From Nitrospira sp. (lineage in GTDB: Bacteria > Nitrospirota > Nitrospiria > Nitrospirales > Nitrospiraceae): a stretch of DNA of 63,862 bases. The notes beneath the pieces are model-generated. The model saw nothing but the letters and a program-made list of their open reading frames with translations. It was not told the origin of the DNA and did not search any database. The stretch covers positions 1 to 63,862 of the forward strand of contig JAOUMR010000008.1 in the NCBI GenBank assembly GCA_029881435.1. Reading direction: 5' to 3'. Positions 1-63,862 of this stretch are shown here, piece after piece. The translations under genes and the position numbers were made by a program. Position 1 is the first letter of the stretch. Each line of letters opens with the position of its first letter.

Positions 1-1
1 A

Positions 2-1186
2 TTTTTCGATGCCACCGGTCGCTCCCAATTTGTAGGGTCGCCCGACCAGCCTGATTTTCGCCTACAGGCGGAAGACGATTCGGACAATCGACTCCTCAAT
101 GACCCAGAAAACGGGCTGTTTCGTGCCATGGGACAACTCGGACTGGTGGAGGAGCTAAAAGTGTATGCTCCTACGGATCCCGGCCTCCTTTGTACCATTG
201 ATACCACCATCACAACCAACACCAACCCTTCTCTTCGGCAATCAGTCCGAATGCAGTTGGGGGCCCTGGATCTACCTTCACTGAAAGCCGCGGTCCAGGT
301 CGGTCAGCACTTGGGTTTGTTCCTTCCTGGCGGTGAATCGCCGGTCACCATGCATTGGGGTGACTTAAAAGTGGGTGGAAACCTCGTACTCAAACAGGCG
401 AAAGATCTTCCGAGGAAAAGCGCGATCGCGCCCGTGACCGGGCAGGGCTATGACGAAACCAATCAGCGAGAGGATAGGTGGATGGAGGCATGGGTGGGAG
501 GAGATGTGCGGCTGACCAACCCGGCGGTCCCTCCGACCACGGATGTCCTCCCCAACCTCCATGTAGGGCAGAATCCTATTCCCGGCATTCGATTCGATGA
601 GTGGCCGTACGAACATCTGAAACGAATAGCCAAACGATTTGGTCGGTACTTTGCGATCGATCGTGAGGGGCTTCTCTATCCTCAAGGGGTTGTTGAGTTG
701 GGCAAAGGCCTCCCTCCAGAGGAAGCCTTACGGTCGCAAACCCCTGGTGATCAGCTGGGTCTGATCTTTATCGATACGCTCGACCAAACGGCGCCACACC
801 CCGACAATCTTGGAGTCCTCAAGCTCCGGGCTCCGTACCTAGAAGGTACGATAGTGATGCAAGGGCACGTCGTGCTGGCCCCAAATGGGACTGGTACAAC
901 CGTCCAAGCTCTGAGCCCTCCAATATCTGACCAAAACAACGCGCTCGCTCGAACACCTATTCATCTGTCGGGGGTGCATCTTAACGGCGTGCTCTATGCC
1001 AGCGGGACCATCACTGTCACTGGAAGAACAAAGCTGTACGGTGCGGTAGTGGCCGGGGAGACGATTGCACCGTCAGACTCAGGCAGCTCGCTTGAGGTGT
1101 GGTACGACCACGATCTCGGGCAGGGGCTGTTCCGTGGCTTGCCGGTCGTCTATCGCGCTCCGGGGACCTGGGTGGCACGTTACTGA
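2..1186 (+). CDS. Pilus-associated protein, C-terminal part (5' end outside window)
   Basis: The reading frame is open from base 2, so the first in-window ATG at 128 is not the true start and this is the last ~394 residues of a longer protein. The C-terminus has the short beta-strand pattern 'GVLYASGTITV...LYGAVVAGE', typical of the DUF4900/DUF7305-like tail of PilX-N-terminal-domain pilus proteins. These extracytoplasmic proteins accompany type IV pilus minor pilins. The gene lies just upstream of a pilB-type ATPase and a minor pilin operon on the same strand, which fits a role in pilus assembly or surface decoration. The exact role is unknown, and the pilin-like N-terminus cannot be checked because it lies outside the window. 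Confidence 0.6.
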   Translation, partial: FFDATGRSQFVGSPDQPDFRLQAEDDSDNRLLNDPENGLFRAMGQLGLVEELKVYAPTDPGLLCTIDTTITTNTNPSLRQSVRMQLGALDLPSLKAAVQVGQHLGLFLPGGESPVTMHWGDLKVGGNLVLKQAKDLPRKSAIAPVTGQGYDETNQREDRWMEAWVGGDVRLTNPAVPPTTDVLPNLHVGQNPIPGIRFDEWPYEHLKRIAKRFGRYFAIDREGLLYPQGVVELGKGLPPEEALRSQTPGDQLGLIFIDTLDQTAPHPDNLGVLKLRAPYLEGTIVMQGHVVLAPNGTGTTVQALSPPISDQNNALARTPIHLSGVHLNGVLYASGTITVTGRTKLYGAVVAGETIAPSDSGSSLEVWYDHDLGQGLFRGLPVVYRAPGTWVARY

Positions 1187-1283
1187 GATAGGGGTACGGC
1201 GAATGACTCTGGCGAGCCATATGATTCAGATAGAGGCACACAAAAACCAACTTCTTATTGTCTATGTCAAAGGATGAGCTAAA

Positions 1284-3110
1284 ATGATGACGCAAACTCT
1301 GGTCACACGTCCGAAAAGATCAGTTCTTTCAGGTGCAAGTCTAAAGAAACAACAGATGGGCAAGCAACCCCGTAAGATGACGATGGAGCGCAGTCTCTTA
1401 GACTGTATCGCCTATCGTGGTCTCATTAGCCAGATCGATCTGGATACTGCAGTAGAGGAGTCATTATCGCGCGAGGTCGACCTGGAAATGATCTTGCTGG
1501 AAAAATACCGGGTACCACGCGCCGCGCTCGGATTGGCGCTCAGCGAGTTCTATCAATGTCCGTATGTCCCGTATGATGAGCGGACGGTCATCGACCCAGA
1601 ACTCTTAAAAAATCTCAGCTTCGATTATCTCAGGCGAAACTCATGGATTCCTCTGAAGCGACAGGGGACCGTGCTTGATGTTGTCATCAATGATCCACAC
1701 GATTTGGAAAAAGGGCTCGATATCCGGCGGGCATTCCCCGGCACTACCGTTCGCTTCTCTGTCGGACTTCGGCGTGATATCGAGCAGTACCTGTTCGTGG
1801 CAACAGGACAGGCTAACGGGGGCTCTATCACCGATATCCTTGGGGAACTCGTCGATGAGGCAGGTATTGAGCGAAGTGCCGAGGGAGAACCAGGCGAGAT
1901 CGACGAAAACGACTCGGCCATCGTACGGCTTACAAATCAAATCATTGCAGAGGGGTACCGGCTCGGGGTTTCCGATATCCACATTGAGCCATACTCCGAT
2001 CGAAAAGAAACGGCCGTACGGTTTCGAGTCGACGGCACCTGCTTTACCTACATGCGCATTCCCGCTGTCTATCGGCGGGCCATTGTCTCGAGACTGAAGA
2101 TCATGGCCAATTTAGATATTGCGGAACGCCGAAAGCCCCAGGACGGGAAAATCCGCTACAAATTGGCAAAGGATCGTGAAATCGAATTGCGTGTGGCCAC
2201 CTTGCCGACTGCCGGCAGCAATGAGGATGTGGTATTGCGGCTTCTGACTCCCAAGGAAATCATGCCGCTAGAGGCAATGGATTTTTCACCGGAGATATTG
2301 CAAGTCGTCAAGGAACTTTCGGAGCGTCCATATGGGGTCTTTCTTTGTGTGGGACCCACTGGGTCGGGAAAGACCACCACGCTACACGCGGTGATGAGAC
2401 ACATCAACAGCGACGAACGAAAAATTTGGACAGCAGAAGACCCCATCGAAATCACCCAGGAAGGTTTGAGACAAGTTCAGGTCCATCCCAAAATCGGGTT
2501 TACCTTTGCCTCCGCGATGCGGGCATTTCTTCGTGCAGACCCTGACGTGATTATGATCGGCGAGATGCGGGACAAAGAAACGGCCGACATCGCGATAGAA
2601 GCGTCACTCACTGGGCATTTAGTGATGAGCACGCTACACACCAACAGTGCGGTGGAGACCGTCACTCGCCTGTTGGACATGGGGTGCGACTCGTTCAACT
2701 TTGCTGATGCGATGTTGGGTATCCTGGCCATGCGTCTTTGTAAGCGCATTTGCCTTCACTGCAGGGAGAGCTACCACCCCACGCAACAGGAATATGATGA
2801 GCTGGTGCAAGGCTATGGAGCTCGGTACTGGGAGAGGCTGGGTGTCACGTACACCGAGGATTTCACTCTCTATCGGGGAAAGGGTTGTGAGGCGTGCAAT
2901 AACAGTGGGTTTAAAGGACGGGTGGCCTTGCATGAGCTTCTGGTTGGGTCAGAAGATCTTAAAAACTTGATTCAAGGGAAAGCGAGAACCGCTGAGATCT
3001 TGAGCGTGGCAATGCGAGATGGCATGGTCACCTTGTTACAAAATGGCATCGAGAAAGTGCTAAGAGGTGTGACGACATATCGTCAAGTACGGGCCGTTGC
3101 GATCAAATAG
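1284..3110 (+). CDS. pilB: Type IV pilus / type II secretion assembly ATPase (PilB/GspE family)
   Basis: A cytoplasmic hexameric ATPase that powers pilus extension or pseudopilus assembly. It has 608 residues, normal for PilB. An N-terminal MshEN-like region (about 30-160) precedes the ATPase core. Visible motifs are the Walker A GPTGSGKTTT (about 356-365), an Asp-box region with 'TAEDPIEI', Walker B with 'DVIMIGEMRD' (about 421), a His box 'GHLVMSTLHTN', and a C-terminal zinc site made of CxxC pairs near 490 and 535. A ribosome site AAGGATGAG lies before the ATG. It precedes the minor pilin operon. MshEN domains often bind c-di-GMP, and a PilZ gene follows, so c-di-GMP control is plausible. 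GspE is the alternative name; the pilin context favours PilB. Confidence 0.9.
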   Translation: MMTQTLVTRPKRSVLSGASLKKQQMGKQPRKMTMERSLLDCIAYRGLISQIDLDTAVEESLSREVDLEMILLEKYRVPRAALGLALSEFYQCPYVPYDERTVIDPELLKNLSFDYLRRNSWIPLKRQGTVLDVVINDPHDLEKGLDIRRAFPGTTVRFSVGLRRDIEQYLFVATGQANGGSITDILGELVDEAGIERSAEGEPGEIDENDSAIVRLTNQIIAEGYRLGVSDIHIEPYSDRKETAVRFRVDGTCFTYMRIPAVYRRAIVSRLKIMANLDIAERRKPQDGKIRYKLAKDREIELRVATLPTAGSNEDVVLRLLTPKEIMPLEAMDFSPEILQVVKELSERPYGVFLCVGPTGSGKTTTLHAVMRHINSDERKIWTAEDPIEITQEGLRQVQVHPKIGFTFASAMRAFLRADPDVIMIGEMRDKETADIAIEASLTGHLVMSTLHTNSAVETVTRLLDMGCDSFNFADAMLGILAMRLCKRICLHCRESYHPTQQEYDELVQGYGARYWERLGVTYTEDFTLYRGKGCEACNNSGFKGRVALHELLVGSEDLKNLIQGKARTAEILSVAMRDGMVTLLQNGIEKVLRGVTTYRQVRAVAIK

Positions 3111-3200
3111 CATCAGCCCGAGACAACCGATTCTCTAGCCCGCCTTATTCACGAGGCGTGAACAACGAGCCCGCTGGCTGACGGTTATGAATGAACCGGA

Positions 3201-3521
3201 CTAGGGAGTCTGCTCTAAAACTAATACAAAAGCCTTTAATCGCATCTGCCTATCCTGTGAAACCCGAATAAACTCAATCCCGCAGCGGTGCCCTGAAACC
3301 CAACGCACGGCCGCCAATTCAATATCAACCGGTGCCTGCCCGTCTAATAAGTCAATTTCAAGTGAAAGATACGTCGCATTGCCGGGTGGGCATTCGGCTG
3401 TGAAAGCGCATCCATGAGCCGAAAGATTTAAGACCGTTCCATCCAGCTTGTCGTCAGTGGTTTTAAATGTACAAGGAAGCTGGACGGCAAACCGTTTGAC
3501 CTTACGAGATTCTTGTCTCAT
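3201..3521 (-). CDS. PilZ domain protein (c-di-GMP receptor-like)
   Basis: A small single-domain protein of about 106 residues. It contains the PilZ signature: an N-terminal Arg-rich RxxxR-type motif ('RKVKRF') and the second motif 'NLSAHGC', matching (D/N)xSxxG. These residues bind cyclic di-GMP in the family, so the protein probably senses it. It lies convergent to pilB and divergent from the minor pilin operon, suggesting a link to pilus or surface behaviour. The start is uncertain: the ATG at 3521 begins right before the domain, but the frame remains open to a TTG at 3626 and no strong ribosome site decides. Confidence 0.8.
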   Translation of the reverse strand: MRQESRKVKRFAVQLPCTFKTTDDKLDGTVLNLSAHGCAFTAECPPGNATYLSLEIDLLDGQAPVDIELAAVRWVSGHRCGIEFIRVSQDRQMRLKAFVLVLEQTP

Positions 3522-3821
3522 CGATTCACTCGGAGCCTGATGCAGGTTAATCCCCCCGACCGTCAGAATATGAGTGGTAAGGTGCCGTTGCAGCATGCAC
3601 TGTCGGTACGCTAGTGATGCTGGCAATTTCTGTCAAGCAGACCCGGTCATTTCCTCGTACGAAACGGTACAACTCGCGCGACGAAAATTGTTGTTCCTAG
3701 GTGCGAAAAATGGGCGAAACCGAAGACCATGGCCATTCAACCACTTGTGCAAAGTCAATGAGTTAGGAGGAATAATCGTCTTTCATAAAGAGGCACGCCC
3801 CTTGCTCAATCTCGAGGCGCC
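3522..3821. other. Intergenic region upstream of the minor pilin operon
   Basis: About 300 bases between the divergent PilZ gene and the first pilin gene. I see an AGGAGG near 3765 not followed by an in-frame gene, and no convincing -35/-10 pair or known riboswitch core. It must hold the promoter or leader for the fimT-pilV-pilW-pilX-pilY1 operon, but I cannot place it. Confidence 0.4.
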
Positions 3822-4337
3822 ATGAAGAAGAACATGCCAATCTTGAGCCAGGCCACGTCAGAGGAAGGCGGTTTTACCCTCGTAGAAATCGCCATAGTTG
3901 GGGCTATTCTTAGTATCGCGGCTGCGCTGTCTGTCCCGAACTTTCTTCAGATGTACGCAAAACATGAGCTGTACCAAGCAACCACAAGCCTCTATAACCG
4001 GTTAGTCCTTGCCCGTTCTTCGGCAATCAGCCGAAATGCCATGATTGCTGCAACACCGAGCAGTACTCCCATGGGACTGGACACGGTTGCGTTTACCGCG
4101 CCTCTTGGGCCGGAGACCCTTCCGGAAAAGATCAGATTCATAACGCCGCTCCCTGTGAACCCACTCGGGTTTACACCGCGGGGCTTGAGTACGAATCCGA
4201 ACCCATTAGGGCAGACAATTCAATTGCGGAGCACCCGAGACCCAAATCTAATTTATTCGATCACCCTGATGCCGTCGGGGAAGGTAACCTGGTGTCGGCA
4301 GGCCATCAATCCGTGCGTCATCAATGAACGGTCATGA
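3822..4337 (+). CDS. fimT: Minor pilin, FimT/GspH family
   Basis: A 171-residue prepilin. Near residue 14 there is a type III signal 'EGGFTLVEIAIVG': Gly before Phe for prepilin peptidase cleavage, then the Glu-5 of mature pilins and a hydrophobic helix. The following segment 'LYNRLVLARSSAISRN' is the characteristic FimT/GspH stretch after the helix. Minor pilins of this type prime pilus assembly, and FimT can bind DNA in some species. It is first in a same-strand run, overlapping the upstream end of the pilV frame by a few bases. The family call is strong; the FimT-versus-GspH choice rests on the pilus context. Confidence 0.82.
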   Translation: MKKNMPILSQATSEEGGFTLVEIAIVGAILSIAAALSVPNFLQMYAKHELYQATTSLYNRLVLARSSAISRNAMIAATPSSTPMGLDTVAFTAPLGPETLPEKIRFITPLPVNPLGFTPRGLSTNPNPLGQTIQLRSTRDPNLIYSITLMPSGKVTWCRQAINPCVINERS

Positions 4338-4356
4338 GCAAGAAGGTGAACGGATC

Positions 4357-4881
4357 ATGAAACGACACAATGAAAAGGGATTTACGTTGGCAGAGGTGAT
4401 GATCTCCGCTGCGATTCTAGGTGTCGGAGTCATGGGCATGGCGGCCATGCAGGGTGTGTCCTTTTCGAAGAACGTGGATGCCAACGACTTGTCGGTCGTC
4501 ACCAATGTTGCGGCCGACATGATGGAAAGAATCCAAAGTAATCGACGATTCGCGTGGGCCTACAACAATCTCGATACCACTGGGGCGGGGAACTGCTTGG
4601 CGGGTGGAATTCCAGCTCCTGCCCCGCCCGCGCCATTTTTCTGGATTGCGCCATCGGTTCCCGCGACCAGAGGAATTCAAGGTGATTGCACCCAGTGGCG
4701 AACATTGGTCTTGGCCACAAACTTATTAAACGCACGTGGCACTGTACAGGCGGTTCCAGTGCTTCCGCTCAGACCCGATTCCAGCGCTGTGCAGTTGACG
4801 GTACAGCTTCAATGGAATGACCGTGGGGCAGGACAGCGCACGCGCTCGGTGGCTTTTCGGACATTGATCGAGCCGGAATAG
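4357..4881 (+). CDS. pilV: Minor pilin PilV (type IV pilus modification protein)
   Basis: A prepilin-like protein of 174 residues with cleavage site 'KGFTLAEVMISAAILGVGVMG' close to the N-terminus, then 'NVAADMMERIQSNRR', typical of PilV. PilV joins PilW, PilX, FimU/T and PilY1 in the initiation complex at the pilus tip. I chose the ATG at 4357 because AGAAGGTG lies 8-10 bases upstream and because the cleavage site then sits nine residues in. An earlier ATG at 4324 would overlap fimT. Remainder of the protein is Pro/Ala-rich and variable, as usual. Confidence 0.85.
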   Translation: MKRHNEKGFTLAEVMISAAILGVGVMGMAAMQGVSFSKNVDANDLSVVTNVAADMMERIQSNRRFAWAYNNLDTTGAGNCLAGGIPAPAPPAPFFWIAPSVPATRGIQGDCTQWRTLVLATNLLNARGTVQAVPVLPLRPDSSAVQLTVQLQWNDRGAGQRTRSVAFRTLIEPE

Positions 4882-4923
4882 GGTCGTTGAGCACGTGAAA
4901 ACAGGATACGCAGGGAGCGCCCA

Positions 4924-6153
4924 ATGAGACCATCGCTAAAATTGTATGGCTGGAATCAAAGCGGCTTTACACTCGTGGAAATCATGGTGGCGACGATGAT
5001 GACCGCCGCGATCGTTGCGGCGGGATTCGGAGCACTCGTTGTCAGTCAGAAGACTACGCGCATTACCGGGCAAATCAGTAACACCCAGGCCACAGCCAGA
5101 AATGCTTTGGATATGATCACGGCCGATCTGAAACTAGCCGGTTTCGGGATGCGTGGTCTGACAACCACGGTGGGAGGGTGTCACATCAATGGGACGCCAT
5201 ATGCCCTCGTGCCAGGTGATAACAATCCTCTTGGGGCGGATACCGGGCCGGATACCATCTCCATGGTTGTGCCGATGACGAATTCCATCACCGCGGTGGG
5301 ACCATTGTGGCAAGTCTTTGTGCCGGGAGCCCCTGGAACCATCGGAGGCCTACAAACACCGATTGCAAATATTCCTATGCCGGCCAATGCAACTACGGCG
5401 ATGGGGAATGCCATCCCTGGTGGTGGGGCTGCATTACTCGGAATGCCGGTTTCGATCGGGGGAATGGCTGGTTCGACCATATCGGCCGTCAGTCCGGGCG
5501 GCCTGACACTCAATCCGGCCATTCCTGCCCCTGCGGCTTTTGGAAGTGGAACACAGGTATACCTGCTGCAATGCATCACCTATCAGGTGATTCCTCCTCC
5601 GGACAATCTCAACCTCTGCCAAGGGAATGCTCCCTGTTTAGTGCGTGGCGCGGTCCCGACCGTACTAGTAGGTCCGGGGGGGCCTCCCAATTGCAACCAG
5701 GTGAATTCAGGATGTATTCCCATCATGGACGGAGTTGAGGATCTTCAGCTGGGCTACGCCTGTGATGGTTGCGATCCCCGTGTCAATAATGGAATCCCTG
5801 ATTTGCAGCCGGACGACCTCAATTTATCGAATCAGTTCGACCAGGCGGATTTCATCACGGACCGAAATTGGTTTGGAACAGCTGGGCCATACGGGGCGTA
5901 TATGACTCCAAGGACGATACGGTTAGTGCAGGTAAACATCGTAGCCCGTCAGACCAGAGCTGATCAAGGGATGGGAGAAGGTCAAGCAACACCTGTGCAT
6001 ACAACGACATTTCCCGTCATTAGTGATCACAATCATACGACCGGGCTCTTTGCGCTGGGAGACACCGCATCGCCGGCACAACAATCGGCCTATTTCCAGT
6101 TTCGCCGACGAATCTTGACTCGGACAATCGAACTCCGCAATCAGAGGTTTTAA
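4924..6153 (+). CDS. pilW: Minor pilin PilW family
   Basis: A 409-residue prepilin with signal 'QSGFTLVEIMVATMMTAAIV' and the segment 'ARNALDMITADLKLAGFGMRG', which is the conserved PilW feature after the N-terminal helix. The long Gly/Pro/Asn-rich body with paired cysteines is expected of an extracellular pilus-tip component. PilW works with PilV, PilX and PilY1, all encoded next to it. Only one base separates it from the downstream pilX gene, so the two are probably translationally linked. Confidence 0.85.
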   Translation: MRPSLKLYGWNQSGFTLVEIMVATMMTAAIVAAGFGALVVSQKTTRITGQISNTQATARNALDMITADLKLAGFGMRGLTTTVGGCHINGTPYALVPGDNNPLGADTGPDTISMVVPMTNSITAVGPLWQVFVPGAPGTIGGLQTPIANIPMPANATTAMGNAIPGGGAALLGMPVSIGGMAGSTISAVSPGGLTLNPAIPAPAAFGSGTQVYLLQCITYQVIPPPDNLNLCQGNAPCLVRGAVPTVLVGPGGPPNCNQVNSGCIPIMDGVEDLQLGYACDGCDPRVNNGIPDLQPDDLNLSNQFDQADFITDRNWFGTAGPYGAYMTPRTIRLVQVNIVARQTRADQGMGEGQATPVHTTTFPVISDHNHTTGLFALGDTASPAQQSAYFQFRRRILTRTIELRNQRF

Positions 6154-6154
6154 C

Positions 6155-6772
6155 ATGATAATTCCCTCCGCAATTCCAATGAAAACCGGGGTGGCTAGCA
6201 ACGAGCGCGGCACGTCATTTATGACGGTGATGCTATTGATGCTGATCATCGGGGCGCTCGGAGTGGCTGCGCTCACCATGACAGGAATGGAAAACTCCAT
6301 GGCCGGATCCCTACGCATGGTCGAGGAAGGGACCGACGCGGCGGAGGCTTGTGTGGGATCGGCGGTCCGGGCGATTCGATTGACGATTGACGATCCTCAG
6401 ATGACAGGGCCGGCTGCAGTCCTTATCGCACCCCAGGGACCGGTACCCGCGGCCAATCAGGGGGTGTTTACTCAGGAAATCAATGGCACTCTCCGGAACA
6501 ACACGGATATTGCGGTTGGGGCGGGGAATGCTCCCAATCTTGTCATGAACGTCAACGGGTATGTGGTGAATGGAGACATCGATTTTCTGTACTCCAAGCG
6601 CCGGACCGGTAGTGATTTTGCCGATCCAGATAAGCCGACCTACGATCAATATTATCGAATCGATTGTCTAGCGGCCAACGCGGCGACCGGGGCAACGAGC
6701 CGCGTCATTGTGACCTTTGACTGTCTCAACACGACTGGTGAAGGCTGCGTGAAGCGAGGGAGCAACGGGTAA
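6155..6772 (+). CDS. pilX: Minor pilin PilX family
   Basis: 205 residues. The N-terminus 'NERGTSFMTVMLLMLIIGALGVAALTMTGMENSMAGS' is the PilX N-terminal domain: a hydrophobic helix with 'ERG' before it and an 'xxxxAGS' region after, lacking the classic Glu-5 pilin form. PilX is a minor pilin in the tip complex and affects aggregation and assembly. AGAGG eight bases before the ATG at 6155 supports that start, although an in-frame ATG at 6179 is possible. It sits between pilW and a small secreted protein gene ahead of pilY1. Confidence 0.8.
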   Translation: MIIPSAIPMKTGVASNERGTSFMTVMLLMLIIGALGVAALTMTGMENSMAGSLRMVEEGTDAAEACVGSAVRAIRLTIDDPQMTGPAAVLIAPQGPVPAANQGVFTQEINGTLRNNTDIAVGAGNAPNLVMNVNGYVVNGDIDFLYSKRRTGSDFADPDKPTYDQYYRIDCLAANAATGATSRVIVTFDCLNTTGEGCVKRGSNG

Positions 6773-6802
6773 GACACAATGGACGGGAGGCCCTGCATCG
6801 CT

Positions 6803-7156
6803 ATGAAACCTGCAAATCGTGGTAAAAACTCATCGCAACCTTGGTCCAAACTGACGATCCTTTCTACGATCATTGTGCTCGCCAGCACCACCGGAGTGCC
6901 TCAAGTAAGTCGTGCCGATGAGCCGTTTCCTGCTGCGATGGCAGGCTATCCCACGGGAACCATCACGGCGATCCATGAAACGACGTTTGAGATAAACGGG
7001 CGGACCGTCAGCTTGGTGCCCGAGGCTGTGATCGTCGATCGCCATGGTGATCCAGTCGCGCTGACCGTCATCCGAGTCAATACAGACGTGAGATACCGCA
7101 TTCAAAAGGGAACGACCGACAAGATCGACTGGATGTTGGTGATCTTACCCGAATAG
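6803..7156 (+). CDS. Small secreted protein of the pilus operon, unknown function
   Basis: About 117 residues from the ATG at 6803 (an in-frame ATG at 6779 would add eight residues). GGGAGG lies 12 bases before 6803. A positively charged start, a hydrophobic core 'LTILSTIIVLAST' and 'VSRADEP' suggest a Sec signal cleaved after SRA. The mature part is a short beta-rich domain with two repeats of the 'G-x-I-x-x-I/V-x-x-x-T-F/Y' type, resembling small periplasmic beta-barrel (SH3/OB-like) proteins. Its position between pilX and pilY1 suggests a pilus accessory role, perhaps helping PilY1. I do not recognise a named family. Confidence 0.65.
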   Translation: MKPANRGKNSSQPWSKLTILSTIIVLASTTGVPQVSRADEPFPAAMAGYPTGTITAIHETTFEINGRTVSLVPEAVIVDRHGDPVALTVIRVNTDVRYRIQKGTTDKIDWMLVILPE

Positions 7157-7210
7157 GGACGATGGATGAGAAACAATAGGTCACAGGCGAAAACTCCAAT
7201 GGAGGGTGCC

Positions 7211-10200
7211 ATGAAACGCGGGAATCAAGCAGTTCGTGGGACCGTCGCGCTGGCGTTGGCAGGTTACCTTGTCTGGGCCGGTTCAGCGCAGGCTCAGACC
7301 ATGGATCAGTACTTTGCTGTACCGCCCTTTGTCAGTGATCAGGTCGCTCCGAACATCATTTTGGTGCTGGACAATTCCGGGAGTATGAGTGGCCTTGGAT
7401 GCGATCAAAATGGCGACGGAGACTGTGTCGATTCAGCCGATCTTGATTTCGTGAACACGACGAAGTGGTCAGGGTACTTCGACTCGCTCACCTGTTATAC
7501 CTATGACACGGGTGACAATCGGTTCGAGCCAGCGACGGTCAGGGCGACATTGGCCACCGCCTGCAGTTCTACCCAATGGGACGGCAATTATCTCAATTGG
7601 GCCACCTTCCGTCGGTTTGATGCGCTGAAGAAAGCGATGATCGGAGGAGACTGTGTCGCTGCTCGAGCGGCTGATGGCACCTGCCCCGCAACGGGAACTC
7701 CCGCGCTCAAGACGGTCAGAGCACAGGCTAATGGCGTGAATACGGAGTCGGCGCTAGCCACTTACAACGGAGGAACTGGGCTCAATACCTATGTTGGCAG
7801 AATTCCGACAGCCGACACGAGTGGGACACCAAGCAATCTCTACATTGGCACTGCCGCAGCCTATTTCTGTGTGGATAACGATAACTCGTTCAATAGCAAC
7901 TGTGGCGACAGCTATAGTGTACGAAAGTATGAACTCAGGATCGGGTACAGCACTGAGCCGACCGGCACGATCCAGCAAATTGGTGCACAAGCTCGATTCG
8001 GGCTATTTGAGTTCAAACCGACAGGGGATGGCGCCCGCATGTTGGTGGGCGTTGGGTCTCGTCAATCCATCGATTTTAGTGGGAGCACCGTCGAAACCTT
8101 CAATACGAACACGGCTGCCATGATCGACGCCGTCCAAGAATCCTTCCCATCGACCTGGACACCTCTGTCCGAGTCGCTGTACGAAACGACTCGCTATATC
8201 GCACAGATCAATTCTACATACCTGTCATCGTCCTATGTGTATCCGATTGCCTATGCGGGTGGTAATTCAAACGGTGTGGCATTCCAGGGAAACGGTGTCG
8301 GCTCGATTGGTGGTTCAGAAATCACGGCTCTCACCGGCACTGAGGTCTGCCCGGCTGGCTATATCACGAACGCCTGTGGACGCGATCCCTATTTCTTCGG
8401 CAGCAATCACACGCCGGCCTGGGCGACGACCTCAACCAAGGTGGCCTGCTGTAAGACGTTCGTCATCCTCGTGACGGATGGAGAACCGACGCAAGACACC
8501 AATATCCCAGCCGGATTGCAGGACTATGCGCATGGGAGACATGGTCTCCACTGTAATGGAGGCAACGCGACGATTCATGCACCGAATGGAACTTGCAATA
8601 CAAATAGTGCGACCCCCCCGGCAACTCTGCTCGGGGAGCACAAAACGGATTATGGTAGTAGCGGAAATCATTATCTGGACGACGTCGCCTATTGGGCCCA
8701 TACGAATGATCTCCGGCCCTGCAATGGTTCAGCCGATGGGCAGATCTCCGTCTTGAACGTCACCGGGCATTGTCTCCCAGGCCTACAGAATGTCACGGTG
8801 TACACATTCTTCGCCTTTGGAAACATTGCGGGTCGAGAGCTGCTCATGCACGCGGCACAACTCGGAGGGTTCGAGGATACGAACGGCAATAACATTCCTG
8901 ACTTGGTGTCTGAATGGGACAAGGTCATCAATGCCACCGGTGCTCCAGGCAGCGATGGCATTCCGGACAACTATTTTGAGTCGTCAAATGTCGATGACTT
9001 GCAGGACCGCCTGATGGCGACCATCACCGCAATTCTGAGGAAAAGCGCATCAGGCACCTCCATATCGGTGCTGGCCACATCCGCGACCGGTGAAGGGTCG
9101 ATCTATCAGGCCTATTTTTTCACGAGTGACGTCGGTCAGAGTGGCGCAAACGTCAAGTGGACAGGATATTCGCATGCACTTTTCGTCGACGGCTTCGGGA
9201 ATTTTAGAGAGGATACGAATCAAGACGGGAAGCTGACGTACGATCAAGATCTGATCGTGACGACACGGTACGACAATAATCCCACCAGTCCGACCTATAA
9301 GAAAGTCCTGGTCGATAAGTTCGTAGATGCCAATGCAGACGGGGTGGCCGACAGTACGACACCCACCTTCACCGGCGATCTCAAGTCGATCAAGCCTATC
9401 TGGGAAGCGGGCACAGAACTCGCTAATGCGACGTCCGCCTCCCGCAAGATCCTGACCTGGGTCGATACTAATAACGATGGGATTGTTGACCCAACAGAAC
9501 AGATCGACTTCAGTGCGGCTAATTGTGCTGCGCTGCGGGACTATCTGCGGTATCCAGGCGATACGTGCGCGGGAGGGACCAACGCTACGAATCTCATCAA
9601 TTTCATACGCGGTGATGAGATCGCCGGGTTACGGACCCGGATGCTTGAGGTCCCGGTCGGCAGCGGAAGCTACAAGGTCTGGAGGCTGGGTGATCCCATT
9701 CACTCGACTCCGACGGTCGTGGGTGCTCCCAAGGCACGCTACGACCTGGCGTTCGGAGATCCCACCTACACAGCCTTTTACGCGAAATATCGAAATAGAC
9801 GCCAGGTTGTCTATGTCGGCGCGAATGACGGGATGCTCCACGCTTTTAACGGAGGCTACTACCATAAGGGCGACGATCCTACGACAGCCGCCGACGTGGA
9901 ACATGGTTGGTACACGAAAAATCCAACGGACAATTCGAGTGGTGCGAATTTGGGAGCGGAACTCTGGTCCTTCATTCCGCAGGAATTGTTGCCTCATCTC
10001 CAGTGGTTAGCCAGGACAGACTATACCCACGTGTATTATGTCGATCTGAAACCGACGATTGCTGAGGCGAGGATCTTCACCCCAGATGCCGATCACCCGG
10101 GAGGTTGGGGAACGGTCTTGATCGGTGGATTCCGGATGGGCGGCAGTTGTGGAAACTGTGCCGCCGGTTCAGGAGCTCCTCCGATGACGGTCACGATCGG

Positions 10201-11539
10201 AGGAGTTCCTCGAACGTTCTATAGTGCTTACTTTGCCTTGGACATCACGAACCCGGAGGTAGATCCGAAGTTACTCTGGGTGTTTAGCGACAGCCAACTC
10301 GGGCTGACCACCAGTTATCCGGCTGTTGCTCGCATGAATCCGAAGACCGATAGCCCCATCGATCCGACCAATGAAAAGTGGTATGTACTGTTTGGGTCGG
10401 GACCGAACGGGTATCAGGCCAGTCTCTCAGCAGCTTCACCCCAGAACGGAACGCTTTATACTGTTGACCTCAAGAAGGGCCCTAAAGTAGCCGCAGGTGG
10501 CAGTCTAACGACCATGCCAGTCGGCACCTGGCAATCCTTCATGGGGCATGTGGTAGCGGTAGACAAGGATTCCGACTGGAGGACGGACGTGGCATATTCG
10601 GTCCGGACAATCCACGATGGGGCTCTTCCGTGGCGGGGTAAGCTTTACCGCCTCACCATGGGCTGTTCGACGGCGCCCTGTGATCCCAATACATGGGGTA
10701 TTGCCAACGGAGGTAACCGGACTCCCACGGAAGTGATCGACACGTTCTACGATGCGTCTCTCGGGACCACGGTGGAGGTCGGGCCCTCTGCGTCGGCTCC
10801 AACCGTGACCCTAGACGATGCGGATAAAATGTGGGTCTTTTTTGGAACGGGTCGATATTTCAGTAACGCGGACAAGGTTGATAACACCATTCAACGCCTG
10901 TTTGGAATCAAGGATTCTGTGTTGAGCGCCACATGTACTGAGACGTCCACAACAAGTTGCCACGATGATGATCTGGTGAATGTCACCAATGCCGTGATTT
11001 GTATCGTCTGCAGTGGCAGTACCAATCAGGTGACCGATCCGACCAATCCTGGTGTCACGACCTTCAACGGAACCGGAACCACGTCGATGATCGGCTTAGT
11101 TGCTTCGAAGGATGGATGGCGTGTGACGATGCCCGGGACGGTCAACATCACCGATCCTGTGACACTTGTAACCACGAATTATTCAGCTGAACGTTCCGTG
11201 GTCAACCCGACCTTGGTGGCGGGGACGGTCTTCTTCCCAACATTCGCCCCAGCCAACGATTTTTGTGCGTCGGATGGAGCCAGCTACCTATACGCACTCT
11301 TCTACCAGACCGGAACAGCGTCAACAGCTCCCGTTATCGGCACGGCGACCTCGGGTAGCAATACTAACGTGAATGCCAAGACGTCGTTAGGGACTGGACT
11401 TGCATCAAGCGGAACGATTCATTGCGGACAAGGGTGTAGTTATAACGTACAGATGTCTACTGGTGCGTTTACACAGGGTAATGTGAGTCTTGAGGGCAAT
11501 TACAGTCGCTATGTGAATTGGGTGCATCAGCGGGATTAG
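7211..11539 (+). CDS. pilY1: PilY1/PilC-type pilus tip adhesin
   Basis: A large secreted protein, 1442 residues from the ATG at 7211, which is chosen because GGAGGG lies six bases upstream and a Sec signal ending 'AQA' then begins the protein. An N-terminal von Willebrand A-type region has the MIDAS start 'DNSGSMSG' (about 54) and 'LVTDGEP'. The C-terminal half carries the PilY1 beta-propeller, with 'VYVGANDGMLHAFNGG' and 'WSFIPQELLPHL'. Several Asp-rich calcium-like loops are visible (about residues 62, 670, 706 and 751). PilY1 is a tip adhesin and mechanosensor that controls pilus extension and retraction. The many Cys pairs fit an extracellular fold. Confidence 0.92.
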   Translation: MKRGNQAVRGTVALALAGYLVWAGSAQAQTMDQYFAVPPFVSDQVAPNIILVLDNSGSMSGLGCDQNGDGDCVDSADLDFVNTTKWSGYFDSLTCYTYDTGDNRFEPATVRATLATACSSTQWDGNYLNWATFRRFDALKKAMIGGDCVAARAADGTCPATGTPALKTVRAQANGVNTESALATYNGGTGLNTYVGRIPTADTSGTPSNLYIGTAAAYFCVDNDNSFNSNCGDSYSVRKYELRIGYSTEPTGTIQQIGAQARFGLFEFKPTGDGARMLVGVGSRQSIDFSGSTVETFNTNTAAMIDAVQESFPSTWTPLSESLYETTRYIAQINSTYLSSSYVYPIAYAGGNSNGVAFQGNGVGSIGGSEITALTGTEVCPAGYITNACGRDPYFFGSNHTPAWATTSTKVACCKTFVILVTDGEPTQDTNIPAGLQDYAHGRHGLHCNGGNATIHAPNGTCNTNSATPPATLLGEHKTDYGSSGNHYLDDVAYWAHTNDLRPCNGSADGQISVLNVTGHCLPGLQNVTVYTFFAFGNIAGRELLMHAAQLGGFEDTNGNNIPDLVSEWDKVINATGAPGSDGIPDNYFESSNVDDLQDRLMATITAILRKSASGTSISVLATSATGEGSIYQAYFFTSDVGQSGANVKWTGYSHALFVDGFGNFREDTNQDGKLTYDQDLIVTTRYDNNPTSPTYKKVLVDKFVDANADGVADSTTPTFTGDLKSIKPIWEAGTELANATSASRKILTWVDTNNDGIVDPTEQIDFSAANCAALRDYLRYPGDTCAGGTNATNLINFIRGDEIAGLRTRMLEVPVGSGSYKVWRLGDPIHSTPTVVGAPKARYDLAFGDPTYTAFYAKYRNRRQVVYVGANDGMLHAFNGGYYHKGDDPTTAADVEHGWYTKNPTDNSSGANLGAELWSFIPQELLPHLQWLARTDYTHVYYVDLKPTIAEARIFTPDADHPGGWGTVLIGGFRMGGSCGNCAAGSGAPPMTVTIGGVPRTFYSAYFALDITNPEVDPKLLWVFSDSQLGLTTSYPAVARMNPKTDSPIDPTNEKWYVLFGSGPNGYQASLSAASPQNGTLYTVDLKKGPKVAAGGSLTTMPVGTWQSFMGHVVAVDKDSDWRTDVAYSVRTIHDGALPWRGKLYRLTMGCSTAPCDPNTWGIANGGNRTPTEVIDTFYDASLGTTVEVGPSASAPTVTLDDADKMWVFFGTGRYFSNADKVDNTIQRLFGIKDSVLSATCTETSTTSCHDDDLVNVTNAVICIVCSGSTNQVTDPTNPGVTTFNGTGTTSMIGLVASKDGWRVTMPGTVNITDPVTLVTTNYSAERSVVNPTLVAGTVFFPTFAPANDFCASDGASYLYALFYQTGTASTAPVIGTATSGSNTNVNAKTSLGTGLASSGTIHCGQGCSYNVQMSTGAFTQGNVSLEGNYSRYVNWVHQRD

Positions 11540-11582
11540 GAATTCCAGTTGGCACTGTCTCAGGGAGTAGAACCGAAAGTTG

Positions 11583-12563
11583 ATGAAGGACATGTCGCGT
11601 CGTAGACACAACGTTCTGGAGCTTGGGCTCCTGTTAACGGGGATCGCGCTGGTTGGTGCCTGTACCGGCGGTGAGGTGACCGAGGCGACTGCTCCAACTG
11701 CTCGGACGTCAGGTAATCGACCGCCGGTTGTGTCCATGGCAGTGATTGTGAATGCTCCTCTTTCCCAGGCTGCTCCTGCTGCCGTGCAAATTCAGTCGGA
11801 AGATCCAGAACGAGAAGCGGTTTCGTTTCACTATCAGTGGTATGTGGACAACGTGCCTGTTGCGGCCCAAACAAACGCGACGTTGCCATCCGAATACTTT
11901 AGGCGTGGGCAGACGGTGTTTGTGGAGATTATTCCGACAGACGGCACGAACAAAGGTCAGCCGTATCGAACGGCAAGCGTTGTCGTGGGAAATGCCTCGC
12001 CAAGAGTAACGGCGATTTCACTGGTGCCTCAGACGGCGCGACCTGGGGATAGGCTTGAGGCGCAGGTTGAGGCGAGTGACCCGGATCATGACCGGGTCGA
12101 CCTCACCTATATATGGTATCTCAATGATGCCGTCATTAAGGAGGGGGAAGAGTCTTTCCTCGATACAACCGGCCTTACTGCTCCTGATAAGATCACGGTT
12201 GAAGTGAGAGCTAGTGATCCTGCTGGCTCTTCAGATTCTTCGAAGTCCGAACCGCTGGCATTGGGCAATAGTGGCCCAACAATCGTATCAACTCCTCCTA
12301 CCGCAGCTGTTCAGGATCGGTTTGACTACTCGGTACGAGCGCTTGATCCAGACGGCGATCGGTTAACCTATCACTTGGAGATGGCTCCTCCCGGTATGGT
12401 CATCAGTTCTGAATCAGGTCATATTGGGTGGCAGATCCCGACAGGTCAACAGGGAACATTTCATGTCAAAATTGTCGCGAAAGACGAGCATGGAGGTCTC
12501 GCCACGCAGGAGTTCGATTTGACTCTGACCAAGAAAACCCCATCTACTGCGCCCGGAGCCTGA
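11583..12563 (+). CDS. Lipoprotein with Ig/cadherin-like domains, pilus operon
   Basis: 326 residues. 'LTGIALVGAC' is a lipobox with Cys27 as the lipidated residue, so the protein is membrane-anchored, probably in the outer membrane. After a Thr/Pro linker there are three repeated beta-sandwich units, each with 'DPD.D...TYxWY'-like or 'PDGDRLTY' motifs, which are typical of cadherin-like/PKD domains; the last resembles a dystroglycan-type putative Ig. It follows pilY1 by about 40 bases on the same strand, so a surface role helping pilus or adhesin presentation is reasonable. The start could be the ATG at 11583 or 11592. Confidence 0.72.
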   Translation: MKDMSRRRHNVLELGLLLTGIALVGACTGGEVTEATAPTARTSGNRPPVVSMAVIVNAPLSQAAPAAVQIQSEDPEREAVSFHYQWYVDNVPVAAQTNATLPSEYFRRGQTVFVEIIPTDGTNKGQPYRTASVVVGNASPRVTAISLVPQTARPGDRLEAQVEASDPDHDRVDLTYIWYLNDAVIKEGEESFLDTTGLTAPDKITVEVRASDPAGSSDSSKSEPLALGNSGPTIVSTPPTAAVQDRFDYSVRALDPDGDRLTYHLEMAPPGMVISSESGHIGWQIPTGQQGTFHVKIVAKDEHGGLATQEFDLTLTKKTPSTAPGA

Positions 12564-12588
12564 AGTTTCACTAGGACCTTGCATCGGC

Positions 12589-12618
12589 TTGTCTAGACTT
12601 TTTCTTGTCTGCTACAAT
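12589..12618 (+). promoter_or_regulatory. Candidate sigma-70-type promoter of phoH-ybeY-ftsY
   Basis: TTGTCT (12589-12594), an 18-base spacer and TACAAT (12613-12618) match four of six and five of six consensus bases. It lies about 40 bases upstream of the phoH start, in the only sizeable gap before that operon. Confidence 0.5.
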
Positions 12619-12655
12619 ACCCAAGTTGATGTAGGAGGGAGACCAACCATCGCTC

Positions 12656-13723
12656 GTGCGTAAGCTCAAACTACGAGAGGGCACCAACACCGCTGTCCTA
12701 TTCGGTCACCATGACCGACATCTCAAGTTGATTGAAGACGAATTGGGTGTACGGCTGTCTGCACGTGGCGAAGAGCTTACTTTGGACGGCCTCCCCGACG
12801 CTGTTCGGCAAGCCGAACGAATTCTCCTAGAACTTGCCTCCCTCACGAACGAGGGCATTACACTTCAGACCGACGATGTGACTCACGCGCTGGGCGCCTT
12901 ACGCCGAACTCCCGAGGCCTCACTCAGAGACGTGCTCGGTCAGTCGGCGATGGTTGTTACTAAGAAGCGTTTCGTCGGCCCCAAATCTCCGACTCAAAAG
13001 TCCTACATTGAAGCGATTGAGCAACACGATATCGTGATCGCCATCGGACCGGCTGGGACTGGGAAAACATATTTAGCCATGGCTATGGCGGTGAGTGCCT
13101 TGATAAATAAGGAGGTGAGCCGAATTATTCTTGCAAGACCTGCGGTCGAAGCAGGCGAGAAGCTAGGCTTCCTGCCAGGCGACATTTACGAAAAAGTAAA
13201 TCCATACCTACGCCCGCTCTATGACGCGCTGTTTGACATGATGGACATGGAACGGGCCAATCGGTTGATTGAGAAAGGCGATATTGAGATTGCACCTCTC
13301 GCGTTTATGCGTGGGAGAACGTTGAACGATTCCTTTGTCATTCTCGATGAAGCGCAAAACGCGACGGCTGAACAGATGAAAATGTTCCTCACTCGGATGG
13401 GATTCCATTCCAAGGTCATTGTCACTGGCGATATTACACAAGTGGACCTCCCGAATGATCGGGTGTCTGGCCTCAGACAAGTCAAGGAGATTCTTCAGGA
13501 TATTGAAGGTATTGCCTTTATCTACTTCGATGAGAAAGATGTTGTGAGACATCGACTCGTTCAGGACATCATCAAAGCCTACGATCGCCATCAGGCGGTG
13601 AGCAGTCGTGATTCTCAACAAACTCGTGAGCCTCTCTCATCACCACAGCATCAATCCTCGATTTTAAGCAAGCCGACAACCGCCGGTTCGCCGTCGGTCG
13701 GCCATGCAAGGCGTTCTCGGTAG
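12656..13723 (+). CDS. phoH: PhoH-family ATPase (PhoH-like, YbeZ)
   Basis: A cytoplasmic P-loop ATPase of the PhoH/YbeZ family, linked to RNA and ribosome metabolism. An N-terminal KH-like region ('LFGHHDRHLKLIEDELGV') is followed by the ATPase with Walker A 'GPAGTGKTYLA' (about 131) and Walker B 'FVILDEAQNAT'; 'RPAVEAGEKLGFLPGD' is the family signature. 355 residues, normal. The GTG at 12656 is used; AGGAGGGA lies 15 bases upstream, somewhat far. The next gene is ybeY, starting directly after the stop codon; this phoH-ybeY pairing is widely conserved, and the two proteins are thought to act together in rRNA processing. Confidence 0.9.
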   Translation: MRKLKLREGTNTAVLFGHHDRHLKLIEDELGVRLSARGEELTLDGLPDAVRQAERILLELASLTNEGITLQTDDVTHALGALRRTPEASLRDVLGQSAMVVTKKRFVGPKSPTQKSYIEAIEQHDIVIAIGPAGTGKTYLAMAMAVSALINKEVSRIILARPAVEAGEKLGFLPGDIYEKVNPYLRPLYDALFDMMDMERANRLIEKGDIEIAPLAFMRGRTLNDSFVILDEAQNATAEQMKMFLTRMGFHSKVIVTGDITQVDLPNDRVSGLRQVKEILQDIEGIAFIYFDEKDVVRHRLVQDIIKAYDRHQAVSSRDSQQTREPLSSPQHQSSILSKPTTAGSPSVGHARRSR

Positions 13724-14218
13724 ATGACCGTGTATCTCCGGGTGAGCCTTATGCGGTATACCGTCCGACGACCTTCCCTTATCCGTCTGGCACAACGCAT
13801 CTTGATGGCTGTAGGAGAGGGGAAGTCTGAATTGAGCTTGGAATTGATAGGGGATGCACGCATACGTCGCTTGAATCGCGAGTATCGCAAACAGGATCGG
13901 ATCACTGATGTACTGGCATTCCCAATGCGTGAGGGCATCGTGCCTCGGGGTAGATGTCCTCAGACAAGCATGCTGGGAGACGTGGTCATTTCGTTGCCGA
14001 CTGCAATTCGTCAAGCTCAAAAAGCGGGACGATCGATTGATGTTGAACTGGCGGCACTGTTGGTCCACGGTGTGCTTCATCTCTGCGGGTACGATCACGA
14101 GCGTGGCCCAGGCGAAGCGGCGCGAATGTCACGTCGCGAACAGAACGTTCTCTACATGATTTCTCCAGTGCCTCAGGTGGTTGTGTGTTCTCACCAACGC
14201 CAGAGGAAGGTTTCTTGA
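13724..14218 (+). CDS. ybeY: Endoribonuclease YbeY (16S rRNA maturation)
   Basis: 164 residues. The zinc-binding signature HGxxHLxGYDHE is clear ('HGVLHLCGYDHE', about 116-127), giving the three catalytic-site histidines. 'LNREYRKQDRITDVLAFP' and 'LGDVVIS' are further family hallmarks. YbeY takes part in 3' processing of 16S rRNA and in ribosome quality control. It begins immediately after phoH, without a gap, and ends two bases before ftsY, so the three genes are very probably one transcript. Confidence 0.93.
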   Translation: MTVYLRVSLMRYTVRRPSLIRLAQRILMAVGEGKSELSLELIGDARIRRLNREYRKQDRITDVLAFPMREGIVPRGRCPQTSMLGDVVISLPTAIRQAQKAGRSIDVELAALLVHGVLHLCGYDHERGPGEAARMSRREQNVLYMISPVPQVVVCSHQRQRKVS

Positions 14219-14220
14219 CG

Positions 14221-15156
14221 ATGGGATGGTTTCAACGACTCAGTGAGGGGCTTGGCAAAACACGCGGTGTCGTACAGCAGTCCCTGGATCGATTTCTTGG
14301 ACGCGCACCGGACCAAGAGTTGCTGGAAGAGCTCGAAGCCTCATTGCTCACTGCTGATCTTGGGGCTCGGGTCGTTGATCGCTTAATCAAGCAGGTCAAC
14401 GAAGAAACACGAGGGCCTGAGGCACAAACTCCAGAAGGACTCCGGAACGTCCTCGGGCGATCGCTCTACAGCATACTCAAAACCGTATCCGGTCCTACGC
14501 TTGATCAGCTCGTAAACGAAGGGCCAAAGCCATTCGTGATCCTGGTCATCGGAGTCAACGGTGTCGGAAAAACGACGACCATTGCCAAGATTGCCCAACG
14601 GATGACGCAGGCAGGGCGTCGCTCATTGCTCGTTGCTGGTGACACATTTCGGGCGGCCGCGATTGATCAGCTCCAAGTGTGGGGAGATCGAATCGGTACA
14701 GAGGTTATCCGTCAACGTCACGGAGCCGATCCGGCCGCCGTTGCCTTTGACGGCATTGTTGCGGCCAAGGCTAGAAACACGGATGTGGTTCTGATCGACA
14801 CTGCCGGCCGACTACATACCAAGTCAAATCTTATGGACGAACTAAGGAAAGTGAAACGGGTGATTGGCCAAGAATTGCCTGGCGCGCCACATGAGGTGTT
14901 GTTGGTCTTGGATGCCACCCTTGGACAAAACGCGTTAGGGCAAGCCCGACAGTTTCACGAAGCGATGGGGGTCACAGGACTCGCTCTGACGAAATTGGAT
15001 GGGACCGCTCGGGGTGGTATTGTCGTTGCTATTGCAGATGAACTAAAACTTCCGCTCCGTTTAGTCGGTGTAGGAGAAGCAGCCGATGACCTGCAGGATT
15101 TCAATCCTGAGGCATTCGTGGCGGCTTTGTTTGGACAGCCGGCCTCTTCCTTATAA
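14221..15156 (+). CDS. ftsY: Signal recognition particle receptor FtsY
   Basis: SRP receptor GTPase that docks ribosome-SRP complexes at the membrane SecYEG translocon. About 311 residues from the ATG at 14221, supported by AGAGGAAGG ten bases upstream; the frame extends back to a GTG at 14185 inside ybeY. The helical N domain is followed by G domain motifs: 'GVNGVGKTTT' (P-loop), 'GDTFRAAAIDQL', 'DTAGR', 'TKLDGTARGG' and 'GVGEAADDLQDF'. The acidic A domain of E. coli FtsY is essentially absent, as in many bacteria. It follows ybeY by two bases. Confidence 0.94.
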   Translation: MGWFQRLSEGLGKTRGVVQQSLDRFLGRAPDQELLEELEASLLTADLGARVVDRLIKQVNEETRGPEAQTPEGLRNVLGRSLYSILKTVSGPTLDQLVNEGPKPFVILVIGVNGVGKTTTIAKIAQRMTQAGRRSLLVAGDTFRAAAIDQLQVWGDRIGTEVIRQRHGADPAAVAFDGIVAAKARNTDVVLIDTAGRLHTKSNLMDELRKVKRVIGQELPGAPHEVLLVLDATLGQNALGQARQFHEAMGVTGLALTKLDGTARGGIVVAIADELKLPLRLVGVGEAADDLQDFNPEAFVAALFGQPASSL

Positions 15157-15244
15157 ACCACGCGTTTCCTTCTCTTATCGCTCACCTCATGCTATCTTTT
15201 TCTCAAGGGAAGCTGTGCTTTACAACTGGATGGGATGTGTAGAG

Positions 15245-16030
15245 ATGATCAAGCTCTTGATCGTAGACGACGACCAGATGAATTGCGATCTGTTGCAAAA
15301 CGTGTTCACCAGACAAGGATATCATGTCATTACGGCAACCAGTGGGCAAGAAGGGCTTGACCTGTTTCGTGCCTCCAGTCCTCGAGTGACTCTATTGGAT
15401 CTACGAATGCCGGAGATGGATGGACTCACCGTCTTGAAGGAGATCCGAGCCATCGATCCCCATGCGCCCGTGATCATCTTGGGTGGGGGAGCGACTGAAA
15501 TTCAGGAGAATCAGGCGCGAGCCATACGGGCGACCGATTTCATTAGAAAAGGGCTGTCATTGGACGTCCTGGTTGAAGCTGTGAATCGAATCACGCAGTT
15601 GTCGGTGCAGCCAGCTCCCACTCAGTTAGCGTCAGGAAACGGGGAGCCGATTCAGCAGCTTGACGAGTCGATCTTGGTGGTTGATGACGAACCTCTCGTG
15701 TGCGATCTCCTTGTCAAATTCTTGAGTCTTCGAGGGTATCGTGCGATCGGGGTCAAGGATGGACAGGAGGCTCTTCGAATCATTGACGATCGGCCACCCG
15801 ATGCAATCTTGCTCGACCTGATTATGCCAGGTATGGCGGGAATTGATGTGCTTCGCGCTCTGCGCGAAAAAGAATATCCTGGCGGCATTATCATCATGAC
15901 CGGGAGTCAGAGCGAGGAATTACTCGAAAAAGCCTGGGCATTAGGACCTCAAGAAATTCTGATGAAGCCGGTTGATCTGGAACGCCTTTTGACGGCAATC
16001 CAGCTTGTACTCGTCTGTCGCGAGTGTTAA
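15245..16030 (+). CDS. Response regulator with two receiver domains
   Basis: 261 residues from the ATG at 15245 (15230 possible). Two receiver domains in tandem, about 1-120 and 140-261, and no output domain. In the first, the acidic pocket 'DDD', phosphoacceptor 'LLDLRMPEMDG' and Lys of 'FIRKG' are present, but the usual Thr/Ser position reads 'VIILGGGA' (Gly). The second has 'VVDDE', 'LLDLIMPGM', 'IIMTGS' and 'LMKPV', all canonical. Such tandem-REC proteins act as phosphorelay or scaffolding elements. No kinase gene is adjacent. It follows ftsY by 88 bases and ends just before the M1-like peptidase gene. Confidence 0.85.
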   Translation: MIKLLIVDDDQMNCDLLQNVFTRQGYHVITATSGQEGLDLFRASSPRVTLLDLRMPEMDGLTVLKEIRAIDPHAPVIILGGGATEIQENQARAIRATDFIRKGLSLDVLVEAVNRITQLSVQPAPTQLASGNGEPIQQLDESILVVDDEPLVCDLLVKFLSLRGYRAIGVKDGQEALRIIDDRPPDAILLDLIMPGMAGIDVLRALREKEYPGGIIIMTGSQSEELLEKAWALGPQEILMKPVDLERLLTAIQLVLVCREC

Positions 16031-16040
16031 AAGTTTCCTG

Positions 16041-18233
16041 ATGGGTATCAGGAAGCGGGTCTTCTGGCAGCACCTCCTCGGTCTTCTCCTAGCTATCCTC
16101 CACACTGCAGAGGGTAATTCAACCCCGCTACAGAATGACGATATTATCTCGGTCCATCACAACACTTCAGTCACGCTGACCCCGGCGACCCACGAACTGG
16201 CGGCGACGGACCAGATCGACCTGGAGGTGCGTGCGCAGGTCAGGTCCGTCCGTTTCACGCTCGCGCAGACGTTGCAGGTTGAATCGATCAGGCTCGGGCA
16301 AGAGAGTTCAAGCCAGGTCGCTTCCTTCACGACGGTCAAAATTCCTGATTCTTCCGTGCAGCGCATCGTCGTTATGCTCCCCGAGGAGCATGGCCGCAAG
16401 GTGACGTTGGTCTGGGTCTATCGAGGGCCGATCAATGATCCTCCGAAGGAGCCCCGTCACTTGCGGTTTGTTACGCCCAGTGAGACGGCGGGACATATCG
16501 GCCCTGAGGGTGTGTATTTGAGCGGTGAAAGCCAATGGTACCCAGATGTCGAGGGTTCCTTCAGTACCCATCGGGTCACGACTCAAATTCCAGAAGGGTG
16601 GACGGTGATTGGATCAGGGCGGAAGATTGCGGAGAACCTCACCGCTGGAATGGTCTCCTCAACGTGGGTCGTTGGGGAGCGGTCTGAAGCGTTCACGCTC
16701 GTGGCTAACAAGTTTGTGACCAAATCAAGAGAATGGAACACATCGACAACGGGGCAGCGGGTCGAGATTCAGACCCATTTTTTGCCGGACAATGCTGACT
16801 TGGCGGATGAATATCTCGATGCGACCGCACAGTACCTCGATGCGTATGTTCAGATACTGGGAGCCTATCCCTTTGAGAAATTTGCGGTGGTGGAGAACTT
16901 TTTTGCGAGTGGTCTCGGCATGCCGTCGTTTACCCTCCTCGGCAGCGGCAGCATCAGGAGGCATTATATACAACCTTATGCCTTAGGCCACGAGATCGTG
17001 CATTCGTGGATCGGGAATTCGGTGTTCAATCGTGATGGTCACGGCAACTGGGTCGAAGGCTTGACGACCTACTTAGCCAATTATTACTGGCATGAATTGG
17101 TTCAGGATGATCGTCAAGCCTTGGAGCAGAGGCGCATGATGCTGCAAGGATACAATCTCTATGTGAGACCTGAAGAGGAGTATGCCGTATCACAGTTCTT
17201 TAGGAAGCACGACGAGAAGGATAATGCCATCGGGTATCACAAATCGGCCTTTGTCTTTCACCTGCTTCGTCGAGAGATTGGCGATGAGCCATTTTGGCGG
17301 GGCCTGAAGACATTTGTCAGCCAATATCGTAATCAACCGGCGGATTGGGAGGCAATCGAAAGAGTCTTTTCTCAAGAGAGTGGGCAGAATTTACGGTGGT
17401 TTTTTGCACAATGGGTCGAACAGCCCGGCGCTCCTATCATCTCGCTTGGAGACGTTCGCGCTCGCAGGGTGAAAAAGGATGGAGACCAAGGTGCTTGGCA
17501 ATTGACCATCCGAATTGAGCAGTCGGAGAAACCCTATCGGATTGCGATTCCTATTAGGGTCGTGATGGAAGACACTATCGAATTGAGATCGGTGATGCTG
17601 AACCCTTCTCGCACAAATATCGTCGAGCTCATACTGCCCAATACGCCACTGTGGGTGGAACTTGATCCGGAGATGATGATATTCCGGCGCTTGGCCAGGC
17701 ATCAACTGCCACCTGTCCTGAACAGTTACGTCACCGATTCGCACAAGACGGTGCTACGGGCGTTTTCTGACCCTGCATCTCCGCTGGAGCAGATCGTATC
17801 TCGTATTGAGAAGCACGAACCGACAGATTCACCCAGGACGAAAGTGGTTGTGCTTGAAGGCCACGCGATTCCTCGTGAGGGCTCGGTCCTGATACTTGCT
17901 GATGCCGATCAGAGACAAGCCGTTCAATCAGTCGTGCTCGAGGCATGCGGGGACCGTGTCGCGCTCAAGGATGCCGGATTTCGAATTGATGGCCAGAGCT
18001 ATGAGGGGCCAACGATGGCCGTGTTGTTTTCCTGTCATCGGACGAATGTGCCGGGTAGCGTCATGACGGTCCTGTATGGGGTGACCTCCGACGCGGTTGC
18101 GAAAGTAGCTCGACTCCTGTTTTATTACGGGTGGCACAGTTATGTGATTTTCCAAGACGGTGCTGTGAAGCAGCGAGGGATATGGCCGGGGCAAGAAGAC
18201 ACAATGGAGGTACGGATTGATGACATGTCGTAA
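16041..18233 (+). CDS. M1-family-like zinc metallopeptidase, secreted
   Basis: 730 residues from the ATG at 16041; the frame also contains a TTG at 16005. The N-terminus is basic then hydrophobic ('HLLGLLLAILHTAEG'), a likely signal peptide or anchor. The metal-binding motif HEIVH (317-321) is followed by a Glu in 'GNWVEG' (339), the third ligand, and Tyr residues downstream. Normal M1 enzymes have 18 residues between the second His and the Glu; here there are 17. The GAMEN loop is replaced by 'SGLGMPS'. The last ~200 residues are an extra domain without recognised motifs. It may trim peptides in the periplasm. The downstream TolB-like gene overlaps its 3' end. Confidence 0.8.
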   Translation: MGIRKRVFWQHLLGLLLAILHTAEGNSTPLQNDDIISVHHNTSVTLTPATHELAATDQIDLEVRAQVRSVRFTLAQTLQVESIRLGQESSSQVASFTTVKIPDSSVQRIVVMLPEEHGRKVTLVWVYRGPINDPPKEPRHLRFVTPSETAGHIGPEGVYLSGESQWYPDVEGSFSTHRVTTQIPEGWTVIGSGRKIAENLTAGMVSSTWVVGERSEAFTLVANKFVTKSREWNTSTTGQRVEIQTHFLPDNADLADEYLDATAQYLDAYVQILGAYPFEKFAVVENFFASGLGMPSFTLLGSGSIRRHYIQPYALGHEIVHSWIGNSVFNRDGHGNWVEGLTTYLANYYWHELVQDDRQALEQRRMMLQGYNLYVRPEEEYAVSQFFRKHDEKDNAIGYHKSAFVFHLLRREIGDEPFWRGLKTFVSQYRNQPADWEAIERVFSQESGQNLRWFFAQWVEQPGAPIISLGDVRARRVKKDGDQGAWQLTIRIEQSEKPYRIAIPIRVVMEDTIELRSVMLNPSRTNIVELILPNTPLWVELDPEMMIFRRLARHQLPPVLNSYVTDSHKTVLRAFSDPASPLEQIVSRIEKHEPTDSPRTKVVVLEGHAIPREGSVLILADADQRQAVQSVVLEACGDRVALKDAGFRIDGQSYEGPTMAVLFSCHRTNVPGSVMTVLYGVTSDAVAKVARLLFYYGWHSYVIFQDGAVKQRGIWPGQEDTMEVRIDDMS

Positions 18234-19344
18234 AATCTCCGGAGTATGGCTATTGGCGCTCTTCGTGTTAATGAGCACTCCTGAATTCGGAGTGACGGCT
18301 GATCGCGCGAAAGAAACGATTGCCCCCACTCAGTCTCTAGAACGGCATTTGGCGAATATTCGTCAACTGACCTTCGGTCGTAAAAATGCTGAAGCCTATT
18401 TCTCCTTCGACGGTACCAAGCTGATCTTTCAATCGACCAACGATTGGACCAAGGATGTTCAGGCGACACCGTTGAAACCAGCTGCCAGTGGGTTGGGTTG
18501 CTATCAAATGTATGTGATGGACTTGCAAAGTGAGACTCTGCGTTTGGTCAGCACCGGCGTGGGGGCGACGACATGCGGCTACTTTTTCCCCGGTGACCGA
18601 CGCGTGCTCTATTCCTCCACACATGCGGCTAGTCCAAATTGCCCCCCGCAACCAAAGCGGGACGGGGCGTACCGATGGGCGCTCGACGACTATGACATCT
18701 ACTCGGTCCGTATCGATGGTCAGCAAGTACAGCGGTTGACCTCCACGCCAGGCTACGATGCAGAAGCGACGATTTCGCCGAACGGAAAAACGATTGTATG
18801 GACATCGGTGAAGGACGGGGATCTGGACTTGTATACGATGAACCTGGACGGGACGAACGTTCGACGCCTAACCGATGACTTGGGGTACGATGGAGGTGCG
18901 TTCTTTTCACCAGACAGTACGCGCCTGGTCTATCGTGCGGCTCATCCAACCGACCCGGCAGAAATCACGAAGTACAAGGAATTATTGGCGCAACGGCTGG
19001 TGGAACCCGGTCAGCTGGAACTGTTCGTGATCAATGTAGATGGATCAGGCAAGAAGCAAGTTACCTCGAACGGCGCCTCAAACTTTTCTCCCTACTTTCA
19101 TCCCGACGGGGAACGCGTCGTCTTCTCCTCCAATCTAGAAACAAGAGGAGAGGGGGGGCGCCCAAGTTTTCACCTGTATCTGGTGCGTGACGACGGGACG
19201 GGGACGGAGCGGATTACCACCGAGGGGCATTTCAACAGTTTCCCCATGTTTTCGCCGGACGGCAAACGTCTCGTCTGGGTGTCGGATCGAAATGCGAAGG
19301 CTCCAGGTGAGTTTAACGTCTTCCTCGCTGATTGGGTTCCCTAA
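18220..19344 (+). CDS. TolB-like beta-propeller (PD40 repeat) secreted protein
   Basis: 374 residues from the ATG at 18220, with GGAGG nine bases upstream; it overlaps the end of the peptidase gene by 14 bases, so the two are probably co-translated. A signal peptide ('VWLLALFVLMSTPEFGVTA') is followed by at least five PD40 repeats: 'FSFDGTKLIFQS', 'ISPNGKTIVWTS', 'FSPDSTRLVYRA', 'FHPDGERVVFSS', 'FSPDGKRLVWVS'. This is the TolB/WD40-like propeller fold used for protein binding in the periplasm. The peptidase partner next door suggests a shared role; the substrate cannot be read from the sequence. It is not the pal-linked tolB. Confidence 0.83.
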   Translation: MTCRKISGVWLLALFVLMSTPEFGVTADRAKETIAPTQSLERHLANIRQLTFGRKNAEAYFSFDGTKLIFQSTNDWTKDVQATPLKPAASGLGCYQMYVMDLQSETLRLVSTGVGATTCGYFFPGDRRVLYSSTHAASPNCPPQPKRDGAYRWALDDYDIYSVRIDGQQVQRLTSTPGYDAEATISPNGKTIVWTSVKDGDLDLYTMNLDGTNVRRLTDDLGYDGGAFFSPDSTRLVYRAAHPTDPAEITKYKELLAQRLVEPGQLELFVINVDGSGKKQVTSNGASNFSPYFHPDGERVVFSSNLETRGEGGRPSFHLYLVRDDGTGTERITTEGHFNSFPMFSPDGKRLVWVSDRNAKAPGEFNVFLADWVP

Positions 19345-19371
19345 GTCGAGGGGAGGATTGGCGATGAGCGC

Positions 19372-20511
19372 TTGGTGACAAGTTCCAGGCATTCAGAAGT
19401 CGTTGAGACACATCCCATCCACATGGGCGCATTCTCTCCTTTATTCCTCGAAAAGATATGGCCTCTAGCGGCCTTCGGATGTTCTTGTGCGGCATTGGCG
19501 ATCAGCTTTCTCGGCTGGGCTCAGTTTGATCTGCCAGTCACCAAGTATGTGCGATCGGTCACGGTGCATCTGCCATGGGATCAACTCACCACTCCGTGGA
19601 TGGCATTCACAAGCAATACCGGAGATTGGATTGGCCAAGGGTGGCGTCTCGCTTCGTTGAGCATTCTGCTCCTCGCAATCGCCTGGGTTATGGAGAAGCC
19701 AGCGATCAAGGTCGCCGCCGTTCAGTCCTTGATCGCTCACGGAATTGCGGCGGTCCTGGCCAACGTGCTGAAGCACCTCATCGGTAGGCCTCGCCCGAAG
19801 TTCGTTCACTCAGGGGACTGGCAGATCGCGATATCCTGGGTATCGGGCCTAGATTCGTTTCCATCCGGGCACAGCACAGCGAGTTTTGCGGTTGCGACCG
19901 TGTTGGCGAAGCGATTTCCCCTCTGGGGTCCGCTGTGTATCAGTGTCGCGGCTTTTGTGGCCCTCAGTCGTGTGCTTCGCGGATCACATTTTCCGACGGA
20001 TGTGGTTGGGGGCGCGGTCGTAGGCATTCTGAGCGGGTCGCTCGCTGCGGCTCCACTCAAAGCATGGCGCGCTGCATTACAGGAAGGATGTCGGCATGCG
20101 GCGATCGGAGTCGCAACAGTCTTCGCCGTATTCTGGACATTGTCCAACAAAATGGATGATGGATTCGTGGGCATGCTGTTTGTACCATTGGGTGTTGTTG
20201 CTGTAGCGGGTGGTGTATGGCTTCGGCGGACCTATTGGGTCAGCCAAGAGCGGGCTGCAAGAAGCTGGCAGTCGATGACCTCCGTATGTCTGATTGGGTA
20301 CGGGCTCGCCGCGATGACGACATCACTGCTCGTACTCTCGTCGGTAGGATTTGCGTGCCTCGCGGTCTCGTTCGATAGGATTGAGAAGGTCCAGGGAGGC
20401 CACGACAAATCGTCTGGCTGGTCGGTTGTGCAAGAAAGTGCGCTACTTGGAGGCGTGGTTCTTGCCATTCTAATGTGTATCGATGCACGCGGCGTGCTGC
20501 GGTTTCAGTAA
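19372..20511 (+). CDS. PAP2-family membrane phosphatase
   Basis: About 379 residues with several membrane helices. The three acid phosphatase motifs are clear: 'KHLIGRPRP' (Kx6RP), 'FPSGHS' (PSGH) and 'SRVLRGSHFPTDV' (SRx5HxxxD). PAP2 enzymes dephosphorylate lipid pyrophosphates, for example undecaprenyl pyrophosphate or phosphatidate. The catalytic domain takes the first 220 residues; an additional C-terminal membrane region of four or more helices follows. The start is unsure: TTG 19372, GTG 19375 or ATG 19423; GGGGAGG near 19350 is too far from all of them. The convergent glycolipid gene set suggests a role in lipid carrier recycling. Confidence 0.82.
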   Translation: MVTSSRHSEVVETHPIHMGAFSPLFLEKIWPLAAFGCSCAALAISFLGWAQFDLPVTKYVRSVTVHLPWDQLTTPWMAFTSNTGDWIGQGWRLASLSILLLAIAWVMEKPAIKVAAVQSLIAHGIAAVLANVLKHLIGRPRPKFVHSGDWQIAISWVSGLDSFPSGHSTASFAVATVLAKRFPLWGPLCISVAAFVALSRVLRGSHFPTDVVGGAVVGILSGSLAAAPLKAWRAALQEGCRHAAIGVATVFAVFWTLSNKMDDGFVGMLFVPLGVVAVAGGVWLRRTYWVSQERAARSWQSMTSVCLIGYGLAAMTTSLLVLSSVGFACLAVSFDRIEKVQGGHDKSSGWSVVQESALLGGVVLAILMCIDARGVLRFQ

Positions 20512-20622
20512 CATGTGTTGAGAGATAAATCAGCCAGTCGGGCTCCATGCGTGCCCTCAGACGCTCGCACCAGCTCCGGTTACCATGCGGAGAAACTGCA
20601 CAAACATGAATGCGGATTCAGC

Positions 20623-22386
20623 CTAGTGTCCGAGCAACATGGATGGAGTTGTCGGGGGAACTACCTTCGTACCCTGAGGAATGTCCACCATCTGCTCGTT
20701 CCCCAATAAGACATAGCCGAACCGTTTGAGAATCGGTTGAAAACCTTCAGCTTCTCTTGGCAAGGCTTCCTGAAAATATTCCGGTAGCAGAATCATCGTG
20801 CGACCTTCCTTACTCAAGGCCGTACGCAGTCGGTCGAGTTCATTGGAAGGAATGAACAGTACGGTACGCCTTGCATAGAAGGCGGTTGATGGTCTGGTTA
20901 TGCCAAAAGCGATCAGTTGGTCGGTTGGATTCAAATTCAGCCCGGCGGCGTAGGCCAATTCCTGCGGTGGGGCGATGGCATAACGATTGACATCAGGAAT
21001 GACGACAAGGATGGCGAGGAGGAAGACGCTAGCGAGCGCGGCGCCGGCCACTCCAAAGGTCAGGTGGCGCTTCGTATCGTTCAGCCCATAATAGCCAATG
21101 AATCCCATGGCTGCCACGACCATGATCGCACCGAGATAAGGGCCGATCCCGAGGTCAACCTGGGTGGCGAGTGGAAACTCTTTTACCATCTTTCCGGAGA
21201 ATTTGTGGAAGAGGAATGGTGCACTCGCGAGCCCGACTGCCACCAGGTAGCCGATTCCCATCATAACGTGGATTGATCCGCGCAATCCTTTGGTCGAAGG
21301 CTCTTTCAGCCCTTCGGACCAATAGGAAGCGGCGAGAAGAGCACAGGCGGGAAACAGTGGACCGATATAATGTGGGAGGCGGGTGGAGGACAAGCTGAAA
21401 AAGATGAATGCCCCGATCACCCAGAGGCCTGCAAACCATTCCAATTCATGACCGGATCCTGCCGGTTCGCTCGTTCCTGGCAAGCCATTCCGTACGTACA
21501 GCAAGGCGGGGGATTCTCGCCAGGTTGTATAGGCTCGGTAGAACGCGGCGGGTAACAGCGCGCTCCAAGGGTAAAAGCCCAGGAGTAAGACGGGAAAATA
21601 GAACCACCATCCGCCTCCATGTCCTTCCATCGGAGCAAGGAATCGCCCGACCGTATGAACCTTAGCCTGAGAAGCATAGGCATCTCCATGGATAACGAGC
21701 ATGGCTACATACCAAGGACCAGCCAGAATGAGGAAGAGCAACGTGCCTGCGATAGGAGCGCCTCTGCGCCAAAAGACCAGCCATTGCCGAGTGGTGATGA
21801 GATACAGCAGGGCGGTAATCAGCGGGATGGCAAATCCTACCGGCCCTTTTGTTAGAGTGGCGAGGGCCATGCCGCCGTAAAATCCCCACGTCCAATGTCG
21901 CCCAGCACCCTCTTCGTGGAGGCCGAGCCAAAAACTATAGAGCGACAACGTGGTGAAGAAGATCAGGACGCTATCAGTAATGGCCATTCGTCCAAGCGCC
22001 AGGATCTCGATGTTCAGCAGCAACATCAGCGCGCCAAACAGACCCACGGTGGGACCGCGAAGCCGGGAGAGAAACAGGTAGTGCATCACGATCAACCCAA
22101 CGCCAAAGAAGGCGGACGGGGCACGTGCCGCAAACTCGTTCACCCCAAACACATGGTAGGACACCGTCATTAGCCAATAGACGAAGACCGGCTTCGCAAC
22201 GCGTAGTTCGCCGTTGAAGGTTGGGGTAACGAGATCGCCGGATGCGAACATTTCACGACCGGCTTCAGCATTTCGGCCCTCGTCCCGATCGGTCAATCCC
22301 ATACTGCCGAGGCCGATGAAAAACAGCAGACCAGCCACGAGCAGCAGGAGCAGTAGCTGGATGGGTTGAGGTGAGGGGCGATCCAT
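20623..22386 (-). CDS. ArnT-like glycosyltransferase (GT39/PMT family)
   Basis: A 587-residue polytopic membrane enzyme. The N-terminal signature 'DRDEGRNAEAGREM' in the first periplasmic loop, with the catalytic-type Asp-Glu pair after TM1, and 'RVAKPVFVYWL' match the ArnT/dolichyl-phosphate mannosyltransferase family. About a dozen hydrophobic segments follow, then a soluble C-terminal domain. ArnT transfers a sugar from undecaprenyl phosphate to lipid A. Reverse-strand neighbours encode an LAB_N protein and an ArnC-like transferase that would make the lipid-linked sugar donor, so the three probably form one glycan modification pathway. The sugar itself cannot be predicted. Confidence 0.85.
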   Translation of the reverse strand: MDRPSPQPIQLLLLLLVAGLLFFIGLGSMGLTDRDEGRNAEAGREMFASGDLVTPTFNGELRVAKPVFVYWLMTVSYHVFGVNEFAARAPSAFFGVGLIVMHYLFLSRLRGPTVGLFGALMLLLNIEILALGRMAITDSVLIFFTTLSLYSFWLGLHEEGAGRHWTWGFYGGMALATLTKGPVGFAIPLITALLYLITTRQWLVFWRRGAPIAGTLLFLILAGPWYVAMLVIHGDAYASQAKVHTVGRFLAPMEGHGGGWWFYFPVLLLGFYPWSALLPAAFYRAYTTWRESPALLYVRNGLPGTSEPAGSGHELEWFAGLWVIGAFIFFSLSSTRLPHYIGPLFPACALLAASYWSEGLKEPSTKGLRGSIHVMMGIGYLVAVGLASAPFLFHKFSGKMVKEFPLATQVDLGIGPYLGAIMVVAAMGFIGYYGLNDTKRHLTFGVAGAALASVFLLAILVVIPDVNRYAIAPPQELAYAAGLNLNPTDQLIAFGITRPSTAFYARRTVLFIPSNELDRLRTALSKEGRTMILLPEYFQEALPREAEGFQPILKRFGYVLLGNEQMVDIPQGTKVVPPTTPSMLLGH

Positions 22387-22451
22387 TGTTCAGTGTGAAG
22401 ATTACCCGTGCGGGATAGAAGGAGCCGAGCGGGAGATGTTGACCGCGTTTC

Positions 22452-22742
22452 TCATGCCTGCGGCCGCGGCTTGTTTTTGCTTTGGTCCGAGCGGTGAATG
22501 AGGACCAGATTTCGTAAGTACACGACTGCCCCAAGGCTTTGCCCTGAAATAAATACAGGATCCATGCGGTAGATCGCGTACGTGAGCGTGATCAGTCCAC
22601 CGATGAGACTCATGTACCAAAACGAAATAGGAACGCGGCTTTCCGCATTTTTCTCAGATGCGATCCATTGAACCAGCCAACGACCGAAGAAGAGGCCTTG
22701 ACCGAGGAAGCCGATACCGATCCAGATCGTCTCAGTACTCAT
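22452..22742 (-). CDS. Lipid A biosynthesis N-terminal domain (LAB_N) membrane protein
   Basis: A 96-residue integral membrane protein with three hydrophobic segments. 'GQGLFFGRWLVQWIASEKNAESRVPISFWYMSL' style motif (Gln-Trp in the first helix, SxxPxxFWxxS after) identifies the LAB_N domain, found as a stand-alone protein or fused to LpxB. Stand-alone versions often sit next to ArnC/ArnT-like glycosyltransferases, as here, and are thought to help lipid-linked sugar handling. It lies 66 bases downstream of the GT2 gene and 65 bases upstream of the ArnT-like gene on the same strand. Confidence 0.85.
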   Translation of the reverse strand: MSTETIWIGIGFLGQGLFFGRWLVQWIASEKNAESRVPISFWYMSLIGGLITLTYAIYRMDPVFISGQSLGAVVYLRNLVLIHRSDQSKNKPRPQA

Positions 22743-22809
22743 CAGCTATTGGAAAGACAGTGGTCATCGTTGTGGCGCAATCGGAGGGAGTCTGTTCGAT
22801 CATGTTGGC

Positions 22810-23550
22810 TCACGTCACGGGCCCCCTGAATTTATACAGTAACACCCGATGTTGCATCCATCGTACTGCGATCAGATCGTAGAGGGATGTGAACAGGCGG
22901 TTGCCCATGCCGTACTTGGATATGCCATGGAGGCGCGGGTAATGTCGGACCGGCACCTCGGTCACCGTAAAGCCATGCATCAAGGCGAGGGCGGGAAAGA
23001 ATCGATGCATGCCCTCAAAAAGGCGGATACGCTCCAACACCGGGCGTCGAAAGACCTTGAGCGGGCATCCCGTATCATGGACACCGTCATGAGTGAAAAA
23101 GTTTCGGACAGGGTTCGCAATCCGGGAGGAGATCATCTTCACGAGTCCATCCTGTCGTTGCTGCCTCCAGCCACAGACCACGTCGTAGGAGCTTGTATGA
23201 GGAAGGAGTTTCAAAATATCTTCGCTATCTTGTTGAAGATCGCCGTCGATCTGGATGATGATCTCGCCCAATGATTGCCGAAAGCCCGCATCAAGCGCGC
23301 ACGTTTTGCCGTAATTGCGGTCGAAGTGGAAGACGCGCACGCAGGAATGTTCGCGTGCCAATCGGTCCAATTCGTCGCTACTCCCATCGCTACTCCCGTC
23401 GTCCACAAAAAGGATCTCATACGGCCGTGAGCTGGACAACTCATGAGAATCCATGACTTTCAAAAGACTTGTGATGAGAGGAGATAAGTTGTCTCGCTCG
23501 TCCTTGATAGGGATGATCACGGAGGCCCAAGGGCTGGAAGGCAGTGTCAT
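22810..23550 (-). CDS. GT2 family glycosyltransferase, ArnC/DPM1-like
   Basis: 246 residues from the ATG at 23550 (a TTG at 23559 is the alternative). 'VIIPIKDERDNL' begins the GT-A fold, and 'LFVDDGSSDGS' and 'IIQIDGDLQQD' contain the nucleotide-sugar and metal-binding Asp residues (DxD-like). The C-terminal 'HGISKYGMGN' is typical of polyprenyl-phosphate sugar transferases. Unlike ArnC there are no C-terminal membrane helices, as in the soluble DPM1 form. It would load a sugar onto undecaprenyl phosphate for the ArnT-like enzyme encoded two genes downstream. Confidence 0.88.
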   Translation of the reverse strand: MTLPSSPWASVIIPIKDERDNLSPLITSLLKVMDSHELSSSRPYEILFVDDGSSDGSSDELDRLAREHSCVRVFHFDRNYGKTCALDAGFRQSLGEIIIQIDGDLQQDSEDILKLLPHTSSYDVVCGWRQQRQDGLVKMISSRIANPVRNFFTHDGVHDTGCPLKVFRRPVLERIRLFEGMHRFFPALALMHGFTVTEVPVRHYPRLHGISKYGMGNRLFTSLYDLIAVRWMQHRVLLYKFRGPVT

Positions 23551-23670
23551 AATGCGCAAAAGCTCCAGCAGCGGCCGGAGAGGAGATTATTAAGGAGCGC
23601 ATTCTAACGGAAGGTCGAGAGTGGGTCAAACATGCGACCATGATGGCCGGATGTATGAGAGGCGATCACG

Positions 23671-24234
23671 CTACTGATTGGATGGCATGATGCTGAAACG
23701 CATTGTGCCCATGAGGGTCATCTCGTTGACTTGCTCACCTGCATGGATCTCGACTTTGTATCGTCCCGGTTTCCAACCAGTCTTCGGAGCGGACAACTTC
23801 AAATAGCCGCTCTCATCCTCCAAGGTGATATACATCGCGTCTTCGCTGATGATGGTAGCCGGATCGACACCCACGACTCGTTCGGGACTGCACCGGCCGA
23901 ACACTTTGAAGGCTTGGTAGTGCTGATGCAGAGAGAAGACGACATAAAGGGCCTGTGCCTCGGCGGGAAATTCCTCGGTCGGCTTGATCGGTACGATCTC
24001 GTGGGCCTGATGCCATCCCAGTTGCTCCTCAAATCCTTCTGCCATGACAATGGAGCGGAACATGCCCTGTGGGGGCGCATCAAAATCATACGTGGTAACC
24101 TCGTCCGAACGGTTCTGGAACTCAGAAATCGGGACGTTTTCAGTGAGGGGCATCTCCTCTGCTCCACCAATCTGGGCAGAGGAGCACCACCCCCCTAGGA
24201 GCATGCAGGCAAACAAAACTGCCCGAATCATCAT
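23671..24234 (-). CDS. Secreted protein of unknown function
   Basis: 187 residues. The N-terminus 'MIRAVLFACMLLGGWCSSAQIGGAEE' is a signal peptide; Cys17 follows Gly-Gly-Trp, not a good lipobox, so the protein is probably periplasmic. The mature part has a beta-rich domain ending with 'GWKPGRYKVEIHAGEQVNEMTLMGTMRFSI', resembling Ig-like domains that describe a ligand added to a protein. I do not recognise a family. It is 110 bases upstream of the GT2 gene on the same strand, so it may be first in that operon or stand alone. Confidence 0.65.
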   Translation of the reverse strand: MMIRAVLFACMLLGGWCSSAQIGGAEEMPLTENVPISEFQNRSDEVTTYDFDAPPQGMFRSIVMAEGFEEQLGWHQAHEIVPIKPTEEFPAEAQALYVVFSLHQHYQAFKVFGRCSPERVVGVDPATIISEDAMYITLEDESGYLKLSAPKTGWKPGRYKVEIHAGEQVNEMTLMGTMRFSIMPSNQ

Positions 24235-24372
24235 GCCTGTCTGCTACACCTATTGAGACAGCACTGTCAATAAACGGAGCGAGTTGCCCATTGCGGCATT
24301 TTCCAGCCATCTGCTAGGATTCCGCCCACTGTACGGCCTCTTCATCAAACCAATTGCGAGTGATCGTGGAAC

Positions 24373-25791
24373 ATGTTGCAAGATGCTGATGCCTTGCCTC
24401 AGCTGATCGGAGAGTATAAGCCGCTTGATCAGTGGCAGACCCATCTCAATCAGCTCTTTTATGGGCTACGAGGGGATAAGCTCCGATCCTATTACCAGAC
24501 GTTTGCATCGGCGGACTTCCGGCTGGCCCATGCGTTGGCGGCTGATTATTACGAGCGTGTGGCGAAGCGAGAGAAGACTGGCAGTCGTCCACCGTCGTTC
24601 TCTGATCGTTTAACCATACTGGAACTGGGGCCCGGCAACGGCAACCTCGCCGCCTGTTTTCTTAGTCATCTCAACGCGCTCGATAGACAACGTGCCATCT
24701 ATCCGCGTGTGCGGTATATCATGGTCGATTGGGAACAACCGGTGTTGGATGGGGCGCTCGCTCACGCCGACCTGGCAGGCCATCGAGATCGTGTGGATAC
24801 CCATTGCGGATCCATTGATCATATAGCCGGGGTGGCCGATGGGACTATCGATCGAATCATCTGTAACGAACTGTGGAATGACCTGCCTACTAAGTTGTTG
24901 GCGAAGCAGGGAGGCGAGGTCGAAGAAGAGTATATCCGCCCCAATCTCAGCGAAACACTGCATGCCACCATTCAGGACTGGTCGGCATTCGTCCGAGCGT
25001 TCCAGGCCAAGGATCTCGGTGTGCTCGAGACCTTTCCGCCGTTCCTCGACGAACTCGTGTGGGAAAAGGAGTATCGCAAGGTCGAATGGAAAGACATACC
25101 CTATCGGAAAACTATCGTTGAATTTCTCCAGGGTATTGACCAAGAGGTGGTCGTGCCCGTCAATGTGGGTGCCTTCGCAACGCTCAAAGAGGCTAAGCGG
25201 CTCTTGGCCCCGGACGCCATTGGATTCAGCGCCTTCGATGCGGGGACCGCCGACATGAACGTCTTGAATGATCCAGAGAAGCCTTGTTATGGCCAGTTCG
25301 GCGGGCAGTACAGCTTCATGATCAACTTCGCGCTGGTCGAAGCCGTGGCAAAGCATTTGGGGATGAACAAGACGAGTCTGGAGCCACAGCGGGAGTTCGT
25401 GGGCCGGTCGCTAAATACGAACGCCATCACCCTCATGGAGCTGCTAGCCACCCATCCCAGTGCAGGCCCCAAGCTCCAATCCTGGGAACAGGATCGACTG
25501 GTCCTGAAGACGATCAAGGCGCTGAACGAAACCTTCGAAAGCCCCTATCGCCGTCGGCTCGAATTTCCACTTGGGACGAACATACCACCAGACGAGCGGG
25601 AGACCTTAGGCGCCATTCTGCGAATGCTGAAAGAGAATGGTATTCCAGATACCGTGGCCTATCTGACCGAAGACGAACTTACCCATGCGCAGAAAGAGTT
25701 AGAAGATCTTGGTTACGAGCACGAGGCCATTAAGATGGCCTTGAGCGCCCCTCCCAGCCCCATCGAATATTGCCACTTCGCCTGCCGGTAA
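24373..25791 (+). CDS. MidA/NDUFAF7-family SAM-dependent methyltransferase
   Basis: 472 residues. The N-terminal region 'DYYERVAKRE' and the SAM site 'LELGPGNGNLAA' (about 78-89) followed by 'YIMVDWEQPVLDGA' (acidic residue that binds the ribose) mark the MidA-type (DUF185/SAM_MT) fold; 'DRIICNELWNDLP' resembles the 'NELLDALP' motif, with changed residues. MidA homologues methylate an Arg in a complex I subunit; whether this one does is unknown. A C-terminal extension of about 120 residues with a regular helical pattern is unusual. It is monocistronic, with only a weak GGA before the ATG. Confidence 0.7.
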   Translation: MLQDADALPQLIGEYKPLDQWQTHLNQLFYGLRGDKLRSYYQTFASADFRLAHALAADYYERVAKREKTGSRPPSFSDRLTILELGPGNGNLAACFLSHLNALDRQRAIYPRVRYIMVDWEQPVLDGALAHADLAGHRDRVDTHCGSIDHIAGVADGTIDRIICNELWNDLPTKLLAKQGGEVEEEYIRPNLSETLHATIQDWSAFVRAFQAKDLGVLETFPPFLDELVWEKEYRKVEWKDIPYRKTIVEFLQGIDQEVVVPVNVGAFATLKEAKRLLAPDAIGFSAFDAGTADMNVLNDPEKPCYGQFGGQYSFMINFALVEAVAKHLGMNKTSLEPQREFVGRSLNTNAITLMELLATHPSAGPKLQSWEQDRLVLKTIKALNETFESPYRRRLEFPLGTNIPPDERETLGAILRMLKENGIPDTVAYLTEDELTHAQKELEDLGYEHEAIKMALSAPPSPIEYCHFACR

Positions 25792-25872
25792 CGTTCCCGT
25801 ACTCAGCTGGTTAGTCGACACTTTTCCTGGATCGCTTGGTGACGGAGCGATCTGAAGAAAGTGAGCTCATGG

Positions 25873-26901
25873 TCAGCCGGTCGGCGTCAACGGAGCGATC
25901 AGCAGGGAGCTCAAGGGGCTGGCGAGCAGGGGAGCGAGTATTAACCCGAACTGCGGAAAGTGATCCTGTAATGACAGGAACAAGCCATGCTCCCTGAGCC
26001 ATTGGTCAGGTTCTGGCTCGGCTGACTCAGAAGGCCGTTCCAGCAGTTGCGCCTCGGCTCGCCTCGCTAGGAGAAGGGCGGCGGGCAGGTAGGTGGCTAC
26101 CAACATCAACGTAAAGGTGACGCCCCAAAAGAGGGTAATGGCAAGGGCTGTTCCAAGCACCGCCTCTTGACCCGCATTGTCGGCCACCAACGCCGCTGGC
26201 CACCGTAGCCAGGCTCCCATATGCAGGATTCCGGAGACGAGAATGGCCGAGGCGGCGGTCAAAACCTCCTTCAGTCGCTTCATCTGTGACGCATAAAATC
26301 TCGGATCAGGCTGCTGGCCTGTGCTCGGCGGTGCGAGGGTGCTGCAAGCCGCTAGTAGAGCTACAACGGGGACGATCAGGGCTTGCACGTTCACGACGGA
26401 CACCACCACCATGACATAGCGCAAGAGATGCTCCCCGATTCGCTGAGGTCCAGCTTGGCGGAGGTTATCGTAGCTAAAGCTGAAGATGGCGCGGTACAGC
26501 GTGTGGGTATCATCGAGTGCCCAGATAAAGAACACCCCGATCGAGGCAAAGAAGATTCCAATACTCGTCACCACCAACAGCCTCGGTCGCGAATGACATT
26601 CGTAAATGATCATCGCGCATAGAATGAAGGCGTACAGCCCGGCCACCAGCGCCAGCACCACAGTGGTGAGCCAGATATACCTGGACTTGACCTCCACGAG
26701 AAATCCAGTGGCGCTGAACGACTGTTCCGGAGCCTCTGAGGCTGAGTTCATCAGTCGCTTGGTGAGGCCGTGAAAGTCATCGACCGTGATGTTGGAGCTG
26801 AACTCAAACAGACCGGTCGCGAGCAGCAGGATAAACATCGGGGGAATGATGAGGAGTAAGAAGCGATAGTCGGAAGTGGATGAGGGAGCCGAGGGTGTCA
26901 T
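25873..26901 (-). CDS. Polytopic membrane protein, unknown function
   Basis: 342 residues with about six membrane segments ('LLLIIPPMFILLLATGLF', 'YIWLTTVVLALVAGLYAFILCAMIIY', 'LVVTSIGIFFASIGVFFIWAL', 'RYVMVVVSVVNVQALIVPVVALLAA', 'AITLFWGVTFTLMLVATYLPAALLL'), separated by a cytoplasmic or periplasmic loop. I find no catalytic motif and do not recognise a family. No ribosome site is obvious before the ATG. It is followed, reading leftward, only by a short gap and the converging methyltransferase. Confidence 0.6.
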   Translation of the reverse strand: MTPSAPSSTSDYRFLLLIIPPMFILLLATGLFEFSSNITVDDFHGLTKRLMNSASEAPEQSFSATGFLVEVKSRYIWLTTVVLALVAGLYAFILCAMIIYECHSRPRLLVVTSIGIFFASIGVFFIWALDDTHTLYRAIFSFSYDNLRQAGPQRIGEHLLRYVMVVVSVVNVQALIVPVVALLAACSTLAPPSTGQQPDPRFYASQMKRLKEVLTAASAILVSGILHMGAWLRWPAALVADNAGQEAVLGTALAITLFWGVTFTLMLVATYLPAALLLARRAEAQLLERPSESAEPEPDQWLREHGLFLSLQDHFPQFGLILAPLLASPLSSLLIAPLTPTG

Positions 26902-26988
26902 GGCATCTAGGCGTAGCCAACGCAGATCGCAGACGCACGAATAGAGTGGCGCATCCTAGCACACTTGTTCTGCCTATTCGTGGAGAAG

Positions 26989-27462
26989 TTAGGCCACTCG
27001 CATCTGGTCAAGAGATGCTGGCACACTGTTGCCGCCGATGTCGGGAATGATGCAGAGCTCCAGTACCGTGACGTTAGGAAGGTCGACACGATGATCTTCT
27101 GTTTCGGTTGTTGATCCTTGAGGACTGAAGTTCCATTGCTGACGCGCGAGATCTCGGAAGGTCTTTCCGCCATCCTGCGAACAGCGCAAAACATACTCTT
27201 GGGTCCGATCGGTTTCAGACTCCACGAAGTTCAGCCGAATATGACGAACTCGTTGTGGAGAAGAAAAGAGGAGGCGGATTGTTTGCTCTCCAAGCCCTCC
27301 CGCACGCCAGCCCGACGTCCGATTGGGTAACAGTGCGGCTTCAATCGGATGTGCAGGGTCTTCCGAGGTGACTTCGACCTCCGCCAGGCTGTCGAGATCC
27401 AACCAGTTGGGGTCATCGGATGCAACCTGTTTGTGAACTGGATCGAGAATTCGTTTACGCAT
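26989..27462 (-). CDS. Discoidin (F5/8C)-like carbohydrate-binding domain protein
   Basis: 157 residues, no signal peptide. The order of elements — 'WLDLDSLAEVEVTSED..HPIEAAL', 'GWRAGGLGEQTIRLLFSSPQRVRHIRLNFVE', 'EYVLRCSQDGGKTFRDL', 'VTVLELCIIPDIGG' and the closing 'ASLDQMRVA' — is the jelly-roll pattern of galactose-binding (discoidin) domains. It has a strong GGAGG before the ATG. It follows the HPF/RaiA-type gene by 41 bases on the same strand, an odd pairing. Sugar binding is inferred from the fold only. Confidence 0.6.
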   Translation of the reverse strand: MRKRILDPVHKQVASDDPNWLDLDSLAEVEVTSEDPAHPIEAALLPNRTSGWRAGGLGEQTIRLLFSSPQRVRHIRLNFVESETDRTQEYVLRCSQDGGKTFRDLARQQWNFSPQGSTTETEDHRVDLPNVTVLELCIIPDIGGNSVPASLDQMRVA

Positions 27463-27503
27463 CGAAGGACCTCCTGAAGGTGAGAAGGGGGGGGTGGTAC
27501 GGG

Positions 27504-27818
27504 TTATCGCTCCTTGAGCCGGCCGAGCGTGCTCTCCACCGATCGCTCGAGTTTATCCGCCGCTCCACTCAAAGCGAGCTCGACTGTCGCGGCCTGATGG
27601 GTTACGGCGATGGGCTGGTGGCTAGCCAGCCGGGCTTCCAGGACGCACCGGATGTCGTCTCCCTTGGTTTTGTGGCTATTGGTATCGCTGAGATGCGCTT
27701 CGACCCGGGTAATCCGATCACGAAATCGGCCGATTGCTCCCTCGATACTGGTCTCAACAAGCGAGACGATCTCCTCACGTCCGTGTATATGATTATCGGT
27801 ATTGACCTGAATCTGCAT
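27504..27818 (-). CDS. HPF/RaiA-family ribosome-associated protein
   Basis: 104 residues. 'MQIQVNTDNHIHGREEIVSLVETSIEGAIGRFRDRITRVEAHLSD' and 'CVLEARLASHQPIAVTHQA' match the beta-alpha-beta-beta-beta-alpha fold of short hibernation promoting factors, which bind the ribosome A/P-site to store inactive ribosomes in starvation or stress. The basic residues that contact 16S rRNA are fewer than in classic HPF, so it may be a divergent version, common in multi-copy genomes. GGAGG lies nine bases before the ATG. It precedes the discoidin-like gene as a two-gene operon. Confidence 0.75.
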   Translation of the reverse strand: MQIQVNTDNHIHGREEIVSLVETSIEGAIGRFRDRITRVEAHLSDTNSHKTKGDDIRCVLEARLASHQPIAVTHQAATVELALSGAADKLERSVESTLGRLKER

Positions 27819-28251
27819 CCGACGACCTCCATCATGTGAAACTCATGAGCATGGACCCTACTCGCCAGGTCGAAAAAAAGTCAACCGAGGCGGGGCTAAG
27901 AATAGCAAGCCATTGTCCATGGATTGGGACAGGATTGCATGGAGTAAGAGGAGGAGTAGAGCGCTGGCAAACATGGCGTTTGAGGGAATATGAGTGGTGG
28001 TCGAACCTGCTCTCCTGCGTCATGCACGATTCAAGATTCGACCTCAAACTCATATTCCTGGTACCCAGGCATGGTGGATGAGTCTGCATTGCCAGGTCCG
28101 CGTAGCCCCCGTTCTTCCCGCCTTCCAACGATGGCTTGGCATGGTCTGCCAGGACTTAAAGCTGATTCATTGAATCCTCATGAAAGCTACAAGATAATAC
28201 GTACTGCTGTGAGTCCGTGAACAGGTTCTCTGGTCTGGAGGAGGCGTGGCT
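27819..28251. other. Intergenic region, nothing recognised
   Basis: About 430 bases between the divergent HPF-like gene and the secreted protein gene. No convincing gene, repeat or promoter pair was found. It includes the two 5' regions of both genes. Confidence 0.4.
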
Positions 28252-28860
28252 ATGAGTGAAGGTATCGTGTCTCATTCGCGTTCAGGGCGAACGATTCTAT
28301 GTGTGGCGGCGCTTCAGGTTTGCGCCATTGTCGTTGGGGTCGGGAGTACGCCCCTGCCGGCATTCGCCGGGCCGCAGGTACCGTTTAGTGCGAGTGGAAC
28401 CATCTTGACGATTGATACCGGCGATGTCCGCCCGGCTGGTAAAAGTGGGCGATTCATCGTGAGAGATCGTCAGATTACCGGTACACTCACCGGATCCATT
28501 GGAGGGACCGCGGGAGCGCCATTCGTCATCACCTACGATTCCAATGTGCCGATTGCGACTCAGTCTGGCCGCATTCATGCCCGGTTGATCGCCGGTGTCT
28601 ATGAAGCGAATGTCACAATGGCGTCAAGTACTGGTCCGACCCCCGTCGAGTGTGAGACTCCAGATGGTGCGATTTGTTTTGCCACTCCAGCCGGAAATTT
28701 TGTTCCAGGGCTTCTACTGAATGGTCGGATGAATTTTCTGAATGGCGCCAAAGGCCAAGGCACTGTAAACGGTTGGTTGATCCCGATTTTAGACGAGCAA
28801 GGGCATATCGTCAGCATTGCAGCCAGCCTCCTGAGTTTGAGTGGCCGGTGGACTCAATGA
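28252..28860 (+). CDS. Secreted protein of unknown function
   Basis: 202 residues from the ATG at 28252, supported by GGAGGAGG seven bases before it (an in-frame GTG at 28246 is too close). A signal peptide ends 'PLPAFA|GP'. The mature part alternates strands with Thr/Gly, and two Cys residues ('VECETPDGAICF') look like a disulphide. It could be a small beta-barrel or sheet protein in the periplasm. I do not recognise the family. It is followed by a long gap, so it is probably monocistronic. Confidence 0.65.
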   Translation: MSEGIVSHSRSGRTILCVAALQVCAIVVGVGSTPLPAFAGPQVPFSASGTILTIDTGDVRPAGKSGRFIVRDRQITGTLTGSIGGTAGAPFVITYDSNVPIATQSGRIHARLIAGVYEANVTMASSTGPTPVECETPDGAICFATPAGNFVPGLLLNGRMNFLNGAKGQGTVNGWLIPILDEQGHIVSIAASLLSLSGRWTQ

Positions 28861-28983
28861 ACGCCGGCGTGCAGGCCTTGAAGTTCCGCTGTGACGAAAT
28901 CTGCTCTTGCCCCGTGCATGCCAATGCTCAAGGGGATCAGCCAATTGATCTTAGGCGGTAGTGACCTACGGATACGACTCGTC

Positions 28984-29117
28984 CTAAAGATTGTTCATGA
29001 ACTCGTGTATAGGGAGTATCGTGACCGCGCCGACTTTTCGCCACCGCGCGGTTGCAGGCTCAGGCAAAGGTAGCGTTTAAGTTTCCGCTCCTCTACCAGC
29101 GCCTTCAACGATTTCAT
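28984..29117 (-). pseudogene. Fragment of an ATPase/DUF4143 (COG1373) gene, frameshifted
   Basis: On the reverse strand, starting at an ATG at 29117, the reading 'MKSLKALVEERKLKRYLCLSLQP' is followed, after a one-base shift near 29048, by 'RKVGAVTILPIHEFMNNL' and a stop at 28984-28986. Together these match the C-terminal end of COG1373 ATPases with a DUF4143 domain (usual form 'LKALxEExxIKRYixVSLExRxRxxxGIxILPxxxFLxxL'). Nothing upstream supports the rest, so only a 3' remnant remains. Evidence is by motif recognition alone. Confidence 0.5.
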
Positions 29118-29266
29118 AAATTAAGGGTCTGGTCCTGCATTCGCATATAGGCAACTCGCGCGCACGTCAGTTTCGTCGTCCCCCGTTCATGATGCTGGTC
29201 ACAACAAATTGCAGACGAATGTCACGTTCTAGAATGCTCACGATATTTGTCTTCATGCGTGTCGCA

Positions 29267-29295
29267 TTGACTCATTAGAAATCCGTTTATATACT
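29267..29295 (+). promoter_or_regulatory. Near-consensus sigma-70 promoter of the AsmA gene
   Basis: TTGACT (29267-29272), a 17-base spacer and TATACT (29290-29295); five of six bases match at each box. It lies about 25 bases upstream of the ATG at 29321, giving a very short leader with the GGAGG ribosome site at 29307. Confidence 0.75.
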
Positions 29296-29320
29296 AAAAT
29301 TTTAACCGGAGGCGATCGAG

Positions 29321-30970
29321 ATGAAAATCCTGCTAGGGCTGCTTGTCGTCGTAATACTGCTTGGCGGTCTCGTGCTCTCGCTCCCCTTCCTAGTCGACCT
29401 GAACAAGTATCAAGACCAATACAAACCACTCATCGAAGACGCCCTCAATCGTAAGGTTCAGCTACAAGATATCCGTTTAACGGTCTGGCCAAGAATCGGC
29501 GCGAGTGTGGCAGGGTTTGCCGTGCTGGACGATCCGTCCTTCGGCTCAGGTCCGTTTGCATCACTCTCGTCGCTCGATGTCGGTGTGAAGTTGATGCCGT
29601 TGTTGAGCGGGCAGGTGGAGGTCGAAGAGATTACGCTTCGTAATCCGGTCATCACGGTGATCAAGAACCAGAAGGGTGTCTTGAATGTATCGACGATCGG
29701 CCGAAAAGGCGTGGCGGTGCCTGAGACACCCTCGCGCGCGCCGGTTCCCTCGGCGGAGGGTCCACTTAAAATTTTGGCGATGTTGGCGGTGGATCGAGTT
29801 TCAATCGACGGCGGAAAACTGACCTACCGGGATCTATCGGCAGCCAAACCGACTGAGTACGTATTGCAAGATATGGAGTTGCTCCTTCGTGAGGTACGTC
29901 TCGGTCAGACGCCCAACTTACATTTCGCGTCGCTCGTTCAGCCGTTCAACATGCCGGTGAAACTCGACGGTACGTTTGGCCCACTGAAGGAAGAGATGGA
30001 CATTGACGCGATCAATTTCCAGCTTGGTGTGGGGAAAACGGACTTTACGATCACAGGAAAAGCCGGCGGGCACGACGCGACGGTCACTATCAGCTCGCCA
30101 GTAATCAATACTGCAAACCTTCCCATCGCTCTTCCCCTCAAGAAACCGGTCGAGATCAAAGACCTCAAGGTTGCGGCGGAAGTGAAGGGGCAGGAGGCCA
30201 AACTTAATGCACTATCATTCCAGTTGTTTGAGGGCGAGGTGAAGGGGCAGGGTAAATTGGTCGCGGGGTCCGATGCCCCGCCGTTCAGCGGTGGCGTCGT
30301 GGTGCAAGGACTGCAGCTCGGTCCGGCGCTCAATGCTGTTGCCGAGACGCCGGTCTCCGTCAGCGGAACAGCCGGTGCGGATCTTTCCGTGCAAGGGCGA
30401 GGCTTCTCGATGCCCGATTTGACCAAGGCGTTGCAGGGAACCGGTCACATGGCCGTGAAGGATGGCAAGATCCAAGGCGTCAATATTCTCCAAGAAGTGA
30501 CGTCAGCTCTGAAAGTCGCGGGTATTTCAATCGGTGATCCCAACGCGACGGTCTTTTCGACGATCGAGACAGATCTCGCCATTAAGCAAGGAGTCATCAG
30601 CTTGCGGAATCTGTTGATGGATAGCCATGACTTTCAGGCCACCGGCGGCGGCACGATCGGGTTCGATCAGCGTCTGAACTTAATTGTGAACCTGGACCTC
30701 TCGCAGGAGGTGAGTCAGAAGCTCGCCGGCGCGTCACCTGTCGTCAAGGTTGCGATGAAAGACGGGCGGCTCAGTCTACCGCTGACGATCACCGGCACCG
30801 CGCAAGCACCGGCGTACGGAGTCGATGTCAAAGGTTTGACCGGGAAGGTGCAAGAGCAGGTGAAGAAGAAGGTCGAAGAAGCCGTCGGCGGTCTGCTCAA
30901 GGGTACGACGAAACCGGAGGATCTTAAACGGGAAGGGCAGGAATTGCTCAAAGGACTGTTTGGCCGATAG
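29321..30970 (+). CDS. AsmA-family envelope protein
   Basis: 549 residues. A single N-terminal membrane helix ('ILLGLLVVVILLGGLVLSLPFLV') precedes the classic start of AsmA proteins, 'LNKYQDQYKPLIEDALNRKVQLQDI'. Then a long periplasmic part built of short beta segments carries the AsmA/DUF748-type repeats ('LRNPVITVIKNQKGVLNVS', 'GLQLGPALNAV..PVSVSGTAGADLSVQGRG', 'LRNLLMDSHDFQATGGGTIGFDQRLNL'). Bridge-like AsmA-family proteins move phospholipids across the periplasm. A good promoter and GGAGG support expression. Only the size-specific role is unknown. Confidence 0.85.
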   Translation: MKILLGLLVVVILLGGLVLSLPFLVDLNKYQDQYKPLIEDALNRKVQLQDIRLTVWPRIGASVAGFAVLDDPSFGSGPFASLSSLDVGVKLMPLLSGQVEVEEITLRNPVITVIKNQKGVLNVSTIGRKGVAVPETPSRAPVPSAEGPLKILAMLAVDRVSIDGGKLTYRDLSAAKPTEYVLQDMELLLREVRLGQTPNLHFASLVQPFNMPVKLDGTFGPLKEEMDIDAINFQLGVGKTDFTITGKAGGHDATVTISSPVINTANLPIALPLKKPVEIKDLKVAAEVKGQEAKLNALSFQLFEGEVKGQGKLVAGSDAPPFSGGVVVQGLQLGPALNAVAETPVSVSGTAGADLSVQGRGFSMPDLTKALQGTGHMAVKDGKIQGVNILQEVTSALKVAGISIGDPNATVFSTIETDLAIKQGVISLRNLLMDSHDFQATGGGTIGFDQRLNLIVNLDLSQEVSQKLAGASPVVKVAMKDGRLSLPLTITGTAQAPAYGVDVKGLTGKVQEQVKKKVEEAVGGLLKGTTKPEDLKREGQELLKGLFGR

Positions 30971-31470
30971 CAGACGGCTGAGAACACCCGCCAGCTCAGT
31001 TCTCGCGAGAAGGCGGTCATGGAAATGTCATCGATCCGCTTGCACAAAATGCCGTGCAATACGGCTTGCATGCGGCGGTCGCTCTCAGCATCTTCGTCTC
31101 GGGAATCTTCGCGGCCGTGTGGTTGAGAGGAATGCCTCATAGTCGTGAGAACAGCAAGTGCTCGTGCTGCTAGTTCGACTACTCCTGGTTCGCATCGTCA
31201 AGATTCTGGCGATGCTCTTCACTTCTGATGAGCGCGCCATAGCGTATTCACCATTCAGCCCCATGGAAAGAAGCCCGAGAGATTTGCTCTTGTTGAGCGC
31301 GCGTACCGGTGCTAGGATTGTGTCCTCAGAAGCAGCAAACAGAAGGGGCACGAACCATATGAGCACGCGTGGGAAAATGCGTGTGGCTCTTTGTGACAAA
31401 ATGCCGAACAACAAGGCAGCACTGATTGAATGGCTCGGCCTCGTGTGAGCCGATGAGATGAGGTGAAGTT
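30971..31470. other. Intergenic region with a possible membrane-protein gene remnant
   Basis: No intact gene is seen in these 500 bases. From 30982 to a stop at 31171-31173 one forward frame without an ATG reads '...NAVQYGLHAAVALSIFVSGIFAAVWLRG', a hydrophobic helix and basic tail like the last helix of a transporter of the MFS type. It could be a decayed 3' end. Before the coiled-coil gene, a mirrored GGCTC..GAGCC is visible near 31433-31452 but its meaning is unknown. Confidence 0.3.
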
Positions 31471-32088
31471 ATGGGTGCTTCCACTTTCAAAGGTCAATCT
31501 GTTGCAGCTCATGGAAACCCACCGGTGAATTCTGCCCGAGAAGGTGAGATCTCGCACGCCGATGATCCATCCGCCAGCGGGAATCTGAACAAGATCCGAG
31601 ACATTCTTTTCGGGCAGCAGGCCCGCGAGCATGACCGTCGATTCGCGCAACTCGAGCAACACTTGATTCGCGAAGTCACGGATCTCCGTCATGATCTGAA
31701 ACGGCGGTTTGAGAGCCTTGAACTGTATATCAAGAAAGAAGTCGATGCCCTCACGAGTAGGCTCACAAAAGAGCAAGAGATTCGTGGGGAATCGGTTACG
31801 AAGCTAATGCAGGAGCTTACCCAATTGACTGCGACCCTGGACAGCAAGGCACGCCAACTCGAAAGCCAGGCCGCCCAGACGCAGACCCATTTCATGCAGC
31901 AGTTGACCGACCGAACGACCGAACTGACGACCGACATTCGCGCTCGACATGCTGAGGCAACCACGGCCCTCAACCAAGCGGTCCATGACCTCCGCGCTGA
32001 GAAGACCGATCGTTCGACTCTTGCAGGAATCTTATTAGAAGCGTCCAAACGGCTATCCAGCGATGACGCGAATGCGGGTCGTCCATGA
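31471..32088 (+). CDS. Coiled-coil protein of the GTPase/OmpA cluster
   Basis: 205 residues, no signal peptide and no membrane segment. From about 40 to 190 it is a nearly continuous charged helix rich in heptads ('QQAREHDRRFAQLEQHLIREVTDLRHDLKRRFESLELYIKKEVD', 'TEQEIR', 'KARQLESQAAQTQTH'), so it is probably a cytoplasmic homo- or hetero-oligomeric rod. It lies 113 bases upstream of an OmpA-domain/TM protein and a Rab-like GTPase. I do not recognise its family beyond the coiled coil. The obvious guess is that it acts as an effector or adaptor for the GTPase. Confidence 0.75.
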   Translation: MGASTFKGQSVAAHGNPPVNSAREGEISHADDPSASGNLNKIRDILFGQQAREHDRRFAQLEQHLIREVTDLRHDLKRRFESLELYIKKEVDALTSRLTKEQEIRGESVTKLMQELTQLTATLDSKARQLESQAAQTQTHFMQQLTDRTTELTTDIRARHAEATTALNQAVHDLRAEKTDRSTLAGILLEASKRLSSDDANAGRP

Positions 32089-32201
32089 GCAGGATCATCG
32101 TATCCGGCTCTGACGAGAAACCAGCCTGTCGCGTCGCTTAGGTCAGGACGATTCACGGTTGTCTTCGTTTCATGTCGGTTGTATGACTATTACACAGGCC
32201 A

Positions 32202-33974
32202 ATGTCTAGCGATTTCCGAAGCCCTTGTTCCGAGTCCTCACCTCCTGAAGGAGTCACGTCCGTTCAAGAAGACTGGACCCAGCTCCGCACGTTATTGTTG
32301 GCCCCCGAACAGACGCAGCTCGACGAAATCCGAGAACGGCTGGACAACCGAGTGGTTCAGTCAGAGGATGTCAGCCACGTGCTTCCCGAGGCCTTCGCGC
32401 TTCGCGGCGACAACGATCAACAGCTGTCGACGGTTCTGACTCCCTATGTGGAGAATGGTTTAGCGGCGTCTGTTCGGAAGTCGCCAAGGACGATCGTCGA
32501 TGCCATCGCTCCGATCATCGGGCCGGCCATTCGGCAGGCCATCGCCCGCGCCTTACAAAGCATGACGCAGTCCTTCAATCACTCGTTGGACGAAAGTGTG
32601 TCGATGCGAGGCCTGCGCTGGCGAGTGGAAGCCTGGAGAACGGGGAAACCCTTCGCAGAAGTCGTGCTGCTCCATCGGCTTCGGTATCGGGTTGAACAGG
32701 TATTTCTCATCCATCGCGAGACGGGACTCTTGTTGCAGCACGTGGCTACCGATGGAGCCGTGATCCAGGACCAGCATGTCCTATCCGGAATGCTGACGGC
32801 GATTCAAAATTATGTACAGGATTCGTTTGGTGGCAGGCAGGATCAGACGCTTGAGCAGTTCCAAGTCGGTGAATGGACAGTGTGGAGCGAACAAGGGTCA
32901 CAGGCCTACCTGGCCTGTGTCGTTCGCGGAACACCTCCCGCGAGTCTGAGAGATATCCTGTGCGACGCGCTGGATCACATCCATGCTCAGCACACCGATG
33001 CCTTGACCCATTTTGTTGGAGACGCAGCCCCGTTTACAACGACACAGCCCCACCTGGAGAGTTGCTTACAAGCCCATTATGACTCACCACCGAAACAGGG
33101 GTCGCTGAAACTGTGGATTCTCCTCGGCCTTCTTCTGCTGGGATCGGCCTGGTGGGGATGGATGACGTACCAGGCTCATGCCCGGTGGTCCAATCTTCTC
33201 GAGAGATTGAGGAACGAGCCGGGCCTCGTCGTCACCGAAGCGAAATCAGCGTGGGGAGGGTATCACCTCGAAGGGTTGCGAGACCCCTTGGCGAGAGATC
33301 CTACGGCGATGGTGGTCGAAGCCGGCCTTGAGCCCACGACGGTGAAGGCGATGTGGTCTCCTTATTATGCGCTGGATTCTCCGCTCGTCCTGGCTAGAGC
33401 GCAATCGATCTTGCAGCCCCCAACCACCGTGAAGCTGCACATCGAGGGAGAAACGCTGGTTGCGACTGGTTCCGCACCGGCTGACTGGGCCAGAGAGACC
33501 AAACGACTGGCGGTACTCGTTCCCGGGGTCTCCCAGTATCGCGACGACGGTCTCGTGACGACATCCATTCCGGTTCTCCTGGACCAGATCAACCGCACCA
33601 TCATTCACTTTCGCTCTGGTTCATCAACCGTCGAACCGGCAGAGCAGGCTGTACTCGATGCGGTTTCAACGACGCTACGAGAATTGGATCGGGCGGTGTT
33701 GCCCTCAGGCCAGCGCGTGGCGGTCGAAATACTGGGGTCAACCGATACGACCGGTTCAGTAGCACGCAATCTACAATTGAGCAAACAACGCGCGCAGGCT
33801 GTTCTCGCAATCCTCGGAGAGAAACGCCTCGGTGACGGCACAGCGCTGGTCACGGGCACTGTCCGGCTCTCTGACCAGCGTGAGGCAACGAGCGAAGCCG
33901 GTAGTCAGCGAATTGTGACCCTGCGGGCTTCTCTTACGGTTCCTGAGCAGATCCATGGGACGGCGCGTCCATGA
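32202..33974 (+). CDS. Membrane-anchored OmpA-domain protein of the GTPase cluster
   Basis: 590 residues in three parts: a cytoplasmic N-terminal part of about 300 residues ('LLLAPEQTQLDEIRERL', 'VLPEAFALR', 'GLRWRVEAWRTGKPFAEVVLLHRLRYRVEQVFLIHRETGLLLQHV'), one membrane helix ('LWILLGLLLLGSAWWGWMTY', about 305-325) and a periplasmic part ending in an OmpA-like peptidoglycan-binding domain ('IHFRSGSSTVEPA', 'GSTDTTGSVARNLQLSKQRAQAV'). I recall this conserved N-terminal form from predicted OmpA-family proteins in several phyla, function unknown. The next gene starts within its last four bases (ATGA), so its GTPase partner is coupled. Confidence 0.85.
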   Translation: MSSDFRSPCSESSPPEGVTSVQEDWTQLRTLLLAPEQTQLDEIRERLDNRVVQSEDVSHVLPEAFALRGDNDQQLSTVLTPYVENGLAASVRKSPRTIVDAIAPIIGPAIRQAIARALQSMTQSFNHSLDESVSMRGLRWRVEAWRTGKPFAEVVLLHRLRYRVEQVFLIHRETGLLLQHVATDGAVIQDQHVLSGMLTAIQNYVQDSFGGRQDQTLEQFQVGEWTVWSEQGSQAYLACVVRGTPPASLRDILCDALDHIHAQHTDALTHFVGDAAPFTTTQPHLESCLQAHYDSPPKQGSLKLWILLGLLLLGSAWWGWMTYQAHARWSNLLERLRNEPGLVVTEAKSAWGGYHLEGLRDPLARDPTAMVVEAGLEPTTVKAMWSPYYALDSPLVLARAQSILQPPTTVKLHIEGETLVATGSAPADWARETKRLAVLVPGVSQYRDDGLVTTSIPVLLDQINRTIIHFRSGSSTVEPAEQAVLDAVSTTLRELDRAVLPSGQRVAVEILGSTDTTGSVARNLQLSKQRAQAVLAILGEKRLGDGTALVTGTVRLSDQREATSEAGSQRIVTLRASLTVPEQIHGTARP

Positions 33975-34492
33975 TCCAGAAGAAAATCTGCATGCTGGGT
34001 GGATTCGCTGTGGGTAAGACTAGCCTCGTGCGGCGGTTCGTGAGTAACGTCTTTTCGGACCACTATCAGACGACGATCGGCGTGACCGTGGAAAAGAAAT
34101 CTGTCATGGCCGGTGAGCAGGGAGTTCTACTCATGTTGTGGGATCTGTACGGAGAGGACGAGTTCCAACATGTTCGGGAATCGTACCTGCGAGGCTCATC
34201 TGGTTACATCGTGGTGATGGATGGCACCAGGAGGGCCACACTGGAGACGGCACTCGCTCTGCAAGAGACCGCTGTCAAAACGATGGGTCCTGTCCCGTTT
34301 GTCTCGATTATCAACAAGGTGGATGTGCGATCTCAGTGGGAAATCGACGAGCGAGAGATTGAGCAGCTGCGAGCGCGAGGCTGGACCGTTCTGTTCGGCA
34401 GTGCCAAACTCGGGCAAGGAGTCGAGGAGCTATTCCTGAGCGTCGCGACTCAAATTATGCAGGCAGTACCTCTCTCCAGCGAACGCGCATGA
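33971..34492 (+). CDS. Rab/Ras-like small GTPase
   Basis: 173 residues. All five G motifs are present: P-loop 'GGFAVGKTS' (10-18), switch I 'YQTTIGV' (Thr35), G3 'WDLYGEDEF' (Asp58 to Gly61), G4 'NKVD' (115-118) and G5 'SAK' (144-146). The pattern is much closer to eukaryotic Rab/Ras than to bacterial translation GTPases. The catalytic Gln after G3 is replaced by Glu62, so intrinsic hydrolysis may be slow or need a partner. No C-terminal Cys for lipidation is seen. ATGA overlaps occur at both ends, with the OmpA gene before and the activator after, so three proteins are translated together. Confidence 0.92.
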   Translation: MIQKKICMLGGFAVGKTSLVRRFVSNVFSDHYQTTIGVTVEKKSVMAGEQGVLLMLWDLYGEDEFQHVRESYLRGSSGYIVVMDGTRRATLETALALQETAVKTMGPVPFVSIINKVDVRSQWEIDEREIEQLRARGWTVLFGSAKLGQGVEELFLSVATQIMQAVPLSSERA

Positions 34493-36291
34493 GACACCAG
34501 CCGCTTCACTCCGTTCCATCCGACGATCCACTGTTCAATCGCGTTCTCTCAACTCTCGATATTGCAGTCCTCGAGCGTGACGAACATTCCGGCGAGTTCC
34601 AGCTACAGGGGATGGCGCCGGAGTGGTGGCACATGCGCGTCGGTCCTGAATCATGCACGATGTTGGATCTTGCACAATGGTCGCCGTTTTTGCGGGAGTA
34701 TGTCGCTGCCGATCATCCCGCATGGACAGCTGAATCTGGTACGGTCGAGAAATCAGGCGCATGGACAGAATCCGATGGCCAGGGGGGTACCGTGACCCTG
34801 GAAGCGACAGTTCTATCAATGGAATCCCGAACGATCCTGCTTATTGAAAGGCTGGGATCCGGGTTTGAGCAGATGCGAGCCATCGTGCAACGCGCCCGTG
34901 AATGTATGCTCGCGGAAGACGTCACCGTGAAAGCTCATCACAAGACGGAGACGCGCCTGATCAACCAGCTCGAGGTCAGCGAGCGCACCAAAGACGGTGC
35001 ACTGGCGTTGCTTCAGTACCTCAGACTCGCCGCGCTCGTTCTCGATGAACATGGCCGCATCACATTTGCCAGCGATCGAGGGCTTGAACTGCTGGGTATC
35101 TCGACTCGAGAGGTCATCGGGCTGAAGTGGGAAGAGGTGTTTCCGATTCATCAGCAAGACCGAGTGATATTCCGCGAGATGATCAAGGCTCCCTCCGACA
35201 GGCGCACGGCTGGGCCGTTTTACATTAACAGTTCTCATCCGGCTTGGATTGAGCTGGACATTCATCGAGATCCACGGCACCCGGGTTGTCACATTTTGGT
35301 GATGAATGACCGCACAGAGCTCCACGCACTCCGTCGCGAGCTCAACGAGCAGGCATCGTTTCATGATCTCGTGGGGAAGAGTCCCGCGATGCTTCGAGTG
35401 TACCAACTGGTCCGAGACGTCGCATCCGTTGATACCACCGTGTTGATCGAAGGGGAGACGGGGACTGGAAAAGAATTGATCGCGCGAGCCATTCATTCCT
35501 CCAGCGGAAGACGGAATAAGCCCTTCATCGCCGCCAATTGTGCCGGACTCACCGATTCAATTCTAACGAGCCAACTCTTTGGCCACAGACGCGGAGCCTT
35601 TACCGGGGCGGTGAATGACCAGCAGGGACTCTTCGAGGCCGCGGAGGGCGGAACCTTATTTCTCGATGAAATCGGAGATATCCCGCCGCCGGTTCAGACG
35701 GCACTGTTGCGGGTTCTCCAGGAGAAGGAAATTACCCGGCTGGGAGAGAGTCGACCGCGCAAAGTGGATGTGCGCGTGCTGGCGGCCACGCATCACAACT
35801 TGAGTGAAGACGTCATTCGAGGCTCGTTTCGAGCTGATCTTTTGTATCGGATCCGCATTGCTAGAGTTCAGCTTCCCCCGCTGAGAGAGCGTCGCGAGGA
35901 TATCCCATTACTCGCACACTCCTTTCTCATGACGATCTGTGCTGCTTCCGGGAAGACCATCGACCCTCTCAGTCCGGAAACGCTCCATGGACTCATGAGC
36001 TATGTCTGGCCAGGAAACGTACGTGAACTGCGGAGCGCCATCGAATTTGCGGTGATCAGCTGCAGGAGGGCAGAGGTGTCCCTCAGCGATCTTCCACCGG
36101 AAATCGTAGGGACGCCGGGGGTGCCAACTCTGGCACCCTGGATTCCTTTGCAAGACCGAGATGAGAAATCCCGCCTGCTTGCCGCGCTCTCCGATGCCAA
36201 GGGCAATCGAACCGAGGCTGCGAAGCGACTGGGAGTCAGTAGGGCCACGTTCTATCGCCGACTGGTTGAACTCAATATTCAGCCTCGCTAG
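34489..36291 (+). CDS. PAS-containing sigma-54-dependent activator (EBP)
   Basis: 600 residues. An N-terminal region of about 170 residues of unknown fold, a PAS domain (about 180-290), then the AAA+ core with 'GETGTGKE' (about 323-330), the sigma-54-binding loop 'GAFTGA' (about 370-375), 'GGTLFLDEIGDI' and 'VWPGNVRELR', and a C-terminal Fis-type HTH ('RTEAAKRLGVSRATFYRRL'). It would bind enhancer sites and open sigma-54 promoters when its sensor domain is triggered. It starts in the ATGA overlap with the GTPase gene. The conserved operators just downstream (36408-36579) suggest autoregulation of the cluster. Confidence 0.92.
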   Translation: MRHQPLHSVPSDDPLFNRVLSTLDIAVLERDEHSGEFQLQGMAPEWWHMRVGPESCTMLDLAQWSPFLREYVAADHPAWTAESGTVEKSGAWTESDGQGGTVTLEATVLSMESRTILLIERLGSGFEQMRAIVQRARECMLAEDVTVKAHHKTETRLINQLEVSERTKDGALALLQYLRLAALVLDEHGRITFASDRGLELLGISTREVIGLKWEEVFPIHQQDRVIFREMIKAPSDRRTAGPFYINSSHPAWIELDIHRDPRHPGCHILVMNDRTELHALRRELNEQASFHDLVGKSPAMLRVYQLVRDVASVDTTVLIEGETGTGKELIARAIHSSSGRRNKPFIAANCAGLTDSILTSQLFGHRRGAFTGAVNDQQGLFEAAEGGTLFLDEIGDIPPPVQTALLRVLQEKEITRLGESRPRKVDVRVLAATHHNLSEDVIRGSFRADLLYRIRIARVQLPPLRERREDIPLLAHSFLMTICAASGKTIDPLSPETLHGLMSYVWPGNVRELRSAIEFAVISCRRAEVSLSDLPPEIVGTPGVPTLAPWIPLQDRDEKSRLLAALSDAKGNRTEAAKRLGVSRATFYRRLVELNIQPR

Positions 36292-36336
36292 CTGCATCTA
36301 CAGAATCAGTTTCATCCCTTCCCATCGATCGGTTTC

Positions 36337-36355
36337 GGAAGCGGTTTGCCGCTCC
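36337..36355 (+). terminator. Hairpin after the activator gene
   Basis: GGAAGCGG and CCGCTCC form a seven-pair stem with one bulged A and a TTTG loop, about 45 bases after the stop of the activator gene. A T/C-rich run follows 12 bases later, so it may be a weak terminator. The same hairpin is present in repeat copy B. Confidence 0.4.
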
Positions 36356-36407
36356 TGTTCACGCCGACCTTTCTTCTTGACCACACCGCATTTTCCAGTG
36401 CCGCAAG

Positions 36408-36465
36408 TGTCTCAGCCAAACCATTACCGGTCTCATGAGACATCCAGCTGTTTCAGGATGAGACA
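36408..36465 (+). promoter_or_regulatory. Palindromic operators upstream of the receiver gene (copy A)
   Basis: A half site TGTCTCA (36408-36414), a perfect 12-base palindrome GTCTCATGAGAC (36430-36441), and the inverted repeat TGTTTCA-gga-TGAGACA (36449-36465). The last two have centres 21.5 bases apart, two helical turns. Another TGAGACA lies at 36573-36579. These look like sites for the neighbouring HTH-8 activator. Confidence 0.6.
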
Positions 36466-36540
36466 ACTCGGATTAGTCCCGTCATTCCCAGTTTCGATAG
36501 AACGTATTGATTATCGAGGGAGTGGGACTCCTGGAGGATC

Positions 36541-36556
36541 AGGCATGAAGCTTGAT
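36541..36556 (+). promoter_or_regulatory. Possible sigma-54 (-24/-12) promoter, copy A
   Basis: AGGCATG-N4-TTGAT fits TGGCACG-N4-TTGCW except that the first base is A and the -12 GC reads GA. It is kept in the duplicate (CGGCATG-N4-TTGAT at 37448-37463). It lies about 80 bases after the operators and 100 bases before the receiver gene. Because the -12 GC is normally invariant, I rate it as tentative. Confidence 0.35.
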
Positions 36557-36657
36557 CTAACAAGAGGTCCGTTGAGACAAAATATGAATAGGACTGACTC
36601 CCAGAGGGCCAGCTCCGCTGCGGTCTGCATCCATGTAGTAACGGAAGGACTATCGTG

Positions 36658-37068
36658 ATGAACGTCTTGCTCGTTGAGGACCAGAAAGACACTCAGCGCC
36701 TCTTTGAGCAGATCCTCGTATCACATGGTCATACGGTTACGGCTTGTGTGGACGGGGAAACTGCCTGGACTGCCTACCAACGAGATCCTTATCCCCTTGT
36801 CCTGTTGGACTGGGAGTTGCCTGGTTTCACGATCGGTGGATTGCAACTCTGTCAGAAGATCAGGGCCCATGGGCGGGGGAGCCAGAGCATCATCGTGATG
36901 ACGACTGCCCACAATACGCCTGAGGATTTGGTGGCAGTGCTGAAGGCCGGAGCGAACGATTATCTGGCCAAACCCATCAGCCTGGATTTTCTCAAGATGC
37001 GGCTCTCGATCGCAGAGCAGTGGGCTATCGCCGAGTGCGTTGCCATGGACTTCGCTCCAGGACCATGA
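36658..37068 (+). CDS. Single-domain receiver (response regulator)
   Basis: 136 residues from the ATG at 36658, with GGAAGGA 10 bases upstream. A full receiver domain: 'LLVEDQ' acidic pocket, phosphoacceptor in 'VLLDWEL', 'VMTTAH' (Thr) and 'YLAKPIS' (Lys). No output domain follows in frame. However, the HTH tail of the activator continues out of frame just after (see 37046-37198); if joined, the protein would have the size of RegA/PrrA-type REC-HTH_8 regulators. It lies downstream of repeat copy A operators and the activator gene. Confidence 0.85.
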   Translation: MNVLLVEDQKDTQRLFEQILVSHGHTVTACVDGETAWTAYQRDPYPLVLLDWELPGFTIGGLQLCQKIRAHGRGSQSIIVMTTAHNTPEDLVAVLKAGANDYLAKPISLDFLKMRLSIAEQWAIAECVAMDFAPGP

Positions 37069-37198
37069 CGAGAAGTCCCGCTTGCTTGCCGCGCTCTCCG
37101 ATGCCAAAGGCAATCGAACCGAGGCTGCGAAGCGACGGGGAGTCAGTAGGGCCACGTTCTATCGCCGACTGGTTGAACTCAATATTCAGCCTCGCTAG
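37046..37198 (+). pseudogene. Out-of-frame duplicate of the activator's HTH tail
   Basis: In the frame one base off from the receiver gene, 'WTSLQDHDEKSRLLAALSDAKG' and 'NRTEAAKRRGVSRATFYRRLVELNIQPR' are read up to a TAG at 37196-37198. This is nearly identical to the end of the sigma-54 activator at 34489-36291. The only changes are the linker, R/H, and the helix residue L to R ('AKRRGVS'), which would hurt the HTH. It overlaps the last seven codons of the receiver gene. It has no start of its own, so it is a remnant of duplication. Confidence 0.85.
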
Positions 37199-37487
37199 CT
37201 GCATCTACAGAATCAGTTTCATCCCTTCCCATCGATCGGTTTCGGAAGCGGTTTGCCGCTCCTGTTCACGCCGACCTTTCTTCTTGACCACACCGCATTT
37301 TCCAGTGCCGCAAGTGTCTCAGCCAAACCACTACCGGTCTCATGAGACATCCTGTTGTCTCATGCTGAAACAACCATGGTCGGCTCCGTTATTCCCGGTT
37401 TCGATAGAACTCATTCATTGTCTAGGGATAGGGACTCTTGGCTGATCCGGCATGAAGTTTGATCTAACAAGAGGTCCGTTGAGACAC
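37047..37487 (+). repeat. Direct repeat copy B
   Basis: The second copy of 36140-36580 at an offset of 907 bases. It carries the broken HTH tail, the hairpin (37244-37262) and the operator region. The operators differ by compensating changes rather than being erased, so this copy may still regulate the following small-gene operon at 37552. Confidence 0.9.
37337..37373 (+). promoter_or_regulatory. Palindromic operators upstream of the 37552 operon (copy B)
   Basis: The perfect palindrome GTCTCATGAGAC is at 37337-37348 and TTGTCTCA-tgc-TGAAACAA at 37355-37373. Relative to copy A the arms are exchanged (TGTTTCA/TGAGACA became TGTCTCA/TGAAACA), which keeps the inverted repeat intact while the spacer changes. 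A TGAGACA half site is at 37480-37486. They lie about 200 bases before the next gene. Confidence 0.6.
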
Positions 37488-37551
37488 AATCGGGGCGATT
37501 GGGCGAAACGGTGAATCCTTACGAGGAATCAGACCAGAGAGGCGTCAAACC

Positions 37552-37869
37552 ATGACCACTTACGGGCTACTCGTCGAAGATCATCGGGGACAGAACTTCC
37601 TACTTACGACCGAGTCTTGTCCGAAGATGAAGACCCATCGGTTGGTCGTACTCCACCGAATCGACGACACATGGCAACCGGTGACGGGAATGCAGGCGCA
37701 AACCTGTCGAGAATCGGTTATCGGCGCATTCGTCGATTTCTTTGTAGACATTTGTAGGGTCCTGAACTCCACCGGGTCGGAATCGGAAATGGTTTCCGCG
37801 AGTACTCCGATGTCTCGCCGTTCTCGGATCAGGGCGTCATCTAAACCAAACCTTTGGACCATTCGATGA
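37552..37869 (+). CDS. Small protein of unknown function
   Basis: 105 residues. GAGAGGCG lies about ten bases before the ATG. The first 75 residues ('MTTYGLLVEDHRGQNFLLTTESCPKMKTHRLVVLHRIDDTWQPV') look like an ordinary small mixed alpha/beta domain, while the last 30 are Ser/Arg-rich and low in structure. I do not recognise a family. It is followed by a gene starting at the ATGA overlap at 37866, so it heads a three-gene operon with a zinc-binding protein and a LuxR-type regulator. Confidence 0.6.
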   Translation: MTTYGLLVEDHRGQNFLLTTESCPKMKTHRLVVLHRIDDTWQPVTGMQAQTCRESVIGAFVDFFVDICRVLNSTGSESEMVSASTPMSRRSRIRASSKPNLWTIR

Positions 37870-38246
37870 TTGAAATCGCGTATCAGGATCTTTGGCCAAT
37901 GGAATTGCTCGGGCACGTATCAGGCTCAGAGCCACACCCTCTTCTGGTATGTCAGTACTGCGGGTTTGTTCGGGACGATGAGCCGTGGCAACGTGACCGG
38001 CCGGCAGCTTGGATCGCGATGAAGGCGTATCGAAACAGAAGCGCAGTACGACTCAGGGACGTGCCATTCGTTCATACGTATTGTCCAAACTGCCTGCCGC
38101 GAATTCAGGCAAACAAATTAGGCCTCCGAGACCTGGCGACCACAGCAGCCGCGCATAAATCCATCAGGACGCCTTGGCGTGCGTGGATCGACAGGGGCTG
38201 GATCACCTTCATCAAAGGCATGGTCGAAAGGAAGAAACGCGGATGA
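37866..38246 (+). CDS. Small cysteine-paired (zinc-ribbon-like) protein
   Basis: 126 residues from the ATG at 37866 (ATGA overlap with the previous gene). Two CxxC pairs, 'CQYCG' and 'YCPNCL', are separated by about 50 residues, as in zinc ribbons. The end is basic ('MVERKKRG'). It overlaps the next gene by ATGA at 38243. Function unknown; a nucleic-acid or protein-binding adaptor is a guess. Confidence 0.65.
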   Translation: MIEIAYQDLWPMELLGHVSGSEPHPLLVCQYCGFVRDDEPWQRDRPAAWIAMKAYRNRSAVRLRDVPFVHTYCPNCLPRIQANKLGLRDLATTAAAHKSIRTPWRAWIDRGWITFIKGMVERKKRG

Positions 38247-38971
38247 ATAGGGATCTCTCACCTGGTTTCATGAGCGATGCCAGCACAGTAATCGCACCGC
38301 TTACCATCGCGTTTATTAGCAGGCAGTATGTCGTATGGCTCGGCTTGCAAAAGATTTTCGAGGGTAGAGAGGCCAGCCGGATCGTGGTGCAACTGTACCA
38401 GCAGCTGACACCTTGCGCGTTACTCCCCGAGAACCAACCCGATCTGTTCCTACTCGATCTGGGAACAGAACGAGATCCCATCGGGACTATCAGGAAGATT
38501 AGGGAGTCGGCCCCGAAGAGCAAGATCGTTGTGTTGAGCGGCCTCGAGGAGATGGACCTCACGCGCAAGACACTTGAATACGGCGTCGATGGCGTGATCC
38601 TGAATGTTCAACCCCCTGCAGTCGTGCTGGCTGCGATCGAGGCGCTGTATCACCCCCCTAATTACCCCGCTGCTGCGGAACGCAATGAAGCGGTGTATGT
38701 GGAGCTGAGTAAAGCCGTCAAGAAGAGGGCAGACTTCGAACCACAGCCACCGGTGTGGACCGACGTATTGACCGAGCGCGAACAAGAGGTTGCCAGAATG
38801 GTCGGTCAGGGACACTCAAACAAAGAGATCGCCTACCGGTTGTCTATTTCTGACAGTACGGTACGTCATCATCTGACTAACATTTTCGGCAAGATCGGAG
38901 TGCCCAATCGGCAGAAGCTTCTGTTGCAAACCCAGCATTTCCGGTTCCCCTCTGTCCAGCCGGACTCTTAA
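38243..38971 (+). CDS. LuxR/NarL-family regulator with degenerate receiver
   Basis: 242 residues from the ATG at 38243, with AAAGGAAG nine bases before it and an ATGA overlap with the gene before. The N-terminal domain follows the receiver pattern, with Asp72 in 'FLLDLGTERDP', but the acidic pair is gone ('TIAFISRQYVV') and the Lys is replaced by Asn ('GVDGVILNVQP'); normal Mg2+-dependent phosphorylation is unlikely. The C-terminal LuxR HTH is intact ('LTEREQEVARMVGQGHSNKEIAYRLSISDSTVRHHL'). It probably acts as a constitutive or ligand-tuned DNA-binding protein for this cluster. Confidence 0.85.
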   Translation: MNRDLSPGFMSDASTVIAPLTIAFISRQYVVWLGLQKIFEGREASRIVVQLYQQLTPCALLPENQPDLFLLDLGTERDPIGTIRKIRESAPKSKIVVLSGLEEMDLTRKTLEYGVDGVILNVQPPAVVLAAIEALYHPPNYPAAAERNEAVYVELSKAVKKRADFEPQPPVWTDVLTEREQEVARMVGQGHSNKEIAYRLSISDSTVRHHLTNIFGKIGVPNRQKLLLQTQHFRFPSVQPDS

Positions 38972-39291
38972 GGCACCCAGATCAGGGCGGGCCCGACGAG
39001 ATCAACCGAGTGTGCTCATCCGAATGTGGGACTGATGATGTGGGCCATCTGCCCCGGTAGAGCGAGAAACTATTCTTAGACCAGACGGGACAGGCGCAGA
39101 GCAAGACAGCACCCACATCTTGTCTGTCAGCTGGGAGCACCATTCGAGACAGGTAGGGGCCAAGACGTTCGTCGTGGGAGGCCCTACTCAGTGCCCCGTA
39201 GAACCTCATCTGGGCGGGTCGGAGAGAGGAGAGATCGCCGTTGTGAAAGCCACCCCTTGTCGAGTCGTCAATGGCTGTAGGAGATCCTGGG
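38972..39291. other. Intergenic region, nothing recognised
   Basis: About 320 bases between the first LuxR-type gene and the zinc-ribbon gene. No convincing gene, repeat or promoter pair. Confidence 0.35.
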
Positions 39292-39528
39292 ATGCGCTGT
39301 AAGCGATGCAGCGGATTAATGATCGTAGAACTATGCCCAGAGGAGGAGTTCAAAGAAAAAGCAGCAGGGCGGGGCGCGTTACGCTGTATCAATTGTGGCG
39401 CAATGGTGAATGAGAGGATGCTCAGGAATCTAGCCGCACAACATGCCGGAAAGTTTCAGACTCTAAGACGGAACGGGCCAAGAGTTCGGCACTCGGGCCA
39501 CCGGTTCTGCATGGAAGAGGAACGATAA
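39292..39528 (+). CDS. Small zinc-ribbon protein
   Basis: 78 residues from the ATG at 39292, with AGGAGA seven bases before it. Two CxxC pairs, 'CKRCSG' and 'CINCGA', form a zinc ribbon; the tail is basic with several Arg and His. Similar to short anti-sigma or adaptor zinc ribbons. A LuxR-type regulator gene follows after 150 bases on the same strand. Confidence 0.6.
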   Translation: MRCKRCSGLMIVELCPEEEFKEKAAGRGALRCINCGAMVNERMLRNLAAQHAGKFQTLRRNGPRVRHSGHRFCMEEER

Positions 39529-39680
39529 GGAGCGTGAGACGGGCGAGGACCGCATCGTGGATCACGGAGTCACTGTGGGGTACTGGCACAGGGAGACGCA
39601 GACCATGTGTTGCCAAGAGCCGTTCCGTTTCGGCATCTCGGAAAGCGGCGCGCATGACGCAGATTCGCAGGACCTAAGCC

Positions 39681-40385
39681 ATGAACATGTCGCAAATGAG
39701 GGATCATTGGGTGAATGAGTCAACAAGACAACAACATACTGTTCGTGTGTTACTGGTTGATGAGTCCATGCTAACCCTGCAAGGTCTCAAGACAATGCTT
39801 GCCAAGAGGAGTCACGTAGAAGTTGTCGGTATCGCCACCACATCCGGTGAGGTGCTCACAGCAATACAAACCCACCGACCCGATGTCGTCATCTTGGAGG
39901 TCCATGTGGGCCGAACGAGCGGCATCGATCTCTGCAAAATGATTCGGGAGACACATCCACGTATCGGCATTCTCTTTTTCACCTCCCATGACGATAAAGA
40001 TATGCTCCGTGCCGCAATTCTGGCGGGTGCGCAGGGATATCTATTGAAGACCGCCGCCGCTGATGCCGTCGCGAGGAGCATAGAGATCGTGGCCACTGGT
40101 CGGGCGATTATGGATCAGCAGCTGACTCAACAGGTCATCGCATGGGTAAGGGATAGAGGTCGGGTTGCGCAGGAGAGGGTCGAGGATAATGGTTCAAAAG
40201 AAGATCTTCGATTGTTGTCCTATATTGCGTGCGGCAAGACCAATAAGGAGATCGCCCAAGAGTTGAACGTCGCACCGACCGTGGTCGCGACTCGCCTACG
40301 GAAAATCTACAAGCACTTGAGAATATCTAGAAGATCCGAAGCGGCGCGTTACTATGTGCGCATCGAAGAAGGCCTGGATCCGTAG
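39681..40385 (+). CDS. LuxR/NarL-family regulator with Asp-to-Glu receiver
   Basis: 234 residues. AGGAC lies eight bases before the ATG. The receiver domain aligns well with NarL types, but the phosphoacceptor position is Glu73 ('PDVVILEVHVG'), which mimics a phosphorylated Asp and often gives a permanently active protein. The acidic pocket is 'VDES' and Lys in 'YLLKTA' and Thr/Ser in 'FFTSHDD' remain. The C-terminal HTH reads 'LLSYIACGKTNKEIAQELNVAPTVVATRLRKIYKHL', a LuxR fold. It closes the regulatory cluster. Confidence 0.88.
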   Translation: MNMSQMRDHWVNESTRQQHTVRVLLVDESMLTLQGLKTMLAKRSHVEVVGIATTSGEVLTAIQTHRPDVVILEVHVGRTSGIDLCKMIRETHPRIGILFFTSHDDKDMLRAAILAGAQGYLLKTAAADAVARSIEIVATGRAIMDQQLTQQVIAWVRDRGRVAQERVEDNGSKEDLRLLSYIACGKTNKEIAQELNVAPTVVATRLRKIYKHLRISRRSEAARYYVRIEEGLDP

Positions 40386-40731
40386 ACCGAATTCCGACGT
40401 ATCGAAATCATTGTGTCGTAGCCGAGTGGTCATACGGCAGGAGCCTCGAATTGATGCAACCGACTAGAAATTTCGAGGGCGATCGACTGAGCTCTCATGG
40501 AAACCAGCTTGAACGCTCGATCACGGTGGAGAAGATCGACCGGATCCTGGGAGAGATTTAGCATCATATCCACGCAAGTCAGCAGGAGGTGGAAAATTTG
40601 ACAGCAATCAGAACAGACTTAACCAGCGGGGCAACACCCGGGAAGGAACTATGACAAACAACGTCGTACCTCCATTGAAGCAATGATTCTATGACAACCG
40701 GGATGCAAGTCCATCTGAGAAGGGGAACCCC
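40386..40731. other. Intergenic region with very small open frames
   Basis: About 345 bases. Besides the 35-codon frame at 40454, there is a chain of tiny frames with ribosome sites: TTG 40598 after AGGAGG ending at 40654, and ATG 40651 after GGAAGGA. They may be chance or leader peptides. Confidence 0.35.
40454..40561 (+). CDS. Possible 35-residue small protein
   Basis: ATG at 40454 preceded by AGGAG at a spacing of about ten, stop at 40559-40561. The translation starts 'MQPTRNFEGDRLSSHGNQ' and ends 'VEKIDRILGEI', basic-acidic and helix-forming. No family is recognised. Rated low because short frames arise by chance. Confidence 0.25.
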   Translation: MQPTRNFEGDRLSSHGNQLERSITVEKIDRILGEI

Positions 40732-41418
40732 ATGAACCAGATATCCAACAGTACCGCTCGTACGGGTTCCTTCAGTTCCGAAACGCACCTCGGGGTGACC
40801 TGGGTCGCGATGGCAGGCATGGTTGCGCTGCTGATGCTGATAGGGACTCCCCTGGCGTCAGCTGAGCAGACTGCCACCGACTCGGTGAAACGCACGATCG
40901 ATGCGGTGCTCCATATTCTCACCAGTGACGAGCTGAAGCAGCCGGGCCGCTCGGTGGAGCGACGGCAGAAGATTGAGCACGTAATCCGGCAGCGCGTCAA
41001 CTATGAAGACATGGCCAAACAGGCCCTGGGCTGGCCCTGGATAGGACTGACTGAGACAGAGCGGCAGGAATTTGTGGCCCTCTTTGTTAAGTTACTTCGA
41101 GACACGTTTGCCGGTCGCATTGACAACTACGCCGACGAGCAGGTGCGCTATCTGTCTGAACAGCACGAAGAGAACTGTGCCGAGGTGAAAATGAAGCTGT
41201 CGGGCCCGAAAGTGGACACCCTGCTCGATTTTCGCGTCGTCGACCAGGACGGGGATTGGTATGTGTTCGACGTGGTCATCGACGGCGCGGGGATCGTGAG
41301 CAATTACCATGCGCAGTTCGCCAGCATTCTTCGCGATCATTCGTACGCGGATTTGGTGAACAAGATGAAAGAGAAGACCCTCGTGGTGAAAGCGTTTGAA
41401 ACGACCACGGCTCCATAG
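40732..41418 (+). CDS. MlaC/Ttg2D-like phospholipid-binding protein
   Basis: 228 residues. A long positively charged N-terminus, a hydrophobic core ('MAGMVALLMLIGTPLASA') and cleavage at 'ASA' show export to the periplasm. The mature region 'IDAVLHILTSDELKQPG...RRQKIEHVIRQRVNYEDMAKQALGWPWIGLTETERQEFVALFVKLLRDTFAGRID' is the MlaC/toluene-tolerance family pattern. MlaC shuttles phospholipids between outer and inner membrane. No other mla genes are adjacent. AAGGGG precedes the ATG. Confidence 0.85.
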   Translation: MNQISNSTARTGSFSSETHLGVTWVAMAGMVALLMLIGTPLASAEQTATDSVKRTIDAVLHILTSDELKQPGRSVERRQKIEHVIRQRVNYEDMAKQALGWPWIGLTETERQEFVALFVKLLRDTFAGRIDNYADEQVRYLSEQHEENCAEVKMKLSGPKVDTLLDFRVVDQDGDWYVFDVVIDGAGIVSNYHAQFASILRDHSYADLVNKMKEKTLVVKAFETTTAP

Positions 41419-41929
41419 TTCCGCACTCAAAGGCAGCGAGTGGGCATGGTGGTGGTTAGCCCGAATATCGCCATTGATTTCGGGGATGAGAAAAGGTGCG
41501 AAGGTATGTTGTGCCTCAACGAGTGATGGTATTTCTGTGTCGTCGCCGGTGACACAGTCGCCGGATAGGCATAAAACAATAGGATTGTTCCAGTTGGTGT
41601 TTCATGTGCGTTTCAAATAAAGAAGGTACGCACTTTGCTTACCAATTGTCTGGCAACAATCTGACTCAGTGTCGGCGCCAACAATGTATACACCTAAATC
41701 CAACTAGCTCTAGTGAAGTACTTAGTCCTATGTTAAAACCTTTCTCAAAATTTAAAAGCGGTAGGCTCTCGGCCTGCATCGGGGCTTCTCCCAGAGAACG
41801 GAAGACGATATTTCCACGGATTCTGCAGATTGTGGCGGGGTGCCGTCCATGAATCGAAGCGGCGCTCGGAGCCAAAGTCGATTTTGAGATAGGTTCTAGT
41901 CATATGATAGTCATCATGAAGGAGGAGAA
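41419..41929. other. Intergenic region, locally AT-rich, nothing recognised
   Basis: About 510 bases. The stretch 41580-41760 is clearly richer in A and T than its surroundings, with runs of A/T at 41735-41755. No convincing gene, promoter pair or known RNA was found. Confidence 0.35.
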
Positions 41930-43051
41930 ATGAAGGGTCTCATCGTCACAATTGCGTTGCTCACGGTTCTGCCTCTGACGACTACAGCGGTGAGCGCTGC
42001 GTTTCCCTCAGATGACTCGATTCCAATGCCACAAACTGCAGTTCCAGCGCAGGATGTCGTGACGTTGAAGGACGGCAGTGTCATTCATGGGGAAGTGATA
42101 GAGATGGTGGGTGGGGTGCTCCAGATGAAGAGCGCGCTAGCGGACGATCTGATTAAGATCAAGTGGTCTGAAGTGAGCAGGCTGGCAGTCTCTCATCCAA
42201 TTCCTTTCCACTTAAAGGAGGGAACCGTGCTTGTCGGCACAGCCGAAGAGGGTGAGCCTGGAACGATGAAGCTGAAAGCTGGGCCTACTGGAAGCACGAT
42301 GAGCGTGCCGATGGATGCGGTGACGAAGGTCAACCCTGTGGTCCAACCGCCGGTCATCTATAACGGTAGCTTGAACGCGGGCTACTCACAATCTACGGGC
42401 AACAGCCAACTCCGGAACGTCAGCATACTCGCAGACTTCGTGGCCCGGAGTGAGCAACTCCGACTGAGCTTGCTGGGGCGGTACGTCTACGGCGACAATG
42501 CCGGGAGCCTCAACGTTCGAAATGCCCGAGGAACGATCAAGTTGGACTTCTTTATCACCAAACGGCTGTACTGGTTTGCGTCGGCCTATGTCGAAAACGA
42601 TTTTCTCCAAAATCTGAAACTGAGAACGGCGATCGCCAGTGGACCGGGGTACCAATTCCTCGAGCGCGGAGACCTTGCCGGTATTTTTAAGGATATGACC
42701 TTTTACGCCGAAGGCGGTCCGGCCTATTTCAATGAGGACTACCGCGATAACAGCATCACCGGTGATAGGGCGAGTTTTCGCGCACGCGTCGCGATGAAAT
42801 GGGATTGGCCGCTGTGGGATGGGCGAGTGACGCTCTACCATTACAATGAGATTTTCCCCTCAGTCCAGAACGCGTCGGATTTCTTCTTTACGATGGATAA
42901 TGGGGTTCGCATGAAGATTTTGGCCGGTCTGGCGAGTGGGTTCCAGGTGACCACCCGTTACAACAATCGCCCGCCCGCCGGCACGGGTGACACCGACAAT
43001 TTATACTTGCTCACACTGGGGTATGCGTTCGACACCACCCGCAAGCGATAG
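41930..43051 (+). CDS. DUF481 outer-membrane barrel protein
   Basis: 373 residues. A signal peptide ('LIVTIALLTVLPLTTTAVSAA') is followed by an N-terminal beta-domain ('VVTLKDGSVIHGEVIEMVGGVLQMKS', an RNA-binding-Sm-like form seen in these proteins) and then the C-terminal DUF481 barrel: 'GSLNAGYSQSTGNSQLRNVSILADFVARS' and many alternating strands ending 'LTLGYAFDT'. The family has probable outer-membrane location. AAGGAGGAG before the ATG is strong. Confidence 0.82.
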   Translation: MKGLIVTIALLTVLPLTTTAVSAAFPSDDSIPMPQTAVPAQDVVTLKDGSVIHGEVIEMVGGVLQMKSALADDLIKIKWSEVSRLAVSHPIPFHLKEGTVLVGTAEEGEPGTMKLKAGPTGSTMSVPMDAVTKVNPVVQPPVIYNGSLNAGYSQSTGNSQLRNVSILADFVARSEQLRLSLLGRYVYGDNAGSLNVRNARGTIKLDFFITKRLYWFASAYVENDFLQNLKLRTAIASGPGYQFLERGDLAGIFKDMTFYAEGGPAYFNEDYRDNSITGDRASFRARVAMKWDWPLWDGRVTLYHYNEIFPSVQNASDFFFTMDNGVRMKILAGLASGFQVTTRYNNRPPAGTGDTDNLYLLTLGYAFDTTRKR

Positions 43052-43257
43052 GCTGAGTGGTGGGTCAGTTTGAACTCAGCGACGCCACCGCACGTAAATT
43101 TCAAAACTGATGGTAAGGCGTCGAGGCTCAATTGAAAGGTGTTCACTATTGACCAGTCTTTGTTTGACGAGAATGAGACTATGCTAGCCCAACATGACCC
43201 ACGACTATAGGTTTGTTGCAGTATCATCCTGAGCGGCGTTCTCATAAGGAGGAGCAC

Positions 43258-43680
43258 ATGCTGAAAGAGTTCAAAGAATTCGCCATGAAGGGGAATGTCC
43301 TGGATATGGCGATCGGTGTCATCATCGGGGGGGCGTTTGGAAAGATCGTGTCGTCCCTCGTCAGTGACGTCCTGATGCCGCCGATTGGGTTGCTGATGGG
43401 CAAAGTGAATTTTTCCAGCTTGTTCATCGATTTGTCGAACACATCCCCCCAGTCTTTGGACGCAGCAAAAGCTGCAGGAGTGCCGACACTCAATTACGGA
43501 GTGTTTCTGCAAAGCGTGTTCGATTTTCTGATCATCGCGTTCGTCATCTTCATGTTGGTCAAGCAGGTGAACCGGTTTAAGAACGAGGCTGCTGCACCTC
43601 CACCCCCACCGCCACCAGGGCCGACGAATGAAGAGAAATTGTTGATGGAAATCCGCGATGCACTCAAGGGCCGTCCGTAA
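43258..43680 (+). CDS. mscL: Large-conductance mechanosensitive channel MscL
   Basis: 140 residues from the ATG at 43258, supported by AAGGAGGA. '[48 protein letters not shown]' is the MscL N-terminal helix and TM1, followed by a periplasmic loop, TM2 ('[23 protein letters not shown]') and a C-terminal helix. A run of seven prolines joins TM2 and that helix. The channel releases solutes in hypo-osmotic shock. Confidence 0.95.
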
Positions 43681-43752
43681 GGCGACGGCTCCAACCTGGG
43701 CTAGAACGTGGCGGGGCGTCTGCCACACACACGAGAGAAGAAGGAGATCATC

Positions 43753-44736
43753 ATGCGAACGTTCAAGACCTCGATGATGCTGATAGGAGTCGTCGCGCTG
43801 GCTGGTTGTTCATCGTTTAAAGACCATCCTTCTACCCATATCAAGCAGCCGACCGTCTGCGTCGACAAAGGATGGTACGGCTATTACCAAGGCAGCGGGT
43901 GCCCTTCTACGACGAAAACGGTGGCATCGGATGCCTCAGCTAACCGGCTTGCTGCCCTCGAAAGGGAGCGTCAACAGTTAGCTGATGAACTGGCAGCAGC
44001 GCGGAGACAAAACGGGGATCTGAGCAGCCGGGTCAGTGATTTAGAGCGACAGCTCGCTGAACGTGATCGTGAAATCGCGGCCCTTCGGTCCGGATCCGGA
44101 GCGAGCGCCGCCCTGGCAAGCCAACTTGCGGGGGCTCGGGGCGATCTGAGCCAGTCACAGAGCGAGAAAGATCGGCTGGCAGCAGAATTGGCTGCGGCGA
44201 ATCAGCGCAACGCTGATCTCGAAAGTCAATTGGCTGATCGTGACAAAGAACTCGCCGGTCTACGGGGTGACTTGTCTGCAGAAATGGCAAAGCTGAAAGA
44301 GGCAGAACGCGGATTGATCCGATCGCTAGGTCCTCAAATCAAGAAGGGTGATATTACCGTCAATTTAGACGACGAGCGACTTTTGATCAACTTGGCGTCC
44401 GGCTATCTCTTTGCGTCAGGTGAAGATGAACTCAAGCCTGCTGGTGCGGACGCCTTGAAACAGGTCGGCGGAATCTTGAAAGACTATCCAGAGTATAACG
44501 TCGCCGTTGATGGACATACCGATAACCAACCGATCCGCGGTGCGTTGAAGAACAAATTTCCAACGAATATGGAGCTGTCGGAAGCCCGTGCCGCTAACGC
44601 GGCAAGAGCGCTGGACGAAGGTGGGTTGAGCAACGCCACCACTCATGGATATGCAGATACCAAGCCTAAGGCGACAAATAAAACTGCGGCAGGCCGGGCA
44701 AAGAACCGCCGTGTGGAAGTCGTCGTCACGAAGTAA
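43753..44736 (+). CDS. OmpA-family lipoprotein with coiled coil
   Basis: 327 residues from the ATG at 43753. 'VVALAGCSS' is a lipobox (Cys19). From about 70 to 195 the sequence is coiled coil ('LAALERERQQLADELAAARRQNGDLSSRVSDLERQLAERDREI'). The C-terminal OmpA domain ('GYLFASGEDELKPAGADAL', 'VDGHTDNQPI', 'ELSEARAANAARAL') binds peptidoglycan. It probably spans between outer membrane and cell wall. AAGGAG precedes the start, and a strong hairpin follows the gene. It is downstream of mscL by about 72 bases. Confidence 0.88.
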   Translation: MRTFKTSMMLIGVVALAGCSSFKDHPSTHIKQPTVCVDKGWYGYYQGSGCPSTTKTVASDASANRLAALERERQQLADELAAARRQNGDLSSRVSDLERQLAERDREIAALRSGSGASAALASQLAGARGDLSQSQSEKDRLAAELAAANQRNADLESQLADRDKELAGLRGDLSAEMAKLKEAERGLIRSLGPQIKKGDITVNLDDERLLINLASGYLFASGEDELKPAGADALKQVGGILKDYPEYNVAVDGHTDNQPIRGALKNKFPTNMELSEARAANAARALDEGGLSNATTHGYADTKPKATNKTAAGRAKNRRVEVVVTK

Positions 44737-44750
44737 TCACTCCACCCATC

Positions 44751-44787
44751 GCAGAGGGGGCAGCGACATCTCCGTTGCCCCTTCTGC
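44751..44787 (+). terminator. Strong hairpin terminator after the OmpA-lipoprotein gene
   Basis: A 15-pair stem from 44751 to 44787 with a 7-base loop. GGGGGCA pairs with TGCCCC, and two G-T wobbles occur. It begins 15 bases after the stop codon. No T-run follows, but its stability and position fit a transcription end, between convergent genes. Confidence 0.6.
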
Positions 44788-44910
44788 CTGCCTACAGAGA
44801 CGACAACTCCCTTCCCCGTGGCTCCCCACGTATAGACTCTCTGAGATCTCCAATAGGGTCGATCCGGTGTGGATGTCCTGCATCCAGCAGCGTTTGGGCC
44901 GCCGCACATC

Positions 44911-45390
44911 CTACAAGCCAAGCTCAGACAGCCCAGGGTGATCGTCGGGCCGGCGACCGATTGGCCAACGATACTTGCGATCCCTTTCGAAGATCGACAC
45001 GTCGTTAATGCTCGCGATCCGCCAACGCATGAGGCCACCGTCGTCGAACTCCCAGTTTTCGTTCCCGTACGACCGAAACCAATGTCCGGACTCATCGTGC
45101 CACTCATACGCAAATCGCACGGCGATCCGGTTATCGTGGTACGCCCACAGTTCTTTGATGAGGCGGTAGTCCAGTTCTTGGCTCCATTTGTGCCGCAGAA
45201 AGCGAACAATCGCCTCCCGTCCTGTTAGGAACTCTGAACGATTTCGCCACTGACTATCGGCACTGTAGGCCAGCGACACATTTTCGGGGTCGCGCGTATT
45301 CCAGGCATCTTCTGCCATGCGGACTTTCTGGGCTGCGGATTCAGCATCGAACGGGGGAAATGGAGGTCGACTGCTAGGGTCTGGTGGCAT
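44911..45390 (-). CDS. DUF1348 / NTF2-like (SnoaL-type) protein
   Basis: 159 residues from the ATG at 45390, with AAGGAG seven bases upstream. '[47 protein letters not shown]', '[32 protein letters not shown]' and 'ASINDVSI' are the DUF1348 pattern, a cone-shaped NTF2 fold. Its role is unknown. It is last in a reverse-strand set after PPOX and DsrE genes that appears sigma-54 controlled. Confidence 0.85.
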
Positions 45391-45455
45391 ATGGTTCTCC
45401 TTGGGATACATGACAGCCGACGACCGCAGAAGATGTATTCATATCAGGTTGTTGA

Positions 45456-46064
45456 TCACTCTACCCCAGTTCTAAGAGCCTGTAGCTCGGTCTCTAGTTC
45501 GGCGATGCGAGTTCGCAACGGTCCCACGAGTTCCTCTACCTCTGCAACTGAGTACCGTGGCGTGATGTACTTCGGGCAGTTCCAGTCGAACGAAACGACG
45601 TCAATGAACACCAGCCGCTCCACCGCCGGCTGCATCTTTGGATCAGCAAGCTGCGCCACGACTTCTGGATGAACACGGGCATCTTCGATGCGGGCATGGC
45701 CAAGAATCTTCAAGCGTGCTCGGTTCTGGTAGTCCATGAGAAACAGGGCTACTCGATCGTTCACCGAGACGTTGCCGGTGGTAAGCAGTTGGCGATTGCC
45801 CTTGTAGTCGGGGAAGGCGAGCGTTGTCTCGTTGACCACCCGCAGGAATCCCTTGGGCCCACCGCGATGCTGAATATAAGGCCATCCACTTTCGCTGATT
45901 GAACCGAGATAGAAGCTGTCTCGAACTGCGATGAAGTCAGCCTCGGCCTGTCCCAGCGGGTCTTGTTCGGGAGTCCCTGCGATGTTGACTGGCCTTCCAT
46001 AGTAGTGTTTCTGTGCTCGGTGTACGGCTTCCGTCATCGCCAGCTCTAAGTATTTCATCGCCAT
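45456..46064 (-). CDS. Pyridoxamine 5'-phosphate oxidase-fold (PPOX) protein
   Basis: 202 residues from the ATG at 46064, with GGAGGG nine bases upstream. 'DFIAVRDSFYLGSISESGWPYIQHRGGPKGFLRVVNETTLAFPDYKGNRQ' matches the FMN-binding split-barrel of PPOX-type flavoproteins; 'LFLMDYQNRARLKILGHARI' is another hallmark. It probably binds FMN and may reduce a small molecule. A short coiled helix ends the protein. It lies between DsrE and DUF1348 genes. Confidence 0.83.
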   Translation of the reverse strand: MAMKYLELAMTEAVHRAQKHYYGRPVNIAGTPEQDPLGQAEADFIAVRDSFYLGSISESGWPYIQHRGGPKGFLRVVNETTLAFPDYKGNRQLLTTGNVSVNDRVALFLMDYQNRARLKILGHARIEDARVHPEVVAQLADPKMQPAVERLVFIDVVSFDWNCPKYITPRYSVAEVEELVGPLRTRIAELETELQALRTGVE

Positions 46065-46130
46065 GGTGTTGTTCCCTCCGCGGAGAGGACATGACGATGG
46101 GTCTCGTCGCATGCCCTCTCATACTCAATC

Positions 46131-46505
46131 TCAGAACACGATCGTATTCCAGCCCTCAGCCACGTACCGGCGCAAGCTCAAGAGCCCTGCGGTTCCGGCG
46201 AGGGCATGGTCTTTCACAATCGGCACGCCACAGGACTTGACGCTCTCCGTCGCCCCGAAGACCTCTGCGCACCCGCACGACGCGCCTTGCACGACATCGC
46301 GCACCGCATTGTAGAGGCCATTGGCCGGATGTGAGAGTTTCGTCAGCTCAGCCGGCCAGCGCGTACCGGCACCATTGAACACCACGGCGACTTCGTCGCC
46401 CTTCTGTTTACATTCTGACGCGAGGGCCAGCGCGTTAAAGACTCGCCCAAGTGCTTCCTCTGAGCCACTCTTCGGATCGGACATAATGATGATGGCGGTT
46501 TTCAT
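46131..46505 (-). CDS. DsrE/DsrF-like sulfur-relay family protein
   Basis: 124 residues from the ATG at 46505, with AAGGAGGA seven bases before. 'KTAIIIMSDPKSGSEEALGRVFNALALASECKQKGDEVAVVFNGAGTRWPAEL' is the DsrE fold start. 'CGCAEVFGATESVKSCGV' contains Cys residues as in DsrE-type sulfur carriers. It is the first gene after the -24/-12 promoter at 46599-46614 and is followed on the reverse strand by PPOX and DUF1348 genes. Confidence 0.85.
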   Translation of the reverse strand: MKTAIIIMSDPKSGSEEALGRVFNALALASECKQKGDEVAVVFNGAGTRWPAELTKLSHPANGLYNAVRDVVQGASCGCAEVFGATESVKSCGVPIVKDHALAGTAGLLSLRRYVAEGWNTIVF

Positions 46506-46598
46506 GGGTCCTCCTTCGACTGAATGATTTCCACAACATTGTGGGTGTCTATTGGCCCTGCTGTCTGCTTGGAACTGGTCATGACATTCATTCGTTAT

Positions 46599-46614
46599 GG
46601 CAAAGCTGATGCCA
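46599..46614 (-). promoter_or_regulatory. Sigma-54 (-24/-12) promoter of the DsrE-PPOX-DUF1348 operon
   Basis: On the reverse strand TGGCATC-N4-TTGCC fits TGGCACG-N4-TTGCW with the required GG and GC at correct spacing. A transcript would start near 46588, leaving a leader of about 80 bases to DsrE at 46505. The preceding gene encodes a sigma-54 activator. Confidence 0.7.
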
Positions 46615-46711
46615 GGCTCCAAGACGATCGGTGAAGCGAGATATACTGCTGATGAGACAAGGAGTTATAAAACTATTCGTGGCTAGATGAATCGGAACGA
46701 AAGAGCGACGC

Positions 46712-46731
46712 CTCCACGAGATGTCGTGGAG
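46712..46731. promoter_or_regulatory. Palindrome, possible activator-binding site
   Basis: CTCCACGA-GATG-TCGTGGAG is a perfect inverted repeat with 8-base arms, and ACGAGAT is repeated at 46734-46740. It lies about 100 bases upstream of the -24 box, the usual place for enhancers of sigma-54 activators. It could also be the terminator of the activator gene that ends at 46770. Confidence 0.55.
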
Positions 46732-46769
46732 CTACGAGATATGGTGGGAGTGGAACGTTGGATTAGTGG

Positions 46770-48347
46770 TTACGCAGTGGGGCGAGGTTTTTTAATGCCG
46801 AGCTTCTGCATGCGCGACCGGAGCGTGTTGGGGTGGAGCCCAAGCCGGGCGGCGGCGCCCTGCTTTCCTTCGATGACCCAATCCACATTCTGTAGGATGC
46901 GGAGAATATGGCCTCGCTCAACCTCTTCCAGAGAATCGGCTATCGGCAACAGTGGGCCGGAGTTGCCCTGAAGCATCACATCGTCGATCTGAAGCAGTGG
47001 TCCCTTTGAGAGAATGGTGGCTCGTTCGATGACGTTTTCCAACTCACGGATGTTGCCGGGCCAGGCGTACTTCATCAGGCGTTCCATGGTCGATTCAGAT
47101 ACTCCGTCGATCTTTTTCCCGATCTTGCCGGAGAACTTACCGACAAATCGATTGACCAAGAGTGGAATATCAAGTGCACGAGCGGAGAGAGACGGTACCT
47201 CGATCGGAAACACATTCAGTCGGTACAGAAGATCGGCTCGGAAAGAGCCGGCCTTTACCGCCGCGTACAAATCACGATTCGTGGCAGCAATGACTCGGAC
47301 ATCGACTTTAATCGAATGACCGCTTCCGATCCGTTCGATTTCGCGCTCCTGCAACACCCGTAGCAGCTTGACCTGCGCATCCAGCGGCAACTCTCCGACT
47401 TCGTCCAAAAAGATCGTTCCGCCATCCGCCAACTCAAACCGCCCGATGCGGCGCTGTAATGCCCCGGTGAACGATCCCTTCTCATGTCCGAAGAGCTCGC
47501 TCTCGACCAAATTTGCAGGGATCGCTCCGCAGTTGACCTTCACCAGCGAGCGAGCCTTCCGTGGGCTGAGATTGTGAATGGCCCTCGCCATCAACTCCTT
47601 GCCGGTTCCAGTGTCTCCTCGGAGCAGGACCGTCGAATCCGTCGGCGCGACCTGTTCGATCTGTCGGAGCACCGTCATGATGCTCGGACTGTCGCCGATG
47701 ATCTCCTCGAAATTGTTCTGAGACTTCACCTCTTCACGGAGGTAGAGGTTCTCCGCCTCAAGTCGAGTTTTGAGCTGCGCCACCTCTGTAAAAAGCTGCG
47801 CATTCTTGATCGCAACCGCCGCTTGATTGGCAAAGATGTCCAACCGTTCGAACTCTTCGTCGCTCAGAGGCCTGCGCCCGAACATCGCGATGACGCCGAG
47901 TACGTCCCCGCGAAACACGAGGGGATAGCCGGCAAAGGACTGCAGTCCGTTGTCTTTCATCCATTGCTTGTTTGGGAGTCGATCGTCGCCGAGGACATCG
48001 TTGGTCTGCATCGGCCCAAACCCTTGAGCGATCTTTCCAATCTTGAGCGCCCCCAGCGGAATGCGGCGGTATTCTCCATTGAGATCGGTGTAGAGCCCCG
48101 CGCTCGCCTTGAGATGCAGACAGCGAGCCCGATTCGTGCAGTCTGCCGCTTTGTGACAATCGGCGCAGAGATCGCCGGGACCTAAGAGCCAGATGCGGGC
48201 AAAGGCACCGTCGAGCTCGTCTACGAGTCCTTGCGTGATGGTGGTCAGCACCACCTGAAGGTCGAGACTCGACGCCATCTGGAGCGTGATGCGCTCCAAC
48301 GCGTCGTGAGACGGGCGGGAAGGAACCCAAGAAGAGGGATCGTCCAT
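46770..48347 (-). CDS. GAF-domain sigma-54-dependent activator with four-Cys cluster
   Basis: 525 residues. A GAF domain (about 20-185) carries C61-x2-C64-x5-C70-x5-C76, a likely metal or iron-sulfur site that could sense redox, oxygen or NO. Then AAA+ with 'GDTGTGKE', the sigma-54 loop variant 'GSFTGA', 'GGTIFLDEVGEL' and 'AWPGNIRELENVIERA', and a C-terminal HTH ('GKQGAAARLGLHPNTLRSRMQKLGI'). It resembles NorR/FhlA-type regulators. The DsrE-PPOX-DUF1348 set follows it across a sigma-54 promoter and is its likely target. Confidence 0.92.
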   Translation of the reverse strand: MDDPSSWVPSRPSHDALERITLQMASSLDLQVVLTTITQGLVDELDGAFARIWLLGPGDLCADCHKAADCTNRARCLHLKASAGLYTDLNGEYRRIPLGALKIGKIAQGFGPMQTNDVLGDDRLPNKQWMKDNGLQSFAGYPLVFRGDVLGVIAMFGRRPLSDEEFERLDIFANQAAVAIKNAQLFTEVAQLKTRLEAENLYLREEVKSQNNFEEIIGDSPSIMTVLRQIEQVAPTDSTVLLRGDTGTGKELMARAIHNLSPRKARSLVKVNCGAIPANLVESELFGHEKGSFTGALQRRIGRFELADGGTIFLDEVGELPLDAQVKLLRVLQEREIERIGSGHSIKVDVRVIAATNRDLYAAVKAGSFRADLLYRLNVFPIEVPSLSARALDIPLLVNRFVGKFSGKIGKKIDGVSESTMERLMKYAWPGNIRELENVIERATILSKGPLLQIDDVMLQGNSGPLLPIADSLEEVERGHILRILQNVDWVIEGKQGAAARLGLHPNTLRSRMQKLGIKKPRPTA

Positions 48348-48671
48348 CTAGTGATCTCCGAGCCGGACATTGCCCAGCGTTGAGGACGATAAGTCCCTGA
48401 TAGGGGATTGTCAATCAGCAGAGGGGCGAGGTCGCCTTGCCGAACCAGTTATTTCATCCGCACGCAACTCGACCTCATGGTCGGCAATCCCACCCCACGA
48501 GTTCAATGCTTCGCCGTACCCTCAGTCGGTGGGGTTAGCGAGAGGGTTTAAGGGGACTGCTTCCTTATTCGCCTGGTGAATTCTGAGGGGGTGGCTATTG
48601 CAAAGCAGGTGGGTTGGCACTGATGGATTGCCAGGCCGTTACTCTTTCCTGGCCGACTCGCCAGTGTGTGA
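48348..48671. other. Intergenic region, nothing recognised
   Basis: About 320 bases between the divergent activator gene and the BrnT/BrnA promoter. No convincing gene or repeat. Confidence 0.35.
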
Positions 48672-48711
48672 TTGACAGCTCAGCGTCATCGCGTATATGG
48701 TTGCCATATAC
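48672..48711 (+). promoter_or_regulatory. BrnTA promoter with palindromic operator
   Basis: TTGACA (48672-48677, all six bases), a 16-base spacer and TATATG (48694-48699). The perfect palindrome GTATATGG-TTG-CCATATAC (48693-48711) overlaps the -10 box and ends 15 bases before the toxin ATG. BrnA antitoxins repress their own operon, so this is the expected operator. Confidence 0.7.
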
Positions 48712-48726
48712 AACATAAGGCATGAG

Positions 48727-49047
48727 ATGACGCGACTGCCGGGTGTGGAAGGGTTTAATTGGGACGAGGCAAATCTTGCCAAGAATTGGGAGAAGCACCG
48801 GGTTACTCCGTGGGAATGCGAGCAGATCTTCTTCAATCTACCGCTGGTGGTCGCCGATGACCTCGCCCATTCTATGGTGGAGCCTCGATATTACGTGCTG
48901 GGACAGACTGATGCCGGACGCCGCTTGTTTATCGTCTTCACCATCCGTCGACGGCGCATCCGTATTATTTCGGCCAGAGATATGAGTCCCAAGGAGCGGA
49001 GGATGTATCGTGACCAAACTCAAAAAAAGACCGACGTTCAAGAGTGA
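48727..49047 (+). CDS. brnT: BrnT family ribonuclease toxin
   Basis: 106 residues from the ATG at 48727, with AAGG six bases before it; an earlier in-frame ATG at 48697 would lie inside the promoter. 'FNWDEANLAKNWEKHRVTPWECEQIFFN' and 'YYVLGQTDAGRRLFIVFTIRRRRIRIISARDMSPKERRMY' are the BrnT pattern (RelE-like fold). BrnT cuts mRNA when free. The antitoxin gene overlaps its 3' end by 38 bases. Confidence 0.93.
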   Translation: MTRLPGVEGFNWDEANLAKNWEKHRVTPWECEQIFFNLPLVVADDLAHSMVEPRYYVLGQTDAGRRLFIVFTIRRRRIRIISARDMSPKERRMYRDQTQKKTDVQE

Positions 49048-49300
49048 AAAACAGGAAGCTGAGTTTTGGGTGTCACACGACTCAACGGAGTATGTCGACT
49101 ACGCCAAGAGTCGTCGGATGGTGTTTCCCCGGTTGAAGCCGTCCACCGAGACAATCTCGCTTCGTCTGCCGAAATCCCTCTTGGATCAACTCAAGACGAT
49201 CGCGAACAAACGCGACGTCCCGTATCAGACACTGCTCAAGCTCTTCGTGCTCGAACGCGTCCAGGCTGAGTTGCATCACAAACCCGCCAAAGCCTCTTAG
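49010..49300 (+). CDS. brnA: BrnA family antitoxin
   Basis: 96 residues from the GTG at 49010, with GGAGG six bases upstream. 'FWVSHDSTEYVDYAKSRRMVFPRLKPSTETISLRLPKSLLDQLKTIANKRDVPYQTLLKLFVLERV' is a ribbon-helix-helix DNA-binding domain with the BrnA N-terminal toxin-binding segment. It neutralises BrnT and represses the promoter through the palindrome at 48693-48711. Confidence 0.92.
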   Translation: MTKLKKRPTFKSEKQEAEFWVSHDSTEYVDYAKSRRMVFPRLKPSTETISLRLPKSLLDQLKTIANKRDVPYQTLLKLFVLERVQAELHHKPAKAS

Positions 49301-49375
49301 CGCGCTCCTGATCACGGCGATCCTGAAAAGCGGGGTTGAACGTGATGAGTGGAGTGGGTCAGAGCGAAAAGGGTC

Positions 49376-49819
49376 CTAGCACCGTGGCATGTTGTTCCGG
49401 GCCAAGACGTTCATCGTCACTTGGTCGGGCTTGCCGTCGAAGTATTTGAGCAATGCGGCTTTGAAGAGAGTGTTGTCGGTGGCAGCGGTCAGAAGCAGGG
49501 TCATGCAGGACCGGAATTTCAGATTGTCGGGGTAGGAGAAGATTTTCTCAGCGCGGTGACCATTCACGTCGAGCACAAGCTGCGTACATTCTCGGAGTCT
49601 TGGGCATAAGACAGGGTGCTGCAGATAGGTCCTGGCCTCGTCGAGCGAGCCAATGCCAAATTGCTGCGCCATCGCACTGTGCCCAAGACCTTGGATTTGC
49701 GGAAAGATGAACCAGATCCAGTGACTGGACTTTCTCCCGGCCCGCAGCTCAGCAAGGACTGCGTCATAGACGCACTCTTGAGCGTCGAGGAAGCGTTGTA
49801 GATTGTCAACGTCAGCCAT
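49376..49819 (-). CDS. DUF1810 family protein
   Basis: 147 residues. 'LQRFLDAQECVYDAVLAELRAGRKSSHWIWFIFPQIQGLGHSAMAQQFGI' and 'LRECTQLVLDVNGHRAEKIFSYPDNLKFRSCMTLF'-like text is the DUF1810 pattern. The family is related to a group of predicted calpastatin-like and small cytoplasmic proteins; its function is unknown. It is on the opposite strand to the BrnTA genes. Confidence 0.85.
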   Translation of the reverse strand: MADVDNLQRFLDAQECVYDAVLAELRAGRKSSHWIWFIFPQIQGLGHSAMAQQFGIGSLDEARTYLQHPVLCPRLRECTQLVLDVNGHRAEKIFSYPDNLKFRSCMTLLLTAATDNTLFKAALLKYFDGKPDQVTMNVLARNNMPRC

Positions 49820-49919
49820 GCGGTGTTCTTGTGAAGCGATGCGGTTTCAGGTTCCGTAGCATTTTGCAATATTCAGGATGTCCCTATTCTGCTCTCCTAT
49901 CTCACTGGTGGCGATCAGG

Positions 49920-52900
49920 CTACTGAGTGCCTTTACTATCAATACTGTTGTCAGAGTCGGTGTCGTCTTCTTCATAGTCCCTATTCCGCATTTCCCTTCT
50001 AGATTCGGCCCGACGCCGTTCGGATGCAATCATGAGGTCGAGCTCTGCAATATGCTTTTCAGCGAATGCTTTGACCGCAGGTCTTTCGTCTGTCAGCCAT
50101 TCGGTCAAAGCTACCTTCCTGGCCTGTAATGCCTCTGCAAAGCCAAATTCTCCCCTGACTACGCCCGTGTTGTCGATACTGACCCGGACCTCGTTCAATT
50201 TGTGCTGGTCATCTGGAAACCGCGACACAATTTCCTTCAACACACTGTGGGCGGAAGTGACACCGTCATAGTTCTGGAGTATCGCCAGTGCAAAATCTGC
50301 CTCCATATCACCGCCGGCTTTTGCCAAGTTGGCAAGTGCGGTAGCGAACTCGGTGGTGGGGTTGGGAAATACAATGCTGAGCAGGCGCCCACCTCGAAAC
50401 TGGAATAGCTGTCGGTCTATAGCGAACCACGATAGTCCCTTGCTGATTGCGAGCGACGGGTTCTTGGAGAGGTCTTTTTCAAGACCATGGAACTGAAATG
50501 GTACCGCCTCGAAACGATCTTCGTATTCAGCATCAGCAGTCTCCTGAGATAGCCGAGTCCCGAAATAGTCCCAAACCGCCTCTGGCTGGCGCTCGGCAAG
50601 TCTGGCCAAGACACGCTCGGCTTGATACTCTATCCTGCAAAGGTAGCCAAGATTTTTCAGGAGTTGAGTCGTCCTCTCCGGGCTCAATTCCTCAAAGAAC
50701 TTTGTGACCTTCTGCATAAACCACGCTTGTGAGACCCACCGAGAATCCTTTCGATCGTTCAAGAAGGTCAGAGCGTCTCGCACGAACGTGTCTGCGTCTG
50801 TAATTTTCTCGGTTCCGTAATACTCCAAAGCAAAGAGTAGGCAGTCGGTGACAGCCCCTTGGTCGTCTGTCGCAATTGCGCGTTTCAACAGGCGAGTGGC
50901 AAAGTCTGGCTTCGTAACATCTGCCTTGCGAAGGTGCCATGATATGCTCGTGAGCCTCCTTGCCGATTCAAGTTCGCCCTCCAAGATCCGCTCATAGATA
51001 TCGACTCGGCTGCTCTTGGCAAGTCCATTGAGGAAGCCTGGGAGAAAGTTGCGTAAGTCGTCAGAGGCCTTTGTGAAAATCCGGTCCGCGACCTCTGGCT
51101 TAGTCTCAGCCAACTTGCTGATAAAATTACCGTAAACTGGAAACGTGGCCAGATCAATCGACTTAGTTTCGGCGCAACGCTCGATAAAGTCGAACCAGTC
51201 GTTCTCGTTCTCCGAGTTGATGCCATCGATGTAGCGGTCCGCTTCCCTACGCCGATATTGGTCGGCTCCTTCGAGCTCGAAATCCTCATTGGTCCAGTGA
51301 TCTGGATAAACAGATCCAAACCCTACAAGGACCTTATATCGGACAAACTGGTCATCGACGTTTATGTGGTCACGAAACTTCAAGATAGCAGACATAAGCA
51401 GCTTGGCATCGGACTGACAATTGAATCGGTTTTCTGGGTCATCTGCAAAACCCTTCGCCCGTCGATAGTCGTAGAGGAATCGGTGCTCCAAGTGCTGCAG
51501 TAGCTCGTAGCTAGTAACCTGAGCACGTTGCGTCACGAATTCTACGATGCGTGTGGCATCCCTGAGCGTTGTAGCTAAGAGTTCATTTGAACATTGCCCC
51601 TTATGGGGGATCTTTGTTGCGGCGTCCAGAGCGATAAGAATTGTGCGCTTCTGTGCGTCATCGGTCGATCGGTCATATGCTGCGAATAGAGCTTTGAGCG
51701 CCTTGTCGCGAACAGCTGCGAGCTGTTCGGATACGGGCAGGGTGCCAGTGCTCATGACGACGGAATCGGCCTTCCACTTAGTGCCAGTGATGTCTGACTG
51801 AATGGCTTCGGTCCAGACGGCTAGCGCGATAGGCCGAACCTTGTCCACTTCGGCATCGCCCATTCCCGCAAGGTAATCCACCAATGCCATTTGATTCATT
51901 GGCCCCACCTGTTTGTACGCGTCGATGTTGTATTCGGACAGCTTCTTGACGATGTTCAGAATCTGCTGGCGGATATCTTCGTCTGGTTCGATGCGATAGA
52001 TATTAATAAGCAGCTGCAGAGTTCCAACTACATCGGCATAGCGCAGACTCCCAATGATCTCGAATACAAGCGACACAACGGCTTCGGCAAGGAAGCCTTC
52101 CATATTTCCGCGGGTCGTTTCTATAGGGACGGGCTCCGTGCAGCGTGCGGCTTTGACTGCCGTTAGCAAGGAGTCTTTCAGTCCCTCGTAGGCAGTCTGT
52201 GGGTCGTCGCAGATTGGAAGGGCGTAGTCTTTTAGGCCAGACAGAATCTCGTAACGCTCGTTGTTGTTCTGCGCATCATTCAGTAGCTTGGTAATGTCTT
52301 TGTCGAAGAGCTCCTTGCCTCGGAGGAGCCGTTCATAATCCTGTTGGGCTTTCTGAAACTCATACCCAGCTGGGATCAGGTACTTGTCCATGATTCGAGC
52401 AAATCGCCGCTCGATACCCTTCATGGCTTTCCCACCATAGCCATCTCCCAACTTGGTTTTGTAGAGAATGTCGTGGGAGGTCTCGGCCCAAGCATGCTCG
52501 AGAATGGTCTGAATCTGAATCTCGCACCGCAGGCCAGCAAACCTCGCATATTCTGGAAGGCTCAGGCGCTCCTCACGAAGCCGAATTGTATAGTGAACTG
52601 CGCGGTATCTGGTGCCTTGGTTCTCCTGAGTGGGATGGTGGATCTTGGCTGAATCCTCCTCGATCTCGAAATTGTCTCGGATCAGTGTTGATGCCAGGAA
52701 GCGATCAACATCGTTATTAGTGTAGAAGATGAGACGGGCGCCGGCGAGATCGCGCCGATCCAGCTCCAGTGTCTGTGTGTCGAGCTTGCCTGTCTCTATC
52801 AAACGACACCGCAAGCTCTCGACCCCTTTTGCGCGACACTGAATTGACTGAGGGCGAGGCAGATTGTCAGTGGCTAGGATGGCCTTCTTCAAGATGAAGC

Positions 52901-52964
52901 GGACCGTCTCAGCGAAGGCTTTGTAGGTCCCAAAATACCTCGTCTCGTAATCGTGAAGGTTCAC
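49920..52964 (-). CDS. RelA/SpoT-domain protein with long helical-repeat tail
   Basis: 1014 residues from a GTG at 52964. The N-terminal ~200 residues are a RelA/SpoT synthetase-like domain: 'RAKGVES' (44-50), 'RRDLAGARLIFY' (70-81), 'GTRYRAVHY' (117-125), 'CEIQIQTILEHAWAETSHDILYK' parts (147-169). The catalytic-type Asp, Glu, Arg and His are kept and there is no HD hydrolase domain. The remaining ~800 residues are helical without recognised domain, probably an alpha solenoid. The Ser/Asp-rich end is disordered. It could make (p)ppGpp/pppApp or modify tRNA as toxic small alarmone synthetases do. The TA context supports a defence role. Confidence 0.8.
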   Translation of the reverse strand: MNLHDYETRYFGTYKAFAETVRFILKKAILATDNLPRPQSIQCRAKGVESLRCRLIETGKLDTQTLELDRRDLAGARLIFYTNNDVDRFLASTLIRDNFEIEEDSAKIHHPTQENQGTRYRAVHYTIRLREERLSLPEYARFAGLRCEIQIQTILEHAWAETSHDILYKTKLGDGYGGKAMKGIERRFARIMDKYLIPAGYEFQKAQQDYERLLRGKELFDKDITKLLNDAQNNNERYEILSGLKDYALPICDDPQTAYEGLKDSLLTAVKAARCTEPVPIETTRGNMEGFLAEAVVSLVFEIIGSLRYADVVGTLQLLINIYRIEPDEDIRQQILNIVKKLSEYNIDAYKQVGPMNQMALVDYLAGMGDAEVDKVRPIALAVWTEAIQSDITGTKWKADSVVMSTGTLPVSEQLAAVRDKALKALFAAYDRSTDDAQKRTILIALDAATKIPHKGQCSNELLATTLRDATRIVEFVTQRAQVTSYELLQHLEHRFLYDYRRAKGFADDPENRFNCQSDAKLLMSAILKFRDHINVDDQFVRYKVLVGFGSVYPDHWTNEDFELEGADQYRRREADRYIDGINSENENDWFDFIERCAETKSIDLATFPVYGNFISKLAETKPEVADRIFTKASDDLRNFLPGFLNGLAKSSRVDIYERILEGELESARRLTSISWHLRKADVTKPDFATRLLKRAIATDDQGAVTDCLLFALEYYGTEKITDADTFVRDALTFLNDRKDSRWVSQAWFMQKVTKFFEELSPERTTQLLKNLGYLCRIEYQAERVLARLAERQPEAVWDYFGTRLSQETADAEYEDRFEAVPFQFHGLEKDLSKNPSLAISKGLSWFAIDRQLFQFRGGRLLSIVFPNPTTEFATALANLAKAGGDMEADFALAILQNYDGVTSAHSVLKEIVSRFPDDQHKLNEVRVSIDNTGVVRGEFGFAEALQARKVALTEWLTDERPAVKAFAEKHIAELDLMIASERRRAESRREMRNRDYEEDDTDSDNSIDSKGTQ

Positions 52965-53495
52965 GGCACTCAGATATCTCTTTCAATCTCACTCAAAAAA
53001 GAAAATGGTGTCAGAAAGCAATTCGCCTACCGGACGGTTCGTATCAACACCTACCCCTGTGTTGGGTAAAATGCAATGACACATAGGGGATATTCGGGTT
53101 CTTTTTGGCGAATTTCCTCATCGTGGGAGGTCGGCGGGGAGAGTGGCGGGCAAGAATCTTCGCTAGCACTCAGTGCGGCTACAAATCGTCGAAGTCGCTC
53201 ACGGTTTATCTCGCTCAGCCGGTTGGGCTCTAACATGTCCTGATTGAAGGCTGCCGGGAGACTTCTTCGATCCGGTCCGCCGGAATGGCGGTGAACTCGT
53301 CGCGCACTTCCTGAGGAATGCCTTCTTTGCCGAGGTTGTCGATCGCGGCCCTGTGGCTCATCAAGCCGATGTAGTCGTGCCGTACCACGCTCTACCGTGG
53401 CAGATACTACGAGGTTGAGTTCTTTCAGCGGCCTGCCCGCGATAGGGCGTCCATCCTGTGGATGATGCGAAGGGGGGACTTGGTCCTGACCGCTC
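52965..53495. other. Intergenic region with decayed small-gene traces
   Basis: About 530 bases between the RelA/SpoT gene and the DUF2283 gene. Besides the frame at 53230-53388, the reverse-strand text near 53395-53470 ('GRPIAGRPLKELNLVVSATVERG') looks coding in another frame, suggesting a frame-damaged gene. Neither part is recognised. Confidence 0.35.
53230..53388 (-). pseudogene. Fragment of an unrecognised small gene
   Basis: A reverse-strand frame from a GTG at 53388 (ATG at 53361) to TAG at 53230 reads 'HDYIGLMSHRAAIDNLGKEG' then 'IPQEVRDEFTAIPADRIEEVSRQ', which has coding-like composition. Adjacent sequence in the neighbouring frame also looks coding, so a frameshift is likely. No family can be given. 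Confidence 0.3.
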
Positions 53496-53693
53496 TTAGG
53501 CGGCAATCTGCTCAAACGAAAAATGAGGAATATCCGCTCGATCTCGGGCGTGCTCGATCGTCAGGGCACAGATATGTCCATCCTGATCGATATCGAGTTG
53601 CGTGTTCTCATCGAGGTCCCTGGTTTCTGCTACGGCTGCCGCTTTAAACTCAATATGGAGCGTATCCGTGTCTTGAAAATACTTGATCGTCAT
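53496..53693 (-). CDS. DUF2283 protein
   Basis: 65 residues. 'MTIKYFQDTDTLHIEFKAAAVAETRDLDENTQLDIDQDGHICALTIEHA' is the DUF2283 pattern. Its start lies in an ATGA overlap with the DUF4258 gene. DUF4258/DUF2283 pairs are a known toxin-antitoxin-like arrangement, and DUF2283 is the presumed antitoxin. GGGGA nine bases upstream supports the start. Confidence 0.85.
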   Translation of the reverse strand: MTIKYFQDTDTLHIEFKAAAVAETRDLDENTQLDIDQDGHICALTIEHARDRADIPHFSFEQIAA

Positions 53694-53926
53694 GATTTGA
53701 ATCCCCTGTCAAAAAATGCGTTGTGGACCGTCTCATGATCCGACAGCAACACCACCCGCAGGTACCGGTTCTCCAACTCTTTGATCGGCGCCCAGCGCCG
53801 GATACGTCCATCCTGTTGCACAACCTCTCTCACCGGACTACTGATCACCCGCTGGATCCACTCTTCCTGAATGAGGGCGCGATCAGGGCGCTGCCGAATG
53901 AACTCGAAGTACTTTGTACATTTCAC
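53690..53926 (-). CDS. DUF4258 protein
   Basis: About 78 residues from a GTG at 53926 ('VKCTKYFEFIRQRPDRALIQEEWIQRV'); the frame extends to 53965 but homologues start here. 'RVISSPVREVVQQDGRIRRWAPIKELENRYLRVVLLSDHETVHNAFFDRGF' is the DUF4258 pattern, related to the RelE/BrnT-like toxin fold. It overlaps the DUF2283 gene by ATGA, so they are coupled. Confidence 0.83.
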   Translation of the reverse strand: MKCTKYFEFIRQRPDRALIQEEWIQRVISSPVREVVQQDGRIRRWAPIKELENRYLRVVLLSDHETVHNAFFDRGFKS

Positions 53927-54047
53927 CGTGCGCTCGCACCCGACAGCCCTGCACAGCACATGCATCGGAGTGTACTGAAAACCATGTCGTTTATCTACTA
54001 TTCCTCCTCAATGGTTTCCCGCAGCGGTCAATCCTGATCCCGCCATC

Positions 54048-55130
54048 CTAGCTATACTGATCCCACGTATCACATTGTTTAATCGACCAGAACACGGCCT
54101 CCTTGAGTTTCTTGAGGATCACGTTGTCGGGGTCTCGAATAGCCTGCAGCTTTCTGTCGAGATCGTAGAGGGGCTGTATGGCACGCTTATCCGGTATCTT
54201 GCCGAGTGCCCACGCGACTTCCGTCAAGACGGTCCAATCTGTCTTTGGATCCTGGAGCTTCCCCAATAACGGAAGCACCACGGACACATCCCCATGGATG
54301 CCACCGATCTGCCCAAGTCCTTTCGCGGCGGCTGCCTGAATCTCTAATTGAGGCGAGGAATTCATCATGTCGATGAGAAGCGGAATGCCATCCTTCCCAA
54401 GATTGCCCATGGCGACGAGCGCCTGTTTCGCAAGATCTCGGTCCTTGAGCGCTTCTTTCAGTTTTGGCAGCGCTTCGTCTGCCTGCATTTCCCCCAGGAG
54501 CGACATGATTTTGATTTTTCGAGCCTGGCTGGTATCCGGGGAGTCGACCATCTTGAGGAGGCGATCGGCATGGCCCCATTCTGCCGCCAAGAGGAGGGGG
54601 AATTCATACTGTTCCAGCGCTTCCTGTAACTTGGTCAACGAATACACGCCGGGATCAGCTGCCTGAATGGCTTGTGCGGCCGCAACCGCGTCCTCAAACT
54701 CTGTGCGCACTTCCTTCTGCCAGTTGATCTTCATGCCTCCCAGGAGATAGGTGAGCTGGCAGGCAGGGCCTTTCCAAAGCCGAGCCGGGGCGTCCGGAAG
54801 GTCCGCGTCTCCGCCAGTTGCTGTCGTGCCTTCCCAGGTCTTGCGTTGCTCGCATTTGACCCGAAAAACGACATCATGAGGGGTAGCAGGGTCTCGAACA
54901 GTCGCGTATCCGACTTCGCTGAGACGCTCCGCAACAATGTCAGCCAAGGCAGTACTCTGTGCTTCGCCTTGATCAGTGCGGGCGAGGACGTGGACCAATA
55001 TGGTCTGAATGTGCTCCAGCTGAGTTCGCTGCTCTGGTGTGAAGTATTCGCGGTAGGCCAGCGCGAGACTGTGTAATAGACTTAGAGCTAAGCAGACCCC
55101 AAGTCCAGATACAACGAATCGAGTTCGCAT
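54048..55130 (-). CDS. Secreted HEAT-repeat protein
   Basis: 360 residues. A signal peptide ('LALSLLHSLALA') is followed by a region of about 140 residues and then four or more HEAT/PBS repeats ('EALPKLKEALKDRDLAKQALVAMGNLGKDGIPLLIDMMNSSPQLEIQAAAAKGLGQIGG'). Such repeats form a curved scaffold for protein contact. AGAGGTG precedes the ATG. It is divergent from the atpHAGDC operon; a role in that operon is not implied. Confidence 0.78.
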   Translation of the reverse strand: MRTRFVVSGLGVCLALSLLHSLALAYREYFTPEQRTQLEHIQTILVHVLARTDQGEAQSTALADIVAERLSEVGYATVRDPATPHDVVFRVKCEQRKTWEGTTATGGDADLPDAPARLWKGPACQLTYLLGGMKINWQKEVRTEFEDAVAAAQAIQAADPGVYSLTKLQEALEQYEFPLLLAAEWGHADRLLKMVDSPDTSQARKIKIMSLLGEMQADEALPKLKEALKDRDLAKQALVAMGNLGKDGIPLLIDMMNSSPQLEIQAAAAKGLGQIGGIHGDVSVVLPLLGKLQDPKTDWTVLTEVAWALGKIPDKRAIQPLYDLDRKLQAIRDPDNVILKKLKEAVFWSIKQCDTWDQYS

Positions 55131-55271
55131 GGATCACCTCTGCCGTACGCTATCGAATCACCGGATACGCAGAGCATCCTGAGGTACCAAACGCTAATGT
55201 GCCGTTCGGATTGCAGTATACACTGAAGAGCTCACATCAGAACTCCGAGAACAATCAATCATGACATCGTA

Positions 55272-55301
55272 TTGACAGTTTGTAGGTCCCAATGCTAATT
55301 T
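55272..55301 (+). promoter_or_regulatory. Sigma-70 promoter of the F1-ATPase operon
   Basis: TTGACA (55272-55277, all bases), an 18-base spacer and TAATTT (55296-55301) with TGC just before it, an extended -10. Transcription from about 55308 fits the GTG at 55373 and excludes the upstream ATG at 55292. Confidence 0.6.
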
Positions 55302-55372
55302 TCGCTGCTCTACTTCGTGACTCGCACGAAACTTTCAGGTCTGTCCAACTAACAAAGAGTGAGTCAAGAACG

Positions 55373-55912
55373 GTGATTAAGATAACAGTTGCGCGACGTT
55401 ATGCACAGGCACTCTTCGAGCTTCTCGATCAATCCAGCATCGAAGTCACAAGGAATGCCCTCGACGACCTCAGTCAGGCCATGAAGGAGTCAGACCAGCT
55501 GCATCACGTCGTGGCGTCACCCGCTTTTGGGGTTGAGGAGAAGATTGCCGTCCTGACGGCGCTTGGGGATAAGCTCGGCTGCCCACCAATCGGCAAGGCA
55601 TTTATCGGTCAATTGGTGAAGAAGAACAGGGTGGGGTTCCTGCCGGAAATCGCCCAGGCGTTCGGCAGGCTCGTTGACCAAGCCAAGGGGACTCAGCCGG
55701 TGACGGTGGCCTCTGCAGCGCCTCTTCCAGTGACGGAACAGGATCGTATCAAGGTGCGTCTGCGCGAAACACTGAAGCGCGAAGTGGATGTGACGTTTCA
55801 GGCCGACGCCAGTCATCTCGCCGGTTTGCAGATCTCTATCGGCAGCACGGTGGTCGACAGTACGGTCCGAGGCCGCTTGCGCGATTTGCAAGTCACGTTG
55901 ACGCGAGAATAA
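55373..55912 (+). CDS. atpH: F1-ATPase delta subunit
   Basis: 179 residues from the GTG at 55373. 'ARRYAQALFELL' and 'LGDKLGCPPIGKAFIGQLVKKNRVGFLPEIAQAFGRL', with 'GLQISIGSTVVDSTVRGRLRDLQ' at the end, are the delta/OSCP pattern; length is normal. It joins F1 to the peripheral stalk. First in atpHAGDC. Confidence 0.9.
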   Translation: MIKITVARRYAQALFELLDQSSIEVTRNALDDLSQAMKESDQLHHVVASPAFGVEEKIAVLTALGDKLGCPPIGKAFIGQLVKKNRVGFLPEIAQAFGRLVDQAKGTQPVTVASAAPLPVTEQDRIKVRLRETLKREVDVTFQADASHLAGLQISIGSTVVDSTVRGRLRDLQVTLTRE

Positions 55913-55921
55913 GGAGTTGTC

Positions 55922-57442
55922 ATGCAGATTAGGGCGGAAGAAATCAGTGCCATTATCAAAGAAAAAATCAAGGGCTTCGACAAGCAAGTCGATGTCAAAG
56001 AGACCGGTTCCGTCATCCAGGTCGGGGACGGGATTGCCAAGGTGTACGGCCTGGATGGAGCCATGGCCGGTGAAATGCTCGAATTTCCCGGAGGCCTCTA
56101 CGGAATCGCGCTGAACCTTGAAGAAGACAACGTCGGCGCCGTGTTGATGGGCGACTCTGTCGGGGTTAAAGAAGGCGATCCGGTCAAGCGTACTGGCCGC
56201 ATCGCGGAAATTCCTGTGGGTGACGCGTTGATCGGCCGCGTGGTGAACGCGATCGGCCAGCCGATTGACGGCAAGGGAGCCATCAAGTCCTCGCTTTCTT
56301 CGCGCATCGAAATGGTCGCCCCTGGCGTCAATACCCGCCAATCGGTTCGGGAACCCTTGCAGACCGGCATCAAGGCCATTGATGCCATGATCCCCATCGG
56401 CCGTGGACAGCGTGAATTGATCATCGGCGATCGTCAGACAGGCAAGACCGCCATCGCCGTCGATACGATTATCAATCAAAAAGGCCTCGGTGTATTTTGT
56501 ATCTACGTCGCCATTGGCCAAAAACGCTCGACCGTAGCGCGCGTCGTAAAGACCCTTGAAGAAAATCATGCGATGGAATACAGCATAGTTGTGTCGGCCA
56601 GTGCCAGCGACCCTGCGCCCATGCAGTTCTTGGCGCCATTCTCGGGCGCAGCAATTGGCGAGTATTTCCGCGATAACGGCAAGCACGCGTTGATTGTCTA
56701 TGACGATTTGTCCAAGCACGCGGTGGCCTATCGTGAGTTATCCTTGTTGCTGCGCAGACCACCAGGCCGCGAAGCCTATCCAGGCGACGTGTTTTATCTG
56801 CATTCCCGGTTGTTGGAGCGCGCGGCGAAATTGAGTGACAAGCTCGGCGGCGGCAGCCTCACGGCGCTGCCGATCATCGAAACCCAGGCCGGCGACGTCT
56901 CGGCCTACATCCCGACCAACGTGATTTCGATCACCGATGGCCAGATTTATCTCGGCAGCGACCTGTTCTATTCCGGTATTCGTCCGGCGATCAACGTTGG
57001 TCTCTCGGTGTCTCGCGTCGGCGGATCCGCGCAGATTAAAACCATGAAGCAAGTGGCTGGTACCCTTCGGCTCGACCTCGCTCAATATCGCGAAATGGCA
57101 GCCTTTTCCCAGTTCGGCAGCGAATTGGACAAGGCGACTCAGATGCAGCTGGCGCGCGGCGTTCGTATGGTCGAATTGCTCAAACAGGGCCAATACAAGC
57201 CGATGCCGGTGGCCGATCAGGTCCTCTCCATTTATGCAGGTGTGAATGGGTTTCTGGATGATGTCCCGGTCGACAAAGTGCTGCAGTTCGAAGCGGACTT
57301 TCTACACCATGTCCAGCAGAACCATCCTGACCTCAAGAAAGAGGTGGCCAGTATCGGCAAGATCGACGACAAGGTCGGCGGCCGCTTGAAAGAAATTCTC
57401 TCCACCTTCAAGCAGAAGATGGGGTATGGGGCGAAAAGCTGA
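55922..57442 (+). CDS. atpA: F1-ATPase alpha subunit
   Basis: 506 residues. '[15 protein letters not shown]' is the Walker A of the non-catalytic nucleotide site; '[25 protein letters not shown]' and 'SISDGQI'-like '[11 protein letters not shown]' are alpha hallmarks. It begins with the expected N-terminal delta-binding helix. Ten bases separate it from atpH. Confidence 0.97.
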
Positions 57443-57514
57443 AACTCGTCAACCGTCAACGGCCACATGTGAGACGCCCGGTTGATCCGATGACGCCTGA
57501 TTGAGAGTGATGTA

Positions 57515-58393
57515 ATGCCGAGTTTACAAAGTCTGCGCCGCAAGATTGCGGCGTTCAAAAATACGCAGAAAATCACCAAGGCCATGAAGATGGTCGCCGC
57601 GGCAAAGCTGAAACGGTCTCAGGACCGCATTCTGGCTGCTCGTCCCTATGCGCACAAGATGCGCGGGGTGTTGAGCAACCTGAGTCAGCGTGTGAACCGC
57701 TCCTCTCATCCCCTCTTGCAGAAGCGCGAAGGGAAGAAAGTCGAAGTGCTCGTCGTTACGAGCGACAGAGGGTTATGCGGTGGTTTCAACGGCAATATCG
57801 TCCGTAAGAGCTCGGAGTTCGTCCGACAGTGTGAGGCGCGTGCTCTACAGGTCAATCTCAGCCTTGTCGGCCGGAAAGGCCGCGATTACTTTCGTCGCCG
57901 AAGCTGGCCCATCCGTCAGGAATGGACCGGGGTTTTCGACAAACTCAGTTTCGAACATGCGCTCGACATCGGTGCTGATCTGACGGATAACTTTGTGAAG
58001 GGCACGTTCGACGAGTTGTATGTGGTCTATAACGAGTTTAAATCCGCGATCCAACAGCGGGTGATCGTCGAGAAACTGTTTCCTGTCGATGCGCAGGAAG
58101 AATTCGGTTCAGCGCCGAATGAAGGGATCAGTGGCGGCGGGTACCTCTATGAACCGGATGAAGCCGAATTGTTAAGTGCGTTGATACCGAAACATTTCCA
58201 GGTGCAAGCCTACCGGATTTTATTGGAGTCCGCAGCCGCCGAACACGGCGCCCGCATGGCCGCAATGGATGGGGCGACGCGCAATGCAGGCCAACTCATT
58301 AAAAAAGTGACGCTTTATTACAACAAGACCAGACAGGCGGCAATTACGAAAGAATTGATGGATATCGTCGGTGGCGCCGAAGCGCTGAAATAG
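57515..58393 (+). CDS. atpG: F1-ATPase gamma subunit
   Basis: 292 residues. 'MPSLQSLRRKIAAFKNTQKITKAMKMVAAAKLKRSQ' is the gamma N-terminal helix, and 'EHGARMAAMDGATRNAGQLI..LTLYYNKTRQAAITKEL'-type text at the end is the C-terminal helix that rotates inside the alpha-beta ring. 'TSDRGLCGGFN' is also diagnostic. It lies between alpha and beta genes. Confidence 0.95.
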   Translation: MPSLQSLRRKIAAFKNTQKITKAMKMVAAAKLKRSQDRILAARPYAHKMRGVLSNLSQRVNRSSHPLLQKREGKKVEVLVVTSDRGLCGGFNGNIVRKSSEFVRQCEARALQVNLSLVGRKGRDYFRRRSWPIRQEWTGVFDKLSFEHALDIGADLTDNFVKGTFDELYVVYNEFKSAIQQRVIVEKLFPVDAQEEFGSAPNEGISGGGYLYEPDEAELLSALIPKHFQVQAYRILLESAAAEHGARMAAMDGATRNAGQLIKKVTLYYNKTRQAAITKELMDIVGGAEALK

Positions 58394-59866
<1,473 letters not shown>

Positions 59867-59908
59867 GCGGGAGCCAGCTTCGCATGGTGAGCAAAAGGGG
59901 ATGAGGGG

Positions 59909-60331
59909 ATGGCAGGGACAATTCTGTTAGAAGTCGTCACACCCGAAAAGCTGCTGCTGAGCCAGCAGGTTGATGAGGTGATCGCACCCGGTTCAGAGGG
60001 AGAGTTTGGTGTGCTCCCAGGACATTGCCATTTTCTTTCGACTCTCCGCATCGGGGAACTTCGCTACCGTATCGGCGATCAGACTCATTCCATGGCCGTT
60101 CTCTGGGGGTTTGCCGAAGTCACGCCGACCAAAGTTACCGTCATGGCTGAGGTTGCGGAGAAGGCCGAAGACATTGATGTCGAGCGAGCAACAGCCAAAG
60201 TAGCTGATGCAGAACGACGACTCCAGGCGGGAGGCTTGCCATCCGACGTGAAAGAAGCTCAGATAAGTCTTGAAAAGGCTCGCATGCGCAAGAAGATTGC
60301 CGAGCGCGCCAGAAAGACCAGCCACGCCTGA
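59909..60331 (+). CDS. atpC: F1-ATPase epsilon subunit
   Basis: 140 residues. An N-terminal beta-sandwich ('LEVVTPEKLLLSQQVDEVIAPGSEGEFGVLPGHCHFLSTLRIG') and a C-terminal two-helix part that regulates hydrolysis. It ends the operon. The genes for F0 a, b and c are not in the window. Confidence 0.93.
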   Translation: MAGTILLEVVTPEKLLLSQQVDEVIAPGSEGEFGVLPGHCHFLSTLRIGELRYRIGDQTHSMAVLWGFAEVTPTKVTVMAEVAEKAEDIDVERATAKVADAERRLQAGGLPSDVKEAQISLEKARMRKKIAERARKTSHA

Positions 60332-60467
60332 TACGCTGATTCCACGTAGTTCTATTCCTCACTCGCTGATTCTCGTCCTTCATTCTGGTCGCCAAAGAGG
60401 GTGTTTCTCGTTCCGATGAATTTCCTCTATTGGCAGCAGTTCGACCTTCTGCGGTAGCGTGGATTCC

Positions 60468-61436
60468 ATGATCACGGAATTCATCATCACTTCCGGAGAA
60501 CAACCCAAGCGATTGGACGTCTTCCTTGTGAATCGAGAACGAGATATCTCGCGGTCGGCTCTCCAGCGTCTGATCGAGTTAGGTCGGATCCGACTCAACG
60601 ACCAGGTCGTGAAGCCAAGCCAGAAGGTTAAGCCTGGGGATAAAATCACGATGGATGTACCGAAACCGGAACCTCTTTCCATGAAAGGAGAGGCGATTCC
60701 GCTCGAGGTCCTCTTCGAAGATGAGTCGCTCCTTGTCTTGAATAAACCATCTGGAATCGTCGCCCACCCAGCTCCGGGAAACTGGACAGGTACGCTCGTC
60801 AATGCACTGCTTCATCACTTCCAGACTTCGGGTGGAACAATTTCAACCATCGGAGGGAAAGAACGGCCTGGTCTTGTTCATCGACTAGACAAGGAAACTT
60901 CCGGCGTCATGGTGATTGCCAAGACCGATTCGGCGCATCGTGCGCTCTCAACACAGTTCAAGCACCACACCATCACTCGGGTCTATGAAGCCTTGATCTG
61001 GGGTGTTCCGAAAAAAGGTCGTGGGCAAATTGACCTCGCCATCGGTCGGGATACCAAAGATCGAAAGAAATTCTCAGCGAGGACAACGAGCCCGAAGGAA
61101 TCTGTCACGGAATATGTAGTCGACCGTCGGTACGGCAAGTTGGCGGCTCATGTTCTGCTCTATCCACATACTGGCCGTACGCACCAGCTGCGCGTTCATC
61201 TCAGCTCCCTGGGACATCCCATTCTGGGCGATCACACCTATGGTGGGAGATGGGTTTGTGCCATCAATGAACTCGAGATTCCACGGGTGATGCTCCATGC
61301 CAGAACTCTCGGCTTTACGCATCCCACGGCAGGAACGATGGAGCAATTCACGAGACCGGTGCCAGGAGATATGGAGACGGTAATGTCCGCACTTGCACGA
61401 CAAACCGTCCCGGGAGAGAATAGGTCGAAGGAATAG
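60468..61436 (+). CDS. rluD: RluD-type 23S rRNA pseudouridine synthase
   Basis: 322 residues from the ATG at 60468 (GTG 60459 also possible). An N-terminal S4 RNA-binding domain ('RLDVFLV..RDISRSALQRLIELGRIRLNDQVVKPSQKVKPGD') and the catalytic domain with 'HRLDKETSGVMVIAK' (Asp is the catalytic residue), 'TGRTHQLRVHLSSLGHPILGDHTYG'. RluD makes pseudouridines in helix 69 of 23S rRNA; a close paralogue (RluC/TruC) cannot be excluded. Confidence 0.85.
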   Translation: MITEFIITSGEQPKRLDVFLVNRERDISRSALQRLIELGRIRLNDQVVKPSQKVKPGDKITMDVPKPEPLSMKGEAIPLEVLFEDESLLVLNKPSGIVAHPAPGNWTGTLVNALLHHFQTSGGTISTIGGKERPGLVHRLDKETSGVMVIAKTDSAHRALSTQFKHHTITRVYEALIWGVPKKGRGQIDLAIGRDTKDRKKFSARTTSPKESVTEYVVDRRYGKLAAHVLLYPHTGRTHQLRVHLSSLGHPILGDHTYGGRWVCAINELEIPRVMLHARTLGFTHPTAGTMEQFTRPVPGDMETVMSALARQTVPGENRSKE

Positions 61437-61463
61437 CTGGCAACTTCCACTTTCTGAGAGCCT

Positions 61464-61889
61464 ATGCTGACCGCTGAAGTCCTTGATGCCATCGGAGGTT
61501 TGACGTCGCATATTAAAATCTATGCAGCCAAACTTCCGTCTATTGTGCACCTGAATGCGGTACCGTCAGGAGTGAAACCATCCATCGAGGCCATCGAGAG
61601 CTATGAAACGATCGTCTCTCGTACGCGCAGCCAAAGCGCAGGAACTCCGTACAAAGGGCTGAATGAATTCTTGGTGTCATCGCTCGAAGCATTCGAAATC
61701 GGGAACCTTCTCGGCGCGGGTCAGCCGTTGCTCACGGTCTTGGATCATCTCGAACGGATGCAATCCGAAAAAGAAATCGAAGTCGGACGACTCGATGAAC
61801 AACGACTCAAAGAGTACCGTAGCGCGTTAGGCAAGGTTCTTCCTGGAAATCAACCTGAATTAGATGGCGCGGGAGGTCGGATATCCTGA
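61464..61889 (+). CDS. Conserved-looking small protein, unknown function
   Basis: 141 residues without signal or membrane segment. It is mainly helical ('VLDAIGGLTSHIKIYAAKLPSIV', 'GLNEFLVSSLEAFEIGNLLG', 'LLTVLDHLERMQSEKEIEVGRLDEQRLKEYRSAL'). No family is recognised. It is 27 bases after rluD on the same strand and may share its transcript. Confidence 0.6.
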   Translation: MLTAEVLDAIGGLTSHIKIYAAKLPSIVHLNAVPSGVKPSIEAIESYETIVSRTRSQSAGTPYKGLNEFLVSSLEAFEIGNLLGAGQPLLTVLDHLERMQSEKEIEVGRLDEQRLKEYRSALGKVLPGNQPELDGAGGRIS

Positions 61890-61980
61890 AGCCCTGAGGG
61901 GTTCAAGCAGACGAATCCGTACGACGGAAATGGGTGTCGCGAACGATCCACAAAACAGAACGCACGATGAACGGTTACGG

Positions 61981-62160
61981 TCAGTGTCCCATCTTGGGGC
62001 CTAACGCGTTTGCTCCAGCGGTGACGAGTTTGAACCGCGACGTGGTCCCACAGTGCGGACATTTTGCCCGAACGGTCTCAGGATCGAGTACCTCATACTC
62101 GTCAGCTTTCAACCACATGAGTTGAAAGCATTTTGAACAGCTACGGACTTGCGTTGACAT
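61981..62160 (-). CDS. Small zinc-ribbon protein
   Basis: 59 residues from the ATG at 62160, with GAGGAAAC five bases upstream. 'CSKCFQLMWLKADEY' and 'AKCPHCGTTSRFKL' give four Cys as two CxxC pairs of a zinc ribbon. It might bind a nucleic acid or partner protein. It stands alone and divergent from the GNAT gene. Confidence 0.65.
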   Translation of the reverse strand: MSTQVRSCSKCFQLMWLKADEYEVLDPETVRAKCPHCGTTSRFKLVTAGANALGPKMGH

Positions 62161-62211
62161 GAGTTTCCTCGTACACTCCAAGAATAAATACGAGGGATAC
62201 TCTAGTATAAG

Positions 62212-62637
62212 ATGCCTCCAACCCTCAAGTCCGCGTTTACCTATTCCAATCAGAGACCACCCAAAGCCGCTCAGCTGCTACATCTATTCCATCAGGCGCC
62301 CTGGGCCAAGGATCGATCCCTTGATGATGCAGAGGAAATGCTGCAGCATACCGATCTGACTCTGTGCGCATGGGATGGAGAGAGGCTCATTGGGTTCGGC
62401 CGTGTACTCACGGACTTCATTTACCGTGCAACTATCTGGGATGTGATCGTGGATAAAGCCTATCAGGGCAAAGGGATTGGAAAAGAAATTGTCCATCGGA
62501 TTCTCAACCACCCACGGCTGAATCGGGTTGAGCTCGTTTGGCTTTGCACTCGGCGGCCAGGTTTTTATGAAAAACTTGGATTTAGTTCGAAGGAACAGAC
62601 CGGAATGGTTTGGAGACGAAGCCGAGAAAGCTGTTGA
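62212..62637 (+). CDS. GNAT family N-acetyltransferase
   Basis: 141 residues. 'LIGFGRVLTDFIYRATIWDVIVDKAYQGKGIGKEIVHRIL' contains the acetyl-CoA binding motif A (Q-G-K-G-I-G), and 'VWLCTRRPGFYEKLGFS' is motif B. The substrate cannot be read. It is one of the short GNAT proteins. Confidence 0.88.
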   Translation: MPPTLKSAFTYSNQRPPKAAQLLHLFHQAPWAKDRSLDDAEEMLQHTDLTLCAWDGERLIGFGRVLTDFIYRATIWDVIVDKAYQGKGIGKEIVHRILNHPRLNRVELVWLCTRRPGFYEKLGFSSKEQTGMVWRRSRESC

Positions 62638-62704
62638 GTGAGTGGGGCAAATTCTACACACAATTCGAATATCTATTGGGTAATCGTACTATGACGAGGA
62701 GGAC

Positions 62705-63289
62705 ATGATGGGCATCATTGCCAGATGGGTTCTGTTCAGTATCGCGCTGACTGTAGGAAGCCTTGGCTCTCTTCACCTCGAAACAGCCACGGCTGCCGAG
62801 TGGGTCCATGAAGGTATGGCCGAGGAAGGGAAGATTACGGCAGGATTTCGTGTCGGGCCGAGTTTTGTGACCCAGGGTTCCGGCGTGTCCACGGTTGGGC
62901 CTCTGATAAATTTTCAAGGCATGTACGACCTCAATAAATGGGTTCGGGTCGGCATGATATTGGAGTGGCAACGGCATGGGGTTGATGTGGGAAGTGGTGG
63001 GGTCAATACCATTTCTATTCTTCCGGTGAATCTGGAGTATCGTCCCGGCCATTTTGGCCCACTCGTTCCATACCTCACGACTGGGATCGGGGTAAATGTG
63101 AACACGCATGATATTTCCAATTCATTTGCTTGGCGTATCGGCGGAGGAATTGACTATGCATTGAGCAACTTAGTATCTAGTGCGCCCAAAGGCCTCATGC
63201 TGAATGTGGAAACAGCCTGGAAACGAAACCATCCTTCTGGTGATTTATCAACGATCGGCTTGCTCTTCGGGGTACGCCATACATTTTGA
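62705..63289 (+). CDS. Outer-membrane beta-barrel protein
   Basis: 194 residues. GAGGAGG precedes the ATGs at 62705 and 62708. A signal peptide ('RWVLFSIALTVGSLGS...ATAA') precedes eight-strand-like barrel text ('GPLINFQGMYDLNKWVRVGMILEW', 'ILPVNLEYRP', 'PYLTTGIGVNVN', 'WRIGGGIDYAL') ending in 'GVRHTF', with the C-terminal Phe required for BAM insertion. Similar to OmpW-type barrels, family not certain. Confidence 0.78.
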   Translation: MMGIIARWVLFSIALTVGSLGSLHLETATAAEWVHEGMAEEGKITAGFRVGPSFVTQGSGVSTVGPLINFQGMYDLNKWVRVGMILEWQRHGVDVGSGGVNTISILPVNLEYRPGHFGPLVPYLTTGIGVNVNTHDISNSFAWRIGGGIDYALSNLVSSAPKGLMLNVETAWKRNHPSGDLSTIGLLFGVRHTF

Positions 63290-63408
63290 TTCAAAACGAG
63301 CGGTGGCCTTATGGGATGTGAGGCCATTTCGGTGTGGCACTGCACTCTCTACATGCGGCCCGATGGGTATGTCGTATTGGTGGTCAAGCGAGGAGCGGCA
63401 CACGGTTG

Positions 63409-63861
63409 TTAATGAGCGTGAGCGGCTCCTGTCCGCTTCACGCGTTTGGGTGAAAAGAAGAGGGAAATAAAAAATATTGAGGTGGCTAACAGAACGATAG
63501 CCGGACCAGAGGGGACGTCCCAAATAGCCGAAATGAGGACACCTGCTACGGAGGTCGAGATGCCGATGGTTGCTGAGTACAGGGTCAGTGTTCTGAGGCT
63601 ATGGGTCAGCTGGTAAGCGGTCGAGGCTGGAATCAGAATCATGGCGAACACCAGAATGGCACCAACCGTCTTTAATGACACCACGACCGTCAAGGCGACC
63701 AGGGTCAGGAGAAGAAAAAATATTTGTCGTGCGGGAACACCGGACGCTTCCGCCATTTCCTGATCGAATGCGATGAAATAAAGCTCTTTCGCAAATAAGA
63801 GAATGAGACCGAGGACAAGAATACTTAATGCCCCAATGATGCGTAGTTCTTCAGGAGTGAC
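63409..63861 (-). CDS. Metal ABC transporter permease, C-terminal part (ZnuB/TroC type)
   Basis: On the reverse strand the frame runs open to the window edge, so the start is beyond it. 'ELYFIAFDQEMAEASGVP' is the ABC-3 permease loop, and 'LKTVGAILVFAMILIPASTAYQLT' and 'GPAIVLLATSIFFISLFF' are its helices. This family imports zinc or manganese across the inner membrane together with an ATPase and a binding protein, probably encoded just outside the window. The short basic His-containing tail ends at 63409. Confidence 0.88.
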   Translation of the reverse strand, partial: VTPEELRIIGALSILVLGLILLFAKELYFIAFDQEMAEASGVPARQIFFLLLTLVALTVVVSLKTVGAILVFAMILIPASTAYQLTHSLRTLTLYSATIGISTSVAGVLISAIWDVPSGPAIVLLATSIFFISLFFSPKRVKRTGAAHAH

Positions 63862-63862
63862 C

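Follow-up and report, generated by a model that had tools for sequence, protein, structure and literature searches.

Mirror-image sites behind a sigma-54 activator gene in Nitrospira: a candidate enhancer array of a proposed, conserved cell-envelope switch

Introduction

What binds the mirror-image sites that recur in two copies of a repeat just behind a sigma-54 activator gene in Nitrospira sp.? The question is raised by positions 36408-37486 of a 63,862-nucleotide stretch (contig JAOUMR010000008.1; "the window" hereafter means the whole of this stretch), where an initial annotation had noticed paired symmetric sites. Combining the layout of these sites with a comparison of related genomes, we propose that they are candidate docking sites, most likely of the adjacent activator, EBP1, and that array and activator form a switch, conserved within Nitrospira and the family around it, which probably turns on cell-envelope genes. 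We found no description of the Nitrospira EBP1 array system in the open-licence literature. For these hard-to-culture nitrifiers, the comparison yields specific predictions of a regulator, its operator and promoter and a set of targets, and it points to a natural activator pair on which the influence of a single recognition-helix residue on the specificity of sigma-54 enhancers can be studied.

Layout of the array

Starting ~120 bp past the EBP1 stop codon, the array consists of a half-site (U) and two palindromes (C and D) followed by a -24/-12-like element (Table 1), and the whole U-C-D-promoter set of copy A recurs 907 bp on as copy B. Site C is the same palindrome, GTCTCATGAGAC, in both copies, just as the initial annotation had stated, and the centres of C and D lie 21.5 bp apart in each, which at 2.05 turns agrees with the two helical turns it had given. 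Identity between the copies amounts to 7/7 bases in U, 12/12 in C, 12/14 in the arms of D and 1/3 in its spacer, 55/75 in the stretch from D to the promoter and 13/15 in the promoter itself; in the non-coding tract from the stop codon to U (36292-36407 versus 37199-37314), all 116 of 116 bases agree. If only the two copies are considered, D is not significantly conserved (12/14 arm bases against a background of 55/75; binomial P ~0.24, calculated by hand). An extra TGAGACA stands beyond each promoter, at 36573-36579 and 37480-37486, where 25/26 bases are conserved between the copies.

Such clustering goes beyond chance. At least four TGTCTCA/TGAGACA half-sites within 180 bp were found in 0/200 dinucleotide shuffles of the window, and each real copy has four. 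The genome (3.72 Mb) has three places with the exact motif TGTYTCA-N3-TGARACA, of which these copies account for two, and none with its backwards control. With three mismatches allowed, the window has six matches versus 8.2 expected from shuffles, and because such matches are no commoner than in shuffled sequence, only the exact copies carry weight. Coordinates, genome count and shuffles thus confirm the symmetric paired sites in both copies.

The -24/-12-like element, GGCATGAAG[C/T]TTGA, begins exactly 111 bp after the start of C in both copies, with the GG of -24 and the G of -12 placed 10 bp apart (GGCATGAAGCTTGA / GGCATGAAGTTTGA), so that inverted-repeat sites stand ~100 bp upstream of the promoter, an arrangement conserved in orthologs. 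The -12 dinucleotide of the window elements is GA, not GC, as it is in 38/66 tallied elements; TTGC at -12 occurs in 0/66, and the TTGA of the window counts against a sigma-54 promoter reading. A TTGATTA-like stretch, seen by eye in part of the loci, was noted in connection with a possible IHF site between UAS and promoter.

The activator gene next to the array encodes a protein with Pfam matches to Sigma54_activat (2.1e-66, residues 294-460), HTH_8 (5.3e-10, residues 559-592) and PAS_4 (9.5e-06), and GAFTGA is present in its translation. The Pfam search gave no Response_reg match in EBP1, that is, no N-terminal receiver of the NtrC type. Among solved structures, the EBP1 HTH is best matched by ZraR (1ojl), and sigma-54 (rpoN) is encoded in the same genome (PF04552 1.3e-57, contig C121).

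Table 1. Positions of the array elements and of the surrounding genes in the window
Feature	Positions	Strand	Remarks
590-aa protein, C-terminal OmpA domain	32202-33974	+	PF00691 1.3e-08; upstream, same cluster, synteny
Ras-like small GTPase	33971-34492	+	Overlaps EBP1 start; PF00071 4.2e-29; synteny
EBP1, sigma-54 activator (PAS-like, AAA+, HTH_8)	34489-36291	+	Recognition helix SRATFYRRL; proposed binder
Half-site U, copy A	36408-36414	+	TGTCTCA; 21 bp upstream of C left arm, a spacing shared by most orthologs
Site C, copy A	36430-36441	.	Palindrome GTCTCATGAGAC
Site D, copy A	36449-36465	.	TGTTTCAggaTGAGACA = TGTTTCA-gga-TGAGACA
-24/-12-like promoter A	36541-36555	+	AGGCATGAAGCTTGA; 111 bp from C start
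Stand-alone receiver domain	36655-37068	+	Response_reg 5.7e-24; ~60% identical to EBP2 receiver in related genera; probable EBP2 remnant
HTH_8 C-terminus relic, frame-shifted	37061-37198	+	Copy of EBP1 3' end; out of frame with receiver ORF
Half-site U, copy B	37315-37321	+	TGTCTCA; U to C 21 bp, as in copy A
Site C, copy B	37337-37348	.	Palindrome GTCTCATGAGAC
Site D, copy B	37356-37372	.	TGTCTCAtgcTGAAACA = TGTCTCA-tgc-TGAAACA
-24/-12-like promoter B	37448-37462	+	CGGCATGAAGTTTGA; 111 bp from C start; identical to G059 element
First ORF after promoter B (ORF37552)	37552-37869	+	No Pfam match; homologs behind same array in relatives
LuxR-type regulator	38243-38971	+	GerE 8.7e-19; ORF listed from 38174, read from 38243
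LuxR-type response regulator	39681-40385	+	Usual early gene of downstream cluster in relatives
MlaC-like phospholipid transport protein	40732-41418	+	PF05494 9.8e-39
DUF481 outer-membrane-type protein	41930-43051	+	PF04338 6e-38; conserved downstream
MscL mechanosensitive channel	43258-43680	+	PF01741 3.6e-47; conserved downstream; ORF listed from 43213, read from 43258
OmpA-family protein	43708-44736	+	PF00691 9e-16; conserved downstream

Conservation among orthologs

A protein search of 79 genus genomes returned 28 EBP1 loci at 68-100% identity (window included) and 8 at 52-54%. The U-C-D array lies just behind the EBP1 gene in 25 of the 28, with U altered or absent in a few of these (L010, L017 and L030, by eye), and mean column conservation over 24 anchored loci is 0.98 for C and 0.77 for U, compared with 0.44 for neighbouring columns. 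A -24/-12 element follows 109-113 bp after C in 23 of the 25 array-bearing loci; of the two missed by the promoter pattern, one has an altered C (L020) and the other an element that deviates from the pattern (L031). The sequence TGTCTCATGAGAC occurs at 25 places in the 79 genomes and its backwards pattern at one, and 21 of the 25 places directly follow an EBP1 gene or, in the case of copy B, the probable remnant of a second activator, EBP2. The remaining four are in G012, G066, G077 and, as one of its places, G073: the place in G066 resembles an array remnant without an EBP1 match, which counts against the proposed switch, and the other three show no array.

In the wider family, the genes of activators at 47-55% identity are still followed by TGTCTCA half-sites and by promoters of the GGCAY type, and three loci of group g9 carry array palindromes of exact TGTCTCA-N3-TGAGACA form. 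Over all 64 orthologs, GGCAY-N5-TTG[CAT] stands within 80-300 bp of the stop codon in 55. Other findings speak against the proposed switch. In G060, G025 and G061 (3/28 genus loci), a different array further down replaces U-C-D, and the spacing of the palindromes is unlike, being 0 in C and 2-3 in D, which a single dimer would need to tolerate. In G060 and G025, EBP1 is followed by a further HTH_8 end (SRTTLWRRL, with LASDQ as its last residues) and by another array, of GTCTCA-like sites (among L014, L019, L027, L122 and L123), while LASDQ closes EBP1 of G061, as though the protein had been fused to this further HTH_8 end.

Recognition helix and half-site

Counting half-sites in the 300 bp behind each gene, we compared the 64 orthologs (28 + 8 + 3 + 25) with 23 paralogs from groups g18 and g14. 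The helix reads SRAT in all 64 orthologs, which are followed by 134 TGTCTCA versus 10 TGTGTCA half-sites, and SRRT in all 23 paralogs, followed by 7 versus 28. Shuffles lead one to expect ~5 of either half-site for the orthologs (all groups added up) and, for the paralogs, 1.2 TGTCTCA and 1.35 TGTGTCA; within the ortholog genes themselves, the final 300 coding bases contain no TGTCTCA and a single TGTGTCA. The association of helix and half-site has a Fisher p of 4.7e-18, a value that overstates the case because it reflects one evolutionary event. Counting against it, the 7 TGTCTCA half-sites kept by the paralogs exceed the 1.2 in shuffles. At least two GTGTCA halves occur in only 10 of the 23 paralogs and at least two GTCTCA halves in only 16 of the 25 g18/g14 orthologs, and in two g19 genomes (L140 and L141), a receiver-type activator with an SRAT helix sits directly before mscL without any array.

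By residue numbering, the A/R position of the EBP1 helix aligns with S423 of LuxO, which the LuxO study (PMC11407668) places among the critical residues, its change to alanine having led to loss of activity. Taken together, the joint difference in helix and half-site favours EBP1 as the binder, as strong circumstantial evidence and not proof, because it is one change on the tree. The initial annotation had named the HTH_8 activator as the likely binder, and the comparison supports this choice well through the array behind the orthologous gene, the -24/-12 element at a fixed distance and the paralog that differs in both helix and half-site.

Extent of the regulon

The same annotation had suggested searching the genome for TGTYTCA-N3-TGARACA upstream of -24/-12 promoters, and this exact motif does not single out the EBP1 regulon. 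Across 147 family genomes, it occurs at 40 places in 32 genomes (backwards, 0), and only 4 of the 40 lie beside EBP1 (two in G000, the genome of the window, and those in G136 and G158); a flank in G146 resembles that of G158 but has no EBP1 match at the cut-off used. No matching -24/-12 element was found within 250 bp of those exact-motif sites that came with a locus, a subset of the 40, the elements of g9 lying outside the pattern used. In the window's own genome, neither the third exact match (C108) nor the one further place given by a looser pattern (C119) has a -24/-12 element within 250 bp, and the exact motif was rejected as a marker of a genome-wide regulon. Because few exact motifs adjoin EBP1 and the sites that came with a locus have no matching -24/-12 element, the EBP1 regulon looks local.

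The 40 places divide into 23 of the form TGTTTCA-N3-TGAAACA, 6 of the form TGTCTCA-N3-TGAGACA and 11 mixed. The first form, often as TGTTTCATNATGAAACA, turns up repeatedly in many Nitrospira genomes at places not covered by a long open frame, and some of these places have flanks that resemble one another (L003 at 139-155; L185, L188, L191, L195, L203-L205 and L207); it is probably the operator of another regulator.

Origin of copy B

Copy B lies behind the probable remnant of a second activator and is therefore not a plain tandem duplication. EBP2 is a receiver-AAA+-HTH_8 activator of 454-478 aa present in g18, g14 and g19. At E <= 1e-30, the receiver seen in the window is found only in G000 and G061 among the 79 genus genomes, with the stop codon at the same place in both, and the HTH piece differs between the two by 4 non-synonymous and 0 synonymous codons, as expected of a relic. 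From C to the promoter, copy A is nearer G059 (82/111, ungapped) and copy B nearer G074 (70/111), which suggests a recombined history. We infer that EBP2 once stood here and was later stripped of its AAA+ part, the repeats becoming alike through recombination with the 3' end of EBP1. A single 907 bp tandem duplication was rejected, as the unit holds the receiver domain of another activator family; it is also disfavoured by the occurrence of the receiver in 2/79 genus genomes and by the different ages of the two halves. The step from the fully identical 116 bases to 73% identity between D and the promoter would suit a tract of recombination or gene conversion with its end near C.

Neighbouring genes and likely targets

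Past the array, relatives have a gene for a LuxR-type regulator, often a homolog of ORF37552, and then DUF481, MscL and OmpA genes; ahead of the activator they encode a coiled-coil protein, a protein with an OmpA domain and a Ras-like GTPase. The likely targets are the regulators and, after them, the DUF481, MscL and OmpA envelope genes, and the downstream cluster would form one operon under promoter B. A general association of sigma-54 with the cell exterior has been argued for (PMC3162934). The OmpA-domain protein and the Ras-like GTPase (32202-34492), conserved beside the activator, may provide a signal input.

Proposed switch and alternative readings

From sequence comparison, we consider it highly probable that each repeat copy is an enhancer and promoter module of a sigma-54 switch under EBP1. 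EBP1 dimers would bind the TGTCTCA/TGAGACA array, with its half-site U, palindrome C and weaker, degenerate palindrome D set ~two helical turns apart; looping of the DNA would then bring the AAA+ ring into contact with the sigma-54 form of RNA polymerase at the -24/-12 element, which begins 84 bp away from the D centre and 111 bp away from the C start. The receiver-domain ORF at 36655 would be served by copy A, and copy B would serve ORF37552 and the genes behind it, coding for LuxR-type regulators, MlaC, DUF481, MscL and OmpA. Copy B would originally have stood behind EBP2, of which only a receiver and an HTH fragment in a shifted frame would have survived, and recombination between the 3' ends of the two activators would have left little difference in the left portion of the repeat. 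The switch may have an envelope or osmotic role. A wider proposal, which we put forward tentatively and regard as possible yet doubtful, is a dedicated envelope/turgor switch of Nitrospira and relatives, in which the OmpA-domain protein and the Ras-like GTPase signal to EBP1, EBP1 acts on its own downstream array to turn on the DUF481-MscL-OmpA cluster, and the duplicated EBP2 has been insulated by a single helix change from A to R matched by the change of TGTCTCA to TGTGTCA.

One of the LuxR-type response regulators encoded downstream (38243 or 39681) could bind the sites instead, as feedback control, given that in relatives the early genes past the array usually include one for a LuxR-type regulator. 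We hold this to be quite improbable: the half-site stays TGTCTCA in distant loci where the matched LuxR-type protein drops to 31-35% identity, the paralogous activator has a TGTGTCA array of its own, and a place behind the activator gene, ~110 bp from a -24/-12 element, fits the activator. Much the least probable is a non-regulatory repeat, either a recombination scar or the end of a mobile element, with palindromes incidental to the duplication. The copies are indeed repeated DNA, identical from stop codon to U, and the HTH relic looks decayed, but genomes that lack the repeat have the array as a single copy after the EBP1 gene, and C is far better conserved than the columns around it; conservation among orthologs mostly refutes this reading.

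A narrower alternative concerns only the arms of D and is compatible with the enhancer role. The initial annotation had described these arms as exchanged, TGTTTCA-n3-TGAGACA in copy A against TGTCTCA-n3-TGAAACA in copy B, which is literally true, and had taken the symmetry kept despite changed bases as a mark of selection, which does not hold. The exchanged position is not itself symmetric in either copy of D. Among the 25 orthologs, half-site position 4 of D is degenerate (left T11 A9 C3 G2; right, reverse-complemented, C10 G9 T6) and symmetric in just 3, whereas no ortholog deviates at position 5 or 6 of either arm. The spacer measures 3 in 16 orthologs and 2 in the other 9. The exchange thus falls at a freely varying position, and arm exchange alone was rejected as proof of selection. 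A micro-inversion of 17-21 bp in one copy would also yield the exchange, with D of copy B differing from the reverse complement of A at 2/21 positions and from A directly at 5/21. A near-palindrome, however, resembles its own reverse complement regardless of inversion, and the A-type D is also seen, except for its first base, in G059. Since the spacers GGA and TGC and both arm types each occur separately in other orthologs, and G061 has the B type in its two copies along the entire D-to-promoter stretch, allelic divergence is enough to account for the exchange, and we regard the inversion as improbable.

Relation to known systems

Operators of GlrR/QseF read TGTC-N10-GACA; the Nitrospira sites share the TGTC...GACA dyad but space it by 6 (C) or 9 (D). 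With LuxO at the Vibrio qrr genes, as described in PMC11407668, EBP1 has in common an HTH_8-type domain, equivalent recognition-helix positions and two sites ~100 bp upstream of a sigma-54 promoter; LuxO, unlike EBP1, is a two-component regulator of small RNAs, whereas EBP1 has a PAS-like region and no receiver. In Desulfovibrio vulgaris, 10 of 13 one-component activator genes are co-localised with sigma-54 promoters, one of these promoters lying downstream of its gene, according to PMC4641369. The modules described there resemble the Nitrospira array in having sites at least ~100 bp upstream of a -24/-12 promoter by the activator gene, and they differ from it in half-site and targets; relative to that account, the Nitrospira array is distinguished by its conserved place right behind the activator stop codon across Nitrospira and related genera of the family.

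What the first reader, a model, noticed from the sequence alone, without database searches (positions are those of the whole stretch)
49920..52964. Giant RelA/SpoT-domain protein with 800-residue solenoid in an accessory island
The synthetase motifs are intact, no hydrolase domain exists, and the long tail has no known domain. Small alarmone synthetase toxins such as CapRel are fused to regulatory regions that sense phage. This may be a new anti-phage or toxin architecture, the tail acting as sensor. The neighbours BrnTA and DUF4258/DUF2283 support a defence island.
Basis: partly seen in the sequence, partly recalled or inferred. Interest (0 to 1): 0.75.

Follow-up and report, generated by a model that had tools for sequence, protein, structure and literature searches.

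The report
Alarmone-synthetase toxin with solenoid sensor
This is a large bacterial protein whose front end resembles an alarmone-making or tRNA-poisoning enzyme and whose long helical tail is a mobile module that, in other bacteria, prophages and plasmids, is paired with different toxic enzymes, so it is probably an undescribed type of infection sensor that shuts down the cell.

Summary
The ORF 49920-52964(-) encodes 1014 aa: an N-terminal RelA/SpoT synthetase domain (44-171), no hydrolase, and a roughly 780-residue tail that matches no Pfam, NCBIfam or PHROGs family and is predicted as an alpha-solenoid. Homologues explain the tail. It occurs fused to the synthetase (15 loci); as a separate ~800-aa protein directly behind a PIN_12 nuclease gene (17 loci, several phyla); behind a different nuclease-like gene that keeps the same C-terminal adaptor (one prophage contig); and, remotely, behind an EAD10-STAND-like NTPase. 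The effector is exchanged while the tail stays. The loci are patchy, horizontally moved, sometimes broken, and found on plasmids, in viral contigs and beside integrases; one lies with Dsr2-like, caspase and TIR genes. The window copy sits in an insertion hotspot that is empty in six relatives and holds restriction and toxin-antitoxin genes in others. Best reading: a self-contained sensor-effector abortive-infection protein, analogous to CapRel and DSR2 but a member of neither. Phage defence itself is untested; effector chemistry and trigger are unknown. New variant of a known kind.

The parts
49920..52964 (-). RelA/SpoT synthetase - alpha-solenoid fusion gene, 1014 aa
52452..52835 (-). RelA_SpoT (PF04607) synthetase domain, residues 44-171
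49965..52322 (-). solenoid tail module (residues ~215-1000), homologous to the ~800-aa partner of PIN nucleases
48348..54050 (.). accessory insertion between sigma-54 regulator and HEAT gene; six related genomes have only 76-89 bp here
   Evidence: (distances from the listed coordinates)
46770..48347 (-). flank: sigma-54 activator with GAF domain (hotspot border)
54048..55130 (-). flank: HEAT-repeat protein next to ATP synthase genes (hotspot border; its 3' end is duplicated inside several inserts)
48697..49047 (+). BrnT ribonuclease toxin
   Evidence: PF04365 E 1.2e-23
49010..49300 (+). CopG-type antitoxin (BrnA)
   Evidence: PF12441 E 4.9e-27
49376..49819 (-). DUF1810 protein, recurrent in this hotspot
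53496..53693 (-). DUF2283 protein
   Evidence: PF10049 E 2.3e-15
53690..53965 (-).

Best explanation
A single-gene sensor-effector immunity (abortive-infection) protein carried as mobile cargo. The C-terminal alpha-solenoid holds the N-terminal RelA/SpoT-type pyrophosphokinase inactive and binds a trigger, most likely a phage product or an infection-caused change; binding releases the enzyme, which stops growth by pyrophosphorylating tRNA 3'-CCA ends or by making an alarmone. Shown here: domain layout, catalytic acidic residues, solenoid prediction, effector exchange on the same tail, absence of a conserved partner gene, mobility and hotspot location. Inferred: autoinhibition, the trigger, the chemistry and the anti-phage outcome.
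For: Effector exchange: the tail follows a PIN_12 nuclease gene in 17 loci, with stop-to-start spacing from -26 to +8 bp; in prophage contig L111 a different nuclease-like gene keeps the same ~93-column C-terminal adaptor as the PIN proteins (hhalign E 1.8e-12); in Aulosira the tail lies behind EAD10 and an NTPase (weak Pfam matches; tail homology over 655 columns, E 4e-21, with a Dsr2-like protein as negative control, E 0.047). By established knowledge RSH toxins and PIN RNases both strike RNA or translation. Mobility: plasmids, viral contigs beside terminase/portal or tyrosine integrase, integrase-linked copies in other Nitrospiraceae, broken copies, and a tail tree in which the window's nearest row is Gallionella of another phylum. 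Context: Rhizobium plasmid copy near a Dsr2-like SIR2 gene, caspase, TIR, VapC and integrase; window hotspot with type IV restriction, type II R-M, PADLOC candidates and TA genes in relatives. No conserved third gene. The RSH piece matches small alarmone synthetases and CapRel by fold.
Against: No experiment. In a scan of 77 neighbours of the homologous loci only a few were defence-like. The G-loop Tyr is Phe in L113/L114 and the motif Arg is Gln or His in all rows, so enzyme specificity may differ. The RSH model is only moderate (pLDDT 67.7). In Legionella the PIN-tail pair sits beside core genes in three species.
Confidence: 0.68

Rival explanations
1. A solenoid-regulated alarmone synthetase for ordinary stress signalling (starvation or host physiology), not defence.
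For: The genome's only other RelA_SpoT match is a 727-aa frame, presumably the long housekeeping Rel, so an auxiliary synthetase is plausible; catalytic residues are intact.
Against: Patchy presence (7 of 175 genomes of the family, three of them broken), transfer between phyla, viral-contig and plasmid carriage and replacement of the synthetase by nucleases on the same tail do not fit a metabolic regulator.
Confidence: 0.12
2. A selfish stability or addiction cassette maintained by mobile elements, without an immune role.
For: Integrase and plasmid linkage; hotspot shared with BrnTA and other toxin-antitoxin genes.
Against: No adjacent antitoxin gene is conserved across 15 RSH-tail loci or across PIN-tail loci outside single genera; an 800-residue solenoid is far larger than an antitoxin needs; the tail is homologous to the C-terminal repeat region of an EAD-NTPase protein.
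Confidence: 0.12
3. Inter-element competition: the systems are prophage, satellite or plasmid weapons against other mobile elements, e.g. superinfection exclusion.
For: Six IMG/VR contigs carry the tail, some beside integrase or terminase.
Against: Many copies are chromosomal; this is close to a special case of the best explanation rather than a separate mechanism.
Confidence: 0.08

Closest known systems
CapRel (fused toxSAS, phage-capsid-triggered; PMC9712102)
   Same: N-terminal synthetase-fold domain with G-loop Tyr, fused in cis to a C-terminal regulatory region, single gene; Foldseek of the RSH piece reaches 7ztb
   Different: CapRel's C-terminus is a small pseudo-zinc-finger; here it is a ~780-residue alpha-solenoid that also exists as a partner of PIN nucleases
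DSR2 (SIR2 + alpha-solenoid, tail-tube-triggered; PMC11087589)
   Same: Toxic enzyme at the N-terminus and a helical solenoid that binds the trigger; a Dsr2-like gene lies in the same Rhizobium island
   Different: Effector is RSH, not SIR2; the tail shows no detectable sequence homology to that Dsr2-like protein
toxSAS toxin-antitoxin modules (FaRel2, PhRel2; PMC11559606)
   Same: RSH-family effector domain
   Different: No separate antitoxin gene; long fused tail
EAD/STAND conflict systems with exchangeable effectors (PMC7159879, PMC8195603)
   Same: One constant scaffold with swapped effectors; PIN and RelA domains are listed among effectors there; an Aulosira protein joins EAD10-NTPase to this tail
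   Different: The window protein has no NTPase and no EAD
DefensePredictor PIN systems DS-3 and DS-5 (PMC13092281)
   Same: PIN nuclease required for defence; DS-5 has a second essential protein
   Different: The described partner domains (DUF5830, AcrIF4-like) differ; direct sequence comparison was not possible

Membership tests
RelA/SpoT synthetase (RSH) superfamily | PF04607 domain above cut-off with catalytic Asp and Glu | tested here: met
   43-47 bits against cut-off 27; D72 and E148 invariant
RelA/SpoT synthetase (RSH) superfamily | Pyrophosphate transfer activity | not testable with these tools
   needs an enzyme assay
CapRel | C-terminal pseudo-zinc-finger antitoxin domain after the synthetase | tested here: not met
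   region after residue 215 is predicted as an almost all-helical solenoid; no family match there
CapRel | Autoinhibition relieved by a phage protein | not testable with these tools
   needs experiment
toxSAS type II toxin-antitoxin | Adjacent conserved antitoxin gene | tested here: not met
   no neighbour conserved across 15 RSH-tail loci except integrases in four
DSR2 | SIR2 NADase N-terminus | tested here: not met
   the N-terminus is RelA_SpoT
DSR2 | Homologous solenoid | tested here: inconclusive
   hhalign to one Dsr2-like protein E 0.047, probability 1%; resemblance only at the level of helical solenoids
STAND/EAD immune NTPase | NTPase domain | tested here: not met
   no NTPase in the window protein
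PADLOC PDC-S33 candidate | Match to model PDLC04999 over its length | tested here: not met
   only model positions 64-176 of 349 (the synthetase part)
RSH/PIN-tail family defined here | Tail homologous over its whole length, fused to or directly behind an effector | tested here: met

The most novel reading that the evidence does not exclude
The tail defines an undescribed family of prokaryotic immune-receptor solenoids, spread over several phyla and their prophages and plasmids, that works with exchangeable effectors: in cis with an RSH pyrophosphokinase, in trans through a shared winged-helix-like adaptor with PIN or another nuclease, and remotely with EAD-STAND modules.
Probability: 0.55. 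Interest if true: 0.8.

Novelty: new variant of a known kind. Interest (0 to 1): 0.68.

Why it matters
Modular sensors that accept different toxic effectors are a core design of bacterial innate immunity, and few receptor scaffolds are known. This tail appears in none of the family libraries searched and occurs with at least two well-defined effectors that would both strike RNA or translation. It offers a directly testable two-gene (PIN) and one-gene (RSH) version of the same receptor, so the trigger and the activation step could be compared with the effector changed and the sensor kept.

Tried and rejected
A single-protein scan of viral contigs found nothing; the mid-tail alignment then found six. 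The full tail alignment was too diverse for a pattern scan, so a mid-tail alignment without the Sphingobium row was used. Prevalence in Burkholderiales and Rhizobiaceae could not be measured because the genome search accepts only its own handles as centres. Direct repeats at the window island borders: only short imperfect ones, none convincing as attachment sites. Classification of the L111 nuclease by Pfam, PADLOC or PDB sequence failed; a PD-(D/E)XK-like core is my reading by eye only. Fold searches of the solenoid return only generic HEAT/ARM proteins with whole-length TM-scores of about 0.1-0.3, so no specific relative is claimed. Neighbourhood enrichment for defence genes across the loci is weak and is not used as a main argument. 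A conservation scan showed parts of the C-terminal half (561-840) more variable than the synthetase among close RSH rows, many blocks at 59-68% against 71-82%, but one block at 77%: compatible with a recognition surface, not decisive. Literature searches found no description of this tail, but most subscription papers are not held.

Full report
What is there. The ORF at 49920-52964 on the minus strand is real and 1014 codons long. Residues 44-171 match RelA_SpoT. The window belongs to a 3.7-Mb genome with one other RelA_SpoT gene, in a 727-aa frame and presumably the long housekeeping enzyme. A same-family genome of the search appears to be the public record of a Nitrospira MAG (contig of 193,724 bases in both, G034 and L090), so the host is very probably a Nitrospira-type bacterium. 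The synthetase keeps the expected residues R44/K46, D72-x-x-G75-x-R77, the G-loop Y120 and E148; Gln replaces the usual Arg of the E-x-Q-x-R-T motif in nearly all members (His in one), and two viral-contig members have Phe for the G-loop Tyr. No hydrolase domain was found.

The tail. Nothing in Pfam, NCBIfam or PHROGs covers residues 215-1014. AlphaFold2 with 20 homologues gives a helical solenoid for about 215-995 with pLDDT mostly 75-95; in that full-length model the synthetase part is poor, because only seven rows cover it. PDB matches are general HEAT/ARM scaffolds. The synthetase part folded alone gives small alarmone synthetases and CapRel as best matches, at moderate confidence.

The tail has a life of its own. 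A plasmid search returned a 65% identical Rhizobium protein, a 30% identical Sphingobium protein, and two proteins consisting of the tail only. Those two, in Pseudanabaena and Legionella, each lie 2 bp behind a PIN-domain gene, and a Nitrospirota genome has the same pair. A scan of one genome per species with a mid-tail alignment gave 21 loci. Fourteen are PIN + tail pairs (two of them, L079 and L080, being near-identical) and six are single RSH-tail genes; the last (L086) is cut by a contig end. The upstream proteins tested match PIN_12, one of them (L079) below the curated cut-off. Six viral contigs add two more PIN pairs, three RSH-tail genes, and one pair (L111) in which the first gene is not PIN but carries the same C-terminal adaptor domain. 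Counting L079/L080 once and adding the two plasmids, this makes 17 PIN-tail loci. An Aulosira plasmid protein has weak EAD10 and NTPase matches followed by a remote but significant tail relative. In two Rhizobiaceae the RSH-tail protein carries a further C-terminal poly-gamma-glutamate-hydrolase domain. In many Nitrospira genomes only the last ~220 residues of the tail occur, fused to a sequence matched as PilZ in the member tested.

Evolution. In a tree of 30 tails, RSH-tails form one group (100/100), PIN-tails surround the L111 row, and the Aulosira row is very long and cannot be placed. The window copy groups with Gallionella, Burkholderiales, Nitrospira, Ensifer and Rhodospirillales copies, with Gallionella nearest; that mixture of phyla indicates transfer. 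In the 175 genomes of the window's family the RSH-tail gene occurs in seven, and three of those copies are broken by stops or split.

Neighbourhood. Outside the effector, no neighbour is shared across RSH-tail loci except tyrosine integrases in four; across PIN-tail loci sharing is limited to single genera (Legionella rpoD/dnaG, Pseudanabaena) and an integrase shared by L037 and L110. The Rhizobium copy lies with a Dsr2-like SIR2 gene, a caspase, TIR genes, VapC and an integrase. A tally of 77 neighbours elsewhere shows a mixture with few known defence genes, so the defence-island argument is uneven.

The window island. The sigma-54 regulator (46770-48347) and the HEAT gene (54048-55130) are 76-89 bp apart in six genomes of the genus and 4-15 kb apart in ten others; the window has 5.7 kb (distances taken from the coordinates). 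Inserts in other genomes hold a type IV restriction enzyme, a cytosine methylase with a type II restriction enzyme, PADLOC candidate families, an HD-CE/HATPase protein, BrnTA relatives, HigBA-like pairs (by eye), DUF1810, and in one genome another RelA_SpoT gene beside a ParA-like gene. In several genomes a duplicate of the HEAT gene's 3' end (residues 277-360) lies inside the insert, as expected if this site is a repeated integration target; the window itself shows no convincing border repeats.

Mechanism. The simplest account of one tail with different enzymes, in cis or through an adaptor, on mobile DNA and without antitoxin, is a receptor that restrains and then releases a toxic effector. 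CapRel shows that a fused synthetase can be restrained and released by phage capsid protein (PMC9712102), and DSR2 shows a helical solenoid binding a phage tail-tube protein and activating an N-terminal enzyme (PMC11087589). The present protein combines these features in a lineage of its own. Restraint, release, chemistry and phage protection are inferred, not shown.

Verdict. Observation confirmed, interpretation partly supported and extended. It works like CapRel or DSR2 but is a member of neither. New variant of a known kind, with a fair chance that the tail is an undescribed receptor family.

Noticed in passing
own genome G000:C94:5419-6096 (L023:5401-6504) and L011, L016, L018-L021: The last ~220 residues of the tail (784-1008) occur behind an N-terminal PilZ-like region (PilZ match shown for L011) in roughly 40 Nitrospira-family genomes, at 47-61% identity to the window tail, one or two per genome; a domesticated or decoy form of the sensor end is possible.
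   Followed up: partly
window 48348-54050 and L095-L108: Insertion hotspot between a sigma-54 regulator and a HEAT gene next to ATP synthase, with restriction, toxin-antitoxin and candidate defence genes in relatives and duplicated 3' ends of the HEAT gene inside inserts.
   Followed up: yes
L097:7383-9780: In the same hotspot of another genome a 264-aa RelA_SpoT protein lies beside a ParA/MinD-like ATPase and a 197-aa protein, possibly another RSH-based system.
   Followed up: partly
L034:6653-10585 and L092:8705-12577: Rhizobiaceae copies of the RSH-tail protein end in a poly-gamma-glutamate hydrolase domain; its role in this setting is unexplained.
   Followed up: partly
L111:8550-9392: Nuclease-like protein (PD-(D/E)XK-like by eye only) with the same C-terminal adaptor as the PIN partners, in a prophage contig; no family match.
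   Followed up: partly
L079:4930-7819 and L080:1691-5091: Near-identical PIN + tail loci in contigs labelled Smithella and Bacteroidota, so one label is probably a binning error.
   Followed up: no
L037, L081, L082: In Legionella the PIN-tail pair lies beside rpoD/dnaG in three species; the 'plasmid 9' record of L. adelaidensis carries core genes and looks chromosomal.
   Followed up: partly
L073:4007-8140: Ribonucleotide reductase large subunit interrupted by an intein with a LAGLIDADG domain, upstream of the PIN-tail pair.
   Followed up: no
L095-L102: DUF1810 genes recur in eight of ten examined inserts of the hotspot (not found in L103 and L106), sometimes two or three copies; function unknown.
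   Followed up: no
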